From Magnetovibrio sp. PR-2 (GTDB lineage Bacteria; Pseudomonadota; Alphaproteobacteria; Rhodospirillales; Magnetovibrionaceae), in assembly GCF_036689815.1 (NCBI RefSeq), contig NZ_JBAHUR010000002.1, forward strand, positions 62,001 to 126,000: a stretch of 64,000 nucleotides of DNA. Direction: 5' to 3'. Within the stretch, counting starts at the first letter, position 1. The number at the start of each line of letters is the position of its first letter. Shown here piece after piece: positions 1 through 64,000 of this stretch. Both the position numbers and the translations under genes were made by a program. The notes under the pieces are model-generated. The model did no database searches and was not told the DNA's origin. It was given only the letters and a program-made list of their open reading frames with translations.

Positions 1-360
1 AATGGCGCGTTCCACCACCAACACCAAACGATCCGCCTTGAACGGCTTTTCAATAAAGTCATAAGCACCGTCTTTGAGTGCTTTAACCGCCGTTTCCACT
101 GTGCCGTGGCCACTCATCATCACAACGGGCAGGCTTGGGTGGCGTTTTTTGATGGCGGATAGGATTTGCAATCCATCCATTTGTGAGCCTTGCAGCCAGA
201 TATCGAGCAAGACCAAGCTCGGCCTGCGCGTTTCAATCATGCTCAAGGTTTCTGTGTCGGTTCCAGCTTCGCGCGGCTGGTAACCTTCGTCTTCCAACAA
301 TCCGGCGACCAATCCCCGGATATCGGCTTCATCGTCAACAATCAGAATATCTTGGCTCAT
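1..360 (-). CDS. ntrX: NtrX response regulator (N-terminal 120 residues, cut by window edge)
   Basis: This is the receiver domain of NtrX, the partner of the NtrY kinase in nitrogen and redox control. The visible part begins MSQDILIVDDEADIRG, with the acidic pair D9/D10, the predicted phospho-acceptor D53 in VLLDIW, and the conserved Lys in DFIEKPF. The AAA+ and Fis-type DNA-binding parts lie outside the window. The start codon is 12 bases beyond the ntrY stop, so the two genes are co-transcribed. Identity rests on the receiver motifs together with the position directly after ntrY. Confidence 0.9.
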   Translation of the reverse strand, partial: MSQDILIVDDEADIRGLVAGLLEDEGYQPREAGTDTETLSMIETRRPSLVLLDIWLQGSQMDGLQILSAIKKRHPSLPVVMMSGHGTVETAVKALKDGAYDFIEKPFKADRLVLVVERAI

Positions 361-372
361 TTTCTCTGCTTC

Positions 373-2646
373 TTATTTGACCAGCAACTCTTCGGATTGT
401 CCGGGTCTTTCGGGTGAGCTTTGCGCGTCTTGAGGGGGGAAGGTGAGCACAGCTCTGGCCCCACCTTCAAGCCTATTTTCCAAATTTAAATCGCCACCGT
501 GCTCTGACATGATCTTTTTCACAATGGCGAGCCCCAGCCCGGTGCCTTGATCGCGCGTGGTTACATAGGGTTCCGTCAGCCGCACCAGGTCCGTTTCGGG
601 CAACCCCGGGCCGTTGTCTTCAACCAAGATTGAGGTACGAACACCTTTGCGCACGTTTTGCTGGGACAAGGAAACGCGAATCCAACCGTCTTGGTCCATG
701 CCGGATTCGCTCACCGCTTCCGATGCATTTTTCAAAACATTGGTGAGAACCCGGGTGATTTGCTGGGCGTCGCACGAAACCGTGACGTCTTGGGCGGGTA
801 GGTCCGTCTCAATGGACAAGCCTTCGACCCGGTTGCGTTCCAAAAACACGGTTTGACGACACAGCTCCGACAGGTTTTCCGGGCGCAGAACGGCCTGAGG
901 CATGCGGGCAAACGATGAAAATTCGTCGACCATGCGGCGCAAATCGTCCACTTGGCGCACGATGGTGTCGGTGCAGGTCGTGAACGTGTCCGGATCTTCA
1001 TGAATTTGTTTGAGATATTTGCGTTTCAAGCGCTCCGCAGCCAACTGGATTGGGGTTAGCGGGTTCTTGATTTCGTGGGCAATGCGGCGCGCCATGCCGG
1101 CCCAGGCGGCCTTGCGTTGAGCCGATTGCAGTTCAGTCATATCGTCGAAGGTGGCGACAAAGCCGATCACGTCGCCTTCCAGCAATTCAGCCGCCATGGT
1201 CAAGTTCAACACCCGGTCGGGCTGGCCTTCGCGCGAAATGATAATTTCATCGTGCTGGGCATGGTTGGGGCTTTTCTTGACGGCAGACAGGGCGTTCTCC
1301 ATTTCCGGAATGATATCGGCCAAGTCTTGTCCGCAGGCGGCTTGAAGGTCTGTGTCCAGCAATTGGCTAGCGCTGCGGTTGGGCAAATCGATGCGCCCGT
1401 CCCCATCCAACCCGATGACGCCTGCACTGACACCTGACAGAACGGTTTCGGTAAACCGACGCCGCTCATCCAGGGTTCGGTTCATTTGCATCAGGCCCTG
1501 TTGTTGCTGTTCCAATCGGCTGGTCATGGCGTTGAAGGCGCTGGTGAGCGATCCCAATTCACCGATGGTGTCGTCAACTTCTACACGTTTGGATAAATTG
1601 CCGCTCGAGATCTGCGCAGACGCCGCAATCAAGCGCGAGATCGGACGCACCATTTGGTTGGCCAAAGCCATACCGATCCAAACGGCGGCGAACAACAACA
1701 ACAAAGACACCATAGCGAAGATTGCAACAAAGGTGATTTGGATTTTGCCGCCGCTTTCTTCCATGCGCAAATAGGTCTGGGCGGCTTGGCGCACACGGTC
1801 CATGTTGGTCAGCACCTGAGCGTCAATGAAACGCCCCACCATCAAATAGGCACTGGAATAGGCTTCCAGGCGCATCAGGGCGCGCACCTGGTCGGCATCG
1901 GTGGCGGTCAAAACCACCAACTCGCCCCGGTTCGCCCGGTCAATGGCGTTGGGGGGAATGCGCCCGACACCGATGGTCGGCAGTTCCGTTTCACCCCGCG
2001 CCAAAACATCGCCGAAACGACTGATGACAGACGCTTCGGTCAAATTGTGTTCCTTGGCGTAGTTGGATAACGCCAAATTCAACAGGTTCGGGTTGGCGCT
2101 GAGTAGCGCCTGATCGCGGTTCAAATCCGCCGCCATAGACATAACATCTGCACCAATGCTTTGGATATGTTCTTCAAAATAGGCAGAAGCGACGGCTTGT
2201 GATGCATCCACTGCGGTTTTCACCCGATCAGAAAACCATGAATTGAAGCCAAAATTCAAAAACAAGGCGGCAAAGACCGTGACCAAGATAGCAGGCGTCA
2301 CCGCCAGGGCCGAAAACATAACGACCAAGCGCATATGAAGCGCCGAGCCCGCCATCCCTTGGCGGCGCTGCGCCCACATGCGTGTGATGCGCAAAACGAT
2401 GACCAAAGCCAAAAGCAACAAGATCACCAAATCGGCGATTAAAAAGGCTTCAAGTTTTGCAGGGTCCGGCGTGCCTGTACCTGTCGACGTCCCGGTCATC
2501 AAACCAAAGGTCGCGGTGCCCAGTACAATGGCGCTCGCCGCCAACACAAACGCCACGCGGCGGCTCATCAAGACGCGCGAAAACATCCCCCGGGGTCTCA
2601 GTCGGGGCTTGTTAACTACGTTTGGCTGTTGGACAGCTTCTGTCAT
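373..2646 (-). CDS. ntrY: NtrY transmembrane sensor histidine kinase
   Basis: This 757-residue sensor kinase is expected to phosphorylate NtrX. Hydrophobic segments lie near residues 30-51, 66-88 and 105-134, followed by an extracytoplasmic region of about 165 residues. A fourth membrane segment near 302-325 leads into a HAMP domain (MVRPISRL), then a PAS domain. The phospho-acceptor is H524 in RRIAHEIKNPLTPIQ. The ATPase shows the N box NVLKNASEAV and the G boxes DNGPGLP and GTGLGLAIVKK. All catalytic motifs are intact. It sits between ntrC and ntrX on the same strand with gaps of 33 and 12 bases, the usual alphaproteobacterial arrangement. Confidence 0.96.
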   Translation of the reverse strand: MTEAVQQPNVVNKPRLRPRGMFSRVLMSRRVAFVLAASAIVLGTATFGLMTGTSTGTGTPDPAKLEAFLIADLVILLLLALVIVLRITRMWAQRRQGMAGSALHMRLVVMFSALAVTPAILVTVFAALFLNFGFNSWFSDRVKTAVDASQAVASAYFEEHIQSIGADVMSMAADLNRDQALLSANPNLLNLALSNYAKEHNLTEASVISRFGDVLARGETELPTIGVGRIPPNAIDRANRGELVVLTATDADQVRALMRLEAYSSAYLMVGRFIDAQVLTNMDRVRQAAQTYLRMEESGGKIQITFVAIFAMVSLLLLFAAVWIGMALANQMVRPISRLIAASAQISSGNLSKRVEVDDTIGELGSLTSAFNAMTSRLEQQQQGLMQMNRTLDERRRFTETVLSGVSAGVIGLDGDGRIDLPNRSASQLLDTDLQAACGQDLADIIPEMENALSAVKKSPNHAQHDEIIISREGQPDRVLNLTMAAELLEGDVIGFVATFDDMTELQSAQRKAAWAGMARRIAHEIKNPLTPIQLAAERLKRKYLKQIHEDPDTFTTCTDTIVRQVDDLRRMVDEFSSFARMPQAVLRPENLSELCRQTVFLERNRVEGLSIETDLPAQDVTVSCDAQQITRVLTNVLKNASEAVSESGMDQDGWIRVSLSQQNVRKGVRTSILVEDNGPGLPETDLVRLTEPYVTTRDQGTGLGLAIVKKIMSEHGGDLNLENRLEGGARAVLTFPPQDAQSSPERPGQSEELLVK

Positions 2647-2679
2647 GCCAGACCTTTCGCCAGCTGACCTTAAAGGGGC

Positions 2680-4119
2680 CTATTTACCGCCGCCACGAAT
2701 GACGGGAATCTCCAGCTCACGAATTTTCTTGCGCAACGTGTTGCGATTCAAGCCCAAAACATCAGCCGCCTTGACTTGGTTGCCACGCGTGGCATCCAAG
2801 GTGAGCTGCAACAAAGGACGTTCGATTTCGTGCAAAATCCGCTCATAGAGGCCCGGAGACGGCAATCCGTCACCGTGGGCGGAAAAGTAGGTCTTCAAAT
2901 GGCGTTCGACCGATTGAGACAAACCGCCGCTATCGCTTTCGGGCACACTTGGCGGGGCTTCAGCCAACTCGACCTCGATGGTCTCTAGGCTGATTTCCTC
3001 TTCCACACTGAGCGCGGCCAGGCGTTTGACCATGTTTTCCAGCTCGCGCACGTTGCCGGGCCAGCTGTGGCGTTTGAGGCGGTCCATGGCTTCGGGCGAC
3101 ACGGTTTTCCACGGAAGCCCCTCACCTGCCGCCACGGACAGGAAGTGACGGATCAATTCAGGAACGTCTTCATTGCGCTCGCGCAGCGCAGGCAAGCGCA
3201 CAGGGGCAACGTTCAAGCGGAAGTACAAGTCTTCACGGAACGCCCCTTGACGGATCAATTGTTTCAGATCGCGGTGCGTGGCGGCGATGATGCGCACGTT
3301 GGTCTTGATCGGCGTACGCCCGCCAACGGTGGTGTACTCGCCTTCTTGCAGAACACGCAAAAGCCGGGTTTGAGCTTCGGGCGGCATGTCGCCGATCTCA
3401 TCTAAAAACAGTGTACCGCCTTGGGCTTGCTCAAACCGCCCCATGGAGCGGTTGGTTGCCCCCGTAAACGCGCCCTTTTCGTGGCCGAACAGTTCCGATT
3501 CAATCAGATCGCGTGGAATTGCAGCCATATTGACAGCCACAAACGGTTTGTTGCGCCGCGCGCCGAAATCATGAAGCGCGCGGGCCACCAGTTCTTTACC
3601 GGTGCCGGACTCGCCGGTGATGATGACGCTCAAATCCGTTTGCATCAGACGCGCAATGGAGCGGTAAATCGATTGCATCGCGCCCGAACGTCCGATCAAA
3701 GGCAGTTCTTCGTCTTCTTCAGCTTGCGCGGTTGAATGTTTGGCGGTCTTGCTAATTTCAAGCCCTCTCCGAACAACAGCCAGCACCTCATTGATATCAA
3801 AAGGTTTTGGCAAGTATTCAAAAGCCCCACGCTCGGTGGCTTTTACGGCGGTCAAAATGGTGGTCTGGGCGCTCATGACGATGATGCGCAAGCTTGGGCG
3901 GATCTTCAAAATGCGCGGCACCAAGTCCAAACCGTTTTCGTCTGGCATGACGACGTCGGTGATCACGATGTCACCCTCACCGTCCGAGACCCAGTTCCAC
4001 AGGGTTGAGGCATTGGACGTGGTTTTGACGACGTAACCGGCGCGCGTCAGCGCCTGATCCAAAACGGTGCGGATCGAAGCGTCGTCGTCAGCAATCAAAA
4101 CGGTCGAGCCTGCGGTCAT
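2680..4119 (-). CDS. ntrC: NtrC nitrogen regulator, sigma-54 activator
   Basis: This 479-residue protein activates sigma-54 promoters when phosphorylated by NtrB. It has a receiver domain with the acidic cluster near D11-D13 and predicted phospho-acceptor D55 ([12 protein letters not shown]). The AAA+ domain has a Walker A GESGTGKE and an intact sigma-54 contact loop GAFTGA. The C-terminal Fis-type helix-turn-helix reads [20 protein letters not shown]. The whole domain set is present, so it should be functional. It starts 9 bases after ntrB ends and precedes ntrY. Confidence 0.97.
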
Positions 4120-4128
4120 ATCAATCCC

Positions 4129-5295
4129 TTATTCTTCATAAGCGCTGTCTGGAGACCCGTCTAAGTCTTCCGGCGGCAGAGGTTCTTTGGACATGGGTAG
4201 CAAGATACGGAACTCGGTGCGTCCCGGACGGCTGGAGAAGTCAATCACCCCCCCATTGTCGCCGACGATTTTCGACACCAACGCAAGGCCCAGGCCTGAA
4301 CCTTTGGGCTTGGTGGTGACAAATGGGTCAAACAGGTGGTTTTGCATGTCCAGCGCAATCCCGGGGCCATTGTCCATGATGGTGACAGACAGAGGCAAAT
4401 GCACGCGGCTTTGGGTGCCGGGCATAGCAAAACGCACACCGTGTTGATACGCCGTTTTCATATAGACCAGGCCTTCTTCAACGGACACGGCCTCGCACGC
4501 ATTTTTGATCAGGTTCAAAAACACCTGGATCAACTGATCCCGATTACCCGAAACCGGGGGCAAGGACGGGTCGTAGTCGGCAACGAACCTGACATGCTTA
4601 CCAAAGCCGTTTTCCGCAATGCGGCGCACGCGGTCCAGGACTTGGTGAATGTTGACCGGTCCGGTTTTGATCGGTGCGGATTCAGAGAAAATCTCCATGC
4701 GCTCGACCAAATCTTTGATGCGATCCGATTCATCTTGGATCAAGCGGGTAAGCTCTTGATCAGCCTCGCTCGCCCCCGTTTCCAACAGTTGAGCCGCCCC
4801 GCGAATGCCAGACAGGGGGTTTTTGACCTCATGGGCCATCATGGCCGACATGGCCGCAATGGAGCGCGTGGCGTCGCGATGGGTCAAACGATGATCGATC
4901 TGATCGGCGATTGAGCGTTCTTGAAACGACAGCACCACCGTTCCCGGCAGCTCCACCATCGGTGCGGCCTGCACATTGACCAAGCGCTGGCCCGTGCGCG
5001 GTGTGTCGAGAACCACGCCGTGTTCCGTAATGGCGCAGCGTCCGCCGCGCACCTGCGAAATCAGCTCAAACACAGGGCTGTCTTGGGGCAACAGGGTTTT
5101 GATGTCTGCATTGGCCAAACTGGTGCGCGATTGCGCGAACAGCTGCTCAGCCGCTGCATTTGCGTACATCAAGGTATCATCGGTGCTGACCAGCACAACG
5201 GCAGAGCCCAAAGCGTTCAAAATGGCCGATGGCTCAAAGCAAGCGGCCGCGTTCCGTCCGGTGAGCTTATTGAAATTGAACATGCTGCCTGCCAT
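4129..5295 (-). CDS. ntrB: NtrB (NRII) nitrogen-sensing histidine kinase
   Basis: NtrB is the soluble kinase/phosphatase that sets NtrC phosphorylation in response to the PII protein. The 388 residues show an N-terminal PAS-like domain (about 25-130), the acceptor H155 in MMAHEVKNPLSGIRG, an N box LNLIKNACEAV, and the ATP lid motifs DNGPGIAL and GSGLGLALVSKI. No membrane segment is seen. Its ATG overlaps the dusB stop (TGATG), so translation is probably coupled to dusB. A second ATG four codons in is possible. Confidence 0.95.
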   Translation of the reverse strand: MAGSMFNFNKLTGRNAAACFEPSAILNALGSAVVLVSTDDTLMYANAAAEQLFAQSRTSLANADIKTLLPQDSPVFELISQVRGGRCAITEHGVVLDTPRTGQRLVNVQAAPMVELPGTVVLSFQERSIADQIDHRLTHRDATRSIAAMSAMMAHEVKNPLSGIRGAAQLLETGASEADQELTRLIQDESDRIKDLVERMEIFSESAPIKTGPVNIHQVLDRVRRIAENGFGKHVRFVADYDPSLPPVSGNRDQLIQVFLNLIKNACEAVSVEEGLVYMKTAYQHGVRFAMPGTQSRVHLPLSVTIMDNGPGIALDMQNHLFDPFVTTKPKGSGLGLALVSKIVGDNGGVIDFSSRPGRTEFRILLPMSKEPLPPEDLDGSPDSAYEE

Positions 5296-6296
5296 CAGGC
5301 CGCCCTTTCAGGGGCGACACCCTGTTCAATCAGAGGTTCAAAGAAGACCCGGATCATGTCTTTGACCTTTTCGGCCTCGTCACAGGTGAAGACCGTCGCA
5401 CGGAATTCGGCAGAATTCGGCAAGCCTTTGGAGTACCACCCCAAATGTTTGCGCATGTTGCGCATGCCCAGCTCTTTGCCGTAATGCTCCAACATGGCTT
5501 CGTAGTGGCGCAAAATGATGTCCATTTGCTGTTCAAGACTTGGGTCCGCCAAGCGCTCTCCGGTTTCGATGAAGTGCTCGACCTGATGGGGGAACCAAGG
5601 CCGCCCGTAGGTGCCGCGCCCGATCATCACACCGTCTGCACCGGAACGTTCTAGCTTTTCTTTCACATCGTCCAAACTGTTGATGTCGCCGTTGCCCGTC
5701 ACCGGAATGCTCACAGCGTCTTTGACCTCGCCAATGAAATCCCAGTCGGCGGAACCTTTATACATCTGCATGCGCGTGCGGCCATGGACCACCAGGGACT
5801 GGATGCCACATTCTTCAGCAATACGCGCCAAATTCGGCGCATTGCGGTTGTCGATGTCCCACCCCGTGCGCATTTTCAGCGTGACTGGCAAATCGACGGC
5901 TTTCACAGCCGCCTCCATGATGCGTCCGGCCAGCAGTTCGTCCTTCATCAGGGCTGAGCCTGAATAGTGGTTCACCACCTTTTTCGCGGGGCACCCCATG
6001 TTGAGGTCGATAATCGCCGCGCCGCGGTCTTGGTTGAGCTTCGCAGCTTCGGATACATCTTCGGGATTGGTGCCCGCCAGCTGCACCGACATGGGGTATT
6101 CGTCTGCACAGCCCGTCGACATACGCAGGGTTTTCTTGTTGGCGTAAATCATCGCTTTGGATGCAATCATTTCCGAAACCACAAGGCCCACCCCGAACGA
6201 TTTCACCAATCGGCGGTACGGCATGTCTGTCACACCGGCCATGGGGGCCAGCATGACATTGCTGTTTAATTCAACGGAACCAATGCGGTAGCTCAT
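5295..6296 (-). CDS. dusB: tRNA-dihydrouridine synthase DusB (NifR3 family)
   Basis: This flavoenzyme reduces specific uridines in the tRNA D-loop region. Recognisable motifs are [12 protein letters not shown], the catalytic-Cys motif [23 protein letters not shown] and GNGDI. The start [10 protein letters not shown] at 6296 is preferred over an upstream in-frame ATG at 6365, because it has an AGAGGG-type ribosome site about 10 bases before it and because the extra N-terminal 23 residues do not look like this family. The dusB (nifR3)-ntrB overlap is a classic alphaproteobacterial arrangement and suggests the operon starts here. Confidence 0.95.
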
Positions 6297-6418
6297 GAAG
6301 AGCCCTCTTGCCCGGGGACGAAGTGCCCATTTATTGTGCAAAACGAGTAAAATTGCAAGCCGCACGATGACGGCTGTGCAATATTTTTGATCAAAGACGG
6401 AATGAAGAGCTCTACGCG

Positions 6419-7213
6419 TTAGCCCAACAAGACGCTGGTGACGACTTTGACGCCCAAATAACCCAGCGTTAACAACAAATAGGCCAGCAAGACAACGCGG
6501 GCTGCTTTGCGCCCCCGCATGCCGGTTTTGTGATGGGCATAGAGTAACGCGCCAATGACACCAAAGGCGAGGATGCTCAGCACCGTTTTGTGGTCAAACG
6601 ACAGCAACGCTCCTGTTGTGTGGTAGGAGGTCGCCATACCTGTGGCCAAGCCCAATCCCAAAATCGCTTCGCCCCAGCCCAGCAGGCGCACGGTGATAAA
6701 CTCGCAATCCGTGACGGACGGCAATTTGTGGGTGAGCTTGGTCGGGCGTTTGTTTTTTAAGGCACGCTCTTGCAAAAACGCGGCAAGCGCGGCAACGGCG
6801 GAAATGGTCACCAAGCCATAGGTGACCACCGACACACCGATGTGCAGCAAAACCCAACCGTCCAGGGTCTGCGGTGCCATCCCGGCGTCTTGAGGCCAGT
6901 GCACACCAAAGATGCCCATAAAGATCATGTAAGGCGCCATCAACGGCGTGAGGCGCCAAGCCTGGGAAATGGACCAAGACACCATGGCGAACAAAGCAAA
7001 GGTTATAGCAACCGTCGTCCACAGGGTCGTTCCCAGCCCGACGTGCCATGTCCCGGCGTTGAGCGCCAAAGCCCAAACGCCTGTTCCCATCACGCCCAAA
7101 ACAATGGCCGCCCAATGGGCCCGGTCATTGGTGGCTTCTTTGCGCAAAACCACCAAGGCCGCAGGCAGCAGCGATAAGAGCGCGATAAAACTGTACATGA
7201 TGTGTATGGACAT
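6419..7213 (-). CDS. CcsA/YpjD-family inner-membrane cytochrome assembly-like protein
   Basis: This is a polytopic membrane protein of about 264 residues with roughly eight hydrophobic segments. It resembles the YpjD/HemX branch of the cytochrome c assembly (CcsA) family. Conserved-looking positions include the [10 protein letters not shown] segment and the late His in [14 protein letters not shown]. Relatives are thought to act in haem handling or cytochrome maturation; the exact role is unknown. The start is uncertain: ATG at 7213 is used, with another ATG at 7198 and an upstream one at 7276. It is divergent from ispDF. Confidence 0.75.
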
Positions 7214-7320
7214 GGGCGCATTGTTTGCCAGAGCCCACTGATATGCAAGCGAAATGGTTGGGAAAACAGCTTTCAAGTGTTAGCTTGTCCGCCGCATTTG
7301 AACCTTTGGGAAACCTGGGA

Positions 7321-8472
7321 ATGACAAAAACGGTGGCATTGGTGGTGGCTGCGGGGCGCGGACGGCGCTTTGGCGGCACAAACCCGAAGCAATACGCGCC
7401 TTTGGGTGACAGTGTTGTGCTGCGTCACACCGTAAGCGCACTCTTAAAGCTGGACACGGTCGACGCGGTTCGCTGCGTCATTCATCCCGACGACCAAGAC
7501 CTCTACGCAACGACAACAGAGGGCCTCGCCCTTCTCCCCCCTGTCTTTGGAGGGGAAACCCGTCAAGACTCGGTCCGCCTGGGGCTGCAAAGCCTGGAGG
7601 GTGAAGGCATTGACTTTGTTCTCATCCACGACGCCGCACGCCCGTTTGTTGACGAAACCCTGGTACTAGGGGTGCTGGATGCGCTCAATACCCATCCCGG
7701 CGCCATTCCGGCTTTACCTGTGACCGACACCCTCAAACGGGGACAAGACGGTGTTATCACGGACACCACAGCGCGCGACGGGCTTTATCGCGCACAAACG
7801 CCTCAAGGCTTTCATTATGGCGACATTCTCAAAGCCCATCGGGAATTTCAGGGCCAAGAACTCACAGACGACGCCCAGCTCTTCGAAAAATCCGGGCTCA
7901 CTGTCGCCCTCAGCCCCGGGGCCGAACACAACTTCAAAATCACAACGCCCGAGGACATGATGCGTGCCGAACGCCAACTCAGCCAATCCGTCGAATACCG
8001 CACAGCCTCAGGATACGATGTGCACCGCTTTGAAGACGGCGACTTCGTGACGCTGTGCGGCGTTAAAATTCCCCACACACAACGTCTCAGCGGCCATTCC
8101 GACGCCGACGTGGCTTTGCATGCCCTGACGGATGCGTTGTTGGGCTGCATCGGTGCGGGCGACATCGGCCAGCACTTCCCGCCCTCTGACCCGCAGTGGA
8201 AAGGTGCCGCGTCGGATCAATTTGCACAGCATGCCGTGAAACTCATTGCCGAACGCGGCGGCCAAATCGTCAATGTGGACGTCACGATCTTGTGTGAAGC
8301 GCCGAAAATCGGTCCCAACCGAGCCGCCATGGTGACGAATATGGCTAAAATTCTCGGTATTTCCGAAGATCGCGTGTCTGTGAAGGCAACCACCACCGAA
8401 GGCCTTGGTTTTACCGGACGGCGCGAAGGCATAGCCGCTCAAGCCCAAGCCACCATTCGTCTTATGAATTAG
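7321..8472 (+). CDS. ispDF: Bifunctional IspDF (MEP cytidylyltransferase / MEcPP synthase)
   Basis: This 383-residue fusion performs two steps of the MEP isoprenoid pathway: CTP-dependent formation of CDP-ME and cyclisation of CDP-ME-2-phosphate. The IspD half shows the nucleotide loop ALVVAAGRGRRFGG, HDAARPF and RAQTPQGF. The IspF half begins near residue 227 at YRTASGYDVHRFEDGD, with metal ligands in DVH and in SGHSDADVALHA, and ends with KATTTEGLGFTGR. The fusion is common in alphaproteobacteria. The ATG at 7321 is chosen because residues before it (a longer frame from 7225) do not match IspD and overlap the divergent gene's promoter region. Confidence 0.96.
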   Translation: MTKTVALVVAAGRGRRFGGTNPKQYAPLGDSVVLRHTVSALLKLDTVDAVRCVIHPDDQDLYATTTEGLALLPPVFGGETRQDSVRLGLQSLEGEGIDFVLIHDAARPFVDETLVLGVLDALNTHPGAIPALPVTDTLKRGQDGVITDTTARDGLYRAQTPQGFHYGDILKAHREFQGQELTDDAQLFEKSGLTVALSPGAEHNFKITTPEDMMRAERQLSQSVEYRTASGYDVHRFEDGDFVTLCGVKIPHTQRLSGHSDADVALHALTDALLGCIGAGDIGQHFPPSDPQWKGAASDQFAQHAVKLIAERGGQIVNVDVTILCEAPKIGPNRAAMVTNMAKILGISEDRVSVKATTTEGLGFTGRREGIAAQAQATIRLMN

Positions 8473-8497
8473 AACTCGTCTAAACTGATTATTGAAT

Positions 8498-8526
8498 TTG
8501 ACGTGATTACCCTCCATTTTTATGAG
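8498..8526 (+). promoter_or_regulatory. Putative sigma-70 type promoter of the response regulator gene
   Basis: TTGACG (8498-8503) and TATGAG (8521-8526) are separated by 17 bases, close to the housekeeping consensus. This predicts a transcript starting near 8533 and a short leader before the ATG at 8579. Seen in sequence; untested. Confidence 0.5.
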
Positions 8527-8578
8527 AGAATCAAAGTTGTGAAGACATGGTTCTCGGGTGTAGGGAAATGGGGTAAGC

Positions 8579-9526
8579 ATGTCGTCCTTAAGTTTAGAAA
8601 ACGTCGATATTCTTGTCATCGACCCGGACCGGTCGGTGCGCACGACCTTTCGCAATATTTTGACCGATAATGGGTGTCGCTACATCACCGTCGGCTCCTC
8701 CATGGAAGACATCGAGATTAAGTTCCGTCTGGGTATGCCGGATCTGTTGATCGCTGACATCAACATGGCGGACGATGCAAATTTGTACGCTTTCGTCCAT
8801 GGTCTGCGCCATCATATCGTCGGGTCCAACCCGTTCATGTCGATTATCGCCACAGCCTGGTCGCCCACCACGGAAGAGGTCCGCAACATCATTCAGGCCG
8901 GAGCGGACGACTTGATCATCAAACCCATGTCGGCCAATCTGGTCATTCAGAGGATCAAAAACCAAATCAATGCGCGCAAACCCTTTGTCGTAACCAGCGC
9001 TTACATTGGCCCGGACAGGCGCAAACCCGGCCCCGACCACGACCGAGGGCAACACATTGACCCCATTGAAGTCCCCAACACGCTGCGGGCCAAAGCCTTA
9101 AGTGAGAACTCCGTTGACATCCAAATGGTTCAGTCCCAAATCGACAGCTGCATTCAGAAAGTGAATTTGGAAAAACTCGATCGTCATGCCTACCAAGTCA
9201 CCTGGCTGGTGGACCGGCTCATACCCTCACTGAAATCGAACGAAAGCAAACCCAGCACAAAGCACCAACTGAACCGATTGCTTTATGTCGTCGAAGACAT
9301 TTCCCGGCGCATGGTCGGCACCGAGTTCGAGCACGTTGGAACCTTGTGCCGGTCTTTGCGCGACGTGACACAACGCATCATCGGCACACAAGGCCAAGTT
9401 TCAGACAAGGACATAGAGCTGATGGCCCCGCTGGCCCAGTCCATCCAACGCGGCTTTGACAAGTCCGATGAAGAAGCGCAACGCGCCGCCAAAGAAATTT
9501 CAAACACGGTGGCGGGTCAAAACTGA
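8579..9526 (+). CDS. Stand-alone response regulator with helical C-terminal extension
   Basis: The first about 135 residues form a receiver domain: acidic residues near D15/D17, predicted phospho-acceptor D60 in LLIADINM, and the late Lys in LIIKPMSANL. A linker with YIGPDRRKPGPDHDRG follows. The remaining about 160 residues are predicted helical and match no output domain I recognise; there is no HTH, GGDEF or HD motif. It has its own promoter-like element and no kinase next to it, so its partner is unknown. It may act by protein contact rather than DNA binding. Convergent with cutA. Confidence 0.8.
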   Translation: MSSLSLENVDILVIDPDRSVRTTFRNILTDNGCRYITVGSSMEDIEIKFRLGMPDLLIADINMADDANLYAFVHGLRHHIVGSNPFMSIIATAWSPTTEEVRNIIQAGADDLIIKPMSANLVIQRIKNQINARKPFVVTSAYIGPDRRKPGPDHDRGQHIDPIEVPNTLRAKALSENSVDIQMVQSQIDSCIQKVNLEKLDRHAYQVTWLVDRLIPSLKSNESKPSTKHQLNRLLYVVEDISRRMVGTEFEHVGTLCRSLRDVTQRIIGTQGQVSDKDIELMAPLAQSIQRGFDKSDEEAQRAAKEISNTVAGQN

Positions 9527-9527
9527 T

Positions 9528-9860
9528 TTAGCGCTCGGTTTCGCTCACCAGCCAATCCAAATACGCGCCGTTTCCATTTTGAATGTCAAAGCTGACAACG
9601 CATGGGCAGTCGTAGCTATGCAGTTCCTTGACGCGTGTCGTAAGTGGGTCCACCAGCTCCGCACGGGTCTTGAGGATCAACACCGCTTCGGTGTCTTCTT
9701 GAACGGTGCCGTCCCACCAATACAGAGACGTCATCGGCTCCAAGACATTGGCGCACGCGGCGAGACGCTCTTGGACGATGGCTTTGCCGATTTCCAAGGC
9801 CTGGGCCTTATGGCGCACGGTGACATAAACCAATTGTAACGGAACGTTCGGTGTGGGCAT
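9528..9860 (-). CDS. cutA: CutA-like divalent cation tolerance protein
   Basis: This 110-residue protein has the normal CutA length and fold signatures: VYVTVRHKAQALEIGKAIV at the start, the CANVLEPMTSLYWWDGTVQ segment, and a central AVLILKTR strand. CutA forms very stable trimers and has been linked to copper tolerance in E. coli, though its molecular role is unsettled. It ends two bases from the end of the convergent response regulator gene. Confidence 0.92.
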   Translation of the reverse strand: MPTPNVPLQLVYVTVRHKAQALEIGKAIVQERLAACANVLEPMTSLYWWDGTVQEDTEAVLILKTRAELVDPLTTRVKELHSYDCPCVVSFDIQNGNGAYLDWLVSETER

Positions 9861-9950
9861 GGATTTTTCCTCAAATGCCTGTATTGAGCCAAAGGCTTAA
9901 GCATCGTATCATGTCACAACACGCGGATCATCCCAGCAGGAGAACCCGGC

Positions 9951-10238
9951 ATGCCCACGGCAGGTCAAACATCAAGCGAGAACAGCGAAAAAGCGAAACC
10001 GGCAGGCGGCGCCGCGACCCATCCCAGCGATGCGCAATATGCATGGTTAAGCCGCGGTCTGAAGCAACCGGGTGGTAAACTGCCTCTGTTCGACGAATTG
10101 GGGCAGCAAGTCTCTGAGCGCACGGTGCGCAGCTGCATCGACAAAGGCTGGGCCGAACCGTGGTTTTCCAACCCGCTAAAACCGGACTGGATCGTCTGCA
10201 AGCTGACCGAGCAAGGCCGCGCCGTCATCCAACAATAA
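9951..10238 (+). CDS. Small conserved-looking hypothetical protein
   Basis: A 95-residue protein. Residues 1-25 are low complexity (Ser/Ala/Lys rich). The rest looks like a compact winged-helix-like fold, with QYAWLSRGLKQPGGKLPLF, then VRSCIDKGWAEPWF and a closing KLTEQGRAVIQQ, an ending common in small winged-helix DNA-binding proteins. No family is recognised with confidence. An upstream in-frame start near 9851 in another frame is unlikely. Transcribed away from cutA. Confidence 0.6.
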   Translation: MPTAGQTSSENSEKAKPAGGAATHPSDAQYAWLSRGLKQPGGKLPLFDELGQQVSERTVRSCIDKGWAEPWFSNPLKPDWIVCKLTEQGRAVIQQ

Positions 10239-10252
10239 TCCCCTTCCCGCGC

Positions 10253-10297
10253 ATAAAAACACCCCGCAGACCCATTTATCTGAGATCTGCAGGGCAG
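10253..10297 (-). terminator. Putative rho-independent terminator (minus direction)
   Basis: On the minus strand CCC-(T)-GCAGA pairs with TCTGC-GGG around a loop of about 15 bases, then TG and five T residues. It points away from the gene at 10533-10889 and would end any transcript crossing 10300-10475. Confidence 0.45.
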
Positions 10298-10475
10298 GTC
10301 TTGAGTGGAATTATATCCGCCCGCTCCTGGTTCGGTGGTGATGTGGGGGGAAGGAGGAGTTGAACCAAAAGCGAGCGGCTTGTCTTAAACGTGGGGGTAA
10401 AACGCCCAAACCCCAATCACCATTTCTTGATCGCAACGTTTTATCTGCATTGGCAGTTGCTTCATTGCCTTTGCA
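10255..10475 (-). ncRNA. Possible structured RNA or long 3' leader, function unknown
   Basis: This gap holds no convincing gene. It contains a long-range pairing: TGGTGAT plus GGGG at 10336-10348 with CCCC plus ATCACCA at 10411-10422, and a minus-strand terminator at 10253-10297. Together they could bound a minus-strand RNA. I tested it by eye against tmRNA, SRP RNA, 6S RNA and tRNA hallmarks and found none. No clear promoter was seen. Confidence 0.22.
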
Positions 10476-10477
10476 CA

Positions 10478-10504
10478 ACAAAACGCCCCCCAAACGGAGG
10501 CCGC
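10478..10504 (-). terminator. Weak terminator-like hairpin after the 10533-10889 gene
   Basis: On the minus strand GCGGCCTCC, loop GTTT, and GGGGGGCGT form an imperfect stem followed by TTTTGTT. It lies just after the stop of the unknown gene and probably ends its transcript. Confidence 0.4.
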
Positions 10505-10532
10505 TTCATGTGTTTTCCGTAATTTCAGAGCC

Positions 10533-10889
10533 TTAAGAGCCGCTGGACTCTTCAACCGCGACGTAGCCTTGCTCAATAGCGTAGCGTAAAGCGTCAAATG
10601 CGGCGCGGGATTCTTCATAAGCTTCGCGATGCATGCGCAGCTGTTTCACTTCACTTTCGTCCAAAGGCTCCCCTTTATCCGTGTCAGACGCGCGAAAAGC
10701 GGCTTCCAGATACCGCGCCCGGGTGCGCGCAATGGTGACGGCAAACGTCAAAACCGAATCACGTGTGACTACGGGGATGCGCTTGTCGATGATTTCGCGG
10801 TTGGCGATGCGAATGCCTTGTTCGATATCGTTCAAGAACCGTTTTTGGTTCATCAATTTGCGATAATCGTCTGTATGTTCGTCTTGCAT
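10533..10889 (-). CDS. Hypothetical 118-residue helical protein
   Basis: The protein begins MQDEHTDDYRKLMNQKRF and is charged, helical and without membrane segments or signal peptide. The middle TRDSVLTFAVTIARTRARYL and the late YEESRAAFDALRYAIEQGY look like two long helices. Gene-like composition and lack of overlap support a real gene. No family or function is recognised. Its own weak terminator follows. Confidence 0.6.
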   Translation of the reverse strand: MQDEHTDDYRKLMNQKRFLNDIEQGIRIANREIIDKRIPVVTRDSVLTFAVTIARTRARYLEAAFRASDTDKGEPLDESEVKQLRMHREAYEESRAAFDALRYAIEQGYVAVEESSGS

Positions 10890-11014
10890 GGGGTTTTCCG
10901 ATCGTCATAAGCACCAACAGTGGTCCGCTACTCTACGAGGAAGTGATGAATAAAATCATAACACCCCTTTTATATGTAATACAAATACTACTTTCTTATA
11001 ATTTTTTGCTCGTG

Positions 11015-11030
11015 TGTGACGATTATCACA
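11015..11030. promoter_or_regulatory. CRP/FNR-family site TGTGA-N6-TCACA
   Basis: A perfect match to the CRP half-site spacing, TGTGACGATTATCACA. Its centre (11022.5) lies 41-44 bases before the predicted start of the candidate small RNA, the position where CRP/FNR-type activators contact polymerase. No CRP gene lies in the window, so which regulator binds is unknown. Confidence 0.5.
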
Positions 11031-11064
11031 GCAATCAGAAGAGGAATCGTGCATATTTATATAT

Positions 11065-11148
11065 GTGAAGCGGATCACATGATCTGCTTCCATCCCTCAA
11101 GAGCACAAACTTAGGCCGACTATCTTTTGATAGTCGGCCTCCTTTTTT
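11065..11148 (+). ncRNA. Candidate small RNA, CRP/FNR-type controlled
   Basis: The stretch 10890-11202 has no gene but has the layout of a small RNA. A TGTGA-N6-TCACA site (11015-11030) and a TA-rich -10-like stretch (about 11054-11060) precede it. The predicted RNA of about 84 bases has a 10-bp hairpin at 11067-11090 (GAAGCGGATC/GATCTGCTTC, one G-U pair), a single-stranded linker CAUCCCUCAAGAGCACAAAC, and a perfect 12-bp terminator stem. The linker holds CCCUC, able to pair with GAGGG ribosome sites. An 11-codon frame (11079-11114) lacks a ribosome site and is not favoured. No known RNA family is recognised. Confidence 0.5.
11113..11147 (+). terminator. Strong rho-independent terminator
   Basis: A perfect 12-bp stem (AGGCCGACTATC / GATAGTCGGCCT) around a TTTT loop, then CC and six T residues on the plus strand. 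No plus-strand gene lies upstream, which is the main reason to suspect a small RNA here. Confidence 0.8.
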
Positions 11149-11164
11149 GAGGAAACGCAGACAC

Positions 11165-11196
11165 AAAAAAAGGGGCTGAGCCAAAGGCTCAACCCC
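11165..11196 (-). terminator. Terminator after tRNA-Pro
   Basis: On the minus strand GGGGTTGAGCC, loop TTT, GGCTCAGCCCC (11 bp with one G-T), then seven T residues. It ends the ihfA-merR-tRNA-Pro direction of transcription. Confidence 0.8.
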
Positions 11197-11202
11197 TTTC
11201 TT

Positions 11203-11279
11203 TGGTCGGAGCGATAGGATTCGAACCTACGACCCCTTCACCCCCAGTGAAGTGCGCTACCAGGCTGCGCTACGCTCCG
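11203..11279 (-). tRNA. tRNA-Pro, anticodon GGG
   Basis: A 77-base tRNA with CCA encoded. The 7-bp acceptor stem is CGGAGCG/CGCTCCG with discriminator A. The D-arm carries AGCCTGGTAGCGC, the anticodon arm is CTTCA-CTGGGGG-TGAAG giving anticodon GGG, and the T-arm has GGTTCGAATCC. It reads CCC and CCU proline codons. It lies after merR on the same strand, as often seen beside ihfA in alphaproteobacteria, and is followed by a strong terminator. Confidence 0.96.
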
Positions 11280-11358
11280 ACAAAAACTGGTGAGGCTCCC
11301 AAGAACTGGAAGCGGCGCGAATATACGCGCGCTGCCCCGCCAAAGCAACGGCTCAAAT

Positions 11359-11799
11359 TCAAGAAATGTATTTTTTCAACCCGTCGCGAATGTCTTCCAA
11401 TTCGCCGACCAAAGCCAATACGTCTTCCATCGGTAATTCAGCCAATTGTTCAGTGGGTTCCGGGGCTGATACAGGTGCTGGCGATACGGGTTCTTCAGGT
11501 TCGGGTGTACTGGGTTCGGGCAGGTTGTTGAAGCCTGCGTTCAACAGCTTTTGCACACCTTTAATGGTGTAGCCATCTTGGTGCAGCAAACCCTTGATGC
11601 GTTCCAACAGTGACACATCTTCGGGGCGGTAATAGCGCCGACCGCCGCCGCGTTTCATGGGCGAGATTTGGTGAAACTTGGTTTCCCAAAAGCGCAGCAC
11701 GTGTTGCGGCAGGTCGAGCTCTTCGGCGACCTCGGAAATGGTGCGAAAAGCTTGATCCGACTTGCCCTCACGGGTGCGGTTCTCTGAACGATCCGTCAT
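11359..11799 (-). CDS. MerR-family transcriptional regulator
   Basis: A 146-residue regulator. Residues 17-90 are a MerR winged helix: [20 protein letters not shown], then [19 protein letters not shown] and [11 protein letters not shown]. The C-terminal 50 residues are Pro/Glu rich and have no metal-binding Cys, so it is not a metal sensor of the classic type. It follows ihfA by 22 bases. This MerR gene is a constant neighbour of ihfA in alphaproteobacteria, but its targets are not known to me. Confidence 0.88.
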
Positions 11800-11821
11800 G
11801 AAATTCAGGCTCTATGCCGAA

Positions 11822-12130
11822 TTAAACGTTGGGTGCGCGCTTGGAATTGATGCGGGCTTTCATGACTTGAGACGGGCGGAACACCAAGACCTTGCGTGGA
11901 AGAATGGGAACTTCCTCACCGGTTTTGGGATTGCGGCCGATGCGCTGGCCCTTCTGGCGCACGGAAAAGCTGCCAAACGATGAAATCTTCACGGTTTCAC
12001 CGGATGCCAAGGCATCCGACATCATGCCCAGAACGGATTCCAACAGTTCCGCAGATTCATTGCGGGACAAGCCAACTTCTTGATATACCGCTTCGCTCAA
12101 TTGTGCGCGGGTAATGGTACGGTCCGACAT
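11822..12130 (-). CDS. ihfA: Integration host factor alpha subunit
   Basis: IHF-alpha pairs with IHF-beta to bend DNA at specific sites, helping replication, recombination and sigma-54 transcription. The 102 residues match the family: [20 protein letters not shown], the beta-arm [20 protein letters not shown] with the DNA-intercalating Pro, and a C-terminal helix. IHF would support the NtrC/sigma-54 regulation encoded at the window start, though no IHF site was identified here. First gene of a likely ihfA-merR-tRNA unit. Confidence 0.95.
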
Positions 12131-12297
12131 TCACCAGCCCCTTTCTTGCTCTCTGATCAAAAAAGAGTATCCCGGCTGACAAAATCCGTCAATATCAAAG
12201 GGATGCAAGATTCTCAAGAATCTGGTCCTAAAGCGATAAATGGTGCAGTGCACACCCGCTCGACCATGGATTTTTATCGATTTTTGAGGAAAAAACC

Positions 12298-12410
12298 TAC
12301 CAACGCACCAAAGCCGCGCCCCCAAAGAAAGCGGCCCGCGTTACCAACGCACCAAGGCCGCGCCCCCAAAGAAAGCGGCCCGCGTTACCAACGCACCAAG
12401 GCTGCGCCCC
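12298..12410. repeat. 44-bp tandem repeat made from the 3' end of fabH
   Basis: Units start at 12298, 12342 and 12386, a strict 44-bp period. Two full copies lie downstream of fabH, and the third (partial) is the fabH C-terminal coding sequence itself, including the stop codon. Each spacer carries a GGCCGC/GCGGCC inverted repeat on the minus strand, and the last copy is followed by TTTTTT, so the array may also act as a transcription terminator for plsX-fabH. Confidence 0.85.
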
Positions 12411-13356
12411 AAGTGAGGCCGCCGCCCATGGCTTCCATCAGCACCAAATCCCCCGATTTGATGCGTCCGTCACGCACAGCTTCGTCCAGAGCCAGCGGCA
12501 CCGAAGCGGCCGAGGTATTGGCGTGGCGGTCCACCGTAACCACGACTTGGTCGGCGGAAAGGCCCAGTTTGCGGGCTGTGCCGTCCAAAATGCGTTTATT
12601 TGCTTGGTGCGGAACCAGCCAGTCAATGTCCGATTGCTCAAAACCGTTGGCTGCGAGCGCTTCACCGACCACAGCCGCCAAATTGGTGACCGCATGGCGG
12701 AACACTTCGCGGCCCAGCATGCGCACATGGCCGACTTGTTGGTTGGTGCCCGGTCCGCCGTCGACATAGAGCAGATCGCGCAATTTGCCGTCGGAATGCA
12801 GGTGCGTGGACAAAATGCCCACATCAGCGCCCTCTTCCACTTCTGTGGCCTGAAGCACAACGGCGCCTGCGCCGTCGCCAAACAGAACGCAGGTGGTGCG
12901 GTCTTCCCAGTCCAAAATGCGCGAAAAGACTTCGGCGCCGATGACCAAGACCGTCTTGGCTTGTCCGGCGCGCACAAAATTATCTGCCACCGATAAGGCA
13001 TAAACAAAGCCCGAGCACACCGCCTGAACGTCAAACGCGGCACCATGGTCCATGCCCAACATGGCCTGAACCTTGGTCGCGGTGGACGGGAACGTGTTGT
13101 CGGGGGTGGTGGTAGCCACAACAATCAAATCGACATCCGCGCCTGTGAGGCCTGCGGCGTCCAGGGCGTTTTCAGCGGCCTGGAAAGCCAAAGCAGACGT
13201 GCTTTCGCCTTCACGCGCGATGTGGCGTTGTTTGATACCAGTGCGTTCGACAATCCAATCGTCGGTGGTGTCGACCTTTTTGGTCAGTTCTTCATTGGTC
13301 ATGACTTGGGCAGGCAAATGAGAGCCTGTGCCCACGATACGTGAACGAAATGCCAT
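12385..13356 (-). CDS. fabH: Beta-ketoacyl-ACP synthase III
   Basis: FabH starts fatty acid synthesis by condensing acetyl-CoA with malonyl-ACP. The 323 residues carry the catalytic triad C114 (AVCSGF), H250 (VPHQANKR) and N280 (NTSAAS). The ATG at 13356 overlaps the plsX stop as TGATG, which fixes the start; a longer frame upstream lies inside plsX and is not used. The last codons (GAALVRW, stop) are part of a tandem repeat that continues past the stop. Confidence 0.97.
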
Positions 13357-14408
13357 CAGCTTTCCACGGGTTCGAGGGGAATCGTGTGGTGTTCGGAACT
13401 GAAGCGAGCATAGTCCTCTTTGATGCCTTCGTTCAACTGATCTGTGATCAGTTCGTGCGCCACCTTCACGGCGTTGCAAAAACCGTAGGCATCCGTACCG
13501 CCGTGGCTTTTGACACAAATACCACCAAGGCCTAGGAACATTGCACCGTTGTAGCGGCGCGGATCGAATCGCGTGCGGAAGCTATCAATCGCCGGTTTGG
13601 CAATCAAAGCGCCGATTTTTCCGGGAATGGAGTCCATCAGCTCTTGTTTTAAGGCACTGGCAAACAGCTTGGCTGTGCCTTCGATGGTTTTCAAAGCCAC
13701 ATTGCCTGTAAAGCCATCTGTGACGATGACATCCACCGTGCCGGCACCGATATCGTCACCTTCGACGAAGCCGTAAAAATCGATGGGCAACTGGGTCTCG
13801 GACAAGATTGTACCGGCTTGTTTGACCGAATCGTTGCCTTTGAGAACCTCTGTCCCGACGTTCAAAATGCCGATGGACGGCTTTTTGATGTGCAGAACAT
13901 TACGCGCAAACACTTCGCCCATGACGGCGAATTGCACCAGGTTTTCAGCGTCACACTGAATGTTCGCGCCCAAATCCAACATCACGCTTTCGCCCTTCAT
14001 GGTGGGCAGCAGCGATGCAATGGCTGGGCGGTCAATGCCGGGCAAGGTTTTGAGGACGAATTTCGCCATCGCCATGAGCGCACCGGTATTGCCGGCGGAC
14101 ACCACGCCGTCGGCTTCGCCGTCGCTGACCGCATTGATGGCCAAGCGCATAGACGACTTACGCCCGGACCGCAAAGCGATGCCGGGCTTTTCTTCGTTGC
14201 TGACCGTATCGTCGGTGTGACGCACTTCGCACGTTTCTGCCAGTTCGGGGTACTGGCTCAACAGCGGCGTCAGTTTCTCAGCGCGGCCATAAATGATGAA
14301 CCTGGTGCCGGGCAAATCCCGTAGGGCCAAATCCAACCCTGCCACCACCATGTCGGGGGCGTTATCGCCGCCCATGGCGTCGATCGATAGGGTAATGGAT
14401 TGCGGCAC
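13356..14408 (-). CDS. plsX: Phosphate acyltransferase PlsX
   Basis: PlsX converts acyl-ACP to acyl-phosphate for phospholipid synthesis. The 350-residue protein has the family signatures [17 protein letters not shown] near the start, [10 protein letters not shown], and [20 protein letters not shown] near the end. The start codon is GTG (14408). It sits between rpmF and fabH, the widespread rpmF-plsX-fabH order, and overlaps fabH by one base. Confidence 0.97.
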
Positions 14409-14449
14409 GCGCTAAGTCCTTCAGCCGAGCTGTGATATCTGTACGTAAC

Positions 14450-14635
14450 TTATGCCGCGTCTTCGGCAGAAATCACTTCGCGATCATTATACTGACCGCA
14501 AGCTTCACACACATGGTGCGGGCGTTTCAGTTCACCACATGACGGGCACTCTTCATAGGAAGAACCTTTCAGAGCGTCGTGCGCACGGCGCATGTTGCGC
14601 TTCGATGTGGTGACCTTGTTCTTAGGAACAGCCAT
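14450..14635 (-). CDS. rpmF: 50S ribosomal protein L32
   Basis: A 61-residue ribosomal protein beginning [20 protein letters not shown], with an intact four-cysteine zinc ribbon [18 protein letters not shown]. It lies 41 bases before plsX on the same strand, so ribosome and membrane lipid synthesis are probably co-expressed. A terminator separates it from the upstream DUF177 gene. Confidence 0.97.
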
Positions 14636-14719
14636 CTTTTTATTCCTTTATTTCAACAGCATCTTGCCAGGGCGTCCCGATTTGGAAGCCCTCACAGACA
14701 AGAGGGGGTGATACTTAAC

Positions 14720-14746
14720 CAAAAAAAGCCCCTGGGGCAAGGCTTT
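14720..14746 (-). terminator. Terminator after the DUF177 gene
   Basis: On the minus strand AAGCC, a loop of 10 bases, GGCTT, then T residues. The stem is short, so it may be leaky and let some transcripts continue into rpmF. Confidence 0.5.
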
Positions 14747-14754
14747 CCCTGCCC

Positions 14755-15333
14755 TTATTCAGACTTTTCTGATGCGTCTTTCAGCTTCGACAAAACCGCA
14801 AACGGGTTCTTCTTCTCTTCGACGGGCTCATCATCGCCCGAAACACCAGCAGAGAAGCCGTCGAAGGTAGCGCCTTTTACGCGGGGAAAGGGGTCGATTT
14901 CAAGTGCCAATTGCTGAATAACCGCCTCTCCGATGTCGATTGTGCCGTCCACAATGGGCTCGGAGGGTTCTAATTCGAGGGCGTGTTCAGCCTCTTCTTC
15001 TTCTTCCGCACCAAAATACTCTTCGGCGGTTTCAGAGTAAGTAATTGAAAATTCTTCAGAAACATCGCTTTCGACCGGTTCCAGCGTCACCCCGCAGGTC
15101 TGTGTCAGATGCGCGGTATATCGGCCCTCCACCACCACGTCGTTGTTGGGTAACAATTTTAAAGAAAGTTCAGCGTTTAAGCTGTCCAGCCGATCAATTT
15201 GAAGGCGCGCGGCCAAAGCTTCAAATTCTTGTCCGCGCGGCTTGATGTTTTGGTTGTAGTCCTGAAGGCCCAGTTTCGCCACCTGTACAGGGCGGGAGAA
15301 TTCAGATTTTCCGTCCCTTCCCTCACCCGTCAT
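14755..15333 (-). CDS. DUF177 / YceD-like protein
   Basis: This 192-residue acidic protein matches the YceD (DUF177) family that precedes rpmF in most bacteria and is linked to 23S rRNA accumulation. Visible features are FSRPVQVAKLG at the start, the Cys-containing core YTAHLTQTCGVTLEPVESDV, and EEAVIQQLALEIDPFPR-like spacing seen here as GEAVIQQLALEIDPFPR. Its ATG overlaps the preceding gene's stop (ATGA). Confidence 0.88.
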   Translation of the reverse strand: MTGEGRDGKSEFSRPVQVAKLGLQDYNQNIKPRGQEFEALAARLQIDRLDSLNAELSLKLLPNNDVVVEGRYTAHLTQTCGVTLEPVESDVSEEFSITYSETAEEYFGAEEEEEAEHALELEPSEPIVDGTIDIGEAVIQQLALEIDPFPRVKGATFDGFSAGVSGDDEPVEEKKNPFAVLSKLKDASEKSE

Positions 15334-15899
15334 TGGTCTGTTCCCGTCTGAAAGGTGAAACGTCCGGCCAAAATATCCTCATCGCTGGCGCCGTCCAGTT
15401 CCAAAGAATAGTCGATGGCGCGCCGGGCCAACTTATCTGCCCCAGACGTGTCTTCTGTGTCGCGATAGACATTGCGCAGCACGGCGTCTTTCATTTCCTG
15501 GAACCGTTGCTGTTCGTCCATCGGCGCCAAAGCATCTGCGTAGCCCTTCACCCGGCCCAAATGCTGGCTCGCCATGGGCTTGATCTTGGACCGCATGCCC
15601 TCGTCCGAAACCCCGCTTTCGCGCAAGTTGGAATCGATGTCCATAAACATCACGTCGAATAATTCTTGGGCCAGATCGTTGATGCGCACCGCATTTTGGC
15701 GACCGGCCAGACCGATGCGCCGGTTCAACAGCGACACCACCAAAGACAACATGTCAAACCGCCCCTCCAAGGTGTCGGGCACACCCATTTCGGTGAAATG
15801 GTCTAAGCGGCGCGCCGCTTTGATGGATTCAGTATACAGAGCGACAGCAGCCGGATCGGGCTTTATGAAACCGAGCTTTTTGAGAAGAGCGATAAACAT
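15330..15899 (-). CDS. Ubiquinol-cytochrome c chaperone family protein
   Basis: A 189-residue helical protein of the bacterial relatives of mitochondrial Cbp3/UQCC1, assembly factors of cytochrome bc1. Typical segments are YTESIKAARRLDHFTEMGVPDTLEGRFDMLSLVV in part, DLAQELFDVMFMDIDSNLRE, and GVSDEGMRSKIKPMASQHLGRVKGYADAL in part. It is divergent from bamE and four bases overlapped with the DUF177 gene, an order conserved in alphaproteobacteria. Confidence 0.88.
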   Translation of the reverse strand: MFIALLKKLGFIKPDPAAVALYTESIKAARRLDHFTEMGVPDTLEGRFDMLSLVVSLLNRRIGLAGRQNAVRINDLAQELFDVMFMDIDSNLRESGVSDEGMRSKIKPMASQHLGRVKGYADALAPMDEQQRFQEMKDAVLRNVYRDTEDTSGADKLARRAIDYSLELDGASDEDILAGRFTFQTGTDQ

Positions 15900-15996
15900 C
15901 AGTCAGCTTTCTTAGAAGTAAATTATGCGTGCATTGACACGGACGCCGTCCGGTGCGATTTTCTGAGCACAACAATTCTGGCCAGAATGTAGGGCA

Positions 15997-16500
15997 ATGA
16001 CACACACAAGAAAAGCCCCCTCCGCATCGCGGAAACACAAAACAGCCGAAAGGCTTTGCAATAACGAGCCCCATTGGCGCGCGCTCGTTGCTGCGACCTT
16101 CGTCGTGGGCGTCTTGTCTGCATGCTCCCCCAGAGTTGATCTGCGCGGAAATGCAATCCACTTGGAAGATGTTGCCGCCATTGAAGTCGGTGTGCACACC
16201 AAAGATCACGTTTTGAACAAGTTGGGATCGCCGTCCAACCGCTCGACCTTCGGACAAGACACTTGGTATTACATGTCCGAACGCACGGAAACCACTGCCT
16301 TTTTTGCGCCTGAGCTCAAAGAACGCCAAATCATCGTGGTCAAATTCAATGACCACGGCGTTGTCGAAGACTTAGACCTGTTGGGTAAAGACATCGCCGA
16401 AAACGTTGTCCCCGCTGAACGCAAAACGCCAACGGCAGGCAATAGCATGAATATTTTCGAACAAATGATGTCCAACCTGGGCCGCTTCAACAAAAATTAG
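15997..16500 (+). CDS. bamE: BamE / SmpA-OmlA outer membrane assembly lipoprotein
   Basis: BamE is a lipoprotein of the BAM complex that inserts outer-membrane beta-barrels. After a rather long N-terminal stretch, a hydrophobic signal ends in the lipobox VLSAC (Cys near 43). The mature part has the SmpA signature: VGVHTKDHVLNKLGSPS, TWYYMSERTE and IIVVKFNDHGVVEDL. Alternative starts are possible because of the 30-residue basic region before the hydrophobic core. Confidence 0.9.
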   Translation: MTHTRKAPSASRKHKTAERLCNNEPHWRALVAATFVVGVLSACSPRVDLRGNAIHLEDVAAIEVGVHTKDHVLNKLGSPSNRSTFGQDTWYYMSERTETTAFFAPELKERQIIVVKFNDHGVVEDLDLLGKDIAENVVPAERKTPTAGNSMNIFEQMMSNLGRFNKN

Positions 16501-16576
16501 TGCCTAACCATCCTGAAAGACTGGGTCAAAGAAACCTCGCTTTACGGTGTTCGCGACCGACTGGGAACAGCCATTC

Positions 16577-18160
16577 ATGAACCGCAAAGACCGTCGCAAG
16601 CAAAAGAAAAGCGTGCCTCAGGCCGCGCTTGACTTCCAGACGGCTCAAGCCCTCAACACCGCAAAGCAACATCACCAGTCCGGCCAGCTGCAACAGGCCG
16701 ACGCGCTCTATGCGCACGCTCTCAAACAAAGCCCGAAACATGTCGAAACGCTCTATTTCTTTGCCCGCTTAAAGATGGAGATTGGGCGGCTTGAAGACGC
16801 CGAAGCGCTTTTGCACAAAGCCGTCAAGCTTGCCCCGAAAAACCCAAATTGCCACAAACTTTATGGTTCGGCCTTGCGCCAAATCAATCGCTTTCAGGAT
16901 GCAAAGCGGGCTTTTGAAAAGGCGCATCGCATCGCCCCAGGCGATCACGCCTGTCAGATCGAAATTGCCGACGTTTTACACCAACTCGGCAAATACCAAG
17001 ACGCGTTGGACATCTACCAGAGCGTTTCAACCCAGATCTCCGATGTGGCCCCTATTTTCACCAGTATGGGGCTTTTGAACACAGACCTGGGACAGCTTGA
17101 ACAGGCCGAACACGATTACCTAAAGGCCATTGAGTTGGATGAAACCTTTGGCGAAGCTTTTCGCAACTTAAGCCTCATCCATAAATTCACCGCCGATGAT
17201 CCTTTGGTCGGCAAAATGGCCTCACGTGTTGAAGACCCCAGTCTCGCCGCACCGCGCAAGGCCTCCATACTGTTTGCCTTGGCCAAAGCCTATGAAGACC
17301 TCGGTGATTTGAGGAAATCCTATAGCTATTTGAGCGAAGCCAATGCCATGCGCAAGGCTGAAGGCGGATTTGATCCTGGACGCTATCCTCAGATTTTTGA
17401 GAAAATCCAACAGCGGTTCGAAAACATCACTTTTCCCGAACCCACCGCTGCAAATCCAAAACGCCAACGCCCCATATTTATTCTCGGCATGCCGCGATCG
17501 GGCACCTCTTTGGTGGAACAAATCCTCGCCAGTCATTCCCAAGTGTATGGCGCGGGAGAACTTGAAGCCATGCGCCGCGCAAGCCTGCCCTATTTGTCGG
17601 ATAACAGCCTCGACAACGCAGCCGCTGCGATCCGGCGAACTTACTTTTCGTTTCTCAAAGATTTCGATGTTCAAGAGCCCGTCATCGTCGACAAGATGCC
17701 GTCGAACTTTTTGTGGATCGGGTTCATAGCTCTCGCCTTTCCCGACGCAAAGATCGTTCATATGAAAAGAGACCCCCGCGCGGTGTGCTGGTCGGTCTTC
17801 AAATCCTACTTCGAAGAGAGCGGCCCGGCCCTCGCCTATGCCTTGGATCTGGACGACACGGTCCACTATTACAAACTCTACGAACAGCTTATGGACTTTT
17901 GGCGGCGCGTTTTGCCCGGACGGATTTATGAGCAATCCTATGAGGCACTAACCGAACGTCAAGAAGACGAAACACGTCAATTGCTGGCCCACTGTGAGCT
18001 GGACTGGGAAAACCAATGTTTGTCTTTCCACGAAAACAAACGTGTGGTCAACACGGTGAGTGCGCTGCAAGTGCGCAAAAAAATGTACCAAGGCAGCTCA
18101 GAAGCCTGGCGCAAGTTCGAGCCATTTATCGGCGATAAATTTAAAACGCTTTCACCTTAA
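16577..18160 (+). CDS. TPR-repeat sulfotransferase family protein
   Basis: This 527-residue protein joins N-terminal tetratricopeptide repeats (about 35-235) to a sulfotransferase domain. The PAPS 5'-phosphosulfate loop is GMPRSGTSLVEQ near residue 305, and the 3'-phosphate motif is HMKRDPRAVCWSVFKSYF near 396-413. Related bacterial proteins are thought to sulfate surface molecules or proteins; the acceptor is unknown. The basic start MNRKDRRKQKK at 16577 is preferred to an ATG ten codons upstream. A strong terminator follows. Confidence 0.88.
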   Translation: MNRKDRRKQKKSVPQAALDFQTAQALNTAKQHHQSGQLQQADALYAHALKQSPKHVETLYFFARLKMEIGRLEDAEALLHKAVKLAPKNPNCHKLYGSALRQINRFQDAKRAFEKAHRIAPGDHACQIEIADVLHQLGKYQDALDIYQSVSTQISDVAPIFTSMGLLNTDLGQLEQAEHDYLKAIELDETFGEAFRNLSLIHKFTADDPLVGKMASRVEDPSLAAPRKASILFALAKAYEDLGDLRKSYSYLSEANAMRKAEGGFDPGRYPQIFEKIQQRFENITFPEPTAANPKRQRPIFILGMPRSGTSLVEQILASHSQVYGAGELEAMRRASLPYLSDNSLDNAAAAIRRTYFSFLKDFDVQEPVIVDKMPSNFLWIGFIALAFPDAKIVHMKRDPRAVCWSVFKSYFEESGPALAYALDLDDTVHYYKLYEQLMDFWRRVLPGRIYEQSYEALTERQEDETRQLLAHCELDWENQCLSFHENKRVVNTVSALQVRKKMYQGSSEAWRKFEPFIGDKFKTLSP

Positions 18161-18166
18161 GCCAAC

Positions 18167-18201
18167 AAAAAAGCCCCAAAGCAAATGCTTCGGGGCTTTT
18201 T
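18167..18201. terminator. Bidirectional terminator
   Basis: AGCCCC-A-AAGC and GCTT-C-GGGGCT form a hairpin flanked by A-runs and T-runs on both strands. It separates the convergent sulfotransferase and hppA genes. Confidence 0.8.
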
Positions 18202-18219
18202 GTTTGGTTGTGCGAAGGA

Positions 18220-20328
18220 TCAATTCGCCAAGATCGCCAGCAGCAAAATCGCCACGATGTTGATGATTTTGATCATCGGGTTCACAGCCGGACCCGCCGT
18301 GTCTTTGTACGGATCACCGATGGTGTCGCCCGTGACCGCAGCGTGGTGGGCTTCGGAGCCTTTGCCGCCGAAGTTACCGTCTTCGATATACTTCTTGGCG
18401 TTATCCCAAGCACCGCCGCCGGACGTCATGGAAATTGCGACGAAGATACCCGTCACAATCGTGCCCATGAGCATAGCGCCCAGTGCAGAGAACGCAGCCG
18501 CTTGATCGGCAATGCCCAAGACCACGAAGTACATGACCACAGGGGCCAAGACCGGCAGCATACTGGGCACGATCATTTCTTTGATCGCGGTTTTGGTCAG
18601 CATGTCGACACACCGTGCATAGTCAGGCTTTTGCGTGCCTTCCATAATGCCCGGCATCTCTTTGAACTGACGGCGAACCTCGACGACCACTTGGCCGCCT
18701 GCGCGGCCCACGGCCATCATGCCCATGGAGCCAAACAGGAACGGCAGCAAACCGCCAACGAACAAGCCAACCACAACGTATGGGTTTTGCAGGCTGAAGT
18801 TCACCTTCTCGTAAACGTCCGGGAAATAGTGAACCAAGTCTTCGGTGTACGCTGCGAACAGCACCAGTGCAGCCAAGCCAGCAGAACCGATGGCGTAGCC
18901 TTTGGTGACAGCCTTGGTGGTGTTGCCCACCGCGTCCAAGGTATCCGTCGTTTGACGCACGTCTTCGGGCAGTTCAGCCATTTCAGCGATGCCGCCTGCG
19001 TTATCGGTCACCGGACCGAACGCATCCAGCGCCACCACAAAACCGGCCAAAGCCAGCATGGTCGTCGCCGCAATGGACAAGCCATAGAGACCCGCTGCCG
19101 AATAGCTCACGATAATACCGCCGCAGATCACCAGCACGGGAAGTGCCGTGGATTCCATGGAGATCGCCAAGCCTTGGATCACGTTGGTCGCATGACCCGT
19201 GGTCGAAGCTTCGGCCACCGATTTCACCGGACGGTATTCTGTCCCGGTGTAGTATTCGGTGATCCAAACGATCAGACCCGTCACGCCCAAGCCCGTCAGC
19301 GAGGCCACGAACAGGCTGCTCGCCGACACAACTTCTTTGTCGTTCATGGAGAACATGTTGTCCATGCCGCCCAGCAAGTATTCGATCAAGACATAGATCA
19401 AAACGGCTGAGATGACCGCCGAAGCGATAAAGCCTTTGTACAACGCGCCCATGACAGACTGGTTGGAGCCCAGCTTGACGAAGAACGTCGCGGCAACGGA
19501 TGCCACGATGCACGCCGCGCCGAGCGCCAGCGGGAACAGCATCATCAGTTCTTGATCCGCACCGACGAAGAAGATAGCCCCCAGCAGCATGGTGGCAACC
19601 ACCGTCACAGCATAGGTTTCGAACAAGTCGGCCGCCATACCGGCACAGTCACCAACGTTGTCGCCCACGTTGTCCGCAATAACACCCGGGTTGCGGGGGT
19701 CATCTTCGGGAATACCGGCTTCGATCTTACCGACCAAGTCGGCACCGACGTCGGCGCCCTTGGTAAAGATGCCGCCGCCCAAGCGCGCAAAGATGGAAAT
19801 CAGCGAAGCGCCAAAGCCCAGAGCCACCAACGATTCCAGAATGTGGCGCATGTCGGCAGCGTTGCTCGGATCGAAGTACGACCGCAGCGCAACGTAGTAA
19901 CCCGCAACCCCTAAAAGTGCGAGCCCAACAACCAACAGTCCGGTGATGGCACCGGACTTAAAGGCCACGTCCAAACCGCCGGATAGGCCGCGTGAACGAG
20001 CGGCTTCGGCTGTGCGAACATTGGCGCGAACCGACACGTGCATGCCGATATACCCAGCAGCACCGGACAAAATCGCACCGATGAAGTAGCCAACGGCAAC
20101 GGCCAAGCCGAGCTGCCAGCCCAGCAAAAGACCGATCACCACACCGACAGCGCCGATGGTGGCGTATTGCCGATTCAAATAAGCCGCCGCGCCCTCTTGG
20201 ATCGCAGCGGCAATTTCTTGCATCCGGTCATTGCCGGCAGGTTGAGCCAAGACCGAACGAACGGCATAAGCCCCGTACAGTACAGCGAGCAAGCCGCTGG
20301 CCAGTACCAAATAGTAAGTCATAGACAT
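18220..20328 (-). CDS. hppA: K+-independent proton-translocating pyrophosphatase
   Basis: This 702-residue integral membrane enzyme (about 16 segments) pumps protons with energy from pyrophosphate. Catalytic motifs are present: [31 protein letters not shown] and [15 protein letters not shown]. The determinant of potassium dependence reads [12 protein letters not shown]: Lys and Thr occupy the two diagnostic positions, which assigns it to the K+-independent H+ class as in Rhodospirillum rubrum. Monocistronic, with a terminator after it. Confidence 0.96.
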
Positions 20329-20540
20329 TCAAATCTCCCCACTGGTTCTCTGACTGAAAACCCAGATTGGTCCCCTTGACGAGGATGGGAGACTCCACAA
20401 CAAACTGCTTCCCGATCCCCGAATGATGACGAAGCCTGACAGAACTTCAGCCAATTGGCAACCTACTGGCGCAAAAAGGCATTGTGCAGCGCAGCATGGC
20501 AGAAATGTCGGATGAATTGAGGTCTGGTGGAGGCAGAAAT

Positions 20541-21029
20541 CTATTGATCGTTGGTGTTGGTCATGGCCTGGATCAAAGCATCGGAAACAATGCCTTTGCC
20601 CAGCAATTTTTCCGCCGTCATCATGATGCGGTACTTGATCAACGTCACATCCAAGGTCTTGTTGTTGCGCAGCGTGCGCGGGATGTAGAACGAAAAATCC
20701 TTGATCAAGGCATCACCTAAGCGGCGCTGGGCTTTGGCGACGATGCGCTCATTGTCTACGTTCAAGACTTCCAGCTTGTAGTGGATCATGATGGTGCCCT
20801 GAACATTGTCGTTGTTGAACACCGGAACGTGGATCGCGTCCATTTCCACATAACGTGGGCGCGCTTCAAAGATTTCGCGGGCTTTATCGCGATCGGCTTC
20901 TTCGGCTTCGATGCGCGCCCGCTCTTCTTCAGAAATTTCAAACGGACCCACGGCCAGATACTTCAGCAACGTCACAGTGCCGCCCGCCAATAAAATCAAA
21001 ACCGCAAAGGCGATAACCAACTTTTTCAT
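20541..21029 (-). CDS. Membrane-anchored hypothetical protein, weakly FliL-like
   Basis: A 162-residue protein with one N-terminal membrane anchor (about 4-25) and a soluble domain. The layout, with IHVPVFNNDNVQGTIMIHYK, LEVLNVDNERIVAKAQRRLGDAL in part and a late IKYRIMMTAEKLLGKGIV, is reminiscent of FliL-type proteins, but the match is loose. The start MKKLVIAFAV at 21029 is chosen because it begins the signal-anchor; a longer frame from 21104 adds unrelated residues. Its neighbours (hppA, thiL) give no functional hint. Confidence 0.7.
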   Translation of the reverse strand: MKKLVIAFAVLILLAGGTVTLLKYLAVGPFEISEEERARIEAEEADRDKAREIFEARPRYVEMDAIHVPVFNNDNVQGTIMIHYKLEVLNVDNERIVAKAQRRLGDALIKDFSFYIPRTLRNNKTLDVTLIKYRIMMTAEKLLGKGIVSDALIQAMTNTNDQ

Positions 21030-21150
21030 AGGCGTCGTACTCTCTTTGTGAAGGCGTCGTGCTTGAAAGACAAAAGAATCGCAATTTCCGGCGATTATAA
21101 TCAAACCCTTCGCCGTGAAAACCCCAAGAATGGCTTATTAAACTTCAGGT

Positions 21151-22146
21151 TTAGAAATGGCGATAACCGCCTGCGCCAACGTCCACTCGATTACCATGGT
21201 CGTCCAAGACCTGAACGCGCGGATGAGAAACGGACGCAGCTTCGATGCGGCCCATGACACAAACGTCAAGGCTTAAGCGTTCAGCCAAGTCTTCAATGGC
21301 GCCTAAGTGTTCGGGAAGCGCTGTGAAAACCAGTTCGTAGTCGTCCCCGCCACTCAAAATCTCCCTTTGGCGTTGCGGTTCGGCGTCCAAAATGCTTAGG
21401 GCTGCATCAGATACATTGATCTGATCCCACTCCAACACAGCCGACACGCCCGAAGCACCACAGATGTGGCCCAAATCCTGTACCAACCCATCAGACACAT
21501 CCACGCACGCTGTGGCTAAGCCTAGTGACGAAAGCTTGGCCCCAAAGACATTGCGAGGCTCAGGCCGAGCATAGCGCCGGGTTAGGTGCTTTTCGTGACC
21601 ATCCAAAACGCCCATGATCTTGCCCTGCCAGAGCGCCAAGCCCAAGGCTGCATCGCCAAACGTACCGGTCCCCAGCACCAAGTCCCCTTCTTGCGCCCCG
21701 CCACGTGTCAGGGCCTTGCCCTGTTCCACATGGCCCAGTGCGGTTATCGTAAAAGCTTGGCTGCCAAAGGTGGTGACCGTGTCGCCGCCCAAAAGCTTGG
21801 CGCCGGACGGCTTCAAGGCCTCACCCAGACCTGCGGCGAAACCTTCCAACCAGTCTTCCGATACGTCGGGGGAAAATTGTGCCGCCAAAAACACAGCATG
21901 CGGTGTAGCGCCCATGGCCGCCAGATCGGACAAATTCACACCGACTACCTTATGCGCAATGTCTTGCGGCGGCAGAGTTTCCAGATAATGCACCCCACCC
22001 ACGACGGCATCCGTGGTCACGACCAACTCGCACCCTTCGGGAACGGAAAGAACGGCCGCGTCGTCAAGCAAGCCCAAAGCCTCCCCCGAGCCGTGAGCCA
22101 GGGGGCGGAAATAATTGGAAATGATGTCGAATTCGCGACCAGCCAT
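21151..22146 (-). CDS. thiL: Thiamine-monophosphate kinase
   Basis: ThiL phosphorylates thiamine monophosphate to the active cofactor thiamine diphosphate. Recognisable motifs are GLLDDAAVL near the start, VNLSDLAAMGATP, the GGDT nucleotide motif (LLGGDTVTTFG), DVSDGLVQDLGHI and LSGGDDYELVFT. ATG at 22146 is used; an upstream GTG at 22161 is also in frame. It follows nusB by 26 bases, a common thiL-nusB-ribH pairing. Confidence 0.96.
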   Translation of the reverse strand: MAGREFDIISNYFRPLAHGSGEALGLLDDAAVLSVPEGCELVVTTDAVVGGVHYLETLPPQDIAHKVVGVNLSDLAAMGATPHAVFLAAQFSPDVSEDWLEGFAAGLGEALKPSGAKLLGGDTVTTFGSQAFTITALGHVEQGKALTRGGAQEGDLVLGTGTFGDAALGLALWQGKIMGVLDGHEKHLTRRYARPEPRNVFGAKLSSLGLATACVDVSDGLVQDLGHICGASGVSAVLEWDQINVSDAALSILDAEPQRQREILSGGDDYELVFTALPEHLGAIEDLAERLSLDVCVMGRIEAASVSHPRVQVLDDHGNRVDVGAGGYRHF

Positions 22147-22172
22147 AGGAAATAGTCCCACAAAAGGTTGGC

Positions 22173-22670
22173 TTAATCCATCTTGCCGTCACGCAGTGTG
22201 TGGCCCAGCTTATCCAGCACACCGTTGACCATTTTCGGCTCGCTTTCGGTAAAGAACGCGTTGGCGATGTCCATGTATTCGTTGATCACCACTTTGGCCG
22301 GGATTTCAGAGCGTTCCAGAAGCTCGTATGCGCCGCAGCGCAAGATTGCGCGCATCAAAATCTCGATGCGCTCCACCGACCATTTGGGGCCAAGCGCGCC
22401 ATTGAGCATTTCGTCTAAATCCGTTTTACGCTCCCCCACACCGCGCACCAGCTCGATCAGGAAGGTTTTGTCCGGATCGTTAAACTCCGCTTCGCCGATT
22501 TCGTCGCCGTCTTCGTCTTCGACCATAACGGTCCAGCGTTTTTCGATAAAGGTGCGCAGCACCGGATCTTCGTCACCGTCGACCATGTCCAGCTCATACA
22601 AAGACTGAACCGCAGCCATACGGGCTGCGGCACGGGACTTCACATCAAATGAAGTGTCTTCTGCGCTCAT
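22173..22670 (-). CDS. nusB: Transcription antitermination protein NusB
   Basis: NusB binds boxA RNA with NusE (S10) to support antitermination in rRNA operons. The 165-residue helical protein has ARMAAVQSLYELDM at the start, then IEILMRAILRCGAYELL, PAKVVINEYMDIANAFF and VNGVLDKLGHTLR, all family signatures. An acidic insert (EDEDGDEIGEAE) near residue 53 is longer than in E. coli. Its start overlaps the ribH stop by four bases. Confidence 0.96.
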   Translation of the reverse strand: MSAEDTSFDVKSRAAARMAAVQSLYELDMVDGDEDPVLRTFIEKRWTVMVEDEDGDEIGEAEFNDPDKTFLIELVRGVGERKTDLDEMLNGALGPKWSVERIEILMRAILRCGAYELLERSEIPAKVVINEYMDIANAFFTESEPKMVNGVLDKLGHTLRDGKMD

Positions 22671-23128
22671 TGGGCAATTCCGTGCATCATGTGGTCGCGC
22701 AGCTCAATCATGCGCAGGCACGCTTGTGCTGCGTCGCCACCTTTGTTTTTTTGGTCAACGTTACAGCGCACCAGGGCTTGGGCTTCGTCTTCAACAGTCA
22801 AAATGCCGTTACCGACGGCAACACCTTCCAATGACAGGTCCATCAACGCGCGGCAGCTTTCGCCCGCGACATAGTCGTAGTGGCTGGTTTCACCGCGAAT
22901 GACGCAGCCCAAAGCGATGTAGCCGTCGAAGTGCTTGGACGCCAAGGGGTGGTCTTCTTGCGCCATCTCCGCAAACGTAATGGCGCCGGGAATTTCAAAG
23001 GCGCCGGGCACTTCGGTGCGTTCGTACTGCACGCCCTTTTCAGCCAAGACAGCCAGTGCGCCTTCAACCAATTGATCGGTGATGTGCTTGTAAAACGGGG
23101 CTTCGATGATCAGAACCTTGGTGGCCAT
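22667..23128 (-). CDS. ribH: 6,7-dimethyl-8-ribityllumazine synthase
   Basis: RibH makes the lumazine precursor of riboflavin from ribulose-derived butanone phosphate. Signatures are VPGAFEIPGAI, the catalytic-His region GCVIRGETSHYDYVAGESC, and VAVGNGILTVEDEAQA. The ATG at 23128 (MATKVLIIEAPFYKH) is preferred to one six codons upstream. It lies downstream of ribBX in one riboflavin block. No FMN riboswitch was seen in the cluster. Confidence 0.96.
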   Translation of the reverse strand: MATKVLIIEAPFYKHITDQLVEGALAVLAEKGVQYERTEVPGAFEIPGAITFAEMAQEDHPLASKHFDGYIALGCVIRGETSHYDYVAGESCRALMDLSLEGVAVGNGILTVEDEAQALVRCNVDQKNKGGDAAQACLRMIELRDHMMHGIAQ

Positions 23129-23167
23129 CTTGTGTGCGCTCCTCAAAGGGTGTTTTTATGATTTTTG

Positions 23168-24307
23168 TTATTCTGGGATCGGCTGTTGGCCGGTCACGGT
23201 CAAGCCATAACCTTCCAATCCAATAATGGTGTGTTGCGTGTTCGACAACAAGGTCATTTCTTTAATGCCCAAGTCCAGCAAGATTTGCGCACCGACGCCG
23301 TAGTTGCGCAGTTCCGCGCTCACACCACCTGCATCACCCTCTTCCTGTTCGACATTTTTCATGCCGCGAGAAGACAAGGCGTCCAGGCGCGGGTTGCGAA
23401 TGACCACAACAGCGCCCCGCCCTTCTTTACAGATTGCTTGCATGGACCGCTGGAGCGTTCCAGCTTTACCGCCATCAGTGTCAAAGAACGCATCAACCAA
23501 AATGTCCATGGCGTGCATACGCACCAAAACCGGACCGTCGCTGGTCACGTCACCACAGGTGAGGGCCATATGCTCGGTCCCGTCCAGTTCGGAGCGATAA
23601 ACTGTCATGGTGAACGGGCCGCCGTGGCTGGAATTGAACGGGCGAGACGTGACCTTTTCCACCACGTGGTCGTTTTTCAAACGATACGCGATCAAGTCGG
23701 CAATCGTCGCAATTTTAAGGCCGTGCTTTTCAGCATACGGAATCAAATCGTCCAGACGCGCCATGGTGCCGTCTTCGTTCATGATCTCACAGATCACGCC
23801 CGACGGGTTGAGCCCGGCTAAGCGCGAGATATCGACCGCGGCCTCGGTATGGCCTGCGCGTACCAAAACGCCGCCGTCGCGCGCTTCCAACGGGAAAATG
23901 TGACCGGGCGTGGTGATGTCTTCTTTGCCGCGATTGCCGCCAATGGCGACAGCGATAGTGGTGGCGCGATCAGATGCCGAAATGCCCGTGGTGACACCTT
24001 CGCGGGCCTCAATCGACACGGTAAACGCGGTCGAGTGGCGCGAGACGTTGGATTGCGTCATCAGCGGAATGCCCAAGTGCTCCACCCGCTCGCGGGTCAG
24101 CGTCAGGCAAATCAGGCCGCGTCCGTGGGTCGCCATGAAGTTCACAGCTTCCGGTGTCGCCATTTGTGCGGGGATCACCAGATCGCCTTCGTTTTCGCGA
24201 TCCTCGTCATCGACAAGTACGAACATACGGCCGTTGCGCGCATCTTCGATGATGTCTTCGATGGGGGAAAGTTTATCTTTGTATGACACGTCGTTCGTCC
24301 TACCCAC
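23168..24307 (-). CDS. ribBX: RibB-type DHBP synthase with degenerate GTP cyclohydrolase II half (RibBX)
   Basis: The N-terminal half (about 1-215) is an intact 3,4-dihydroxy-2-butanone-4-phosphate synthase: VDDEDRENEGDLVIPA, THGRGLICL, STAFTVSIEA and RAGHTEAAVDISRLAG. The C-terminal half aligns with GTP cyclohydrolase II but its zinc site is gone: where RibA has Cys-x10-Cys-x-Cys, this protein reads MHAMDILVDAFFDTDGG. It is therefore unlikely to act on GTP, as in alphaproteobacterial RibBX proteins. A separate ribA should exist elsewhere. The GTG at 24307 directly follows the ribE stop; an internal GTG at 24289 is possible. Confidence 0.9.
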   Translation of the reverse strand: MGRTNDVSYKDKLSPIEDIIEDARNGRMFVLVDDEDRENEGDLVIPAQMATPEAVNFMATHGRGLICLTLTRERVEHLGIPLMTQSNVSRHSTAFTVSIEAREGVTTGISASDRATTIAVAIGGNRGKEDITTPGHIFPLEARDGGVLVRAGHTEAAVDISRLAGLNPSGVICEIMNEDGTMARLDDLIPYAEKHGLKIATIADLIAYRLKNDHVVEKVTSRPFNSSHGGPFTMTVYRSELDGTEHMALTCGDVTSDGPVLVRMHAMDILVDAFFDTDGGKAGTLQRSMQAICKEGRGAVVVIRNPRLDALSSRGMKNVEQEEGDAGGVSAELRNYGVGAQILLDLGIKEMTLLSNTQHTIIGLEGYGLTVTGQQPIPE

Positions 24308-24925
24308 TCAATCTTGTTCTTTGTCTTCTTGACCCAACAAGCGCGCAACATAACGCGCCAGCATGTCGATTTCCAGATTGACCATGTCACCCGCTTGAAG
24401 ATCGCCAATGGTGGTGACCTCTTGCGTGTGGGGGATTACATTGATGCCAAACACGGGACCTTCTACTTCGTTCACCGTCAAAGACACACCATCGATGGTG
24501 ATGGAGCCTTTGGGTGCGAGATATTTCGCCAAACCTTCGGGGCTTTGGAACTTAAAGCGCACGCTGTCGCCTTCCGGTTCGCGCGAAACCACTTCGCCAA
24601 CACCGTCCACATGGCCGCCGACCATATGACCGCCCAGCTCGTCACCCAAACGCATGGCGCGTTCTAAGTTGATGCGTTCGCCTTCTGTCCAAGCGCCCAG
24701 TGTGGTTTTGGACAGGCTTTCGGCGGACACCTCGATGGCGTACCAATCCGCGCCTTTGTCGACCACAGTCATGCAAGCACCGGCGTGCGCAATGGACGCG
24801 CCGATGTCCAAATCGGATAAGTCCAATCCGGTTTCGATTTCGAAGCGACGGCCTTCGCCGTCCCCTTCACCCGTGGTGGAAACGGAGCGTACACGCCCCA
24901 TGTCGGTGACAATGCCGGTAAACAC
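24308..24925 (-). CDS. ribE: Riboflavin synthase alpha chain
   Basis: This enzyme dismutates two lumazines to riboflavin. The 205 residues comprise two tandem lumazine-binding barrels: MFTGIVTDMGRV with SIAHAGACMTVVD in the first, and GHVDGVGEV with SITIDGVSLTVNEV in the second. The start is GTG. It sits between ribD (5 bases upstream) and ribBX, so the genes are co-transcribed. E. coli calls this gene ribC. Confidence 0.96.
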   Translation of the reverse strand: MFTGIVTDMGRVRSVSTTGEGDGEGRRFEIETGLDLSDLDIGASIAHAGACMTVVDKGADWYAIEVSAESLSKTTLGAWTEGERINLERAMRLGDELGGHMVGGHVDGVGEVVSREPEGDSVRFKFQSPEGLAKYLAPKGSITIDGVSLTVNEVEGPVFGINVIPHTQEVTTIGDLQAGDMVNLEIDMLARYVARLLGQEDKEQD

Positions 24926-24930
24926 GTCTC

Positions 24931-26028
24931 TCAGGTCCCCAAATGGTAGATATTCAAAAGGTCAGGCCCAGCGTTTAGCACGGCTTTGGGGCCCGGGGCT
25001 AGTTTTTCCAGATCGAAATCGTGAAATAAAACGTCTCCAGCCGCGCCGAGCTCCTTTTTCGCCTTAAACCACTGGATTTCATCAACCAAATCAGCGTTGA
25101 GGACGGCATTGACCAAGGTCGGTCCGGCTTCCACCAAAACCCGGTTGAGTTCACGTGCGGCAAGCTGTTGGGCGACCCAAGTGAGTTCTGGGCGCTCTAA
25201 AGGGCTTTGAATGACAGTTACACCCTGGTTTTGCAGCTCTGCAATTCGGTCATTTGAAGCCGCCGATCCACAAAAAATCCACAGCGGTGCTGCAGAAATG
25301 CTGCGCAGCAATTGGCTGTTTTGTGGGAGCGAAAGCAAGCTGTCTAAAAGTATGCGCACGGGGCTTTGATCGGTCAGTCCAGGCAGCCGACAGGTATAGG
25401 TCGGGTCGTCGTCCAACACCGTGCCAATGCCAAACAGCACGCCGTCATGATTGGCACGCAGCAAATGGCCGCGAGCGCGTGCCAGGGGCGACGTGATCCA
25501 CTTGTCTTCGCCTTGGGCGCCTTTGGGCGGAATGCGGTTGTCGGCACTGGTGGCGAGTTTCAAAGTAAATTGAGGGCGGTTTTCGATGATGCGCTTGAAA
25601 AAGCCCAAGTTGCCGCGCCAGCCTTCATCGGCCATGACCCCTTCGACGACCTCAATGCCTGCATCTTTGAGGATGCGCACACCCTTACCCGCCACCCGTA
25701 AATCCGGGTCCGACGAAGCGATGACCACACGCTGCACGCCTGCGTCAACCAGCGACACAGCACACGGCGGCGTTTGGCCTTGATGGGCGCAAGGCTCTAA
25801 CGTGACGTAAGCTGTGGCCCCTTGGGCCGCATTACCCGCTTGGGCCAACGCCATGGCTTCGGCGTGGGGTCGTCCGCCCGGCTGGGTCCAGCCGTGCCCG
25901 ACGACGACACCGTCGTTGACCAAAATGCATCCGACAGAAGGATTGGGGGCGGTATTGCCCAAGCCACGCCGCGCCAAACCCAGCGCAGCGCGCATGAAGT
26001 CTAAGTCACGCGGTTTATTCGCGCTCAC
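24931..26028 (-). CDS. ribD: Bifunctional riboflavin deaminase/reductase RibD
   Basis: RibD deaminates and then reduces the pyrimidine intermediate of riboflavin synthesis. The deaminase domain (about 10-150) has the zinc motifs HAEAMALAQ and [11 protein letters not shown]. The reductase domain follows, with [15 protein letters not shown] and [13 protein letters not shown] at 26028 is proposed as start; it overlaps the end of nrdR by 14 bases and gives an N terminus like other RibD. ATG at 25995 is the alternative. Residues further upstream belong to the nrdR frame region. Confidence 0.93.
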
Positions 26029-26470
26029 CCAAATCCCCAATAAACTCGTTGAAGTCTTTGATTTCGTGGAAGTCTTTGTAGACAGAGGCAAAGCGCACGT
26101 AGGCCACTTTATCCACTTCCATCAGCCGTTCCATAATCAGTTCACCAATGGCTTTGGACGGGATTTCGTTGTCGCCCGAAGTCTCCAAACGGCGCTGGAT
26201 ACCGTTGACGATGCGGTCAATCTGGTCCGTGTCCACCGGACGCTTGCGCAGGGCAATGTCCATGGAGCGTTTGACCTTTTCGCGATCAAAGGGAACCTTT
26301 TCGCCATCCGACTTGATGACCGTCAGCTCGCGCAGGTGCACGCGCTCAAACGTGGTGAAGCGCGAACCGCACGACGGGCAGTAACGCCGTCGGCGAATGG
26401 TGGCGTTGTCTTCGCTGGGACGCGAATCTTTCACCTGGGTGTCGTTGTTTCCACAAAACGGACAGCGCAT
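26015..26470 (-). CDS. nrdR: Transcriptional repressor NrdR
   Basis: NrdR represses ribonucleotide reductase genes by sensing ATP/dATP. The 151 residues show an N-terminal zinc ribbon ([28 protein letters not shown]) and an ATP-cone domain (about 50-140, [17 protein letters not shown]). It lies between glyA and ribD, the conserved alphaproteobacterial order, and overlaps ribD. Confidence 0.97.
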
Positions 26471-26492
26471 GGTTCCCTTCCCCTTTTATCTC

Positions 26493-27788
26493 TTAACCGT
26501 AGATCGGGAAGCGCGCACACAGCGCTTCGACCTTCACACGGACGTTCTTTTCGACGTCCCCGTTGCCCTCTTCACCGTTTTCGGCCAAACCGTCCAGAAC
26601 TTCGCAGATCAAGCCGCCGATTTGTTTGAATTCGTCCACGCCAAAGCCACGCGTGGTGCCTGCGGGCGTGCCCAAGCGGATACCGGACGTGATCATGGGC
26701 TTTTCGGTGTCGAACGGAATGCCATTTTTGTTACACGTGATGCCGGCGCGATCCAAAGCATGCTCAGCCGCGTTGCCTTTCACGCCTTTGGGGCGCAAAT
26801 CGACCAACATCAGGTGCGTGTCGGTGCCGCCCGTGGAAATCGCGTAGCCGCCTTCGACCATGGTTGCGGCCAGGGCTTGGGCGTTTTCGATGACGCTTTT
26901 TGCATAAACTTTAAAGCTCGGCTGAAGCGCTTCACCAAATGCCACAGCTTTGGCAGCAATAACGTGCATCAGCGGACCACCTTGAAGACCTGGGAAGATG
27001 GCCGAGTTGATCTTCTTGGCGATGTCGCCGTCGTTGGTCAAAATCATGCCGCCGCGCGGGCCGCGCAGGGTTTTGTGCGTGGTCGTCGTGGTCACATCAG
27101 CGATGCCCACGGGGCTGGGGTGCAGACCGGCAGCCACCAAGCCCGCAAAGTGGGCCATATCAACCATCATGTACGCACCGACGCTGTCACAGATTTCGCG
27201 GAATTTTGCAAAATCGATGTGACGCGGATAAGCAGAACCACCCGCCACGATCAGCTTCGGATTGTGTTCTTTGGCCAAGGCTTCGACTTGGTCGTAATCA
27301 ATGGTCAGCGTGTCTTCTTTCACACCATACTGAACCGCGTTGAACCATTTGCCGGACTGTGCGGGCGGAGCACCATGGGTCAAGTGACCGCCAGCGTCCA
27401 AGCTCATGCCCAAGATGGTGTCGCCGGGCTTCAGCAGCGCCATGAACACGCCGCCATTGGCTTGCGCGCCCGAATGCGGCTGAACGTTGACGAACCCGGC
27501 ACCGAACAGCTCTTTGGCGCGCGAGCGGGCCAGGTCTTCGGACACGTCCACATATTCGCACCCACCATAATAACGACGCCCCGGATACCCTTCGGCGTAT
27601 TTGTTGGTCAATACGCTGCCTTGGGCTTCCAACACTGCACGCGAGACGATATTTTCCGACGCAATCAGTTCGATCTGATTTTGCTGACGGCCAAGTTCAT
27701 CGTTCACGGACGCCATCAAATCCGGGTCGGCATCCGCCAAAGAGGTGGAGAAGAATTTTGCGAGTTCGTCGTTGGGATAGCTGGTCAT
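26493..27788 (-). CDS. glyA: Serine hydroxymethyltransferase
   Basis: GlyA interconverts serine and glycine and supplies one-carbon units. The protein of about 431 residues has the PLP lysine in [14 protein letters not shown], the substrate region [10 protein letters not shown], and [13 protein letters not shown] at 27788 ([13 protein letters not shown]) is used; a GTG at 27800 is a credible alternative because an AGGA lies close before it. Downstream of rpiB by about 50 bases. Confidence 0.97.
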
Positions 27789-27837
27789 AAGCTTCAGCAC
27801 TTTATCCTAGGGGTCAAAATCAATGGCAACCGATCAA

Positions 27838-28281
27838 TCAGGTCGGGTTGGACAGTTTGTCCACCCGGCGCTGGTGGCGGCCGCCTTCAAAGTCGGTGTT
27901 CAAAAAGGTGTCGACACATTCTTCGGCCAAGTCAGAGCCGATCATGCGTCCACCAAAAACAATCACGTTGGCATCGTTGTGTTCGCGGCACAGGCGCGCA
28001 CCCGTCACATCGTGAACCAAGGCCGCGCGCACATGGGCGTGGCGGTTGGCGGCGATGGAGATGCCGATGCCCGATCCACACAGCAAGATGCCGCGGCTAG
28101 CTTTGCCGTCTTTAAGGGCGCCAGCCATGGCGTAACCGTAATCGGGATAGTCAACGGAATCCGTAGTTTTGACGCCCAAATCCAAGACGCTCAGGCCTTT
28201 TTCCTCGGCGTAGGCTTTCAAGTGCTCCTTCAGCGCAAAAGCGCCGTGGTCACATGCGATGGCGATGGTGTCGTTCGACAT
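27838..28281 (-). CDS. rpiB: Ribose-5-phosphate isomerase B
   Basis: RpiB interconverts ribose-5-phosphate and ribulose-5-phosphate, the latter also feeding the riboflavin genes nearby. The 147-residue protein has IAIACDHGAFALKEHL, the active-site Cys loop GILLCGSGIGISIAANR and the His in RAALVHDVTGA. ATG at 28281 fits the family; a longer frame upstream adds 48 unrelated residues. Confidence 0.95.
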   Translation of the reverse strand: MSNDTIAIACDHGAFALKEHLKAYAEEKGLSVLDLGVKTTDSVDYPDYGYAMAGALKDGKASRGILLCGSGIGISIAANRHAHVRAALVHDVTGARLCREHNDANVIVFGGRMIGSDLAEECVDTFLNTDFEGGRHQRRVDKLSNPT

Positions 28282-28587
28282 TAGCTCTCGTCCAAATCCA
28301 GTTTTTCTGCAATATCCTGGGGAAGGTCCGTCAATCCGAAATGTGAGGGGCTGTGTTACCATATATCGTGCCCCTCTGCCAAGCGGGCACAAGCACTCGG
28401 GGGCACTTTTATCCCCCCTATCCACAGACTTTTGCGCAACATTCTGTGATTTGGACTGTCACAAAATTCCCGTGGCACGAAAGGCCGCACATGTGTTAAG
28501 ATTGCCATCGCACTTGAAAACAGGTGCCAGACACTCGAGGGAAGCAAACGAAGACTTGCACACCAACCTCTTGACGCATGGAGAAGC
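28282..28587. other. Divergent gap between rpiB and the EF-hand gene
   Basis: No gene, tRNA or clear hairpin was seen. It should hold the divergent promoters of both genes, but no convincing -35/-10 pair was identified. A short minus-strand frame runs into the rpiB start (TAATG overlap) but lacks a start codon other than TTG. Confidence 0.4.
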
Positions 28588-29211
28588 ATGACGATGAGTG
28601 CCATTGACGCAATCGGAGCCAACACCGATCAGATCAGAGCGACGCTGCAACGCATTGACGCTCAAAAAGTTTCCGAAATTCAGAAGGTCGACGGCAAAAA
28701 AGGCCAGCCCAATGCGGCTGAAGCTGTCCAGACATCGCTGCACGTTGCCGGCGTGGGCGAAGTCGAGCCGACGGACTTCACCAATGCTTTCCAGCAACTG
28801 TCCACCGTGATGCAATCGGCTTTGGTGAGCCTGCAGGAAAATGGTGGAGCCGCCTTGGCCCCGCCGCCTCCGCCACCGCCGCCGAGCCCTGAAGATCTTT
28901 TCGCCCAAGTGGACGAAGATGCCGACGGCGTGGTCACCAAAGACGAATTCCTCAACAACCAGCCCGAAGACGTGAGCGCCGAAGAAGCCGAAGCCCGTTG
29001 GACCGCGTTGGCTGGCGAAGACGGCGAAAGCCTCACCAAAGAGCAATTTTTGACCAACTTGGCCGAACTCCCGCCCCCGCCGCCACCCGGTGGCGTCGGC
29101 AACCCGTCGTCCGCACTGGTGGCTGAGTTCATCAACGCGCTGCAGGCCTATGAAACCGCCGCCACGGATTTCAGCGAGGAAGTCACGACCACCACATCAG
29201 TTGAAGCCTGA
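28588..29211 (+). CDS. EF-hand domain protein with poly-proline stretches
   Basis: A 207-residue acidic protein without signal peptide. After a helical N-terminal region there is a run of prolines (about 92-99), then one canonical EF-hand loop D109-E120 (DEDADGVVTKDE, with ligands at 1, 3, 5, 7, 9, 12). A second, degenerate loop lies near 143-152, and a second proline run near 162-167. It probably binds calcium; its partner is unknown. GGAG precedes the ATG by about five bases; an ATG two codons later is possible. A terminator follows directly. Confidence 0.75.
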   Translation: MTMSAIDAIGANTDQIRATLQRIDAQKVSEIQKVDGKKGQPNAAEAVQTSLHVAGVGEVEPTDFTNAFQQLSTVMQSALVSLQENGGAALAPPPPPPPPSPEDLFAQVDEDADGVVTKDEFLNNQPEDVSAEEAEARWTALAGEDGESLTKEQFLTNLAELPPPPPPGGVGNPSSALVAEFINALQAYETAATDFSEEVTTTTSVEA

Positions 29212-29235
29212 CGAATATATCCGTATTCGCAAGCA

Positions 29236-29275
29236 AAAAACCCCGCCGAGCAGAACGCGAAGCGGGGTTTTTGTT
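29236..29275. terminator. Terminator, copy 1 of a duplicated pair
   Basis: AACCCCGC and GCGGGGTT form the stem, with GAGCAGAACGC in the loop region and A/T runs on both sides. It ends the EF-hand gene. A near-identical copy lies at 31267-31305, with two base differences in the core. Confidence 0.8.
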
Positions 29276-29345
29276 TGGGGGGCTGTCGTTGCCCGCATGA
29301 AAAAATCCTGTTTAGGGGGCGGTATGCGAAGGGAATACGTTTGAT

Positions 29346-29846
29346 TTACAGACTGATCCCTTCAGCACGTAGGAAGTCGTTAAAGGTAAGGTGTGTCACG
29401 TCCTCAATTTTGCAAACATTGGGTATACGCCGCTTCTTGGGTGAAGTCTGAATAAGGACTTCCATACTGATGACGGGGAGTTCGAGAGTTTTGGCAAGTG
29501 CTATGATTGAGATGTCGTTCAACCCAACAGTGCCCTTTAGATTGCCATTGTATTCAGAAATGAAGTCATGATGATCAACATTCATTTGGTTCGAGTTCTC
29601 GACGTAGCTCTGCCATTCCCACGTTGGGTCATTTACCTCTAGTACCATATCATCTTCGCATTTTTCGATGACGTTGCTGATTTCACCATCAATCAAAATC
29701 AGTTCGTCATAGATTTCGGGTGTAACAGCAAACACGCCTTGTTCAATCAGATCATAAATTGCCTGCCAGAGTGACGAATAAATATCCTCTGGCATTGTTT
29801 CCAAGGGGTTAGAAAAACCTGATGTATCAACACAATATCGCTTCAT
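29346..29846 (-). CDS. DUF4411 PIN-like protein, likely toxin of a two-gene module
   Basis: This 166-residue protein matches the DUF4411 family, whose fold is PIN-ribonuclease-like. The early acidic motif YCVDTSGFSNP (D7), the later VGLNDISIIALAKTLELPVIS, and the C-terminal RRIPNVCKIEDVTHLTF are typical. PIN-type toxins cleave RNA, but activity has not been shown here. Its ATG overlaps the stop of the HTH-protease gene (ATGA), so the two are translated together. The pair is AT-richer than the surrounding genes, a sign of transfer. Confidence 0.82.
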   Translation of the reverse strand: MKRYCVDTSGFSNPLETMPEDIYSSLWQAIYDLIEQGVFAVTPEIYDELILIDGEISNVIEKCEDDMVLEVNDPTWEWQSYVENSNQMNVDHHDFISEYNGNLKGTVGLNDISIIALAKTLELPVISMEVLIQTSPKKRRIPNVCKIEDVTHLTFNDFLRAEGISL

Positions 29847-31033
29847 CCGCCGTAATACTCTCTACGAATGTCATTCAAGTGCTTCAGGTTTTTGATGCCC
29901 ATATACTCGGCTGCGTTATGGTTCGTGAGGCGTCCAGATGACCATGCCTCCATAACGAGTCCGGTATACATATTGCCAAGTTGGGATTGGTATCGTGTTC
30001 CATAAAATTTTGCTCGACCAAATCCCTTTGCGTTGTGTTCCCACTCGTCAAATTCTGGCTTTTTGACGCCCCAATAATATTTTGCACTGACGTATTCCAA
30101 ATGAACCAATCGGACGAGCATTGCATGGGGGCTTACTCTGAAAAGCGTTGCAGCTTCATCAAGGTCTTCATCCGAAATGCTGGCTTTTGGAAGCGCAGGC
30201 GTTTGACCTAGGGTTTCTTCAACCAGAGATTTAGGCATAAGAAAGGCTGCCGCAAAGCGATCACACCACCTTTCTTCGGGCACGCTGTCATAATCTTTAC
30301 TTTTAGGTCCTGTCACTCCGCTTGCCTTCAACAAGATATGGGCAAATTCGTGCGCAACTGTAAATGCCTGTGCAGTCGGAGATTCTTTGGTGAAAACAAT
30401 TGTCGGCAAAGGAAATTCCGCAATGCACATTCCCCGAATACCGTAATGTTTCAATTGGCTATGACGTAGAGTCAGAATGCCAATTGCTTCGAGTCTGTCC
30501 CGAAGAATATTTGGCAACGTATAGGCTTCCGCCTTTTTCAAGCCAAACTGATCGTCTTTTGAAAAGCCAACAGTTTTTCGTGCAATCTCTGCTGCCGCTT
30601 CAGGTTCATCACGAAGTGAGAAAAACAGTTTCGAATCAATTTCCGCTGGCGCTTCACCGACCTCTTGAAACAGGTCAATTGCTGCTTCGCGCTGTGTTTC
30701 CACCCATTGCTGGAGTTGTTCAACTTCCCATTCATGGGAAGCATCTAGAACATCCTTATGAAGCCTAAAGTCTGGCAGGGTTATCGGCTTTGGAACATCT
30801 GGCGGTGAAGGAAGGAAAAATTCAGAAAATGATCTGCTGTAGAGCTTAGCAAGTTTTCGTGCCTGTTTGACAGTTGGGCTAGCTTCATTTAGTTCCCATG
30901 CCCGAATTTGCTCCGGTGTTTTTTTGAATCTTTCGGCTACATCATCAAGCGTCAACCCACGCCAGTTCCTTGCCCATTCCAGCATTTCTGGATTGAGCCA
31001 AAGATCATCTGGATTATGTGCTGATGCGCCCAT
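29843..31033 (-). CDS. XRE-family HTH / ImmA-IrrE metallopeptidase, likely antitoxin-regulator
   Basis: A 396-residue protein with an N-terminal XRE-type helix-turn-helix (about 18-75: RGLTLDDVAERFKKTPEQIR) and a COG2856 zinc peptidase domain. The metal motif is H228-E-F-A-H232 in FTVAHEFAHILL, with a candidate third ligand Glu in VPEERWCDRFAAAFLMP. ImmA/IrrE peptidases cut repressors or antitoxins. Encoded directly before DUF4411 with a 4-base overlap, it resembles predicted toxin-antitoxin pairs. It may bind its own promoter in 31034-31266. Confidence 0.85.
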   Translation of the reverse strand: MGASAHNPDDLWLNPEMLEWARNWRGLTLDDVAERFKKTPEQIRAWELNEASPTVKQARKLAKLYSRSFSEFFLPSPPDVPKPITLPDFRLHKDVLDASHEWEVEQLQQWVETQREAAIDLFQEVGEAPAEIDSKLFFSLRDEPEAAAEIARKTVGFSKDDQFGLKKAEAYTLPNILRDRLEAIGILTLRHSQLKHYGIRGMCIAEFPLPTIVFTKESPTAQAFTVAHEFAHILLKASGVTGPKSKDYDSVPEERWCDRFAAAFLMPKSLVEETLGQTPALPKASISDEDLDEAATLFRVSPHAMLVRLVHLEYVSAKYYWGVKKPEFDEWEHNAKGFGRAKFYGTRYQSQLGNMYTGLVMEAWSSGRLTNHNAAEYMGIKNLKHLNDIRREYYGG

Positions 31034-31266
31034 CAGATTACTACCTGCCTCTTCTATATATATGGCACTCTACAAGAATACTTTTTATACAATCCTAATG
31101 TGAAATTGAAGCTTGGAACACATTTGATGTTTGGGAAACAGTGCGGACCCCATAATTGTCACGTAAACCCATTTACTCACGAAGAGGTATTAAATGTGAA
31201 AAGCCTTTTTAATTACAAGCCATTAATAGGATTTGCCTGATTATCTAATACCCGCCTAAATAATAG
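31034..31266. other. AT-rich gap upstream of the HTH-ImmA gene
   Basis: No gene is seen. The stretch is strongly AT-rich and should hold the promoter and operator of the two-gene module. It reaches up to the second terminator copy, so its far edge probably marks one boundary of the inserted segment. No inverted repeats or transposase remnants were found. Confidence 0.4.
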
Positions 31267-31305
31267 CAAAACCCCGCCGAGCTGAACGCGAAGCGAGGTT
31301 TTTTA
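31267..31305. terminator. Terminator, copy 2 of a duplicated pair
   Basis: AACCCCGC with GCGAGGTT (one mismatch) and flanking A/T runs. It shares about 32 of 34 core bases with the terminator at 29236-29275, including GCCGAGC and GAACGCGAAGCG. It serves panD on the minus strand. Confidence 0.75.
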
Positions 31306-31328
31306 TTGGCTTTTTTGTCGTCTTAAGA

Positions 31329-31781
31329 TCAGACAGTTTTCTTCGCGCTGTCGCGGAAATCGATGACGTTTTCACCGTGCATGATGCGGAAGTTGTGTTC
31401 GTCTTCCGGGGTGGAATAGACGTCGTAGTAAAGCTCTTGGTCGATTTCGTTGCCGTCTTTAAACGTCAAAACCTTGGGCTTGATGTCGTGGATTTCTTCG
31501 CGCTGGATGTATTCGCGTGCGGCGATGATGATTTCGTCGCCCGGCTGGCACGTGCGCGCGGCGGAGCCGTTCAACACACAGCATTTCGACCCGGCTTCAC
31601 CCAAAATCACATAAGTTTGGATGCGTTGACCATTGGTCTTGTTCCAGATGTCGACAAATTCCATGGGCAAGATGCCAACGGCTTTGCAGTGGTCCGGGTC
31701 CAAGGTGATGGAACCTTGGTAATTCAGATTGGCGTCGGTGACGCGAATACCGTGCAGCTTTGCGCGTACGATCTGGATCAT
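31329..31781 (-). CDS. panD: Aspartate 1-decarboxylase (pyruvoyl enzyme)
   Basis: PanD makes beta-alanine for pantothenate and coenzyme A. The proenzyme self-cleaves between Gly and Ser, seen here in [13 protein letters not shown]. Other motifs are [17 protein letters not shown] at the start and [19 protein letters not shown]. The 150 residues exceed the common length of about 125 by a C-terminal extension. ATG at 31781 is chosen because it starts the conserved [11 protein letters not shown]; the longer upstream frame is unrelated. Confidence 0.93.
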
Positions 31782-31924
31782 GTGTGTAGCCTCAACCCTA
31801 GCTGACTGTTTGTTTATTATCGCTTTAGTTCTGATCTTTAAGCTCAAGCGGGTCACAGAACATACATAAAATAGCACCCAATTGCAAAGCCATTGTGCAC
31901 TGCAGCATGAAAAATTATCAAATG

Positions 31925-32875
31925 CTAAGCACCTGGATCGGCGCTAACCACCTGATTACGCCCGCATTCTTTTGCTGCATAGAGGGCTTCGTCAGCCATG
32001 TCGATGATGGCCGCTTCCGTCACCTCTTCACTGGGTTTCAGGCAGACCGTGCCGATACTCAGTGTAACACGCCCGTCTTTTTCGTTGCCTTTGTGGCGTT
32101 CATTAAGCTCGAACACACCTGCGCGGATGCGTTCCGCCACGCGTACGACACCTTCAACATCAATACCGGGCAAGATCACGGCAAACTCTTCACCGCCATA
32201 ACGCGCCGCCAAATCGGTCGGACGTTTGACTTCCTCGGCAATGGCATTGGCCACCTGTTTGAGACACTTGTCCCCACGCTGATGGCCGTAGATATCGTTG
32301 TAGGGTTTGAAGTGATCGATATCGCACAACAACAAGGCAAGGCTGGTCCCTTCCCGTTTGGCATGCAACAGGTCGGCTTCAAGGGTCATGTCGAAAGTGC
32401 GCCGATTGGCCAACCCCGTCAGGCCGTCCTTATGCGCCAAGCTTTTGAGCGCATTTTCGGCCTGTTTTTGTTCCGTCATGTCGCGCAGGGTTTCAACCAC
32501 GGCAATCAGTTTGCCGTCGTCGTCATAAATCGGGCCGGAATTGATCGCCAGATAGAGCCGTTTGGAGGCTTTGGGCATGTTGCACCAGTTTTCGGCGCGC
32601 AGACCTTGGTGACGCTCCCCTGGGTTGGAGTGCTCGACGTAAAGACCGTCCAGGTCTTCGACCTTGTCCTCAACCAAAACGTCGGCCAAGCATGCGCGGG
32701 GCTCTTCGTAAAAGGCGCGCCAGTGTTCCTTGGTGCCCAAAACGTCTTCCGCATCGATGCCCGTCAACGCTTCGCAGGCTTTGTTCCAGATAATGACCTT
32801 GCCGTCAGCGTCGAGGACAAACGTCGGCACAACCAAGTGCTGCATCAGTCGCACAGAAAACTGATGATCGTTCAT
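31925..32875 (-). CDS. PAS-GGDEF diguanylate cyclase
   Basis: A 316-residue soluble protein. The PAS domain (about 10-125) includes [20 protein letters not shown], and the C-terminal GGDEF domain (about 150-310) has [18 protein letters not shown] and the active-site motif [13 protein letters not shown], which should make c-di-GMP. No inhibitory RxxD site was clearly identified. ATG at 32875 is used; a longer frame from 32926 is possible. It probably links a sensed small molecule to motility or biofilm. Confidence 0.9.
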
Positions 32876-33056
32876 CTTCAAAAATGTCTCGTCAACCAAG
32901 CCCGTTTCTCCCCAAGAAAAACACACCGCGCTTTTGCACGTTTTTTATGGCCCCTCCCCCGAAGGTTCTTCTTTGTTATCGCAAAACGTGTTGCAAAACA
33001 AACATCTTTGCCGATTTTACGTGTATTTCTGCAACAAACGTGTCGAAAACACATCA

Positions 33057-33090
33057 AAAACCGCCCTACTCTTTCAAGTGGGGCGGTTTT
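33057..33090. terminator. Terminator of the ABC transporter operon
   Basis: AAAACCGCCCTACT and AGTGGGGCGGTTTT form a 14-bp stem with one G-T pair and a CTTTCA loop. A/T runs on both sides allow action in both directions; the ABC operon (minus) ends 22 bases upstream of it. Confidence 0.85.
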
Positions 33091-33111
33091 GTGTGATTTT
33101 CTAGGGCTGAT

Positions 33112-33906
33112 TTAGCTCAGTAACAAGGCGTCATCGTCGATTTCACTGCCGCGCACTTTTTCGAACATATGCAGCAAATCTTCGACTTTAAGGCCTTTGC
33201 GTTCGTCGCCTTTGACGTCCAAGACCACACGGCCTTCATGGAGCATGACGGTGCGATTGCCGATGTCCAAGGCCTGACGCATGGAGTGCGTCACCATCAA
33301 GGTGGTGAGCCCCCGTTCAGCAACGATTTCGCGGGTCAGATCCAACACGAACGCCGCCGTTTTGGGGTCGAGAGCCGCCGTGTGTTCGTCCAACAGCAAA
33401 ATTTTCATCGGTCGCAGCGCCGACATCAACAAGCTGACGGCTTGGCGTTGTCCGCCGGACAACAGATCAATGCGATCGCCCAAACGGTTTTCCAGCCCTA
33501 AATTCAGCCTTGCGATGTGGCTGCGAAAGACTTCGCGCACATCGCCATCTACCGCAGCGCCTAAGCCACGGCGTTTACCGCGGGCATTGGCGAGGGCTAA
33601 GTTTTCTTCGATGGTGAGGCTGGCGCAGCTGCCGCCCAAGGGGTCTTGGAACACACGCGCCACCAACCCCGCCCGTTTGGCTGTCGGCCAATTGGTGACG
33701 TCGGTATCATCGATTAAGATTTTGCCGCTGTCGGGCTTCAACTCACCCGCTAAGGCGTTCAAAAACGTGCTTTTGCCAGCCCCGTTGGATCCGATCACGG
33801 TGACGAAGTCGCCTTCGGGGATGGTCAGATCAATGCCGTGCATGGCGGGCGTTTCCATGGGCGTGCCGGCGTTGAATGTGACGGCGATTTGTTTGGCTTC
33901 GATCAT
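33112..33906 (-). CDS. ABC transporter ATP-binding protein
   Basis: A 264-residue ATPase with Walker A GSNGAGKSTFLNAL, the signature LLSGGQRQAVSLL, Walker B MKILLLDEHTAALDP and the switch His in LMVTHSMRQ. It energises import with the permease at 33903-34808, which it overlaps by four bases, and the binding protein at 34831. The set resembles the TrpXYZ-like/ABC_sub_bind importers; the substrate is not certain. Confidence 0.93.
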   Translation of the reverse strand: MIEAKQIAVTFNAGTPMETPAMHGIDLTIPEGDFVTVIGSNGAGKSTFLNALAGELKPDSGKILIDDTDVTNWPTAKRAGLVARVFQDPLGGSCASLTIEENLALANARGKRRGLGAAVDGDVREVFRSHIARLNLGLENRLGDRIDLLSGGQRQAVSLLMSALRPMKILLLDEHTAALDPKTAAFVLDLTREIVAERGLTTLMVTHSMRQALDIGNRTVMLHEGRVVLDVKGDERKGLKVEDLLHMFEKVRGSEIDDDALLLS

Positions 33907-34808
33907 GACGCGCCCCCTTTCTTGCGAAACGGATTGCGCACGCCGGGCAAAACCATCGCCAGCGTCACCAACACAGCCGTAATCAAGTTCAAGTCCTGTG
34001 CTTTCAAGCCGATGGCGTCAGAGTTAAGCGCGCCCGCAACGGCCAATCGATAAATGATCGATCCAATGATGCACGCCAACGTGGCGCGAAACACGGTGCG
34101 CGTGTTCATCACCGCTTCACCGCCGATCACAGCGGCCAAGCCAACGACAATCACACCGACGCCCAAGGTCACGTCCGCAGCCCCTTGGCTTTGGGCGAAT
34201 AAAGCCCCAGCCAGCGCCACCAAGGCGTTGGACAACGCCATACCGCCCAAAATGTAGCCGTTGGTATGGATACCCTGAGCCCGTGCCATGCGCGGGTTTT
34301 CACCCGTGGCGCGCATGGCCAGGCCGATTTCGGAGTTCAAGAACCAGTCCAACGCGACTTTTACGATAATCAACAAAACCGTCAGCGCGATTGGCAGCGC
34401 TACATACATGGGCATGTCGTAGGTTTCTTCGAGCCATTCGAGCGGCGAAAACACCGTCTCTTCACCCAAAAGCGCCACATTGGGCCGCCCCATGATGCGC
34501 AAGTTGACCGAATACAGCGCGATCATGGTCAAAATCGACGCCAACAGGTGCAAGATCTTCAACTTGACGTTCAACCACGCGGTCACGATCCCGGCGGCAG
34601 CACCGGCAAACATGGCGCACAAGGTCGACAGGTACGCATCATAGCCCACCACGATCATGGACGCGCTCACCGCAGCGCCCAGCGGGAAGCTGCCGTCCAC
34701 GGTCAAATCCGGGAACTGCAGGATGCGAAATGATAAATAAACGCCGAGTGCGACCAAGGCGAACAACAGTCCCACCTCGATCGCGCCCAGAAGAGCAATT
34801 TGGCTCAT
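33903..34808 (-). CDS. ABC transporter permease (branched-chain/TrpY-like type)
   Basis: A 301-residue inner-membrane protein with about eight hydrophobic segments, in the family of LivH/RbsC-like permeases. Characteristic stretches are LQFPDLTVDGSFPLGAAVS, AMRATGENPRMARAQG and GGMALSNALVALAGALFAQ. It forms the channel for the ATPase and binding protein encoded on either side. Only one permease gene is present, so it should act as a homodimer. Confidence 0.92.
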   Translation of the reverse strand: MSQIALLGAIEVGLLFALVALGVYLSFRILQFPDLTVDGSFPLGAAVSASMIVVGYDAYLSTLCAMFAGAAAGIVTAWLNVKLKILHLLASILTMIALYSVNLRIMGRPNVALLGEETVFSPLEWLEETYDMPMYVALPIALTVLLIIVKVALDWFLNSEIGLAMRATGENPRMARAQGIHTNGYILGGMALSNALVALAGALFAQSQGAADVTLGVGVIVVGLAAVIGGEAVMNTRTVFRATLACIIGSIIYRLAVAGALNSDAIGLKAQDLNLITAVLVTLAMVLPGVRNPFRKKGGAS

Positions 34809-34830
34809 ATATACAGTCTCTTACTTCGTC

Positions 34831-35799
34831 TTATTCAAAGACTTTTTTGGCTTCGCCAACCAAGCCTGCGTCCAAGGTGATGCCTTGCTTTTTGGCAGAC
34901 TTCAGATTGACGTAAAGCTCGGTCTTGCTGACACCTTCGACAGCCATGTCGGCTGGCTTGCCGCCTTGCAAGACCTTCACAACCATTTCGCCGGTTTGAC
35001 GGCCGACGTCGTAGTAATCAAAGCCCGCAGCTGCAACCGCACCGCGTTCCACAGAACCCGTGTCGCCCGCCAAAACGGGGATGTCGGCTTCGTTGCCCAC
35101 CTTCACAACGGCTTCAAACGCAGAAACCACGGTGTTGTCGGTGGGGATGTAGATAGCATCCACTTTGCCCACCAAAGAGCGCGCTGCCGACAAAACATCG
35201 CCGGATTTGGTAGCGGCGGCGTTAACCACGGCCATGCCTGCTTTGGGTGCCTCAACTTCGATGAGTTTCACCAAAGACACGGCATTGGCTTCACCGGGGT
35301 TGGAAATGATGCCCAAGGTTTTTGCGTTCGGCACCACGCGTTTGACCAGCTGCATGTGCGCCGCGATCGGCGTCATGTCGGTCACGCCCGTGACGTTTTT
35401 GCCGGGCTTCATCATGTCGCCCACAAGTTTAGCCCCAACCGGGTCGGTGACAGCGGAAAAGACGATGGGGATCGATTTGGTCGAGGCCACAGCCGTTTGC
35501 GCAGACGGCGTGGCGATAGCGACGATGACGTCGGGGCCCGCACCTGCGAATTTCTTGGCGATTTGCGCCGCCGTGGCTGGGTTGCCTTGCGCGCTTTCGT
35601 AAGACCACTTGAGGCCCTTGCCCTCTTCATAGCCATTTTCGGCCAGAACGTCCTTAACCCCCTTACGAACAGCATCCAGTGCGGGGTGTTCAACGATTTG
35701 CGTGATGGCGACGTGCGCTTCACCCGCTTGAGCCGCGGCAGAAATCCCCAAAGCGACAACGGAGGCCATTGCGGCCATGCCTAAACGTTTTGCAAACAT
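34831..35799 (-). CDS. Periplasmic substrate-binding protein of ABC transporter (PF04392 type)
   Basis: A 322-residue protein with a cleavable signal peptide, likely cut after SAAAQA. The mature part begins EAHVAITQIVEHPALDAVR and shows KSIPIVFSAVTDPVGAKLV and VTDMTPIAAHMQLV, typical of the ABC substrate-binding family related to TrpX. It captures the substrate, perhaps an aromatic amino acid, but this is inferred from the family only. ATG at 35799 is chosen because it starts the signal peptide; an upstream frame to 35988 is unlikely. Confidence 0.92.
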   Translation of the reverse strand: MFAKRLGMAAMASVVALGISAAAQAGEAHVAITQIVEHPALDAVRKGVKDVLAENGYEEGKGLKWSYESAQGNPATAAQIAKKFAGAGPDVIVAIATPSAQTAVASTKSIPIVFSAVTDPVGAKLVGDMMKPGKNVTGVTDMTPIAAHMQLVKRVVPNAKTLGIISNPGEANAVSLVKLIEVEAPKAGMAVVNAAATKSGDVLSAARSLVGKVDAIYIPTDNTVVSAFEAVVKVGNEADIPVLAGDTGSVERGAVAAAGFDYYDVGRQTGEMVVKVLQGGKPADMAVEGVSKTELYVNLKSAKKQGITLDAGLVGEAKKVFE

Positions 35800-35923
35800 T
35801 GTCTTTCCCTTATGTTTCAATTGAGTCCCGATTTCCCCCTCGGAAACTGGGCCATATCGTAGCGAATTCATGCCCCCATTCAAACTCTTTTGCAATGTGC
35901 AAAACGGCGTATGAGGACGGGGC

Positions 35924-36178
35924 TTAGAGATATTTGTAAGGGTCTTTTTTCGCGGGCTGTTCTTTGGCCTGCTTTTTTGAAAGAACATAGGCCAGCTTGC
36001 GCGCGGCCAGTTTCTTGATGGAGTCCTGGCTGTGGCGCGGGTCGGCGATCATGGTAACCTCTTGACCTGACTTCGGGTCAATGGCGACCACGCGCATAAT
36101 GTTGCCGTGGCGCTGAAATTCAAACAGCACTTCTTTCAATTGGCCTGGCAAGGCGCGTCTTGTGGGTCTTTTTATCAT
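35924..36178 (-). CDS. Small basic hypothetical protein
   Basis: An 84-residue protein, MIKRPTRRALPGQLKEVLFE at the start, with a beta-rich centre (NIMRVVAIDPKSGQEVTMIAD) and a Lys-rich helical tail. Similar small proteins occur next to hemB in Rhodospirillales as far as I recall, but no function is known. It is divergent from hemB and lies 125 bases upstream of the ABC transporter operon. Confidence 0.65.
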   Translation of the reverse strand: MIKRPTRRALPGQLKEVLFEFQRHGNIMRVVAIDPKSGQEVTMIADPRHSQDSIKKLAARKLAYVLSKKQAKEQPAKKDPYKYL

Positions 36179-36350
36179 TTGACATACATAGCGCTTGAAA
36201 GGCGCTTGGAAAAGATTTCTGTTGGTTTCTTGTGCACGAACGATATTTTAGACGAAACTTGCTATCACCTAAAGCGTTCAAAATGCCGGCACTCATCAAT
36301 ACCTTTCGTGTCCTGTCGGCACGTTTGACTGACAACAAAGGGATCAAACG

Positions 36351-37358
36351 TTGACTTCTTCTCACATTGGCTCATTTCCCAACGTGCGCATGCGCCGCAA
36401 CCGTCAATACGACTGGTCGCGCCGTTTGATCTCTGAAACGACTTTGAGCCCCAGCGATCTGATTTGGCCCTTGTTCATTATTGACGGTGACAACACTCGT
36501 GAAACGGTGACGTCCATGCCTGGCGTTGAACGTCTGTCCACGGACCTCATCGTCGAAGCCGCGGGCCAAGCCATCGATCAAGGCCTACCCGCCATAGCCG
36601 TCTTCCCCAACACCGACCCGGCGCTGAAGACCCCCGACGCCAAAGAGGCGCTCAACGGCGATAACCTCGTGTGCCGTGCGGTCAAAGCCGTTAAAGACAA
36701 ATATGGCGATGCCATCGGCGTGATCTGCGACGTGGCGCTTGATCCTTACAATTCCGACGGTCACGACGGCTTGGTGCAAGACGGGAAGATTTTGAACGAC
36801 GAAACGACCGAGCTGTTGTGCCAACAATCCATCGTGCAAGCGCGTGCGGGCTGCAACATCGTGGCACCGTCCGACATGATGGACGGGCGCATCGGCCAGA
36901 TTCGCGAAGCCCTGGATGCTGAAGGCTTCCAACACGTTCAAATCATGTCTTATGCGGCCAAATATGCGTCAGGCTTTTACGGCCCCTTCCGTGATGCCGT
37001 GGGGTCGGGCGGCGCGCTGAAGGGCGACAAGAAGACCTATCAAATGGACCCGGCCAACACCGACGAAGCCATCCGTGAAGTGGCCTTGGATATTGCCGAA
37101 GGTGCAGACATGGTCATGGTCAAGCCGGGCATGCCGTATCTGGACATTGTGCACCGCATCAAAGACACCTTCGCCCTGCCCACCTTCGCTTACCAAGTCA
37201 GCGGTGAATACGCCATGATCGAAGCCGCAGCGGCAAACGGTTGGCTGGACGGCGAAGCGGCCATGATGGAAAGCCTCATGGCCTTCAAACGCGCCGGCGC
37301 CGATGGTGTGTTGAGCTACTATGCGCTCAAGGCTGCCCAAATGTTGAATAAGAAATAG
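36351..37358 (+). CDS. hemB: Delta-aminolevulinic acid dehydratase (porphobilinogen synthase)
   Basis: HemB joins two aminolevulinates to porphobilinogen in haem synthesis. The Schiff-base lysines lie in MSYAAKYASGFYG and MVKPGMPYLD. The metal loop reads CDVALDPYNSDGHDG, with Asp in place of the zinc cysteines, so the enzyme should use magnesium rather than zinc. The start is TTG at 36351, supported by AAAGGGA seven bases before it. A long leader separates it from the divergent small gene. Confidence 0.95.
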   Translation: MTSSHIGSFPNVRMRRNRQYDWSRRLISETTLSPSDLIWPLFIIDGDNTRETVTSMPGVERLSTDLIVEAAGQAIDQGLPAIAVFPNTDPALKTPDAKEALNGDNLVCRAVKAVKDKYGDAIGVICDVALDPYNSDGHDGLVQDGKILNDETTELLCQQSIVQARAGCNIVAPSDMMDGRIGQIREALDAEGFQHVQIMSYAAKYASGFYGPFRDAVGSGGALKGDKKTYQMDPANTDEAIREVALDIAEGADMVMVKPGMPYLDIVHRIKDTFALPTFAYQVSGEYAMIEAAAANGWLDGEAAMMESLMAFKRAGADGVLSYYALKAAQMLNKK

Positions 37359-37392
37359 CACAAATAAATCCCCCAAGTTGCGCACTCTCTAA

Positions 37393-37398
37393 TATAAT
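37393..37398 (+). promoter_or_regulatory. Perfect -10 box before the sensor kinase gene
   Basis: TATAAT lies in the AT-rich gap after hemB, about 45 bases before the chosen start. No good -35 box is seen at 17 bases, so an activator may be needed. Confidence 0.35.
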
Positions 37399-37444
37399 AA
37401 ATAACGGGCGTATAACGAATCTGGTGAGTTGGGGAATTCTCCGA

Positions 37445-39628
37445 GTGTCTGAACGCGTGCCGTTTTCCACCAAAACCGTCGTATCGGTTGGTTTTCTGTC
37501 CGTTTTAGGACTGCTGGGCAACATGGTGTCCATCCCAATGTTTTTTGGGGTAGATCAGATTTTCGGCTCGATTTTCGTTCTGATTTCCGCCGTTCTTTAC
37601 GGCCCCCTTGGGGCCTTGGTCAGCGGCGCGATTGCCCATGCCTATACCATCGTTTTGTGGAACCATCCCTACGCTTTCATTGCCTTTGTCGCGGAAGCCG
37701 TGTTTGTGGGCTACCTCTGTTACCATCGTAAATCCAACCTGTTTGTCGCGACATTGCTGTTTTGGGTGTTTCTCGGCATGCCCATGGCGTGGGTATTTTA
37801 CCACCATGTGCTGGGCTTGGCCGACACGCAAAGCCTCATTGTCGCGCTCAAACAGCCCGCCAACGGGCTGTTCAACAGTTTCGTTGCAAGCTTGTTGCTA
37901 TTGGCCTTTCCGCTGAGACGCTGGTTTCGAGGTGACAACACCGTTGAGCTGATCTCTTTTCGCGATGTTTTGCTAACGGTCATTATGGCATTTGTGTTTT
38001 TCAGCTCATTCGTCACCGCGCAATTCAATGCCCGCAAAATTTTAGAAGAGTCCCAAGCCCAAGTCTTTGCGGAACTTCAAGGCTACGGCCAGCACCTGCG
38101 CGATCTGTTATCGGCGTCTTTGCGATTGCAGCGCATCGGTATTGATGGGCCGTTTTGGTACTACCCTCACCAAATATTGGAAGAAGAAGCGTGCCATCAA
38201 CACAAGCTCTTATCAGGCAACGAACAAGACGGCATTGTTCAGCTGTATTGGTCCTTTGAGCAATGCACCCTTCACACCATCCCCGCTGAAGATTTCTCAA
38301 AATACTTAGAAAAAATCTTTGGCCACCAACCCTTTAAACTGAGCATTTACGACGGCAACGGCCAGAGTGTGTTGAGCTTTTCAGAAAACCCCAAGCCCCA
38401 CACCCTGACGGAACGTTTGCCCGGCACTCAGACGCCCATTGACGGCATGTATCATGAGCTTGGCGCATCGCCCGACAAGCCGCTTATGTTGCAGTGGAAG
38501 CTGTCCAAAGTGATGCAACCCCACACCTTCCCAGACATTTCCGACTGGACGTTTGTCATCGAACTTCCGTTCGCAAAATATGTTGACCGCTTGCAACAGA
38601 CCTATATATCGGCCTTTGCCGTCATGCTGTCTGTGACCTTCGGTGCATTTTTGGTGGTGAGCCTGATCCGAAACCGTCTGACACGTGACCTGACCAGTCT
38701 GATGTCCACAACCCTCCACTTGCCCGAACGGATCCAAGCGGGCGCAGACATTTCGCTGCCACGCTCTCAAATCTCTGAAGTTGACGAGATTGCCAACAAC
38801 ATCAAAAGCGTCGCCGATGCTCTGTCAAATATGGTCGAAGAAATGCGCATTCAGCACGAAAACCTTATGGACGAAGTGCGCGGCCGTGAAAAGGCGGAAA
38901 GTGCCAGCAAAACAAAGTCCGAATTCCTGTCCATGGTCAGCCATGAACTGCGCACGCCCTTGACCTCCATATTGGGGTCTTTGGGCCTGCTTGAAAACGC
39001 CACTAAAGGTTCGCTTGAGGCGTCTGACGCGCAGCTTCTGTCCATCGCCAAACAAAACACCACGCGTTTAAACACATTGGTTGACGACTTGCTGGACTTG
39101 GAGAAAATCCAATCGGGCAAACTGGACATCGTGCAAGAACTGATCGACGTGCCCAGCTTGGTCGATAATGCCGTCAGCTCCAACCTGGGCTACGCCCACA
39201 AGCTCGGGGTTGAGCTTCGTATTGTCGGCGACAAGCCCCCTGTTCAAGTCATCGGCGACAAGGGGCGTTTGTTGCAGGTGTTGGCAAATTTACTGTCCAA
39301 CGCGGCTAAGTTCTCGCCCGTTGGAGATGTGGTTTCTGTGTCTTGGGCCATCTCCACCAAAGGACGCGCTGGTATCGGCAGCGTCATTATTTCCGTCAGT
39401 GATAACGGCCCAGGGATTCCTGAAGATTTTCAAGACAAGCTGTTCTTGCCGTTTGAACAAGCCGATTCTTCCGCGACCCGAAACATCGGTGGCACCGGAC
39501 TGGGGCTGAGCATCTGCAAAATCATCTCCGAGCGCCACAGCGGTGAGATCACCTATGACACCGAACAGGGCAAAGGCACAACGTTCCACCTCACCTTGCC
39601 CATCGTTCCTAAATTTGAGCTGGTCTAA
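37445..39628 (+). CDS. Membrane sensor histidine kinase with 5TM-type N terminus
   Basis: A kinase of about 727 residues. The N terminus has five membrane helices of the 5TM-5TMR/LYT type (VGFLSVLGLLGNMVSIPMFF onward), a sixth near 180, an extracytoplasmic segment, another membrane helix near 390, and a cytoplasmic HAMP-like and coiled-coil stretch. H500 is the phospho-acceptor (MVSHELRTPLTS). The ATPase has LLSNAAKFSP, DNGPGIPEDF and GTGLGLSICK. GTG at 37445 is preferred, with GGGGA 10 bases before; GTG at 37424 lacks a ribosome site. No regulator gene is adjacent. Confidence 0.88.
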   Translation: MSERVPFSTKTVVSVGFLSVLGLLGNMVSIPMFFGVDQIFGSIFVLISAVLYGPLGALVSGAIAHAYTIVLWNHPYAFIAFVAEAVFVGYLCYHRKSNLFVATLLFWVFLGMPMAWVFYHHVLGLADTQSLIVALKQPANGLFNSFVASLLLLAFPLRRWFRGDNTVELISFRDVLLTVIMAFVFFSSFVTAQFNARKILEESQAQVFAELQGYGQHLRDLLSASLRLQRIGIDGPFWYYPHQILEEEACHQHKLLSGNEQDGIVQLYWSFEQCTLHTIPAEDFSKYLEKIFGHQPFKLSIYDGNGQSVLSFSENPKPHTLTERLPGTQTPIDGMYHELGASPDKPLMLQWKLSKVMQPHTFPDISDWTFVIELPFAKYVDRLQQTYISAFAVMLSVTFGAFLVVSLIRNRLTRDLTSLMSTTLHLPERIQAGADISLPRSQISEVDEIANNIKSVADALSNMVEEMRIQHENLMDEVRGREKAESASKTKSEFLSMVSHELRTPLTSILGSLGLLENATKGSLEASDAQLLSIAKQNTTRLNTLVDDLLDLEKIQSGKLDIVQELIDVPSLVDNAVSSNLGYAHKLGVELRIVGDKPPVQVIGDKGRLLQVLANLLSNAAKFSPVGDVVSVSWAISTKGRAGIGSVIISVSDNGPGIPEDFQDKLFLPFEQADSSATRNIGGTGLGLSICKIISERHSGEITYDTEQGKGTTFHLTLPIVPKFELV

Positions 39629-39635
39629 ACTCAAA

Positions 39636-39668
39636 AAGAAACGGCGCCCTAAAAGAGCGCCGTTTGCG
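39636..39668. terminator. Terminator between the kinase and cheW genes
   Basis: AAACGGCGC and GCGCCGTTT form a 9-bp stem with a 9-base loop. The run of T residues is better on the minus strand, so it mainly serves the cheW gene. Confidence 0.7.
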
Positions 39669-39694
39669 TTTGGGAAGTCCGCGTTTGAAAGCTG

Positions 39695-40333
39695 TTAAGC
39701 TTTGAAATCCAAAAGGCGTTCCACGTCCAAAACCACCATCAGGTTGTTGTCCAAGCGATAAACGCCGCTGGCGAATTCGCGCCAGACCGGGTCCAGCGTG
39801 CTCGGGTTGCCTTCATAGCTGTCTTTAGCCAGCCCGATGACATCACCAACGCTATCGACCAAAAGGGTGTACAGTTCGTTTTGTTGTTCGACGGTCACGC
39901 CCATCATGTGGTCACGTTTTTTACGTTTGACCGCTTCATGTGCGCTGACATCAACACCGTCCTCACCTTCGACGGTCTCCGTGACTTCAGGCGTTTCAGG
40001 TGCTTCAGCCGTACCACCTTCGATGAGCTCCAACTCAGGAGCTTCATCTTCTTCGGTGATTTCGCGATGGATTTCGCGCCGTTCCAAGCCCAAGCGCACG
40101 CGCACATCAACAACCGTGACGATGCGACCGCGCAAGTTGATGGATCCGCGCACTTCAGGCGGGGCCAAAGGAATGGATGCAATGTTTTCCGGAAGCAAGA
40201 TGTCTTGAACAATCAACACCGGAATACCAAACAATTGGCCCGCTATGTTGAAGGTGACAAATTCGGAAAGGTGTTCGCTGCCCACCACATCTACGTCGGT
40301 GCTGCCAGCTTGTACAAGCGCCTGTCCACTCAT
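39695..40333 (-). CDS. CheW-type chemotaxis coupling protein with acidic insert
   Basis: A 212-residue CheW-domain protein. The first part FVTFNIAGQLFGIPVLIVQD and VRGSINLRGRIVTVVDVRVRLGL, and the last part LYTLLVDSVGDVIGL, are typical of CheW. Between them (about 95-145) is an acidic, Pro/Glu-rich insert (ITEEDEAPELELIEGG) not found in ordinary CheW of about 160 residues. It couples receptors to CheA; no chemotaxis operon is adjacent, so it may serve a separate array. Terminator at 39636 follows. Confidence 0.88.
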   Translation of the reverse strand: MSGQALVQAGSTDVDVVGSEHLSEFVTFNIAGQLFGIPVLIVQDILLPENIASIPLAPPEVRGSINLRGRIVTVVDVRVRLGLERREIHREITEEDEAPELELIEGGTAEAPETPEVTETVEGEDGVDVSAHEAVKRKKRDHMMGVTVEQQNELYTLLVDSVGDVIGLAKDSYEGNPSTLDPVWREFASGVYRLDNNLMVVLDVERLLDFKA

Positions 40334-40556
40334 GTAATTTCCACTCCCTCTTCCCCGTTTGGGGGTTATGCAACGTCTTGCTTAGACTTTATCAAAAAGC
40401 AAATCGCATCAAACAGATATTTGAGTTTAACCCATAGATTCTGACGCGGCAATCACCGTTCGTATGTATTTTCAAGTTCTTAAGGCCTAGAAAACACCGC
40501 CCTACCACCCATTCTGGCAGTTGTGCGGGCTGAGAAGTGCTATACACTCCGCGTCC

Positions 40557-41780
40557 ATGTTAAATGTAACCTACGCCGACATCGAAGCCGCCGCCCTCCA
40601 GGGCGAAAATCACATCTTGCGCACGCCGTGTTTCCCCGCCGCGCGTTTGTCCGAACTCACGGGCGCAAATGTGATTTTGAAACTGGAAAACCTGCAACAC
40701 ACCTGCGCGTTTAAGGTGCGCGGCGCGCTGAATAAATTGATGTCATTAAAGAACGAGCGCCAGTGCAAAGGGGTTATCGCCGCCTCTGCCGGGAACCACG
40801 CCCAGGGTGTTGGTTACTTTGCCCGCCAGCTGGACATACCGGCCACAATCGTCATGCCGAAGAACACGCCGTTCACCAAAATCGCGCGAACCGAGGCCTT
40901 GGGCGCAAAAATCGTGTTGAAGGGCGACGACTTCATCCAAGCGCGCGATCACGCCCAGACCTTGTCCGATCAAGAAGGCCTGTGTTTTGTTCATCCCTAT
41001 GACGACCCTCATGTCATCGCCGGACAAGGCACCATCGGCAAAGAAATGTTGGAAGACCAACCCCATCTTGACAGCATCATCGCGTCCATTGGCGGTGGCG
41101 GCTTGATTTCAGGCATTGGCATTGCGGCGAAACACCTAAAGCCCGGCATTGAAATTTTCGGCGTCCAAGCCGAAACCTATCCATCCATGTATGACGCCTA
41201 TCACAAATGCACCTCGGCTGCCGAATACGGCCAAACCATTGCCGACGGCATTGCGGTCAAAACGCCGTCCCCCAACACCCAAGCCATCATCGAAGACGTG
41301 GTCGATGACATCTTCACGGTGAGCGAGCTGCAGATCGAAAAGTCTCTGCACACGTTCTTGGATCTCAAGCGCTTGGTGACCGAAGGTGCTGGCGCTGCCC
41401 CGTTGGCCGCACTTTTGGCGAACAAAGAGAAATTCAAAGACCGCACCGTGGGCCTGGTGGTCAGCGGTGGCAACGTGGATTCGCGCATGCTGTCGACCTT
41501 GCTGATGCGCGGACTTGCGCGCGAAGGCCGTTTGGTCAGCTTGCGCATCAAAATCATTGATGTGCCGGGTGCGTTGTCAAAAGTTTCGAAAATTATCGGC
41601 GACAGCGGTGCGAACATCATCGAAGTGCACCACCAGCGATTGTTTTCGGATGTTCCGTTGAAACAAACGGAAATGGACGTTGCGGTCGAAACGCTTGATC
41701 AAGACCACGTGCAGGCCTTGGTCCACACATTGTGTAAAGCCGGGTTCGAAACCCGCGTGCTGAGCGCGACGTCGGCCTAA
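40557..41780 (+). CDS. ilvA: Threonine dehydratase with C-terminal ACT domain
   Basis: This PLP enzyme deaminates threonine to 2-oxobutyrate for isoleucine synthesis. The PLP lysine is in CAFKVRGALNKL, with the Gly loop SIGGGGLISG. One ACT regulatory domain (about 335-405, IIDVPGALSKVSKIIGDSGA) ends the 407 residues. ATG at 40557 lacks a strong ribosome site and lies 11 bases after a TATACA box, so the message may be leaderless. Upstream frame from 40521 is rejected. Confidence 0.92.
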   Translation: MLNVTYADIEAAALQGENHILRTPCFPAARLSELTGANVILKLENLQHTCAFKVRGALNKLMSLKNERQCKGVIAASAGNHAQGVGYFARQLDIPATIVMPKNTPFTKIARTEALGAKIVLKGDDFIQARDHAQTLSDQEGLCFVHPYDDPHVIAGQGTIGKEMLEDQPHLDSIIASIGGGGLISGIGIAAKHLKPGIEIFGVQAETYPSMYDAYHKCTSAAEYGQTIADGIAVKTPSPNTQAIIEDVVDDIFTVSELQIEKSLHTFLDLKRLVTEGAGAAPLAALLANKEKFKDRTVGLVVSGGNVDSRMLSTLLMRGLAREGRLVSLRIKIIDVPGALSKVSKIIGDSGANIIEVHHQRLFSDVPLKQTEMDVAVETLDQDHVQALVHTLCKAGFETRVLSATSA

Positions 41781-41784
41781 GTTT

Positions 41785-41988
41785 TTAGCTTTGATCGCCT
41801 TCGACCCAGAGCTGTAAGTCCCTGTAATACTGTCGCGTTTTGAAATCACGGCGGGTGCGGATCGGCCCATCGCTTTGAGCCGCATCGAACGAAGCTGCAG
41901 AAGACGATTGGTGCGCACTATCGCGCATCAAATCTTCGGATCGGCGCAACAAGTGATCTTTTTCTTTGAGGTGGCTAGTCGCTTTCAT
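41785..41988 (-). CDS. Small hypothetical protein below a CRP/FNR-type site
   Basis: A 67-residue basic and Ser-rich protein beginning MKATSHLKEKDHLLRRSEDL and ending YYRDLQLWVEGDQS. No family recognised. It is convergent with ilvA, whose stop lies four bases from its own. A perfect TGTGA-N6-TCACA palindrome (42071-42086) lies about 90 bases upstream and a TTGAGT/TGATAA pair with 17-base spacing lies between, which suggests regulated expression and supports a real gene. Confidence 0.5.
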   Translation of the reverse strand: MKATSHLKEKDHLLRRSEDLMRDSAHQSSSAASFDAAQSDGPIRTRRDFKTRQYYRDLQLWVEGDQS

Positions 41989-42026
41989 GTCCGTTTTCCG
42001 ATTTTTGGGTAGAGGGCGGCGCACCC

Positions 42027-42055
42027 TTATCAAGAATTATGATAATTTGACTCAA
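42027..42055 (-). promoter_or_regulatory. Putative promoter of the 67-residue gene
   Basis: On the minus strand TTGAGT (42055-42050) and TGATAA (42032-42027) are 17 bases apart. The predicted start near 42020 places the palindrome at 42071-42086 about 58 bases upstream, close to the class I activator position. Confidence 0.35.
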
Positions 42056-42070
42056 AATCCAAGGCTGTTC

Positions 42071-42086
42071 TGTGACTGCGGTCACA
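42071..42086. promoter_or_regulatory. CRP/FNR-family site TGTGA-N6-TCACA
   Basis: A perfect TGTGACTGCGGTCACA, extending to an 8-bp inverted repeat TCTGTGAC/GTCACAGA. It overlaps the stop codon of the methyltransferase gene and lies upstream of the 67-residue gene. No T-run follows, so it is not a terminator. Confidence 0.5.
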
Positions 42087-42888
42087 GATATTTCATAAAA
42101 ATTTGCGTTTTTCGGCCATCGTTCACTTCAAGTTCTTGATCAAAAGCACGATCTTGGGACCAAAATGAATTGCTGAGGAACTGGGTTTTGGGTTTCATTT
42201 CCGCCTCGACCTTTTTGAGCAATTCATCCATCGGTGCGGGCGACAAAAAGGCATAGGCAACCTGCACCTTGGACAGGTCCGCATCCCACAGGCTTTTGAA
42301 AACAATGCTGGCATTGCCCCGACCCAAAAGGCGCAGCTTCGCAGTCAAATAAGGCAACGGTGCGTTTTCCAGGCCGACGAAGTCCCAATCTGGATGCTGC
42401 CTCGACAAATAATGGAGCATACCGCCAAGGCCGGCCCCAAGATCCATGAATACAGGGCGTGTGCCCGGCTCCACCTCAATCGTGTCCAGGTGTTGCGATA
42501 AGGCGGCCCAGGTGGTGCGGTTGGTCAGGTAAAGCGGCACCCGTTCTTTTGAGACATTGGTAAAGATCAGCGCCAAGAGAACAAACGCCAGCAAGTACAC
42601 CCACGCCGGAAGGCCGAACATCAACGCCCCCCAAGCCAATGGGACCAGCAGCGCTTGGGCGACAATCCATTTGCCTTTCAGGCCGAACCAATAGCTAAAA
42701 CCGCCCGCAGCTATGGCTTGCAGTCCGACAAACAGCCAAAACCAATCTTGGATATAAATGCCGTTGCCGGAAATGGACCAAACCAAAAAGGCAAACACGA
42801 TAAACGCCGCAATTTGCGCGCCCAACACGCGCGGCAACATGGGAAACTGACGCTGGCCCGGAGAAAGTCCGGCGTTTCGTCCGTTCAC
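42082..42888 (-). CDS. Membrane-anchored SAM-dependent methyltransferase-like protein
   Basis: A 268-residue protein. The N-terminal about 110 residues hold three to four hydrophobic segments (QIAAFIVFAFLVWSIS, then FWLFVGLQAIAAGG and QALLVPLAWGALMFGLPAW). The rest is a class I methyltransferase fold with the SAM loop VFMDLGAGLGGMLHYL and FVGLENAPLPYLTAKL. The substrate is unknown. It begins one base beyond the flavin reductase stop, so both are co-transcribed. Confidence 0.75.
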   Translation of the reverse strand: MNGRNAGLSPGQRQFPMLPRVLGAQIAAFIVFAFLVWSISGNGIYIQDWFWLFVGLQAIAAGGFSYWFGLKGKWIVAQALLVPLAWGALMFGLPAWVYLLAFVLLALIFTNVSKERVPLYLTNRTTWAALSQHLDTIEVEPGTRPVFMDLGAGLGGMLHYLSRQHPDWDFVGLENAPLPYLTAKLRLLGRGNASIVFKSLWDADLSKVQVAYAFLSPAPMDELLKKVEAEMKPKTQFLSNSFWSQDRAFDQELEVNDGRKTQIFMKYL

Positions 42889-42889
42889 A

Positions 42890-43399
42890 TCAAGCCTCGC
42901 CGTCTAACTTTGCGTAGCTGCCGCGATAATAGAGCAAAGGCTGGGTGTCGACGTTGGTGGACAATTGCGTCACACGTCCAACCAAAATGGTGTGGTCGCC
43001 GCCCGGATGCTTGGCTTCAACGTCGCATTCGATTTGCGCCGCAGCGCCTGGGATCACCGGCGCACCGTTGCCACCCATTTCAACCATGCCCTCACCCGCC
43101 AAACCTTGACCCGGTTGGGCAAAATGATTGGACGCGTCCATCTGTTGATCGCTCAGGATCGAAATATTGAACCGCCCGGCATTAATGAGAGCCTGGGAAC
43201 GGGCCGAATCAACACCTAAGCAGACCAAAACCAACGGTGGCTCCAGCGATAGGGAAGAAAAGGAGTTTACGGTCATGCCGATGGCTTCACCGCCGGCATT
43301 GTTGGCGGTCACGACACAAATACCCGTCGCAAAACTCCCCATGGCGTCGCGAAATTCGCGCGCATCAATGGTATTTGAGGTCTTGTCTTGTGCGGTCAC
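42890..43399 (-). CDS. Flavin reductase family protein (FMN-binding split barrel)
   Basis: A protein of about 169 residues with the flavin reductase signature: FRDAMGSFATGICVVTA, then GMTVNSFSSLSLEPPLVLVC and DHTILVGRV. Such proteins reduce free flavin with NAD(P)H for monooxygenases or act in redox exchange. The GTG at 43399 is proposed; a longer frame to 43459 adds residues unlike the family. It pairs with the methyltransferase gene; the joint function is unknown. Confidence 0.85.
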   Translation of the reverse strand: MTAQDKTSNTIDAREFRDAMGSFATGICVVTANNAGGEAIGMTVNSFSSLSLEPPLVLVCLGVDSARSQALINAGRFNISILSDQQMDASNHFAQPGQGLAGEGMVEMGGNGAPVIPGAAAQIECDVEAKHPGGDHTILVGRVTQLSTNVDTQPLLYYRGSYAKLDGEA

Positions 43400-43709
43400 T
43401 GGGGGAAATCTCCCTATCGATGTGCTTGGGGCTATATTTTTAAAGCGGGTATGCCCCACCTTAAAAGTATGTGGTGTACATTGGCGCTAAAATCAAAAAA
43501 AGTGCGAAAAACAACGCCAGATCGCAAATTTGATGCCTTGTTATCGTTCTTTTTGATTCCTGTCCATAACCAGTTGATGTAAAACATCACCAACAAACTT
43601 TTATGAAATGATATACATCCGAATTGCACTTGATATATACGGGCTGCATCAATACCCTGCGAATGTTCACGGGGTGCATTGGTAAGATTCGCTTGAGGCG
43701 TGTGACTGA
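43400..43709. other. AT-rich gap upstream of motA
   Basis: No gene was seen. It should hold the motA promoter and that of the divergent flavin reductase. A GTTGATGT/ACATCA imperfect hairpin lies near 43573-43592. No flagellar sigma-28 motif was recognised. Confidence 0.35.
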
Positions 43710-44573
43710 ATGAAGTTTATAATTGGTTTTGTGGTTGTGACGGCATGTGTGCTGGGCGGGTACGTCCTGGCAGACGGTCACTTAGAAGTTTTGTGGCAAC
43801 CGCTTGAATTCTTGATTATTTTCGGTGCCGGTATCGGTGCGTTCATCATTGCCAACCCCGGCGTGGTGATCAAAAGCGTGCTAGGCATGTTCGGCAAGAT
43901 CCTTAAGGGATCGAAATACAATCAAGACAGTTATCTTGAGCTTCTCAGCGTGCTCTACACCGTTTTCAAACTGGCCAAAAGCAAGGGTGATCTCGCCCTG
44001 GAAAGCCATATTGAGAATCCTCACGAAAGTACCATTTTCGCCCAATATCCCAAGTTTGCCTCCGACCATCATGCGTTGGAGTTCATGTGCGACTACCTGT
44101 GCATGCTGACCCTCGGCACCTCGAACGCGTTCGAGGTCGAAAACATTATGGATATCGAGCTGGAAAACCACCACAGCCACGACCACCAAGTCCACAGCGC
44201 CATGGTGAACTTGGCTGAAGGCCTGCCCGCCTTGGGTATTGTGGCCGCTGTGTTGGGTATCATTCACACCATGGGCTCGATTACGGAACCGCCGGAAATC
44301 CTCGGCCACCTGATCGGTGCTGCATTGGTGGGTACGTTCTCGGGCATCTTGTTTTCTTACGGTTTTGTGGGCCCCATGGCCAACTCCGCCGGTTCAATCT
44401 TGGAAGAAGAAGCGCTGTTCTTCAACTCCATCAAAGCCGGGATTTTGGCCCATATGCAAGGCTATGCCCCACAAGTTTCGGTGGAATTCGCACGCAAAGC
44501 CGTGCCTGGCCATTTGAGGCCATCGTTCAAAGACTTAGAAGAAGCCTTGCAGGGTGCCGGAAACGCTGAGTAG
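43710..44573 (+). CDS. motA: Flagellar stator protein MotA
   Basis: MotA forms the proton channel of the flagellar stator with MotB. The 287 residues have four membrane segments: the first at 1-21, the second near 30-50, and a pair near 165-230 containing GLPALGIVAAVLGIIHTMG, and a large cytoplasmic loop with the charged region that contacts FliG. It is followed by motB after 35 bases. Standard length and no defects. Confidence 0.95.
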   Translation: MKFIIGFVVVTACVLGGYVLADGHLEVLWQPLEFLIIFGAGIGAFIIANPGVVIKSVLGMFGKILKGSKYNQDSYLELLSVLYTVFKLAKSKGDLALESHIENPHESTIFAQYPKFASDHHALEFMCDYLCMLTLGTSNAFEVENIMDIELENHHSHDHQVHSAMVNLAEGLPALGIVAAVLGIIHTMGSITEPPEILGHLIGAALVGTFSGILFSYGFVGPMANSAGSILEEEALFFNSIKAGILAHMQGYAPQVSVEFARKAVPGHLRPSFKDLEEALQGAGNAE

Positions 44574-44608
44574 TGCTGAGTAATGCCGAATAACGGAGCC
44601 CCAGAGCT

Positions 44609-45538
44609 TTGGCTGACAACGTAACCATTGTCGTAAAGAAGATCAAAAAAGGTGGCGGCGGCCACCATGGTGGCGCGTGGAAAATTGCCTACGCTGACTT
44701 CGTCACCGCAATGATGGCGTTCTTTTTGTTGTTGTGGCTGCTGAACGCCGTGTCCCAAGAACAATTGGAAGGCATTGCGGATTACTTCGCCCCCACCGTG
44801 ACCTCGACTTCGCAATCGGGTTCTGGCGACATCCTGGGCGGCACCACCGTGGCTGTGGATGGTGCCTTGGAAGACACCGTTAGCCGCCCCTCCGTCACCA
44901 TGGATCTCCCCCCACCGTCTGCCGGTTCGGGCGGTGAAGCCATGCAAGACGAAGTCGTGCAGGCCGAAGTCGACGCCGAAGAGATGAAGAAAAAGGCGGA
45001 AAACGACCAATTCGAGCAAGCCGAACAAGAGCTTAAAGAAGCTTTGCAGACCATCCCAGAATTCCAGCAGCTGGCCGAAAGCCTGATGGTGGACAACACA
45101 CCGGAAGGCCTGCGCATTCAAGTGGTGGACCAAGACGGCTTGTCCATGTTCCCGTCCGGCAGCTCTGCCATGTATGAGCACACCGAACGCGTGTTGAAGC
45201 TGGTCACGCAGATCATTCAAAAGATGCCCCAAGACATTGCCATCAGCGGGCATACGGACGCCGTGCCCATGTCGGGTGGTGACTATGCTGAGTACACCAA
45301 CTGGGAGCTGTCATCGGACCGTGCAAACTCTGCACGACGCCAGCTACTGCAAATGGGCGTGCCACCGGAGCGTTTCGCCCGCGTGGTGGGCAAGGCCGCA
45401 ACCGAGCCGCTGTTGAAGGATGACCCCCAAAACGCGCGCAACCGCCGTTTGTCCATCGTCATGATGCGCGGCACCGGCGATCAGCCGGATCCGACCAAGC
45501 CCAGAGAACCGCCGAAAAGCATCATCAGCGGCGAGTAA
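44609..45538 (+). CDS. motB: Flagellar stator protein MotB
   Basis: MotB anchors the stator to peptidoglycan and supplies the proton-binding Asp, D30 in KIAYADFVTAMMAFF. A single membrane helix is followed by a plug/linker region, then an acidic stretch and an OmpA-type domain with ISGHTDAVP and LSSDRANSARRQLLQMG. The start is TTG (44609), with GGAG upstream; the TTG may lower expression relative to motA. Confidence 0.94.
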   Translation: MADNVTIVVKKIKKGGGGHHGGAWKIAYADFVTAMMAFFLLLWLLNAVSQEQLEGIADYFAPTVTSTSQSGSGDILGGTTVAVDGALEDTVSRPSVTMDLPPPSAGSGGEAMQDEVVQAEVDAEEMKKKAENDQFEQAEQELKEALQTIPEFQQLAESLMVDNTPEGLRIQVVDQDGLSMFPSGSSAMYEHTERVLKLVTQIIQKMPQDIAISGHTDAVPMSGGDYAEYTNWELSSDRANSARRQLLQMGVPPERFARVVGKAATEPLLKDDPQNARNRRLSIVMMRGTGDQPDPTKPREPPKSIISGE

Positions 45539-45628
45539 TCATCTTATCAAATACACCCTCCGTATGATTGCGCGATCACGCTCTTTCTGGTTTTATTGGA
45601 TTCGTTAAAAACAGAAACTGGGCTCTCC

Positions 45629-46366
45629 ATGCGTCATCGCCCCGCATCGAAGACACATTTCTTCTTCACCACCACACCACTGCCCTGCCCTTATCTAGAA
45701 GGTCGGGTGGAACGGCGTATGGTGACGGAACTGATGGGGCCTGAAGCCGTTGGACTGAACGACCAGTTGTCCATTGCGGGTTTTCGTCGCTCACACACCA
45801 TTGCCTATACCCCGGTGTGCGACGGGTGCTCGGCCTGTGTGTCGGTGCGCATCCCTGTGGACGAATTCACCCCCAACAAAACCCAACGCCGCATCGCCAA
45901 CCGCAACATAGACTTGGTGGTGGGCGAGCGCGCGGCCATCGCGACCCGCGAACAGTATGACTTGTTTAAAGACTACATCGATGAACGCCATGGCGACGGC
46001 GATATGGCCCTGATGGGACATTCGGATTACCGCGCACTGGTCGAAGAAACTCCGGTCAAATCTAATTTGGTTGAATTTCGCACCACCGATGGCCAGCTAA
46101 TAGCTGGGTGCCTAACCGATCGCCTCGGCGACGGTCTCAGTGCCGTGTACAGTTTCTTTAACGCCGAAGAAGACAAACGCAGCTTAGGCACCTATGTGGT
46201 TTTGTGGTTGGTCGAACGGGCCAAAGAACTGGGGTTGAGCTATGTCTACTTGGGGTATTGGGTGCAAGGCAGTCCGAAAATGGACTACAAGCGCAACTTC
46301 CGTCCCCTGGAAGCTTACACCCCTGGCGGTTGGCAACGCTTACCCGCAAAATCCAAAAGTCGCTAA
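45629..46366 (+). CDS. bpt: Aspartate/glutamate leucyltransferase (Bpt)
   Basis: Bpt transfers Leu from tRNA to proteins with N-terminal Asp or Glu, marking them for ClpAP degradation by the N-end rule. The protein has FTTTPLPCPYLEGRVERR, VCDGCSACVSVRIPVDEF and LGYWVQGSPKMDYKRNF. About 245 residues from ATG 45629; a TTG at 45596 would add 11. Bacterial enzymes of this type are bpt rather than ate, though specificity is not visible in the sequence. Confidence 0.92.
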   Translation: MRHRPASKTHFFFTTTPLPCPYLEGRVERRMVTELMGPEAVGLNDQLSIAGFRRSHTIAYTPVCDGCSACVSVRIPVDEFTPNKTQRRIANRNIDLVVGERAAIATREQYDLFKDYIDERHGDGDMALMGHSDYRALVEETPVKSNLVEFRTTDGQLIAGCLTDRLGDGLSAVYSFFNAEEDKRSLGTYVVLWLVERAKELGLSYVYLGYWVQGSPKMDYKRNFRPLEAYTPGGWQRLPAKSKSR

Positions 46367-46560
46367 TCATACAAATTTAGCCAATGATACAAACAGACTA
46401 ACGCTGCAACATTTGTTCAAAAACCCCATTGCGAACAGATGAAAAAGCGCGCTAGTGTTTCACTTATGGACACCCCGTAAAGAGTGGTGAATATGGAAAT
46501 TGAAGCATACGTGGGCGGACACCCAGAAACATGCGAACCTTTAAGGGAGGTATCTCAAGA

Positions 46561-47688
46561 ATGAAACGTCGTGATTTTGTCAAAGGCGCAGCCCTGGCTG
46601 CCGGTGCTGTAGCCCTGACCGCTTGCGGTAAGGAAGAAGAAGCGAAAAAAGCCCCGGCTCCTGCAGCGCCCATGATCAACAAAGAGCGCATCGAAATGGT
46701 GATGGTTGCCACGTGGGGGCGTGACTTCCCGGGGTTGGGTACAGGCGCACAACGCTTGGCCAAACGCATTTCCGACATGACCGATGGGCGCATTCAAGTT
46801 CAATACTTCGCCGCCGGCGAACGCGTGGGCGCCTTCGACAGCTTTGACGAAGTCGCATCTGGCAACGCACAGGCTTATCACGCTGCCGATTACTACTGGA
46901 AAGGCAAACACCCGGGCTGGGCGTACTTCACCGCTGTTCCGTTTGGTTTGACCTACACCGAAATGAACGCCTGGATCCGTTTTGGCGGCGGTCAGGAACT
47001 GTGGGACAAGCTGGCCGGCGATTTTGGCCTGAAATGCTTGGCTGCGGGTAACACCGGTGTGCAGATGGGCGGTTGGTTCAACAAAGAAATCAACACCGCC
47101 GACGACCTGAAAGGTCTGAAAATGCGCATTCCGGGTCTTGGCGGCGACGTCATGGCCAAGTTGGGTGCTTCTCCGGTTTCTCTGCCGGGTGGTCAAATCT
47201 ATGAAAACTTGGTATCCGGTGCCATTGACGCCACCGAATGGGTGGGCCCGTGGAACGATCGCGCCATGAAGTTCTATGAAGCGGCCAAGTACTATTACTA
47301 TCCGGGTATGCACGAGCCGGGCTCCACCCTCGCCATGGGCATGAACGCATCTTGGTTCAGCAAGCTGTCCAAATCGGATCAAGCCATCCTGGAAGCCGCT
47401 GCGGCGCAAGAAAACGACTTCATGATGTCGGAATACAACGCCAAAAACGGTGAAGCCCTGGCCGATCTGGTCACCAACCAAGGCGTCAAGCTGCGCAAGT
47501 TCTCCGACGAAGTCTATGACAGCTTCGGTGAAGCTGCAGACGAAGTCTTCGCAACCGTGCTGGAACACAGCCCGTTGGCGAAAGAGATCCACGAAAGCTT
47601 CGCCTCTGCCCGTAAAGACCTGGGCGCCTGGTCGAAAATTTCCGATCAAGCCTACGTCGCACAGCGCAACCGCGTTCTGGGCGTTTGA
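46561..47688 (+). CDS. TRAP transporter substrate-binding protein with Tat signal and lipobox
   Basis: A 375-residue DctP-type binding protein. The N terminus MKRRDFVKGAALAAGAVALT has a twin-arginine motif, and a lipobox-like LTAC follows at Cys 21, so it may be exported folded and lipid-anchored. The mature part has DDLKGLKMRIPGLGGDV, the ligand-contact region GQIYENLVSGAIDATEWVG and PGSTLAMGMN, like the 2-oxoacid or lactate-binding TakP group. It heads a TRAP operon and is followed by a terminator, so it is probably made in excess over the permeases. Confidence 0.92.
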   Translation: MKRRDFVKGAALAAGAVALTACGKEEEAKKAPAPAAPMINKERIEMVMVATWGRDFPGLGTGAQRLAKRISDMTDGRIQVQYFAAGERVGAFDSFDEVASGNAQAYHAADYYWKGKHPGWAYFTAVPFGLTYTEMNAWIRFGGGQELWDKLAGDFGLKCLAAGNTGVQMGGWFNKEINTADDLKGLKMRIPGLGGDVMAKLGASPVSLPGGQIYENLVSGAIDATEWVGPWNDRAMKFYEAAKYYYYPGMHEPGSTLAMGMNASWFSKLSKSDQAILEAAAAQENDFMMSEYNAKNGEALADLVTNQGVKLRKFSDEVYDSFGEAADEVFATVLEHSPLAKEIHESFASARKDLGAWSKISDQAYVAQRNRVLGV

Positions 47689-47708
47689 TCGAACAGAGTT
47701 AGAACATA

Positions 47709-47736
47709 GAAAACGGGGCCCCAGGGCTCCGTTTTC
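47709..47736 (+). terminator. Intercistronic terminator/attenuator in TRAP operon
   Basis: GAAAACGG-G-GCCC and GGGC-T-CCGTTTTC form a long hairpin around CA, followed by T-rich TTCTTCTC. Placed between binding protein and permease genes, it would reduce permease transcription. Confidence 0.65.
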
Positions 47737-47790
47737 TTCTCTACACTGACGTTCGGCCTTCGACTTAGACCACTGGGGTGAGCGCGTGAC

Positions 47791-48822
47791 ATGACGACCA
47801 CAGTTCCGCATACGGCCAAAAGCCGTTTCGACTTCATCAATCCCAATCTGTTGCGTCAAATTTTGCGCTTCTTGGGCTTGCTCGGCGCGGCTGTCGCTAT
47901 TCAGTTTGTCATCAATAACTTTCTCAATTTTTGGGCCGGTTGGCCCGGCTTAATCAAATTTATCAATGGCTCTTCTAGCCAAGTTGCGCTGGGGGCCACG
48001 CAAGTGGTGCTCAACATTTTGCCCGCTCTCGCCATTGCGTATTGGGTGTTTGTGCGCAACCCAAACGAACTCATGCGCAAGGACGCCGACCGCCTAACGG
48101 CGCTCACGGCTTACATCATCCGTTCGTCCTTTTGGGCCGTCGTCCTGGTTGGAATGGTGGACGGCACCATTTCATTTTTGCGTGTCGAAGGGCTTTTGCC
48201 GGCACTCTTCGGGACTGAGATGGCCGATCAGTTGGGACGGTCCAACTTCCGTGGCGCATACGTGCACTACCCGTTGGTGGCCGTGGGCTTTGTCATCGGT
48301 CTGTTCACCCGCACCTTGGGCTTTACGTGGCTGGCGCTGTTTATCGTCGGCGCGGAAATTCTGATCGTGTTCACCCGCTTCATCTTTTCCTATGAACAGG
48401 CCTACATGGGCGACTTGGTGCGGTTTTGGTACGCCGCTTTGTTCCTGTTCGCCAGCGCCTACACCTTGATCGAAGAAGGCCATGTGCGCGTCGACATCTT
48501 GTTCAACACATTCTCAAAGCGCAAACAGGCGTGGTCGAACGTGCTGGGCACGTTGCTGTTGGGCCTTCCGGTGTGTTGGGTGATCATGACCTTGGGGATG
48601 TGGCGCGAAGTGAATTTGATCAACGCCCCTTTACTCAGCTATGAAGTCACGCAAAGTGGCTATGGCATGTATGTGAAGTATCTCATGGCTGGCTTTTTGA
48701 TGATTTATGCGCTGAGCATGATCATTCAGTTTTGCGGTTTCATCCTGGACAACTTGGCGACGCTTTTAGAAGAGCCCGAAACCCACCCCCATCCCGATCA
48801 CGACAACACGTCAGAGATTTAG
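47791..48822 (+). CDS. TRAP transporter small permease (DctQ type), extended
   Basis: A 343-residue membrane protein with about seven to eight hydrophobic segments. The late part, FLFASAYTLIEEGHVRVDI, matches DctQ small permeases, which usually have four helices and under 220 residues. The first half is thus an extension with extra segments. The ATG is 103 bases after the binding-protein gene. It pairs with the large permease that starts 16 bases after it. Confidence 0.85.
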   Translation: MTTTVPHTAKSRFDFINPNLLRQILRFLGLLGAAVAIQFVINNFLNFWAGWPGLIKFINGSSSQVALGATQVVLNILPALAIAYWVFVRNPNELMRKDADRLTALTAYIIRSSFWAVVLVGMVDGTISFLRVEGLLPALFGTEMADQLGRSNFRGAYVHYPLVAVGFVIGLFTRTLGFTWLALFIVGAEILIVFTRFIFSYEQAYMGDLVRFWYAALFLFASAYTLIEEGHVRVDILFNTFSKRKQAWSNVLGTLLLGLPVCWVIMTLGMWREVNLINAPLLSYEVTQSGYGMYVKYLMAGFLMIYALSMIIQFCGFILDNLATLLEEPETHPHPDHDNTSEI

Positions 48823-48837
48823 GCGGTAGCCCGAACT

Positions 48838-51489
48838 ATGGAAGTCTTTTTTCTTATCCTTCTTATCGCCGTTTTGATCGGTGCTTTGGCGTCGGGCTAC
48901 CCTGTTGCCTTTGCCCTGCCCGGCTCTGCACTGATCACCATCGGGCTTGCCGCTGCGTCGGGCTATCTCTTTGCCGGGGACACGGCCGCGTTCTTTGACC
49001 AAGGCGATCCGTTGCAATGGCTCAACGCCGCCGTCACAAACTTCAGGGGCATCTATTTCGAGGTTGAGCGAGACACACTTATCGCCATCCCCTTGTTTGT
49101 GTTCATGGGGATTATGCTACAGCGTTCCAAAGTCGCCGAAGACCTTTTGGTGGCCATGGCGCAGTTATTTGGCCCCATCCCAGGCGGCTTGGGTATTTCC
49201 GTGATCTTCGTCGGTGCGCTGTTGGCAGCGACCACGGGCATTGTGGGTGCTACGGTCATCGCCATGGGGCTGATCTCGCTGCCGGTGATGTTGCGTCACA
49301 AGTATTCCATCCCGCTGGCCACCGGGACCATCAGTGCGTCCGGCACGTTGGGCCAGATCATTCCGCCAAGCATCGTCTTAATCATTTTGGCCGACCAATT
49401 GTCCAGTGCCACGGACCGGGCGTCGTCTTTGCGCAAAGCCGACTACAAAGAGATCACTGGCGACTTTTCCATGCCCAGCGCCTTCGACCTGTCGTCCACC
49501 AGTGCAGGCGAAATGTTTTTAGGCGCCATGGTGCCAGGTTTGGTGTTGGTGGGCATCTACATGCTCTACCTCCTCGTCATGGCGATCGTCAAACCCAAGA
49601 GCGCCCCACCCGTCCCTTATGAAGGCAAATACGACCGTGAATTCATGCGCCGTGTGGCGTTGTCGTTGATCCCGCCGCTGACTTTGATATTCGCTGTGCT
49701 GGGCTCCATCGTCATGGGCATTGCGACCGTCAACCAAGCGGGCGCCATCGGTGCCATTGGTGCCATGATTATGGCTGGATATCGTTTGAAAGCCGGTGAG
49801 TCCAACGCGTTCTACCCGGCCATTTTGGCTGCGGTTTCGATCTTGGTCATCGGGGTGTTGCTGTCCTTTAACGACATCAATGTGCGCAACATTTCCGGGA
49901 CCATGGACGTCGCCGTCATCACTGCAGCCTTTATGGCCGTCATCGCGCTGATCGTCGCCATCGTCTGGAGCGGTTTTCGCGCCTTTAAAATCGAGGACAC
50001 CTTAACCGGGGTCATGGTCGAAACGGCCAAGACCACGTCGTTGGTGTTTATTATCTTATTGGGTGCAGCCATGTTGACCGCCGCGTTCCGTGCATTTGGC
50101 GGCGAAGAAATGGTGCGTCATTTCTTGAACGATCTTCCGGGCGGCTTCACCACCAAATTCATTGTCGTGATGGCGGTGATCTTCGTGTTGGGCTTCTTTT
50201 TAGACTTCATCGAAATCGCTGTGGTTGTGGTACCCATCATCGCACCGATTTTGCTGGCCGATACCTCCGCCAACATCACAGGGGTGTGGCTGGGCGTGAT
50301 GATCGGCGTCAACATGCAGACATCGTTCCTGACCCCACCGTTCGGCTTTGCCCTGTTTTACCTGCGCGGTATTGCCCCGCCCGAAGTCAAAACCTGGCAA
50401 ATCTATAAAGGCGTCGTTCCGTTCATCGCCTTGCAGTTGGGCGCATTGGCCATCGTGGGCTTCTATCCCAGCTTGGTAAACTACCTGCCCAACCGCGTGT
50501 CGCTGACGTCTGAAACCGCACCGCCGCCGCGCAATCCGCGCCTGCAGCTGTGTGTTGAAGAATATCTGTTCCCCGAATACGACGCGCTGAGGTCCAGTTT
50601 GCGCACCTCCATCGCAACGGCCAGCGCGCTCGACTTCTCCGCCCTGCCCGACGATTTGCAAAAATCCATGACGGACAGCTTTGTCAAAGCCAAAGCCACA
50701 TTCGACAAAGTCGAAGCCGTGCGCCAAGCCGGACGCGAGCTTGCAGCCTACACGCCCAGCTATCGCCCGCTTCACGTCGAAGTCCGCGGCATCCAAGCTG
50801 ACGTTCGAAAAATAGAAAAGAAAATTCTCAAGTTGTCCCAACAAAGCCGCCGCATGCGCTCCAATGGCTATGACACCTCGTCCGTCGAAGCCGACATCCA
50901 AGAGGCCCGCGCTGAAATTTCAGCATTAAACGCGGCGATCCCGGCCAACTGGACGTCCCAGCGCGCCGAATACGAACGCTTGTCCAAGGCCGAAAGCAAC
51001 GCCCGGCGCGCCTATCGCCGCACCGTTGACGAAGCCTATGAGCCCTTGCAAAACGTTCAGGCTTTGATCAGCAATACGGCCAATTTGCAAGCCTATGAAG
51101 GGCGCATCAATGCCCTGTCCGATCAAGTCCGCAGTTTGGACGGTGAAGGTGCGCAAAACGCCATACGTTTGATCGAGTCTGAAATCGGTGCGGTCAACGG
51201 CACGACGAAGATTAAATCGGCGCTCACCAAGGCCCGGCGCACGTTGAAGAAAAATGCGAGCGATAAAACCACGGCTTTGACCTTCGTGGCGGATGCCAGC
51301 GCATTGCTCATCGCCGAGATGGCGTGGCGCACCAAAGCGTTCAGGGTTCTGTCAGCCCCCCTCACCACATACAACGACGCGATTAAAGGCAACATCGGCC
51401 TGCGTCTGCAAGAGCGCCTCACCAGCGATCAAGCCGACGTCATTGCCAGCTGCAAATCGCACCATCGGGATATTTCTCTAGACTTCTAA
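48838..51489 (+). CDS. TRAP transporter large permease (DctM type) with long C-terminal tail
   Basis: The first about 550 residues are a DctM-like multi-helix permease with conserved ISASGTLGQIIPPSIVLII, GVMIGVNMQTSFLTPPFG and a polar insert near 188-220 (LSSATDRASSLRKADYKE). Residues 551-883 are a hydrophilic tail with heptad-like helices (VRKIEKKILKLSQQSRRM) absent from ordinary DctM of about 430 residues. The tail begins after the last membrane segment near FYPSLVNYLP. No frameshift or stop separates it. Last gene of the TRAP operon. Confidence 0.88.
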   Translation: MEVFFLILLIAVLIGALASGYPVAFALPGSALITIGLAAASGYLFAGDTAAFFDQGDPLQWLNAAVTNFRGIYFEVERDTLIAIPLFVFMGIMLQRSKVAEDLLVAMAQLFGPIPGGLGISVIFVGALLAATTGIVGATVIAMGLISLPVMLRHKYSIPLATGTISASGTLGQIIPPSIVLIILADQLSSATDRASSLRKADYKEITGDFSMPSAFDLSSTSAGEMFLGAMVPGLVLVGIYMLYLLVMAIVKPKSAPPVPYEGKYDREFMRRVALSLIPPLTLIFAVLGSIVMGIATVNQAGAIGAIGAMIMAGYRLKAGESNAFYPAILAAVSILVIGVLLSFNDINVRNISGTMDVAVITAAFMAVIALIVAIVWSGFRAFKIEDTLTGVMVETAKTTSLVFIILLGAAMLTAAFRAFGGEEMVRHFLNDLPGGFTTKFIVVMAVIFVLGFFLDFIEIAVVVVPIIAPILLADTSANITGVWLGVMIGVNMQTSFLTPPFGFALFYLRGIAPPEVKTWQIYKGVVPFIALQLGALAIVGFYPSLVNYLPNRVSLTSETAPPPRNPRLQLCVEEYLFPEYDALRSSLRTSIATASALDFSALPDDLQKSMTDSFVKAKATFDKVEAVRQAGRELAAYTPSYRPLHVEVRGIQADVRKIEKKILKLSQQSRRMRSNGYDTSSVEADIQEARAEISALNAAIPANWTSQRAEYERLSKAESNARRAYRRTVDEAYEPLQNVQALISNTANLQAYEGRINALSDQVRSLDGEGAQNAIRLIESEIGAVNGTTKIKSALTKARRTLKKNASDKTTALTFVADASALLIAEMAWRTKAFRVLSAPLTTYNDAIKGNIGLRLQERLTSDQADVIASCKSHHRDISLDF

Positions 51490-51499
51490 TTGGGGATTT

Positions 51500-52018
51500 C
51501 TAGTTGGGCTGCACACGAATATAGCGCGTCGTGACGACTTGGGATTTGCCCGGCCCGTCGATGCGCCAGACCGAGAGCCAGCCGTCTTCGCCCAAGGCGC
51601 GGAACACGCCGCTGAACGTGTCTTCGCCACAGTTGTGATCGACGCGCACGATGCCTTTGCTCATGTCGAGAACGTGAAAGAACCGCCCGTCGGTAAAGCG
51701 CACTTCAGCCAGAGCTGAATTGGTGAAGTTGTAACGAAACGCGCTTTCAAGCTCCAACTGCGTGTCGCCTAAATCCGCGCCGCCTTCTTCGCTGTAATCG
51801 AGAGTGTCTTGGCCGTTATGAGGCTCTCCCGCTTTGAACCAAGCGACACCGATGGCGTCTTGCTCGCTGTCCGATTTCATGTCGTGGACTTTGCGTTCGA
51901 ACTGCCATGTGCCTTCCAAAAAACCGATCAAGTTTTCCACATTGTGCGGGGCTTGCGCGCTGGAGCGGCCTGTTTCCACGCCACGATCATTGGGGTCCTT
52001 CACAGGCTGCCTCCTCAT
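51500..52018 (-). CDS. DUF6314-type hypothetical protein
   Basis: A 172-residue soluble protein. The pattern FLEGTWQFERKVHD, FFHVLDMSKGIVRVDHNCGEDTFSG in part, and the closing WRIDGPGKSQVVTTRYIR resembles the DUF6314 family, a lipocalin-like beta-barrel fold by appearance. Function unknown. Convergent with the TRAP permease gene and encoded just after parC on the same strand. Confidence 0.7.
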   Translation of the reverse strand: MRRQPVKDPNDRGVETGRSSAQAPHNVENLIGFLEGTWQFERKVHDMKSDSEQDAIGVAWFKAGEPHNGQDTLDYSEEGGADLGDTQLELESAFRYNFTNSALAEVRFTDGRFFHVLDMSKGIVRVDHNCGEDTFSGVFRALGEDGWLSVWRIDGPGKSQVVTTRYIRVQPN

Positions 52019-52065
52019 TTCTTTTTATTAGCTGAAACGAATATAGGGCTGCGCGCGCTGAAAAC

Positions 52066-54309
<2,244 letters not shown>

Positions 54310-54436
54310 ACTTCAGCTTCTCAACTCGAATCGGGAATAAGGCTGAATTATACCCGAGTTGTGCAGCAATCCAGGCTTCCAATGTCACCGAAACTCAACG
54401 GCGTGCAGAAAATTGATTTCCACGTTAATATACCCT

Positions 54437-54450
54437 TTGTTGTTTATCAA
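54437..54450. promoter_or_regulatory. FNR-like site TTGTT-N4-ATCAA
   Basis: TTGTTGTTTATCAA differs from the FNR consensus TTGAT-N4-ATCAA at one base. It lies in the AT-rich divergent region between parC and the membrane protein gene at 54505. Candidate only. Confidence 0.3.
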
Positions 54451-54504
54451 AATAGAATTACACTTTTTTAGTTCATTCATGCATTCAACCGAGGGGGGGA
54501 AACC

Positions 54505-55107
54505 ATGTCGAGCAAGTTCATAGGGGTTGCTGTAATCTTGTTCATCGGGCTGATGGCTTGGAATATGCACCCTGGACAACTGGAATTCGAAGTCGGTGAA
54601 GACCTTCAAATCCCGAATATGTTGGCCATTTTATTGGTGGCGTCCTTGGTCTTGGAACGCGCAATCGAAGTCTTTTTATCGGCGCTTCGCAGCGAAAAGG
54701 CAGATGAAAAGGACACAGAGCTTTCCAATTTACACGACAACCTTCAACAGTTATTGGCTGCCGATCCAACTGATCCTGCTAAAATTCAGGACCTAAGAAC
54801 TGATCTGGAAACCAAAAACTATGAACGCACGGTATACAGTGCACAATCGCGTCAAATCGCCCAATGGCTTGGCCTAGGCTTGGGCATTATGATTGCGTTT
54901 GTTGGGGTTCGTATTTTAGGGAACTTGGTCACACCACCAGCAATAAAGGCTGAGGGCTATCCTATGTTCGTGGTCGTTGACATCTTCTTGACCGGTGCGG
55001 TTTTGGCAGGTGGGTCGGACGCCATTAACAAAATCATGAAGCTTTATACGGGCTATATGGATACGGCGACCAAAAACCTCAAAAAAGCAGCCGACGCCAA
55101 AACGTAA
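54505..55107 (+). CDS. Hypothetical membrane protein
   Basis: A 200-residue protein with about four hydrophobic segments: residues 5-20, 37-50, a pair of helices near 120-137 and 150-170. Between the second and third is a charged helical loop with AALRSEKADEKD-like content (LRSEKADEKDTELSNL). The end, DAINKIMKLYTGYMDTATKN, is helical. No family recognised. Slightly AT-richer than neighbours; an FNR-like site lies about 55 bases upstream of the ATG. Confidence 0.65.
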   Translation: MSSKFIGVAVILFIGLMAWNMHPGQLEFEVGEDLQIPNMLAILLVASLVLERAIEVFLSALRSEKADEKDTELSNLHDNLQQLLAADPTDPAKIQDLRTDLETKNYERTVYSAQSRQIAQWLGLGLGIMIAFVGVRILGNLVTPPAIKAEGYPMFVVVDIFLTGAVLAGGSDAINKIMKLYTGYMDTATKNLKKAADAKT

Positions 55108-55136
55108 CCCACGCAATACTTGAGGCACTGGGTCAA

Positions 55137-55176
55137 ACCAAATGGCGCTCTGCGGACTGGGAGAGCGCCATTTGGT
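55137..55176. terminator. Bidirectional terminator
   Basis: A perfect 15-bp stem (ACCAAATGGCGCTCT / AGAGCGCCATTTGGT) around a 10-base loop, between the convergent membrane protein and M23 peptidase genes. Confidence 0.75.
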
Positions 55177-55198
55177 TTATCTGTGTTTGTGGGCTGGC

Positions 55199-56236
55199 TT
55201 AGCGCACGTCGAAAGTTCGTTCCACCACTTCACTTTCCAAGCCGCTCTTCAATTCAAAGCGCACCTTGTAGGTCCCCGTGGGCCACGCCTCACCTTTCAA
55301 ACGTTTACCCACATATAAATACTGATAAGCCTTGGCGGCTTTGATGGGGGCGATTTGGTGCAAAAACACCTCTCCGCCGGGCTCATGCATGATGATTTCC
55401 AGGCGGTCATTTGGGCGCACACGAAACATTTCTGCCCACGCGATCATCACAGGCGCCTTTGCGGGAAAGCCTTCGGTCTCATAATCTTGGTAGGTCCCGG
55501 ACATCATGGCGTCGCGCTTGGGTTCTTCTGGGGAAAAGCCAGTGTTGAAGATGGCTGTCGGCTTATAAGGCAAAGCTTCCAAGGTTTCAGCGGTCCACAG
55601 AGGCTTTTCCCCCGCGCCACAGGATTTTTGACGCGAAAGACCCACAAACGGATCCAAAACCATTTCCCCTTGAGACACTTGGAAATGGAGATGCGGAAAC
55701 GCCGTTTGCCCGGACAGCCCCACCAGCCCCAGCACGTCGCCTTGCTCAACCGTCTGCCCGGCTTTGATCTTCACACTGTTTTGACGCAAATGGCAGTACT
55801 GGCTTACCAGTCCGCTGTCGTGCTTGATGCGCACACCGTTGCCGCACTCTTGACCTTTGACGTCGTGGGTATGGCCCTCATCAGCGTGGCTGTCGCCGTG
55901 CTCATGATACTTTTCGTCCTTGAGGCCGTCGCGCGCACCAATGACCGTGCCCGCCGCCGCCGCAACCACATCGACACCTTTCGCAACGGCTTTCATGTCG
56001 CGCAGGGCAAAGTCCGTACCTTTGTGAAAGCCCCCGGGCTCAGCATCATAGCTGGCATCGAGGCACTTATAGTCCAAAACCCCATTGCCCCTTTTGAGAT
56101 CCACGTAATTGGGAATCCAGCAATCCGTGCCCAAAGTGCATTTCAGCGGCTGAATAAGGCCCCCGCTTTGGTCCTGAGCTTGCGTCTCAACGCCCCAAGT
56201 CAGGGCCAGAAGAAGAAAACCTAAGATGCGTTTCAT
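55199..56236 (-). CDS. Secreted M23-type metallopeptidase-like protein
   Basis: A 345-residue protein with a signal peptide (LLLALTWGVETQAQ). The peptidase-like domain shows the zinc ligands in GGFHKGTDFAL (H..D) and in FPHLHFQVSQGE (HxH), the LytM/M23 pattern for cutting peptidoglycan cross-links. A C-terminal region of about 120 residues has no recognised fold. Its ATG overlaps the recO stop (ATGA). All four metal-binding motifs appear intact, so it should be active. Confidence 0.85.
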   Translation of the reverse strand: MKRILGFLLLALTWGVETQAQDQSGGLIQPLKCTLGTDCWIPNYVDLKRGNGVLDYKCLDASYDAEPGGFHKGTDFALRDMKAVAKGVDVVAAAAGTVIGARDGLKDEKYHEHGDSHADEGHTHDVKGQECGNGVRIKHDSGLVSQYCHLRQNSVKIKAGQTVEQGDVLGLVGLSGQTAFPHLHFQVSQGEMVLDPFVGLSRQKSCGAGEKPLWTAETLEALPYKPTAIFNTGFSPEEPKRDAMMSGTYQDYETEGFPAKAPVMIAWAEMFRVRPNDRLEIIMHEPGGEVFLHQIAPIKAAKAYQYLYVGKRLKGEAWPTGTYKVRFELKSGLESEVVERTFDVR

Positions 56237-56991
56237 CTGTTTAAACCAACCAATCGTTCCACCAGTCTTGCGCGTGCGCGCGGCATGGTGCGATCATGGG
56301 TGGAAAAAATATGGCGGTCAAGAAAATATCCTGTCAGTTTAAGGCCTTGGACGACGTCTGCGTGGGTGTCTGCAATTCCGCCCTCCTCACACAAGAACTT
56401 GGGCAAAGCCAAAAGCTTGTCGCGGTAAGGCTCCCCCGCTTCCCGACTGACGGCACGGGCCGACTTGGGCGACACCCAGACCAAGTCGTCCGTCACCCCC
56501 GTCGCCGCGCAATGGTCGAGATCCAAACGAAAGCCAAGCTCTTTGAGCAAGCCCAGCTCCCACTTCACATACAGCGAGCCCCAGGCCTCCACGTGCGCGG
56601 CGATATCGGCGTGCTCTAAAGCAGCCAAAAAGGTCGAGAGCACTTCGAACATGGCCGGATGCGGCTCACGTTCGGGCAGCGCCCCTGCACACATGGACAA
56701 AGCCGCAGACATGGCCGCCAGCAAATCGCGGCTTTCCATCAAGCCTGCACCGTGGCTGTGTTGGGTTTCCAACTGGTATTGGCCAAGATGTTCCGCCAAA
56801 CGCCCCCGCCAGCGGGCCTGCACGATGTTGCCCGGTTCGATGGTGGCGCGGGTGCGCTTGGAAAAGCCACCTTTCACCAAACCGCCATGAACGCCCCGCT
56901 CACGGGTCAAAACCTGCACAATCGCAGAAGTTTCGCCATGCCTGCGCGCGCTGAGAACAATGCCGTTGTCTTGCCAATCCATGACATGCAT
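56233..56991 (-). CDS. recO: DNA repair protein RecO
   Basis: RecO loads RecA onto SSB-coated single strands in gap repair. The N-terminal OB fold has DNGIVLSARRHGETSAIVQVL and GVHGGLVKGGFSKR, and a helical C-terminal domain follows. It lacks the zinc-Cys cluster of some RecO. ATG at 56991 has GGTGG before it and is preferred, with others at 57003 and 56982. It overlaps the M23 gene; recO is usually near era and rnc, which lie about 4.6 kb away. Confidence 0.93.
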   Translation of the reverse strand: MHVMDWQDNGIVLSARRHGETSAIVQVLTRERGVHGGLVKGGFSKRTRATIEPGNIVQARWRGRLAEHLGQYQLETQHSHGAGLMESRDLLAAMSAALSMCAGALPEREPHPAMFEVLSTFLAALEHADIAAHVEAWGSLYVKWELGLLKELGFRLDLDHCAATGVTDDLVWVSPKSARAVSREAGEPYRDKLLALPKFLCEEGGIADTHADVVQGLKLTGYFLDRHIFSTHDRTMPRARARLVERLVGLNR

Positions 56992-57105
56992 TGTATCCAC
57001 CATGAGAAAGTCTGAAAGCAGATATTGAAATTACGTGGGAGCGACCCCAATTCATTTGGGACCTCCCCCATATGTCAAAACTTTAAGTGGGAGCAATCCG
57101 CCCAA

Positions 57106-58293
57106 ATGACCGTTTCTTCCTTTCACCCGCCGATCCGTATGCTTATGGGTCCCGGTCCCTCCGATATTCATTCACGCGTTCTCCAAGCCCTGGGCCGTCC
57201 CGTCATTGGACACTTGGACCCCGAATTCGTCTTGATGATGGACGAAATCAAGGGATTGCTGCATTACGCCTTTCAAACCACCAACCAAATGACCCTGCCC
57301 GTCAGCGCGCCGGGGTCTGCGGGTATGGAAAGCTGCTTCGTCAACTTGATTGAGCCCGGCGACGACGTCATCGTCTGCATCAACGGTGTGTTTGGCGGGC
57401 GCATGGTCGAAAACGTGGAACGTTGCGGTGCCACGGCTCTTAAAGTCGAAGACGACTGGGGCAAACCGATTGACTTGAACAAGCTGGAAGAGACCATCAA
57501 AGCGAACCCAGGCGCCAAAGCCGTGGCCTTTGTGCACGCCGAAACCTCCACAGGCGTCCAGTCCGACGCCCCCGCCATTTCCAAGCTGGCCCAAGACGCC
57601 GGCATACTCACGATTATGGACGCGGTGACCAGCCTTGGCGGCACCCCGGTGATGATTGACGAGTGGAAAATCGACGCGTGTTATTCCGGCACGCAAAAAT
57701 GCATGAGCTGTGTGCCCGGCATTTCTCCGGTAACCTTTAGCGACCGCGCGCTTGAAGTCATCCGCGCGCGCAATCACAAGGTTCAAAGCTGGTTTTTGGA
57801 CATGAACCTGATCATGGGCTACTGGTCCAGCGAGGGCGCAACGCGGTCTTACCACCACACCGCCCCTGTGAACGCGCTCTATGCGCTGCACGAAAGCTTG
57901 GTGATGCTCAAAGAAGAAGGCATAGAGAACGCCTGGAAACGCCACCAGAAGAACCACAACGGCTTGAAAGCGGGCTTGGAAACGTTGGGCCTTGACTTGA
58001 TCGTGGACGAAGCGTGCCGTTTGCCGCAGCTCAACGCCGTTCAAGTTCCCGAAGGCGTGGACGAAGCCTTGGTGCGCCGTCGCATGCTTTCTGAGTTCGG
58101 CATTGAAATCGGCGCAGGACTGGGTGCGTTGGCCGGCAAAGTCTGGCGCATCGGCCTGATGGGTCAAAGCTCTACGCCGCGTCACGTCACACTGTGTTTA
58201 GCGGCGCTTGAAGGCGTGCTTACCGATATTGGTGCCCCGCTGAAAGGCACAGATGCCGCAGCAGCTGCGCAGAAGGTTTTGCTGAGCGCTTAA
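57106..58293 (+). CDS. Serine/alanine-glyoxylate aminotransferase family protein
   Basis: A PLP-dependent class V aminotransferase of 395 residues. The PLP lysine is K198 in YSGTQKCMSC, and the family start PPIRMLMGPGPSDIHSRVLQ is clear. Such enzymes move an amino group from serine or alanine to glyoxylate, as in serine-cycle or photorespiratory-type pathways; glyA in this window could connect to it. The ATG at 57106 is chosen by family alignment and a GGGAG 11 bases before. Strong terminator after it. Confidence 0.93.
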   Translation: MTVSSFHPPIRMLMGPGPSDIHSRVLQALGRPVIGHLDPEFVLMMDEIKGLLHYAFQTTNQMTLPVSAPGSAGMESCFVNLIEPGDDVIVCINGVFGGRMVENVERCGATALKVEDDWGKPIDLNKLEETIKANPGAKAVAFVHAETSTGVQSDAPAISKLAQDAGILTIMDAVTSLGGTPVMIDEWKIDACYSGTQKCMSCVPGISPVTFSDRALEVIRARNHKVQSWFLDMNLIMGYWSSEGATRSYHHTAPVNALYALHESLVMLKEEGIENAWKRHQKNHNGLKAGLETLGLDLIVDEACRLPQLNAVQVPEGVDEALVRRRMLSEFGIEIGAGLGALAGKVWRIGLMGQSSTPRHVTLCLAALEGVLTDIGAPLKGTDAAAAAQKVLLSA

Positions 58294-58311
58294 TCACACT
58301 GAACAGAAACG

Positions 58312-58348
58312 AAAAGCCGCATCAGCTCAGAGCTGATGCGGCTTTTTT
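58312..58348. terminator. Bidirectional terminator
   Basis: GCCGCATCAGCT and AGCTGATGCGGC form a 12-bp stem around CAG, extended by AAAA/TTTT. It separates the convergent aminotransferase and protease genes. Confidence 0.9.
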
Positions 58349-58350
58349 CG

Positions 58351-59610
58351 TCAGCATTTCGGCGCGCCCTTCAAGGCGCCAAAGCCGAACACGTCGTCGC
58401 GTCCGGGTGAGCCCAGATCGTTCACCACCTTGCTCAAGATTTTGCGCAGGGTGTCTGGATTGGGGGCTCTTCCCGCTTTGCGCAGGATCGCCGCAACAGC
58501 TGTCACGAACGGCGCCGCATAAGACGTCCCATAGTAGGTCGTGCCGCCGTCGCTCTTGGCCTTTGCCGCCCACACCCCTGCACCGGGGGCGGCGATGTCG
58601 ATGTGCGGGCCTGCATTTGCTTTTGAATAAATCTTATTGGGACCGGACAGGGCTGTGACCGCCACCACGTCTCCATATGCCGCCGGATAAGCGATGCGGT
58701 CCGATTTACCCCACCCACCAATGGAGGCAATCACCAAGATGTCCATGTCTTTGGCACGGTCCAAAGCCCGGCGGATGACTTTGTTTTCCTTACCCGCCAT
58801 GGAAATATTCACGGCGTGCACATCGGCCCCGACCAACCAGGCCATGGCTTTGACGAAGGCAGCGGCTGTGCCGACCATTTTGCCCTTTTTATTGATTTCA
58901 AACATATTCGCGTGATACAGCCGCGCGCCGGGCAGCAAGCCGCCCCAGTCCGCCCGGGCCGCAAGAATGCTGGAAACGGCCGTGCCGTGTTTCTGGTTAC
59001 CCGCTTTGCGTCCCGGTTTGGGGAACGACAGATAAGACACCAGTTGGTCTTTAAACGCGGGGTGATAGAGATCGAGACCGGTATCGATCACACCGATTTT
59101 CAAACCCTTCCCACAGCTGTTGGACGTTCGGGTCCACCCCGCCATTTTGCGGGCTGTGCGGGCGTTTTTCGGGGCGGCCCCAGCTTGCACATGATAATGC
59201 GCGTTCACATCGAAGGTCGTGCCCGGAAAGGTTTTGGCGAGCTCTTTAATGGCTTTTTCAGGTGTCTTGGACCGGGGGATGGTCAGGCGCAAAATTTTGA
59301 GGCCCAGTTCCTTCGCGCCGATGGTTTCTTGGACCCGGTAGCCCATGGTGATGGCTTTGCCGACAAAGTTTGCGCCCGGGTTCACCACAAGAACTTCACC
59401 CGGTTCATGGGTGAACAATTTATCGATCGTCTTGTCTGTGCGAGAGCCTGAACCTTTAGAAGACCCGCTCTTGCCCGAACCGTATTTCCCGGATTTGTAT
59501 TTATCCTGTGAAATCGGACGTCCCTTGGAATCATACTTCAGGATTTGAGCGGTGGCCTCACCAGCCCAGATAAAGGCCGTCAACACTACGCACGCATGGA
59601 TAAATTTCAT
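58351..59610 (-). CDS. Secreted subtilisin-like protease (S8) with altered oxyanion site
   Basis: A 419-residue protein with a signal peptide (about 1-21). A Lys/Ser/Gly-rich segment and an inhibitor-like propeptide (about 70-150) precede the catalytic domain. The triad is D176 (GVIDTGLD), H208 (KHGTAVSS) and S363 (YGTSYAAPFV). The oxyanion-hole Asn that subtilases have in an AAGN-type motif is replaced: the sequence reads IASIGGWGKSD. Hydrolysis may be weak, or the enzyme may use another residue. Monocistronic. Confidence 0.88.
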   Translation of the reverse strand: MKFIHACVVLTAFIWAGEATAQILKYDSKGRPISQDKYKSGKYGSGKSGSSKGSGSRTDKTIDKLFTHEPGEVLVVNPGANFVGKAITMGYRVQETIGAKELGLKILRLTIPRSKTPEKAIKELAKTFPGTTFDVNAHYHVQAGAAPKNARTARKMAGWTRTSNSCGKGLKIGVIDTGLDLYHPAFKDQLVSYLSFPKPGRKAGNQKHGTAVSSILAARADWGGLLPGARLYHANMFEINKKGKMVGTAAAFVKAMAWLVGADVHAVNISMAGKENKVIRRALDRAKDMDILVIASIGGWGKSDRIAYPAAYGDVVAVTALSGPNKIYSKANAGPHIDIAAPGAGVWAAKAKSDGGTTYYGTSYAAPFVTAVAAILRKAGRAPNPDTLRKILSKVVNDLGSPGRDDVFGFGALKGAPKC

Positions 59611-59684
59611 CTAACCCTCTCACAAACACCTTCAATATACGATTAAGTATAAGCACGCCCGGCCTGAGAGAGAACACAAATCAC

Positions 59685-60527
59685 TTAACCATCATCAGAA
59701 CGCCGTCTGCGCCACAGCCAAAGCCCCAACCCGGCCAACAGAACCACAGGCAGCCAACGCGCAATCCAGATGGTGGTGGCGCGTATGCCGCGGATGAAGG
59801 CGTTGAAGCTGTCGCTTAACAATCCCGACAGCGGACCTAAGTTGACATCCCCCGCTTTGGGTGGGCGCAAAGCATAGCTGATGGAAAAGGTGACGTTGTC
59901 GGTGACCTTTTCGATGTTTTGCTTTTGGCGCGTGAGGCGTTCGATATCGCCTTCGACGCGCATCAGCTCACGTTCCACCTGGACCAAATCGCCGATCTTG
60001 GAAGATTTTTTATCCGCCAAGGCATAGAGCCGTTCACGCATGAAGTTCAAGCGTTTGATGCGTGCTTCGGTGTCTTGATAAGCTTGATCGCGGTTGCGCG
60101 CGGTTTCATTGAAATTGACGATATGACGGCCTTCCCCTTCGGACAGGAAGGCGTGAAATTGATTGGCCTTTTCGCCAGGGACCTGGGCACGCAGGTGCGC
60201 CGTGGGGCGTTGCGCGTGACCGGTTTGGGATTGATTGGTGATGACACAGTTCAGTTTCAAGCATTCCGTGCGGTCGCGTTCTAACTGGGCGTTGATGTCG
60301 TCATCGATTTCTAAGCTGTAATTGCGCCCGATTTCCATGCGCGGGCCAGCGTTGGACGCCATGGCGGCTTCCGAACGCATCATCGGTGCGTCTGCAGCCA
60401 TCAGCATGGCCTTGCCCATGGGCGGCGCGCTGGAACGGCTGTTGTCGTCGCTGGATTCGGGATCGCACGCGCTGAGCAACACGGACACAGCAACCAAGAC
60501 AACACCAATTCTCACTGGATTTTTCAT
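59685..60527 (-). CDS. DUF4349 lipoprotein
   Basis: A 280-residue protein beginning MKNPVRIGVVLVAVSVLLSA with a lipobox LSAC, so it is lipid-anchored. The family domain follows: a beta-rich N-terminal part (HLRAQVPGEKANQFHAFLS), a coiled-coil with VQVERELMRVEGDIERL, and a C-terminal membrane helix near 255-272 followed by a basic tail (LWRRRRSDDG). Related proteins are found in many envelopes; function unknown. ATG at 60527 is chosen to match the signal. Confidence 0.85.
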   Translation of the reverse strand: MKNPVRIGVVLVAVSVLLSACDPESSDDNSRSSAPPMGKAMLMAADAPMMRSEAAMASNAGPRMEIGRNYSLEIDDDINAQLERDRTECLKLNCVITNQSQTGHAQRPTAHLRAQVPGEKANQFHAFLSEGEGRHIVNFNETARNRDQAYQDTEARIKRLNFMRERLYALADKKSSKIGDLVQVERELMRVEGDIERLTRQKQNIEKVTDNVTFSISYALRPPKAGDVNLGPLSGLLSDSFNAFIRGIRATTIWIARWLPVVLLAGLGLWLWRRRRSDDG

Positions 60528-60629
60528 TCCCACCACCTACATAGACTTTTAGGACACAATTGTCATAGACACACACTGTGGCGAGATTGTGGGGCAAAAC
60601 GGGACGATGACTAACGATTGGAGCCCATC

Positions 60630-60710
60630 ATGCTTCTTGGACGCTATATCATTCACGCCCTGCTTTTGGCCGGAGCCCTCTCTCTGATACCGTTTATGGT
60701 TCAGGTGTAG
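60630..60710 (+). CDS. Possible 26-residue membrane micropeptide
   Basis: An ATG at 60630 with GGAG seven bases before it opens a 26-codon frame ending TAG at 60708-60710. The product begins MLLGRYIIHALLLAG and continues hydrophobic, one membrane helix long. It lies between two divergent/convergent genes and ends three bases before the era stop on the opposite strand. No homologue is known to me; it may be chance. Confidence 0.3.
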   Translation: MLLGRYIIHALLLAGALSLIPFMVQV

Positions 60711-60713
60711 AGC

Positions 60714-61613
60714 TTAGGCGTCAAAATCCAGGCCCCAGTCGCGATAGCGCTCGGGATCGTCGGCCCATTTTTCGCGCACTTTCACAAACAAGAACAAGTG
60801 CACGCGGGTGTCCAAAATCTCTTCCAATTCCGTACGCGCCGCCTCGCCCAGTTTTTTGATCTGCTGACCACCCTTGCCCAAGATAATGGACTTCTGGCTG
60901 TCGCGTTCGACAAAGATCACTTGTTCGATCTTGACCGAGCCGTCTTTGCGATCTTCCCACGTTTCGGTTTCCACCGTCGTCGCATAGGGCAGTTCTTGGC
61001 GCAGCTGCAAATAGAGCTTTTCACGCGTAATTTCAGCAGCCAGCAGGCGTTCCGCCTGGTCGGACACTTGATCTTCGGGGAAGTGCCACGGACCTTCGGG
61101 CATGTGCCCGGCCAAAAACGACACCAAGTCGTCCACACCGTCGCCGTTCAACGCTGAAATCATGAAAATATCGTCGAAGATTTCATGAGCGTTGAGGTCA
61201 GAGACCAAAGCCAGCAATTGCGGCTTTTTGATTTTATCGATCTTGTTGATCACCAAGTGCGCGCGCTGTTTTTCTGCTTTCATGCGCTCGATAATGCTGG
61301 CCGTGTCTTTGTCGATGCCTTTATCGGCATCCACTAACAGCAATTTGACGTCAGCGTCCCCGGCTCCACCCCAGGCGGCCGCGACCATGGCACGGTCCAA
61401 GCGGCGGCGCGGCTGGAAGATGCCGGGTGTGTCGATGAAGACCAGCTGTACGCGGTCTTGGATAGCAATGCCCATGACGCGCGCGCGGGTGGTTTGAACC
61501 TTGGGCGAAACGATGGAGACCTTCGTCCCCACCACGCGGTTGACCAAGGTTGATTTGCCAGCGTTGGGCGCGCCGATGACGGCGATGAAACCGCAGCGAT
61601 CTTGATCGGTCAT
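60714..61613 (-). CDS. era: GTPase Era
   Basis: Era is a GTPase that matures 16S rRNA and assembles the 30S subunit. The 299 residues have G1 GAPNAGKSTLVN, G3 DTPGIF, G4 NKIDK, and a C-terminal KH domain with IILGKGGQQIKKLGE and RVHLFLFVKVREKW. Its ATG overlaps the rnc stop by four bases. Part of the conserved rnc-era operon. Confidence 0.97.
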   Translation of the reverse strand: MTDQDRCGFIAVIGAPNAGKSTLVNRVVGTKVSIVSPKVQTTRARVMGIAIQDRVQLVFIDTPGIFQPRRRLDRAMVAAAWGGAGDADVKLLLVDADKGIDKDTASIIERMKAEKQRAHLVINKIDKIKKPQLLALVSDLNAHEIFDDIFMISALNGDGVDDLVSFLAGHMPEGPWHFPEDQVSDQAERLLAAEITREKLYLQLRQELPYATTVETETWEDRKDGSVKIEQVIFVERDSQKSIILGKGGQQIKKLGEAARTELEEILDTRVHLFLFVKVREKWADDPERYRDWGLDFDA

Positions 61614-62290
61614 GATTGTCCTTCCAGCTCAGCCAACAGTTTGGCGGCAGCGTCTTGTTCGGCGGCGCGGCGCGACGCACCCTGGCCTTCGCCTGCACCA
61701 CTGTCTTTGACCGAGACCTGGATGGTAAAGGTCGGCGCGTGGTCGGGGCCTGAGCGCCCGACAATATCATATTTGGGCAAGCCAAGCGCGCGGCCTTGCG
61801 CCCATTCCTGCAATGCGGTTTTGGCGTCTTTGGGCGGTTTGATGTCTTCGGTGACCAAATCCGCCCAACGGGTTTGAATGAAGGCCGCGGCAATGTCTAG
61901 GCCTCCATCCAAATAGAGCGCGCCCAAAACGGCTTCCAGCGTGTCGGCCACCACACTGTCGTGGGAGCGTGCAGACGTTTCCGCATCGACGGATTGGGTG
62001 TGGACCAAGTTCGCCAATGCAAAACCATCCCCAACACGGGCCAAGGTGTCGCGGGACGTGAGGCCGGCAAAGCGGCGCGCAAGTTCGCCTTCTTCTTCAT
62101 CCGGGAACTGCGCATACAGCATTTCCGCCATCACCAAACCCAGCACACGATCGCCTAAGAATTCGAGGCGTTCGTTGGAGCTGGTGCGCTGTTCGGTGGT
62201 CGAGGCATGACGCAGGGCTTGGTTCAACAAATCTTCGTTGGTGAACGCATGCCCCAACAGGTCTTGTAGGTGGTCTAAGTCGGTGGCCAT
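61610..62290 (-). CDS. rnc: Ribonuclease III
   Basis: RNase III cuts double-stranded RNA, including rRNA precursors and its own message. The catalytic signature is ERLEFLGDRVLGLVMAEML, with a second metal-binding Asp/Glu in the SVVADTLEAVLGALYLDGG region. A double-stranded RNA-binding domain forms the end (ALQEWAQGRALG and ASRRAAEQDAAAKLL). It lies between lepB and era, starting three bases after lepB ends. Confidence 0.97.
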   Translation of the reverse strand: MATDLDHLQDLLGHAFTNEDLLNQALRHASTTEQRTSSNERLEFLGDRVLGLVMAEMLYAQFPDEEEGELARRFAGLTSRDTLARVGDGFALANLVHTQSVDAETSARSHDSVVADTLEAVLGALYLDGGLDIAAAFIQTRWADLVTEDIKPPKDAKTALQEWAQGRALGLPKYDIVGRSGPDHAPTFTIQVSVKDSGAGEGQGASRRAAEQDAAAKLLAELEGQS

Positions 62291-62293
62291 CGT

Positions 62294-63064
62294 TTAGTCC
62301 ACCGACGTAAAGAAGCGTTCGAAACGAAGCGACCAGGGCCACTGCCAGAACTTCCAAAACGACCCGTCGATGGAAAAGAATTTTGCGTCCGCACGGCCCA
62401 CTAGGTTTTCTTTGGGGATATACCCAATCACACGCGAATCCGACGAATTGTCGCGGTTGTCGCCCATGCCGAAATAATGGCCCGCGGGCACGCGGTACAG
62501 GGCCGTGTTGTCGAGGACCATGCGGTCGCTTTCTTCGATGATTTCGTGGCTGACCCCGCCCGGTAAAGTTTCCAAATAGCGCACCGTGTGGTGGAAGGAA
62601 CCGTAGCGGTCTTCGTAGACAAACTCGCCCACCCGTTCACGCTTTACGGCCTTGCCATTGATGTGCAAAACACCGCGTTTGACCTGAATGGTGTCGCCCG
62701 GCAGACCGACGATGCGTTTGATGTAATCGGTGGTGTTGTCCGTGGGCGTTTTAAACACGGCGACATCGCCGCGTTCGGGTTCTTCGAACATCACGCGTTC
62801 GGGCAAAACCGGCAGGCTGAACGGCAACGAGTGCTTGGAATAGCCATACGACATTTTGGACACAAACAGATAGTCCCCTACCAACAATGTCGGAATCATA
62901 GACCCCGACGGGATGGAGAACGGCTCATAGGCGAACGAACGCACCACCAGTGCAAACAAAACCGCATAGCCGATGGTCTTGACGGTATCCCAGAGGCTTT
63001 CTTCATCTTCTTGGGGTTTGCCGTCGAACAGGTCGTCGTCTTTGGCGGGGGTGTTGTCGCTCAT
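62294..63064 (-). CDS. lepB: Signal peptidase I
   Basis: LepB removes signal peptides from exported proteins, such as the SBP, M23 and subtilase here. The 256-residue protein has a membrane segment near 27-45, the catalytic-Ser motif PSGSMIPTLLVGD, the catalytic-Lys motif YIKRIVGLPGD, and the GDNRDNSSDSR box. A short acidic N terminus precedes the membrane segment. Part of lepB-rnc-era. Confidence 0.97.
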   Translation of the reverse strand: MSDNTPAKDDDLFDGKPQEDEESLWDTVKTIGYAVLFALVVRSFAYEPFSIPSGSMIPTLLVGDYLFVSKMSYGYSKHSLPFSLPVLPERVMFEEPERGDVAVFKTPTDNTTDYIKRIVGLPGDTIQVKRGVLHINGKAVKRERVGEFVYEDRYGSFHHTVRYLETLPGGVSHEIIEESDRMVLDNTALYRVPAGHYFGMGDNRDNSSDSRVIGYIPKENLVGRADAKFFSIDGSFWKFWQWPWSLRFERFFTSVD

Positions 63065-63087
63065 AAAGTATCCATTTTTGTCTGTTT

Positions 63088-63495
63088 TTAAGGCTTGAGA
63101 ACCGCCGAAATGACCACCATGGCGTGGGCCAAGGGGTATTCATCGGTCAGCGAGATATCAATCTTCGGCTCATAACCTTCGGGTGTGAGGCTTTGTAGCC
63201 TGTCTAGCGCCCCGTTGGAAAGGGTCATAATGGGCTGACCGCTGGGTAAATTGGTGACGGCTATGTCTTTCCAGAACACATTTTCGCGAAATCCGGTGCC
63301 CAAAGCCTTGGCCGTGGCCTCTTTGGCGGCAAAAAACATGGCGTAGCGGCTGGCCTTGCCCTTCTCGCCCCGCTTTTCGGCTTTGGCGCGTTCTTCGTCG
63401 GTATAGATGCGCTCGACAAAGCGAGCTTCAAAGCGCGTCAGCGTCTGTTCGATGCGACGAATGTCGCAGAGATCTGTGCCGACGCCCAAAATCAT
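63088..63495 (-). CDS. acpS: Holo-ACP synthase AcpS
   Basis: AcpS attaches 4'-phosphopantetheine to ACP, which needs pantothenate from PanD and feeds FabH. The 135 residues show GVGTDLCDIRRIEQTL and FAAKEATAKALGTGF, with the metal-binding Asp and Glu. Its start overlaps the pdxJ stop by four bases. It lies 23 bases before lepB. Confidence 0.96.
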   Translation of the reverse strand: MILGVGTDLCDIRRIEQTLTRFEARFVERIYTDEERAKAEKRGEKGKASRYAMFFAAKEATAKALGTGFRENVFWKDIAVTNLPSGQPIMTLSNGALDRLQSLTPEGYEPKIDISLTDEYPLAHAMVVISAVLKP

Positions 63496-64000
63496 GCGAC
63501 ACCTCTGGCTTCGTCCATCAAGCGGCGCATGTCTTTAATGGCCGCTTCAAAACCGATGAAAATCGCCTCACCCACCAAGAAGTGTCCGATGTTGAGCTCT
63601 TTGAGGGTGGGAATGACGGCGATCGGCTTTACGGTGTCGTAGATCAAACCGTGTCCGGCGTGGCATTCCAGGCCAAGTGTGTGTGCATGGGCTGCGGCTT
63701 TGATGACACGTTCCAACTCTTGATCGCGCGCCTCCCCCGTCTTGTCGCAATAGGTCCCGGTGTGCAATTCGACCACCGGCGCGCCAAGGGCTTTTGAGGC
63801 ATCCAGGGCTTCTACGTCGGGCTCGATAAACAACGAAACGCGAATACCAACATCGGACAAGCGGCCAATGACCGGCTTAAGCTTGTCAAATCCGCCGACA
63901 ACGTCCAAACCGCCTTCGGTGGTGCGCTCTTCGCGCTTTTCCGGCACCAAGCACGCCGCGTGGGGCTTGTGGCGCAGCGCAATTTCCAACATCTCGTCCG
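63492..64000 (-). CDS. pdxJ: Pyridoxine 5'-phosphate synthase (C-terminal part, cut by window edge)
   Basis: PdxJ makes pyridoxine phosphate, the source of PLP used by GlyA, IlvA and the aminotransferase here. About 169 residues are visible, including CLVPEKREERTTEGGLDV, VELHTGTYCD, HAGHGLIYD and NIGHFLVGEAIF. The family length is about 240, so roughly the first 70 residues lie beyond 64000. The pdxJ-acpS-lepB-rnc-era order is common in alphaproteobacteria. Confidence 0.95.
   Translation of the reverse strand, partial: DEMLEIALRHKPHAACLVPEKREERTTEGGLDVVGGFDKLKPVIGRLSDVGIRVSLFIEPDVEALDASKALGAPVVELHTGTYCDKTGEARDQELERVIKAAAHAHTLGLECHAGHGLIYDTVKPIAVIPTLKELNIGHFLVGEAIFIGFEAAIKDMRRLMDEARGVA

Follow-up and report, generated by a model that had tools for sequence, protein, structure and literature searches.

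A conserved small RNA gene of the Rhodospirillales that is apparently activated by a CRP-type regulator

The window, a stretch of 64,000 nucleotides from Magnetovibrio sp. PR-2, contains at positions 11015-11148 what sequence comparison indicates to be a real small RNA gene, apparently switched on by a CRP-type cyclic-nucleotide receptor. Its probable role is to tune protein production to shifts in the nutritional or energy state of the cell. With a probability of about three in four, we read it as a stand-alone, CRP-activated and trans-acting small RNA whose linker would pair with ribosome-binding sites, probably together with Hfq. The gene unit, the stems, the conservation of the linker and the position of the activator site were obtained by comparing sequences. 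The original prediction had placed the site, a -10-like stretch, a hairpin, a linker and a terminator in this order on the plus strand, and all of them are present. The features of the locus are as follows.

11015-11030, plus strand: CRP-type activator site TGTGACGATTATCACA, a perfect palindrome centred at -41.5 relative to the predicted start
11052-11057, plus strand: -10 element CATATT, its position fixed across the family
11064-11148, plus strand: predicted small RNA of about 85 nt, its start placed from the -10 element and the site spacing
11064-11079, plus strand: second perfect TGTGA-N6-TCACA, overlapping RNA bases 1-16
11067-11090, plus strand: 5' hairpin of 10 bp (11067-11076 with 11081-11090), from the minimum free energy fold and compensatory changes
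11093-11106, plus strand: invariant linker UCCCUCAAGAGCAC, the proposed seed, from the family alignment
11113-11148, plus strand: intrinsic terminator with a 12-bp stem (11113-11140) followed by CC and six T, from the fold
10533-10889, minus strand: divergent 118-aa ORF, a syntenic neighbour outside the RNA gene
11206-11279, minus strand: convergent tRNA-Pro(GGG), a syntenic landmark near the small RNA in several families

Since the upstream ORF and the downstream tRNA-Pro gene are both on the minus strand, the terminator is not explained by any gene on the plus strand, as had been proposed. The 118-aa protein has no match in Pfam or NCBIfam; homologues occur in 36 of the 60 relatives and it is kept in many Rhodospirillales. 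A distant second paralogue is encoded in the same genome (C12:10103). A peptide from an 11-codon ATG frame inside the window RNA was rejected, as the frame is unconserved and broken by indels that change the linker length.

The segment 11064-11148 folds with -38.3 kcal/mol (z = -8.9 against shuffled sequences), and the fold contains the predicted 10-bp hairpin and the 12-bp terminator with its six T residues. A covariance model built on 22 copies matches the window locus at 11059-11146 with 81.9 bits. The original prediction had counted it among the refuting outcomes that no related genome would keep the stems, and had proposed a covariance analysis. The stems pass this test, both covarying strongly over 48 distinct copies, with compensatory changes at 15 of 17 pairs, namely 8 of the 10 pairs in the 5' hairpin and all 7 modelled pairs in the terminator, where 99.1% of the cells are paired. 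Standard pairs occupy 90.6% of all pair cells and the covariation score is 0.437, compared with 0.203 +/- 0.011 in shuffled alignments and at most 0.19 with slid partners; the 48-copy alignment was fitted to the covariance model and hence favours structure. In the first MAFFT alignment, which is free of the model, compensatory changes were found at 12 of 15 pairs. The terminator is complete in all copies. Covarying stems and a terminator of its own characterise the unit as a structured small RNA gene.

In a DNA search of 60 relatives, the unit occurred not only in the genus and the family but also in several other families. Of 317 Rhodospirillales genomes, 107 gave a match to the covariance model, spread over 53 of 115 genera; the copies are related to one another, so that these counts are not independent events. 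Magnetovibrio blakemorei MV-1 and other Magnetovibrio carry the gene, as do, among others, a Defluviicoccus and many metagenome assemblies of the Rhodospirillales. Forty weaker matches within the order were read. The core TTCCCTCAAGAGCA was intact or one mismatch away in 32 of them, and 23 of these 32 also carried, at the expected distance, a CRP-type site with no more than two mismatches, for which about 1% is expected by chance. Most of the weak matches are therefore true members, and it is in the 5' hairpin that they diverge rather than in the linker or the terminator. Outside the order, only two of about 380 (385) genomes drawn from the class gave a match, weak in both cases. The first doubtful match has no core; in the second (L306 in G494), the core-like sequence CTTCCCTCAAGAGCA lies directly before the terminator and right after an apparent glmS stop codon, and there is no CRP site. 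A plasmid collection searched with a distant copy gave no match. Five genomes carry tandem pairs about 140-175 bp apart (L012 in G003, L006 in G004, L013 in G008, L005 in G013 and L004 in G017), in which each copy has its own CRP site and its own terminator. Near the G003 locus, at L012:2818-2853, a sub-threshold match to the CRISPR repeat family DR20 was observed (35.4 of 42 bits).

The best conserved part of the family is the linker core UUCCCUCAAGAGCA. The CCCUC linker of the original prediction is present, but was drawn too narrowly; the linker is invariant or nearly so over 14 nt in the family alignment and is retained even in families with a diverged 5' hairpin. In structural ensembles the UCCCUC part is mostly unpaired (mean over copies 0.75-0.95) and the GAG part is about half unpaired. 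The linker is complementary to ribosome-binding sites of the GAGGGA type. Pairing with the Shine-Dalgarno sequence by such seeds is known from SisA-D of Caulobacter (PMC12559287), and the conserved seed of CyaR pairs with the Shine-Dalgarno region of ompX (PMC11795201). Because of these precedents and the unpaired CU-rich linker, a trans-acting pairing RNA is most likely. The transcript of about 85 nt would end at its own terminator and fold in the order 5' hairpin, exposed CU-rich linker and terminator hairpin. We infer that UUCCCUCAAGAGCA would then pair with purine-rich GAGGGA-like ribosome-binding sites, the flanking AAGAGCA adding specificity. Pairing may block translation or destabilise the target mRNAs, probably with the involvement of Hfq; the terminator U tract is present in the RNA.

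Targets were searched in six genomes of the genus with exact 8- and 9-mers (CTTGAGGGA, TTGAGGGA) before ATG. Linker complements before start codons outnumbered the reversed patterns by 16 to 1 and by 84 to 11, an enrichment that is expected of any word resembling a Shine-Dalgarno sequence. When the downstream genes were compared, no conserved target was found with these exact 8- and 9-mers in the six genomes. The start of an MlaB-like STAS gene, CTTGAGGGAA, has 9-11 bases complementary to the linker (L156, L159, L166); this gene lies between a PP2C-type phosphatase gene and mlaE in three Magnetovibrio genomes. It was rejected as a conserved target, the complement being lost in the window's genome, and fliL was rejected as it recurs in two genomes only.

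These results bear on an alternative that we regard as unlikely but worth weighing, in which the CRP-driven RNA is real but its linker binds a protein or a single RNA partner, as a sponge, and not many ribosome-binding sites. Families that differ in other parts, the 5' hairpin among them, share an unchanged linker of 14 nt, which is longer than Shine-Dalgarno pairing requires. A sponge would also agree with the missing conserved mRNA target and has a precedent in CrfA of Caulobacter, a small RNA sponge (PMC12559287). However, an unpaired CU-rich linker between a hairpin and a terminator is typical of pairing small RNAs such as the alpha-r8 family, and the target search covered only six genomes and exact words of 8 and 9 nt. 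Whatever its partner, a 14-nt linker that is better conserved than the 5' hairpin is a clean subject for studying the limits on seed evolution.

The reading as a CRP-activated RNA draws on the geometry of the promoter, which is kept across the family. The whole 3.75-Mb genome has only five perfect TGTGA-N6-TCACA palindromes, two of them in the small RNA locus. The site at 11015-11030 is perfect, as predicted, and is likewise perfect in 41 of the 48 distinct copies; all 48 have it with at most two mismatches. Its centre lies 41-48 nt (mode 44) upstream of the first stem base in the 48 copies. When the family's upstream regions were shuffled as a control, 2 of 24,000 sequences contained a perfect site. 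The predicted TA-rich stretch corresponds to the CATATT element, which is backed by its fixed position: in the window and overall in 34 of the 48 copies, the -10 element starts 29 bases past the first base to the right of the site centre. Its consensus resembles CATAAT; 90% of the copies have A at position 2 and 94% have T at position 6. The usual gap of 6 nt after the -10 element places the start at 11064 and puts the site centre at -41.5, which is the class II position. The activator position claimed for the site thus agrees with a distance to the predicted start that is kept in nearly all copies. A generic sigma-70 scan of the locus found no promoter because there is no -35 element, as is expected of a class II CRP promoter. 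The palindrome, centred near -41.5 from the predicted start, and the -10 element together have the make-up of such a promoter. A CRP-family dimer bound at -41.5 would recruit RNA polymerase to the -10 element without a recognisable -35. In family f4 the RNA core is kept and the CRP site is not recognisable, so that CRP control is usual but not universal. Taken together, the conserved site geometry and the covarying stems support the reading as a small RNA candidate.

The original prediction had left the site as CRP/FNR-type. The CRP part holds, since the sequence is TGTGA-N6-TCACA, and the FNR part (TTGAT-N4-ATCAA) does not. Control by FNR is unlikely because FNR half-sites are TTGAT, and a cyclic-nucleotide signal is therefore a better guess than oxygen. 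The second palindrome at 11064-11079 is kept by close relatives alone, and there only in part (TGTGGAGAGGTTCACA, TGTGAATTGGTTCACA); judged from its sequence, it may have arisen by chance or may serve as a CRP contact for repression or autoregulation. The same layout of TCACA, 21 nt and CATAAT as at the first site is seen at two more of the perfect sites in the genome, one before a flagellar basal-body rod-like gene (L153, G000:C3:232045) and one before a 111-aa ORF (L154, G000:C13:86917). To judge from this layout, both are probably members of the same regulon as the small RNA. At a further perfect palindrome in the window, TGTGACTGCGGTCACA at 42071-42086 (L152), no clear -10 element is seen at the class II distance.

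The site lies between the RNA and the divergent 118-aa gene, 125 bp upstream of the gene start, and might in principle serve that gene, the hairpins being mere terminators or a 3' end. This is very improbable, since the distance between site and RNA is kept in genomes that lack the gene or have it elsewhere (G043, G006, G052), each tandem copy of the small RNA has a site to itself, and the -10 element stands at a fixed spacing on the RNA side. On these comparisons, a promoter for the 118-aa gene appears largely refuted.

To look for the candidate activator, Crp/Fnr-type proteins of the window's genome were aligned with the E. coli CRP sequence. Four full-length proteins were clearly above the family threshold. 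In E. coli CRP the residues R180, E181 and R185 contact the DNA. Only one of the four, L060 (G000:C6:174372), keeps these three residues in the order RETVxR together with the GEL...RSA motif of the nucleotide pocket; its RETVAR corresponds to RETVGR in E. coli CRP, and the other three paralogues differ in this motif. From the alignment, L060 is most likely the activator of the small RNA gene in this genome. A candidate small RNA resembling alpha-r8 lies about 2.6 kb from L060 (L077, G000:C6:177179-177250) with a sub-threshold score of 36.9 bits. CgrA of Rhodospirillum centenum, from the same order, is a CRP homologue that binds cGMP and whose footprint is exactly TGTGA-N6-TCACA (PMC4681086). 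The activator may be a CRP homologue or a CgrA-like protein. A wider reading, which we consider rather improbable, would be an order-wide RNA with a CgrA-like activator and a linker read by one conserved partner, coupling cGMP or cAMP to post-transcriptional control.

At the gathering thresholds of Rfam 15, no family matches the small RNA and only sub-threshold matches occur. The closest candidate is the MmgR/alpha-r8 family (suhB, RF00519), of which the RNA might be a divergent member: the best relatives reach 24.9-33.6 bits across the whole model, and the layout of hairpin, CU-rich linker and terminator is alike. We consider this highly unlikely. All scores stay below the gathering threshold of 41 bits, with 18.6 in the window and 33.6 in the best relative, and RF00519 gives 25-37 bits in most genomes, presumably on terminator-like sequences. 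The alignment puts the linker inside the hairpin of the model and omits the alpha-r8 10-mer UUUCCUCCCU, in whose place the RNA has UUCCCUCAAGAGCA. Moreover, genuine alpha-r8 copies are found at separate loci in carriers of the small RNA (G026, G020). The least credible alternative, a cis-acting leader or attenuator of a downstream gene, is suggested by a hairpin followed by a terminator and is largely refuted because the downstream genes and their strands vary between families, the next features in the window being convergent and the terminator always complete.

We conclude that the RNA is a well-defined small RNA family, previously uncatalogued and absent from Rfam 15. A search of the open-access literature for the core sequence found only two plant microRNA papers, and the Azospirillum small RNA survey (PMC7685610) might contain an unrecognised member. 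Compared with known systems, CyaR (RyeE) of enterobacteria is also a CRP-controlled small RNA, as is proposed here (PMC11795201), but it belongs to another bacterial order and has no sequence or Rfam relationship; the CyaR model gave no match even at E values up to 10. The alpha-r8 RNAs (MmgR of S. meliloti, SisA-D) are alphaproteobacterial and likewise combine a hairpin, a CU-rich anti-Shine-Dalgarno linker and a terminator, but their core differs (PMC12559287). The small RNA described here, in contrast, has a fixed CRP site and coexists with true alpha-r8 RNAs. The CgrA regulon resembles it in the binding site and the bacterial order, whereas the regulon members named in the passages cited are protein genes, with no small RNA of this kind among them (PMC4681086). 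Its promoter names a likely activator. The small RNA family opens a way to study post-transcriptional control in Magnetovibrio and related bacteria, and it offers a test of whether the system of the cGMP-binding CRP homologue in this order works through small RNAs.
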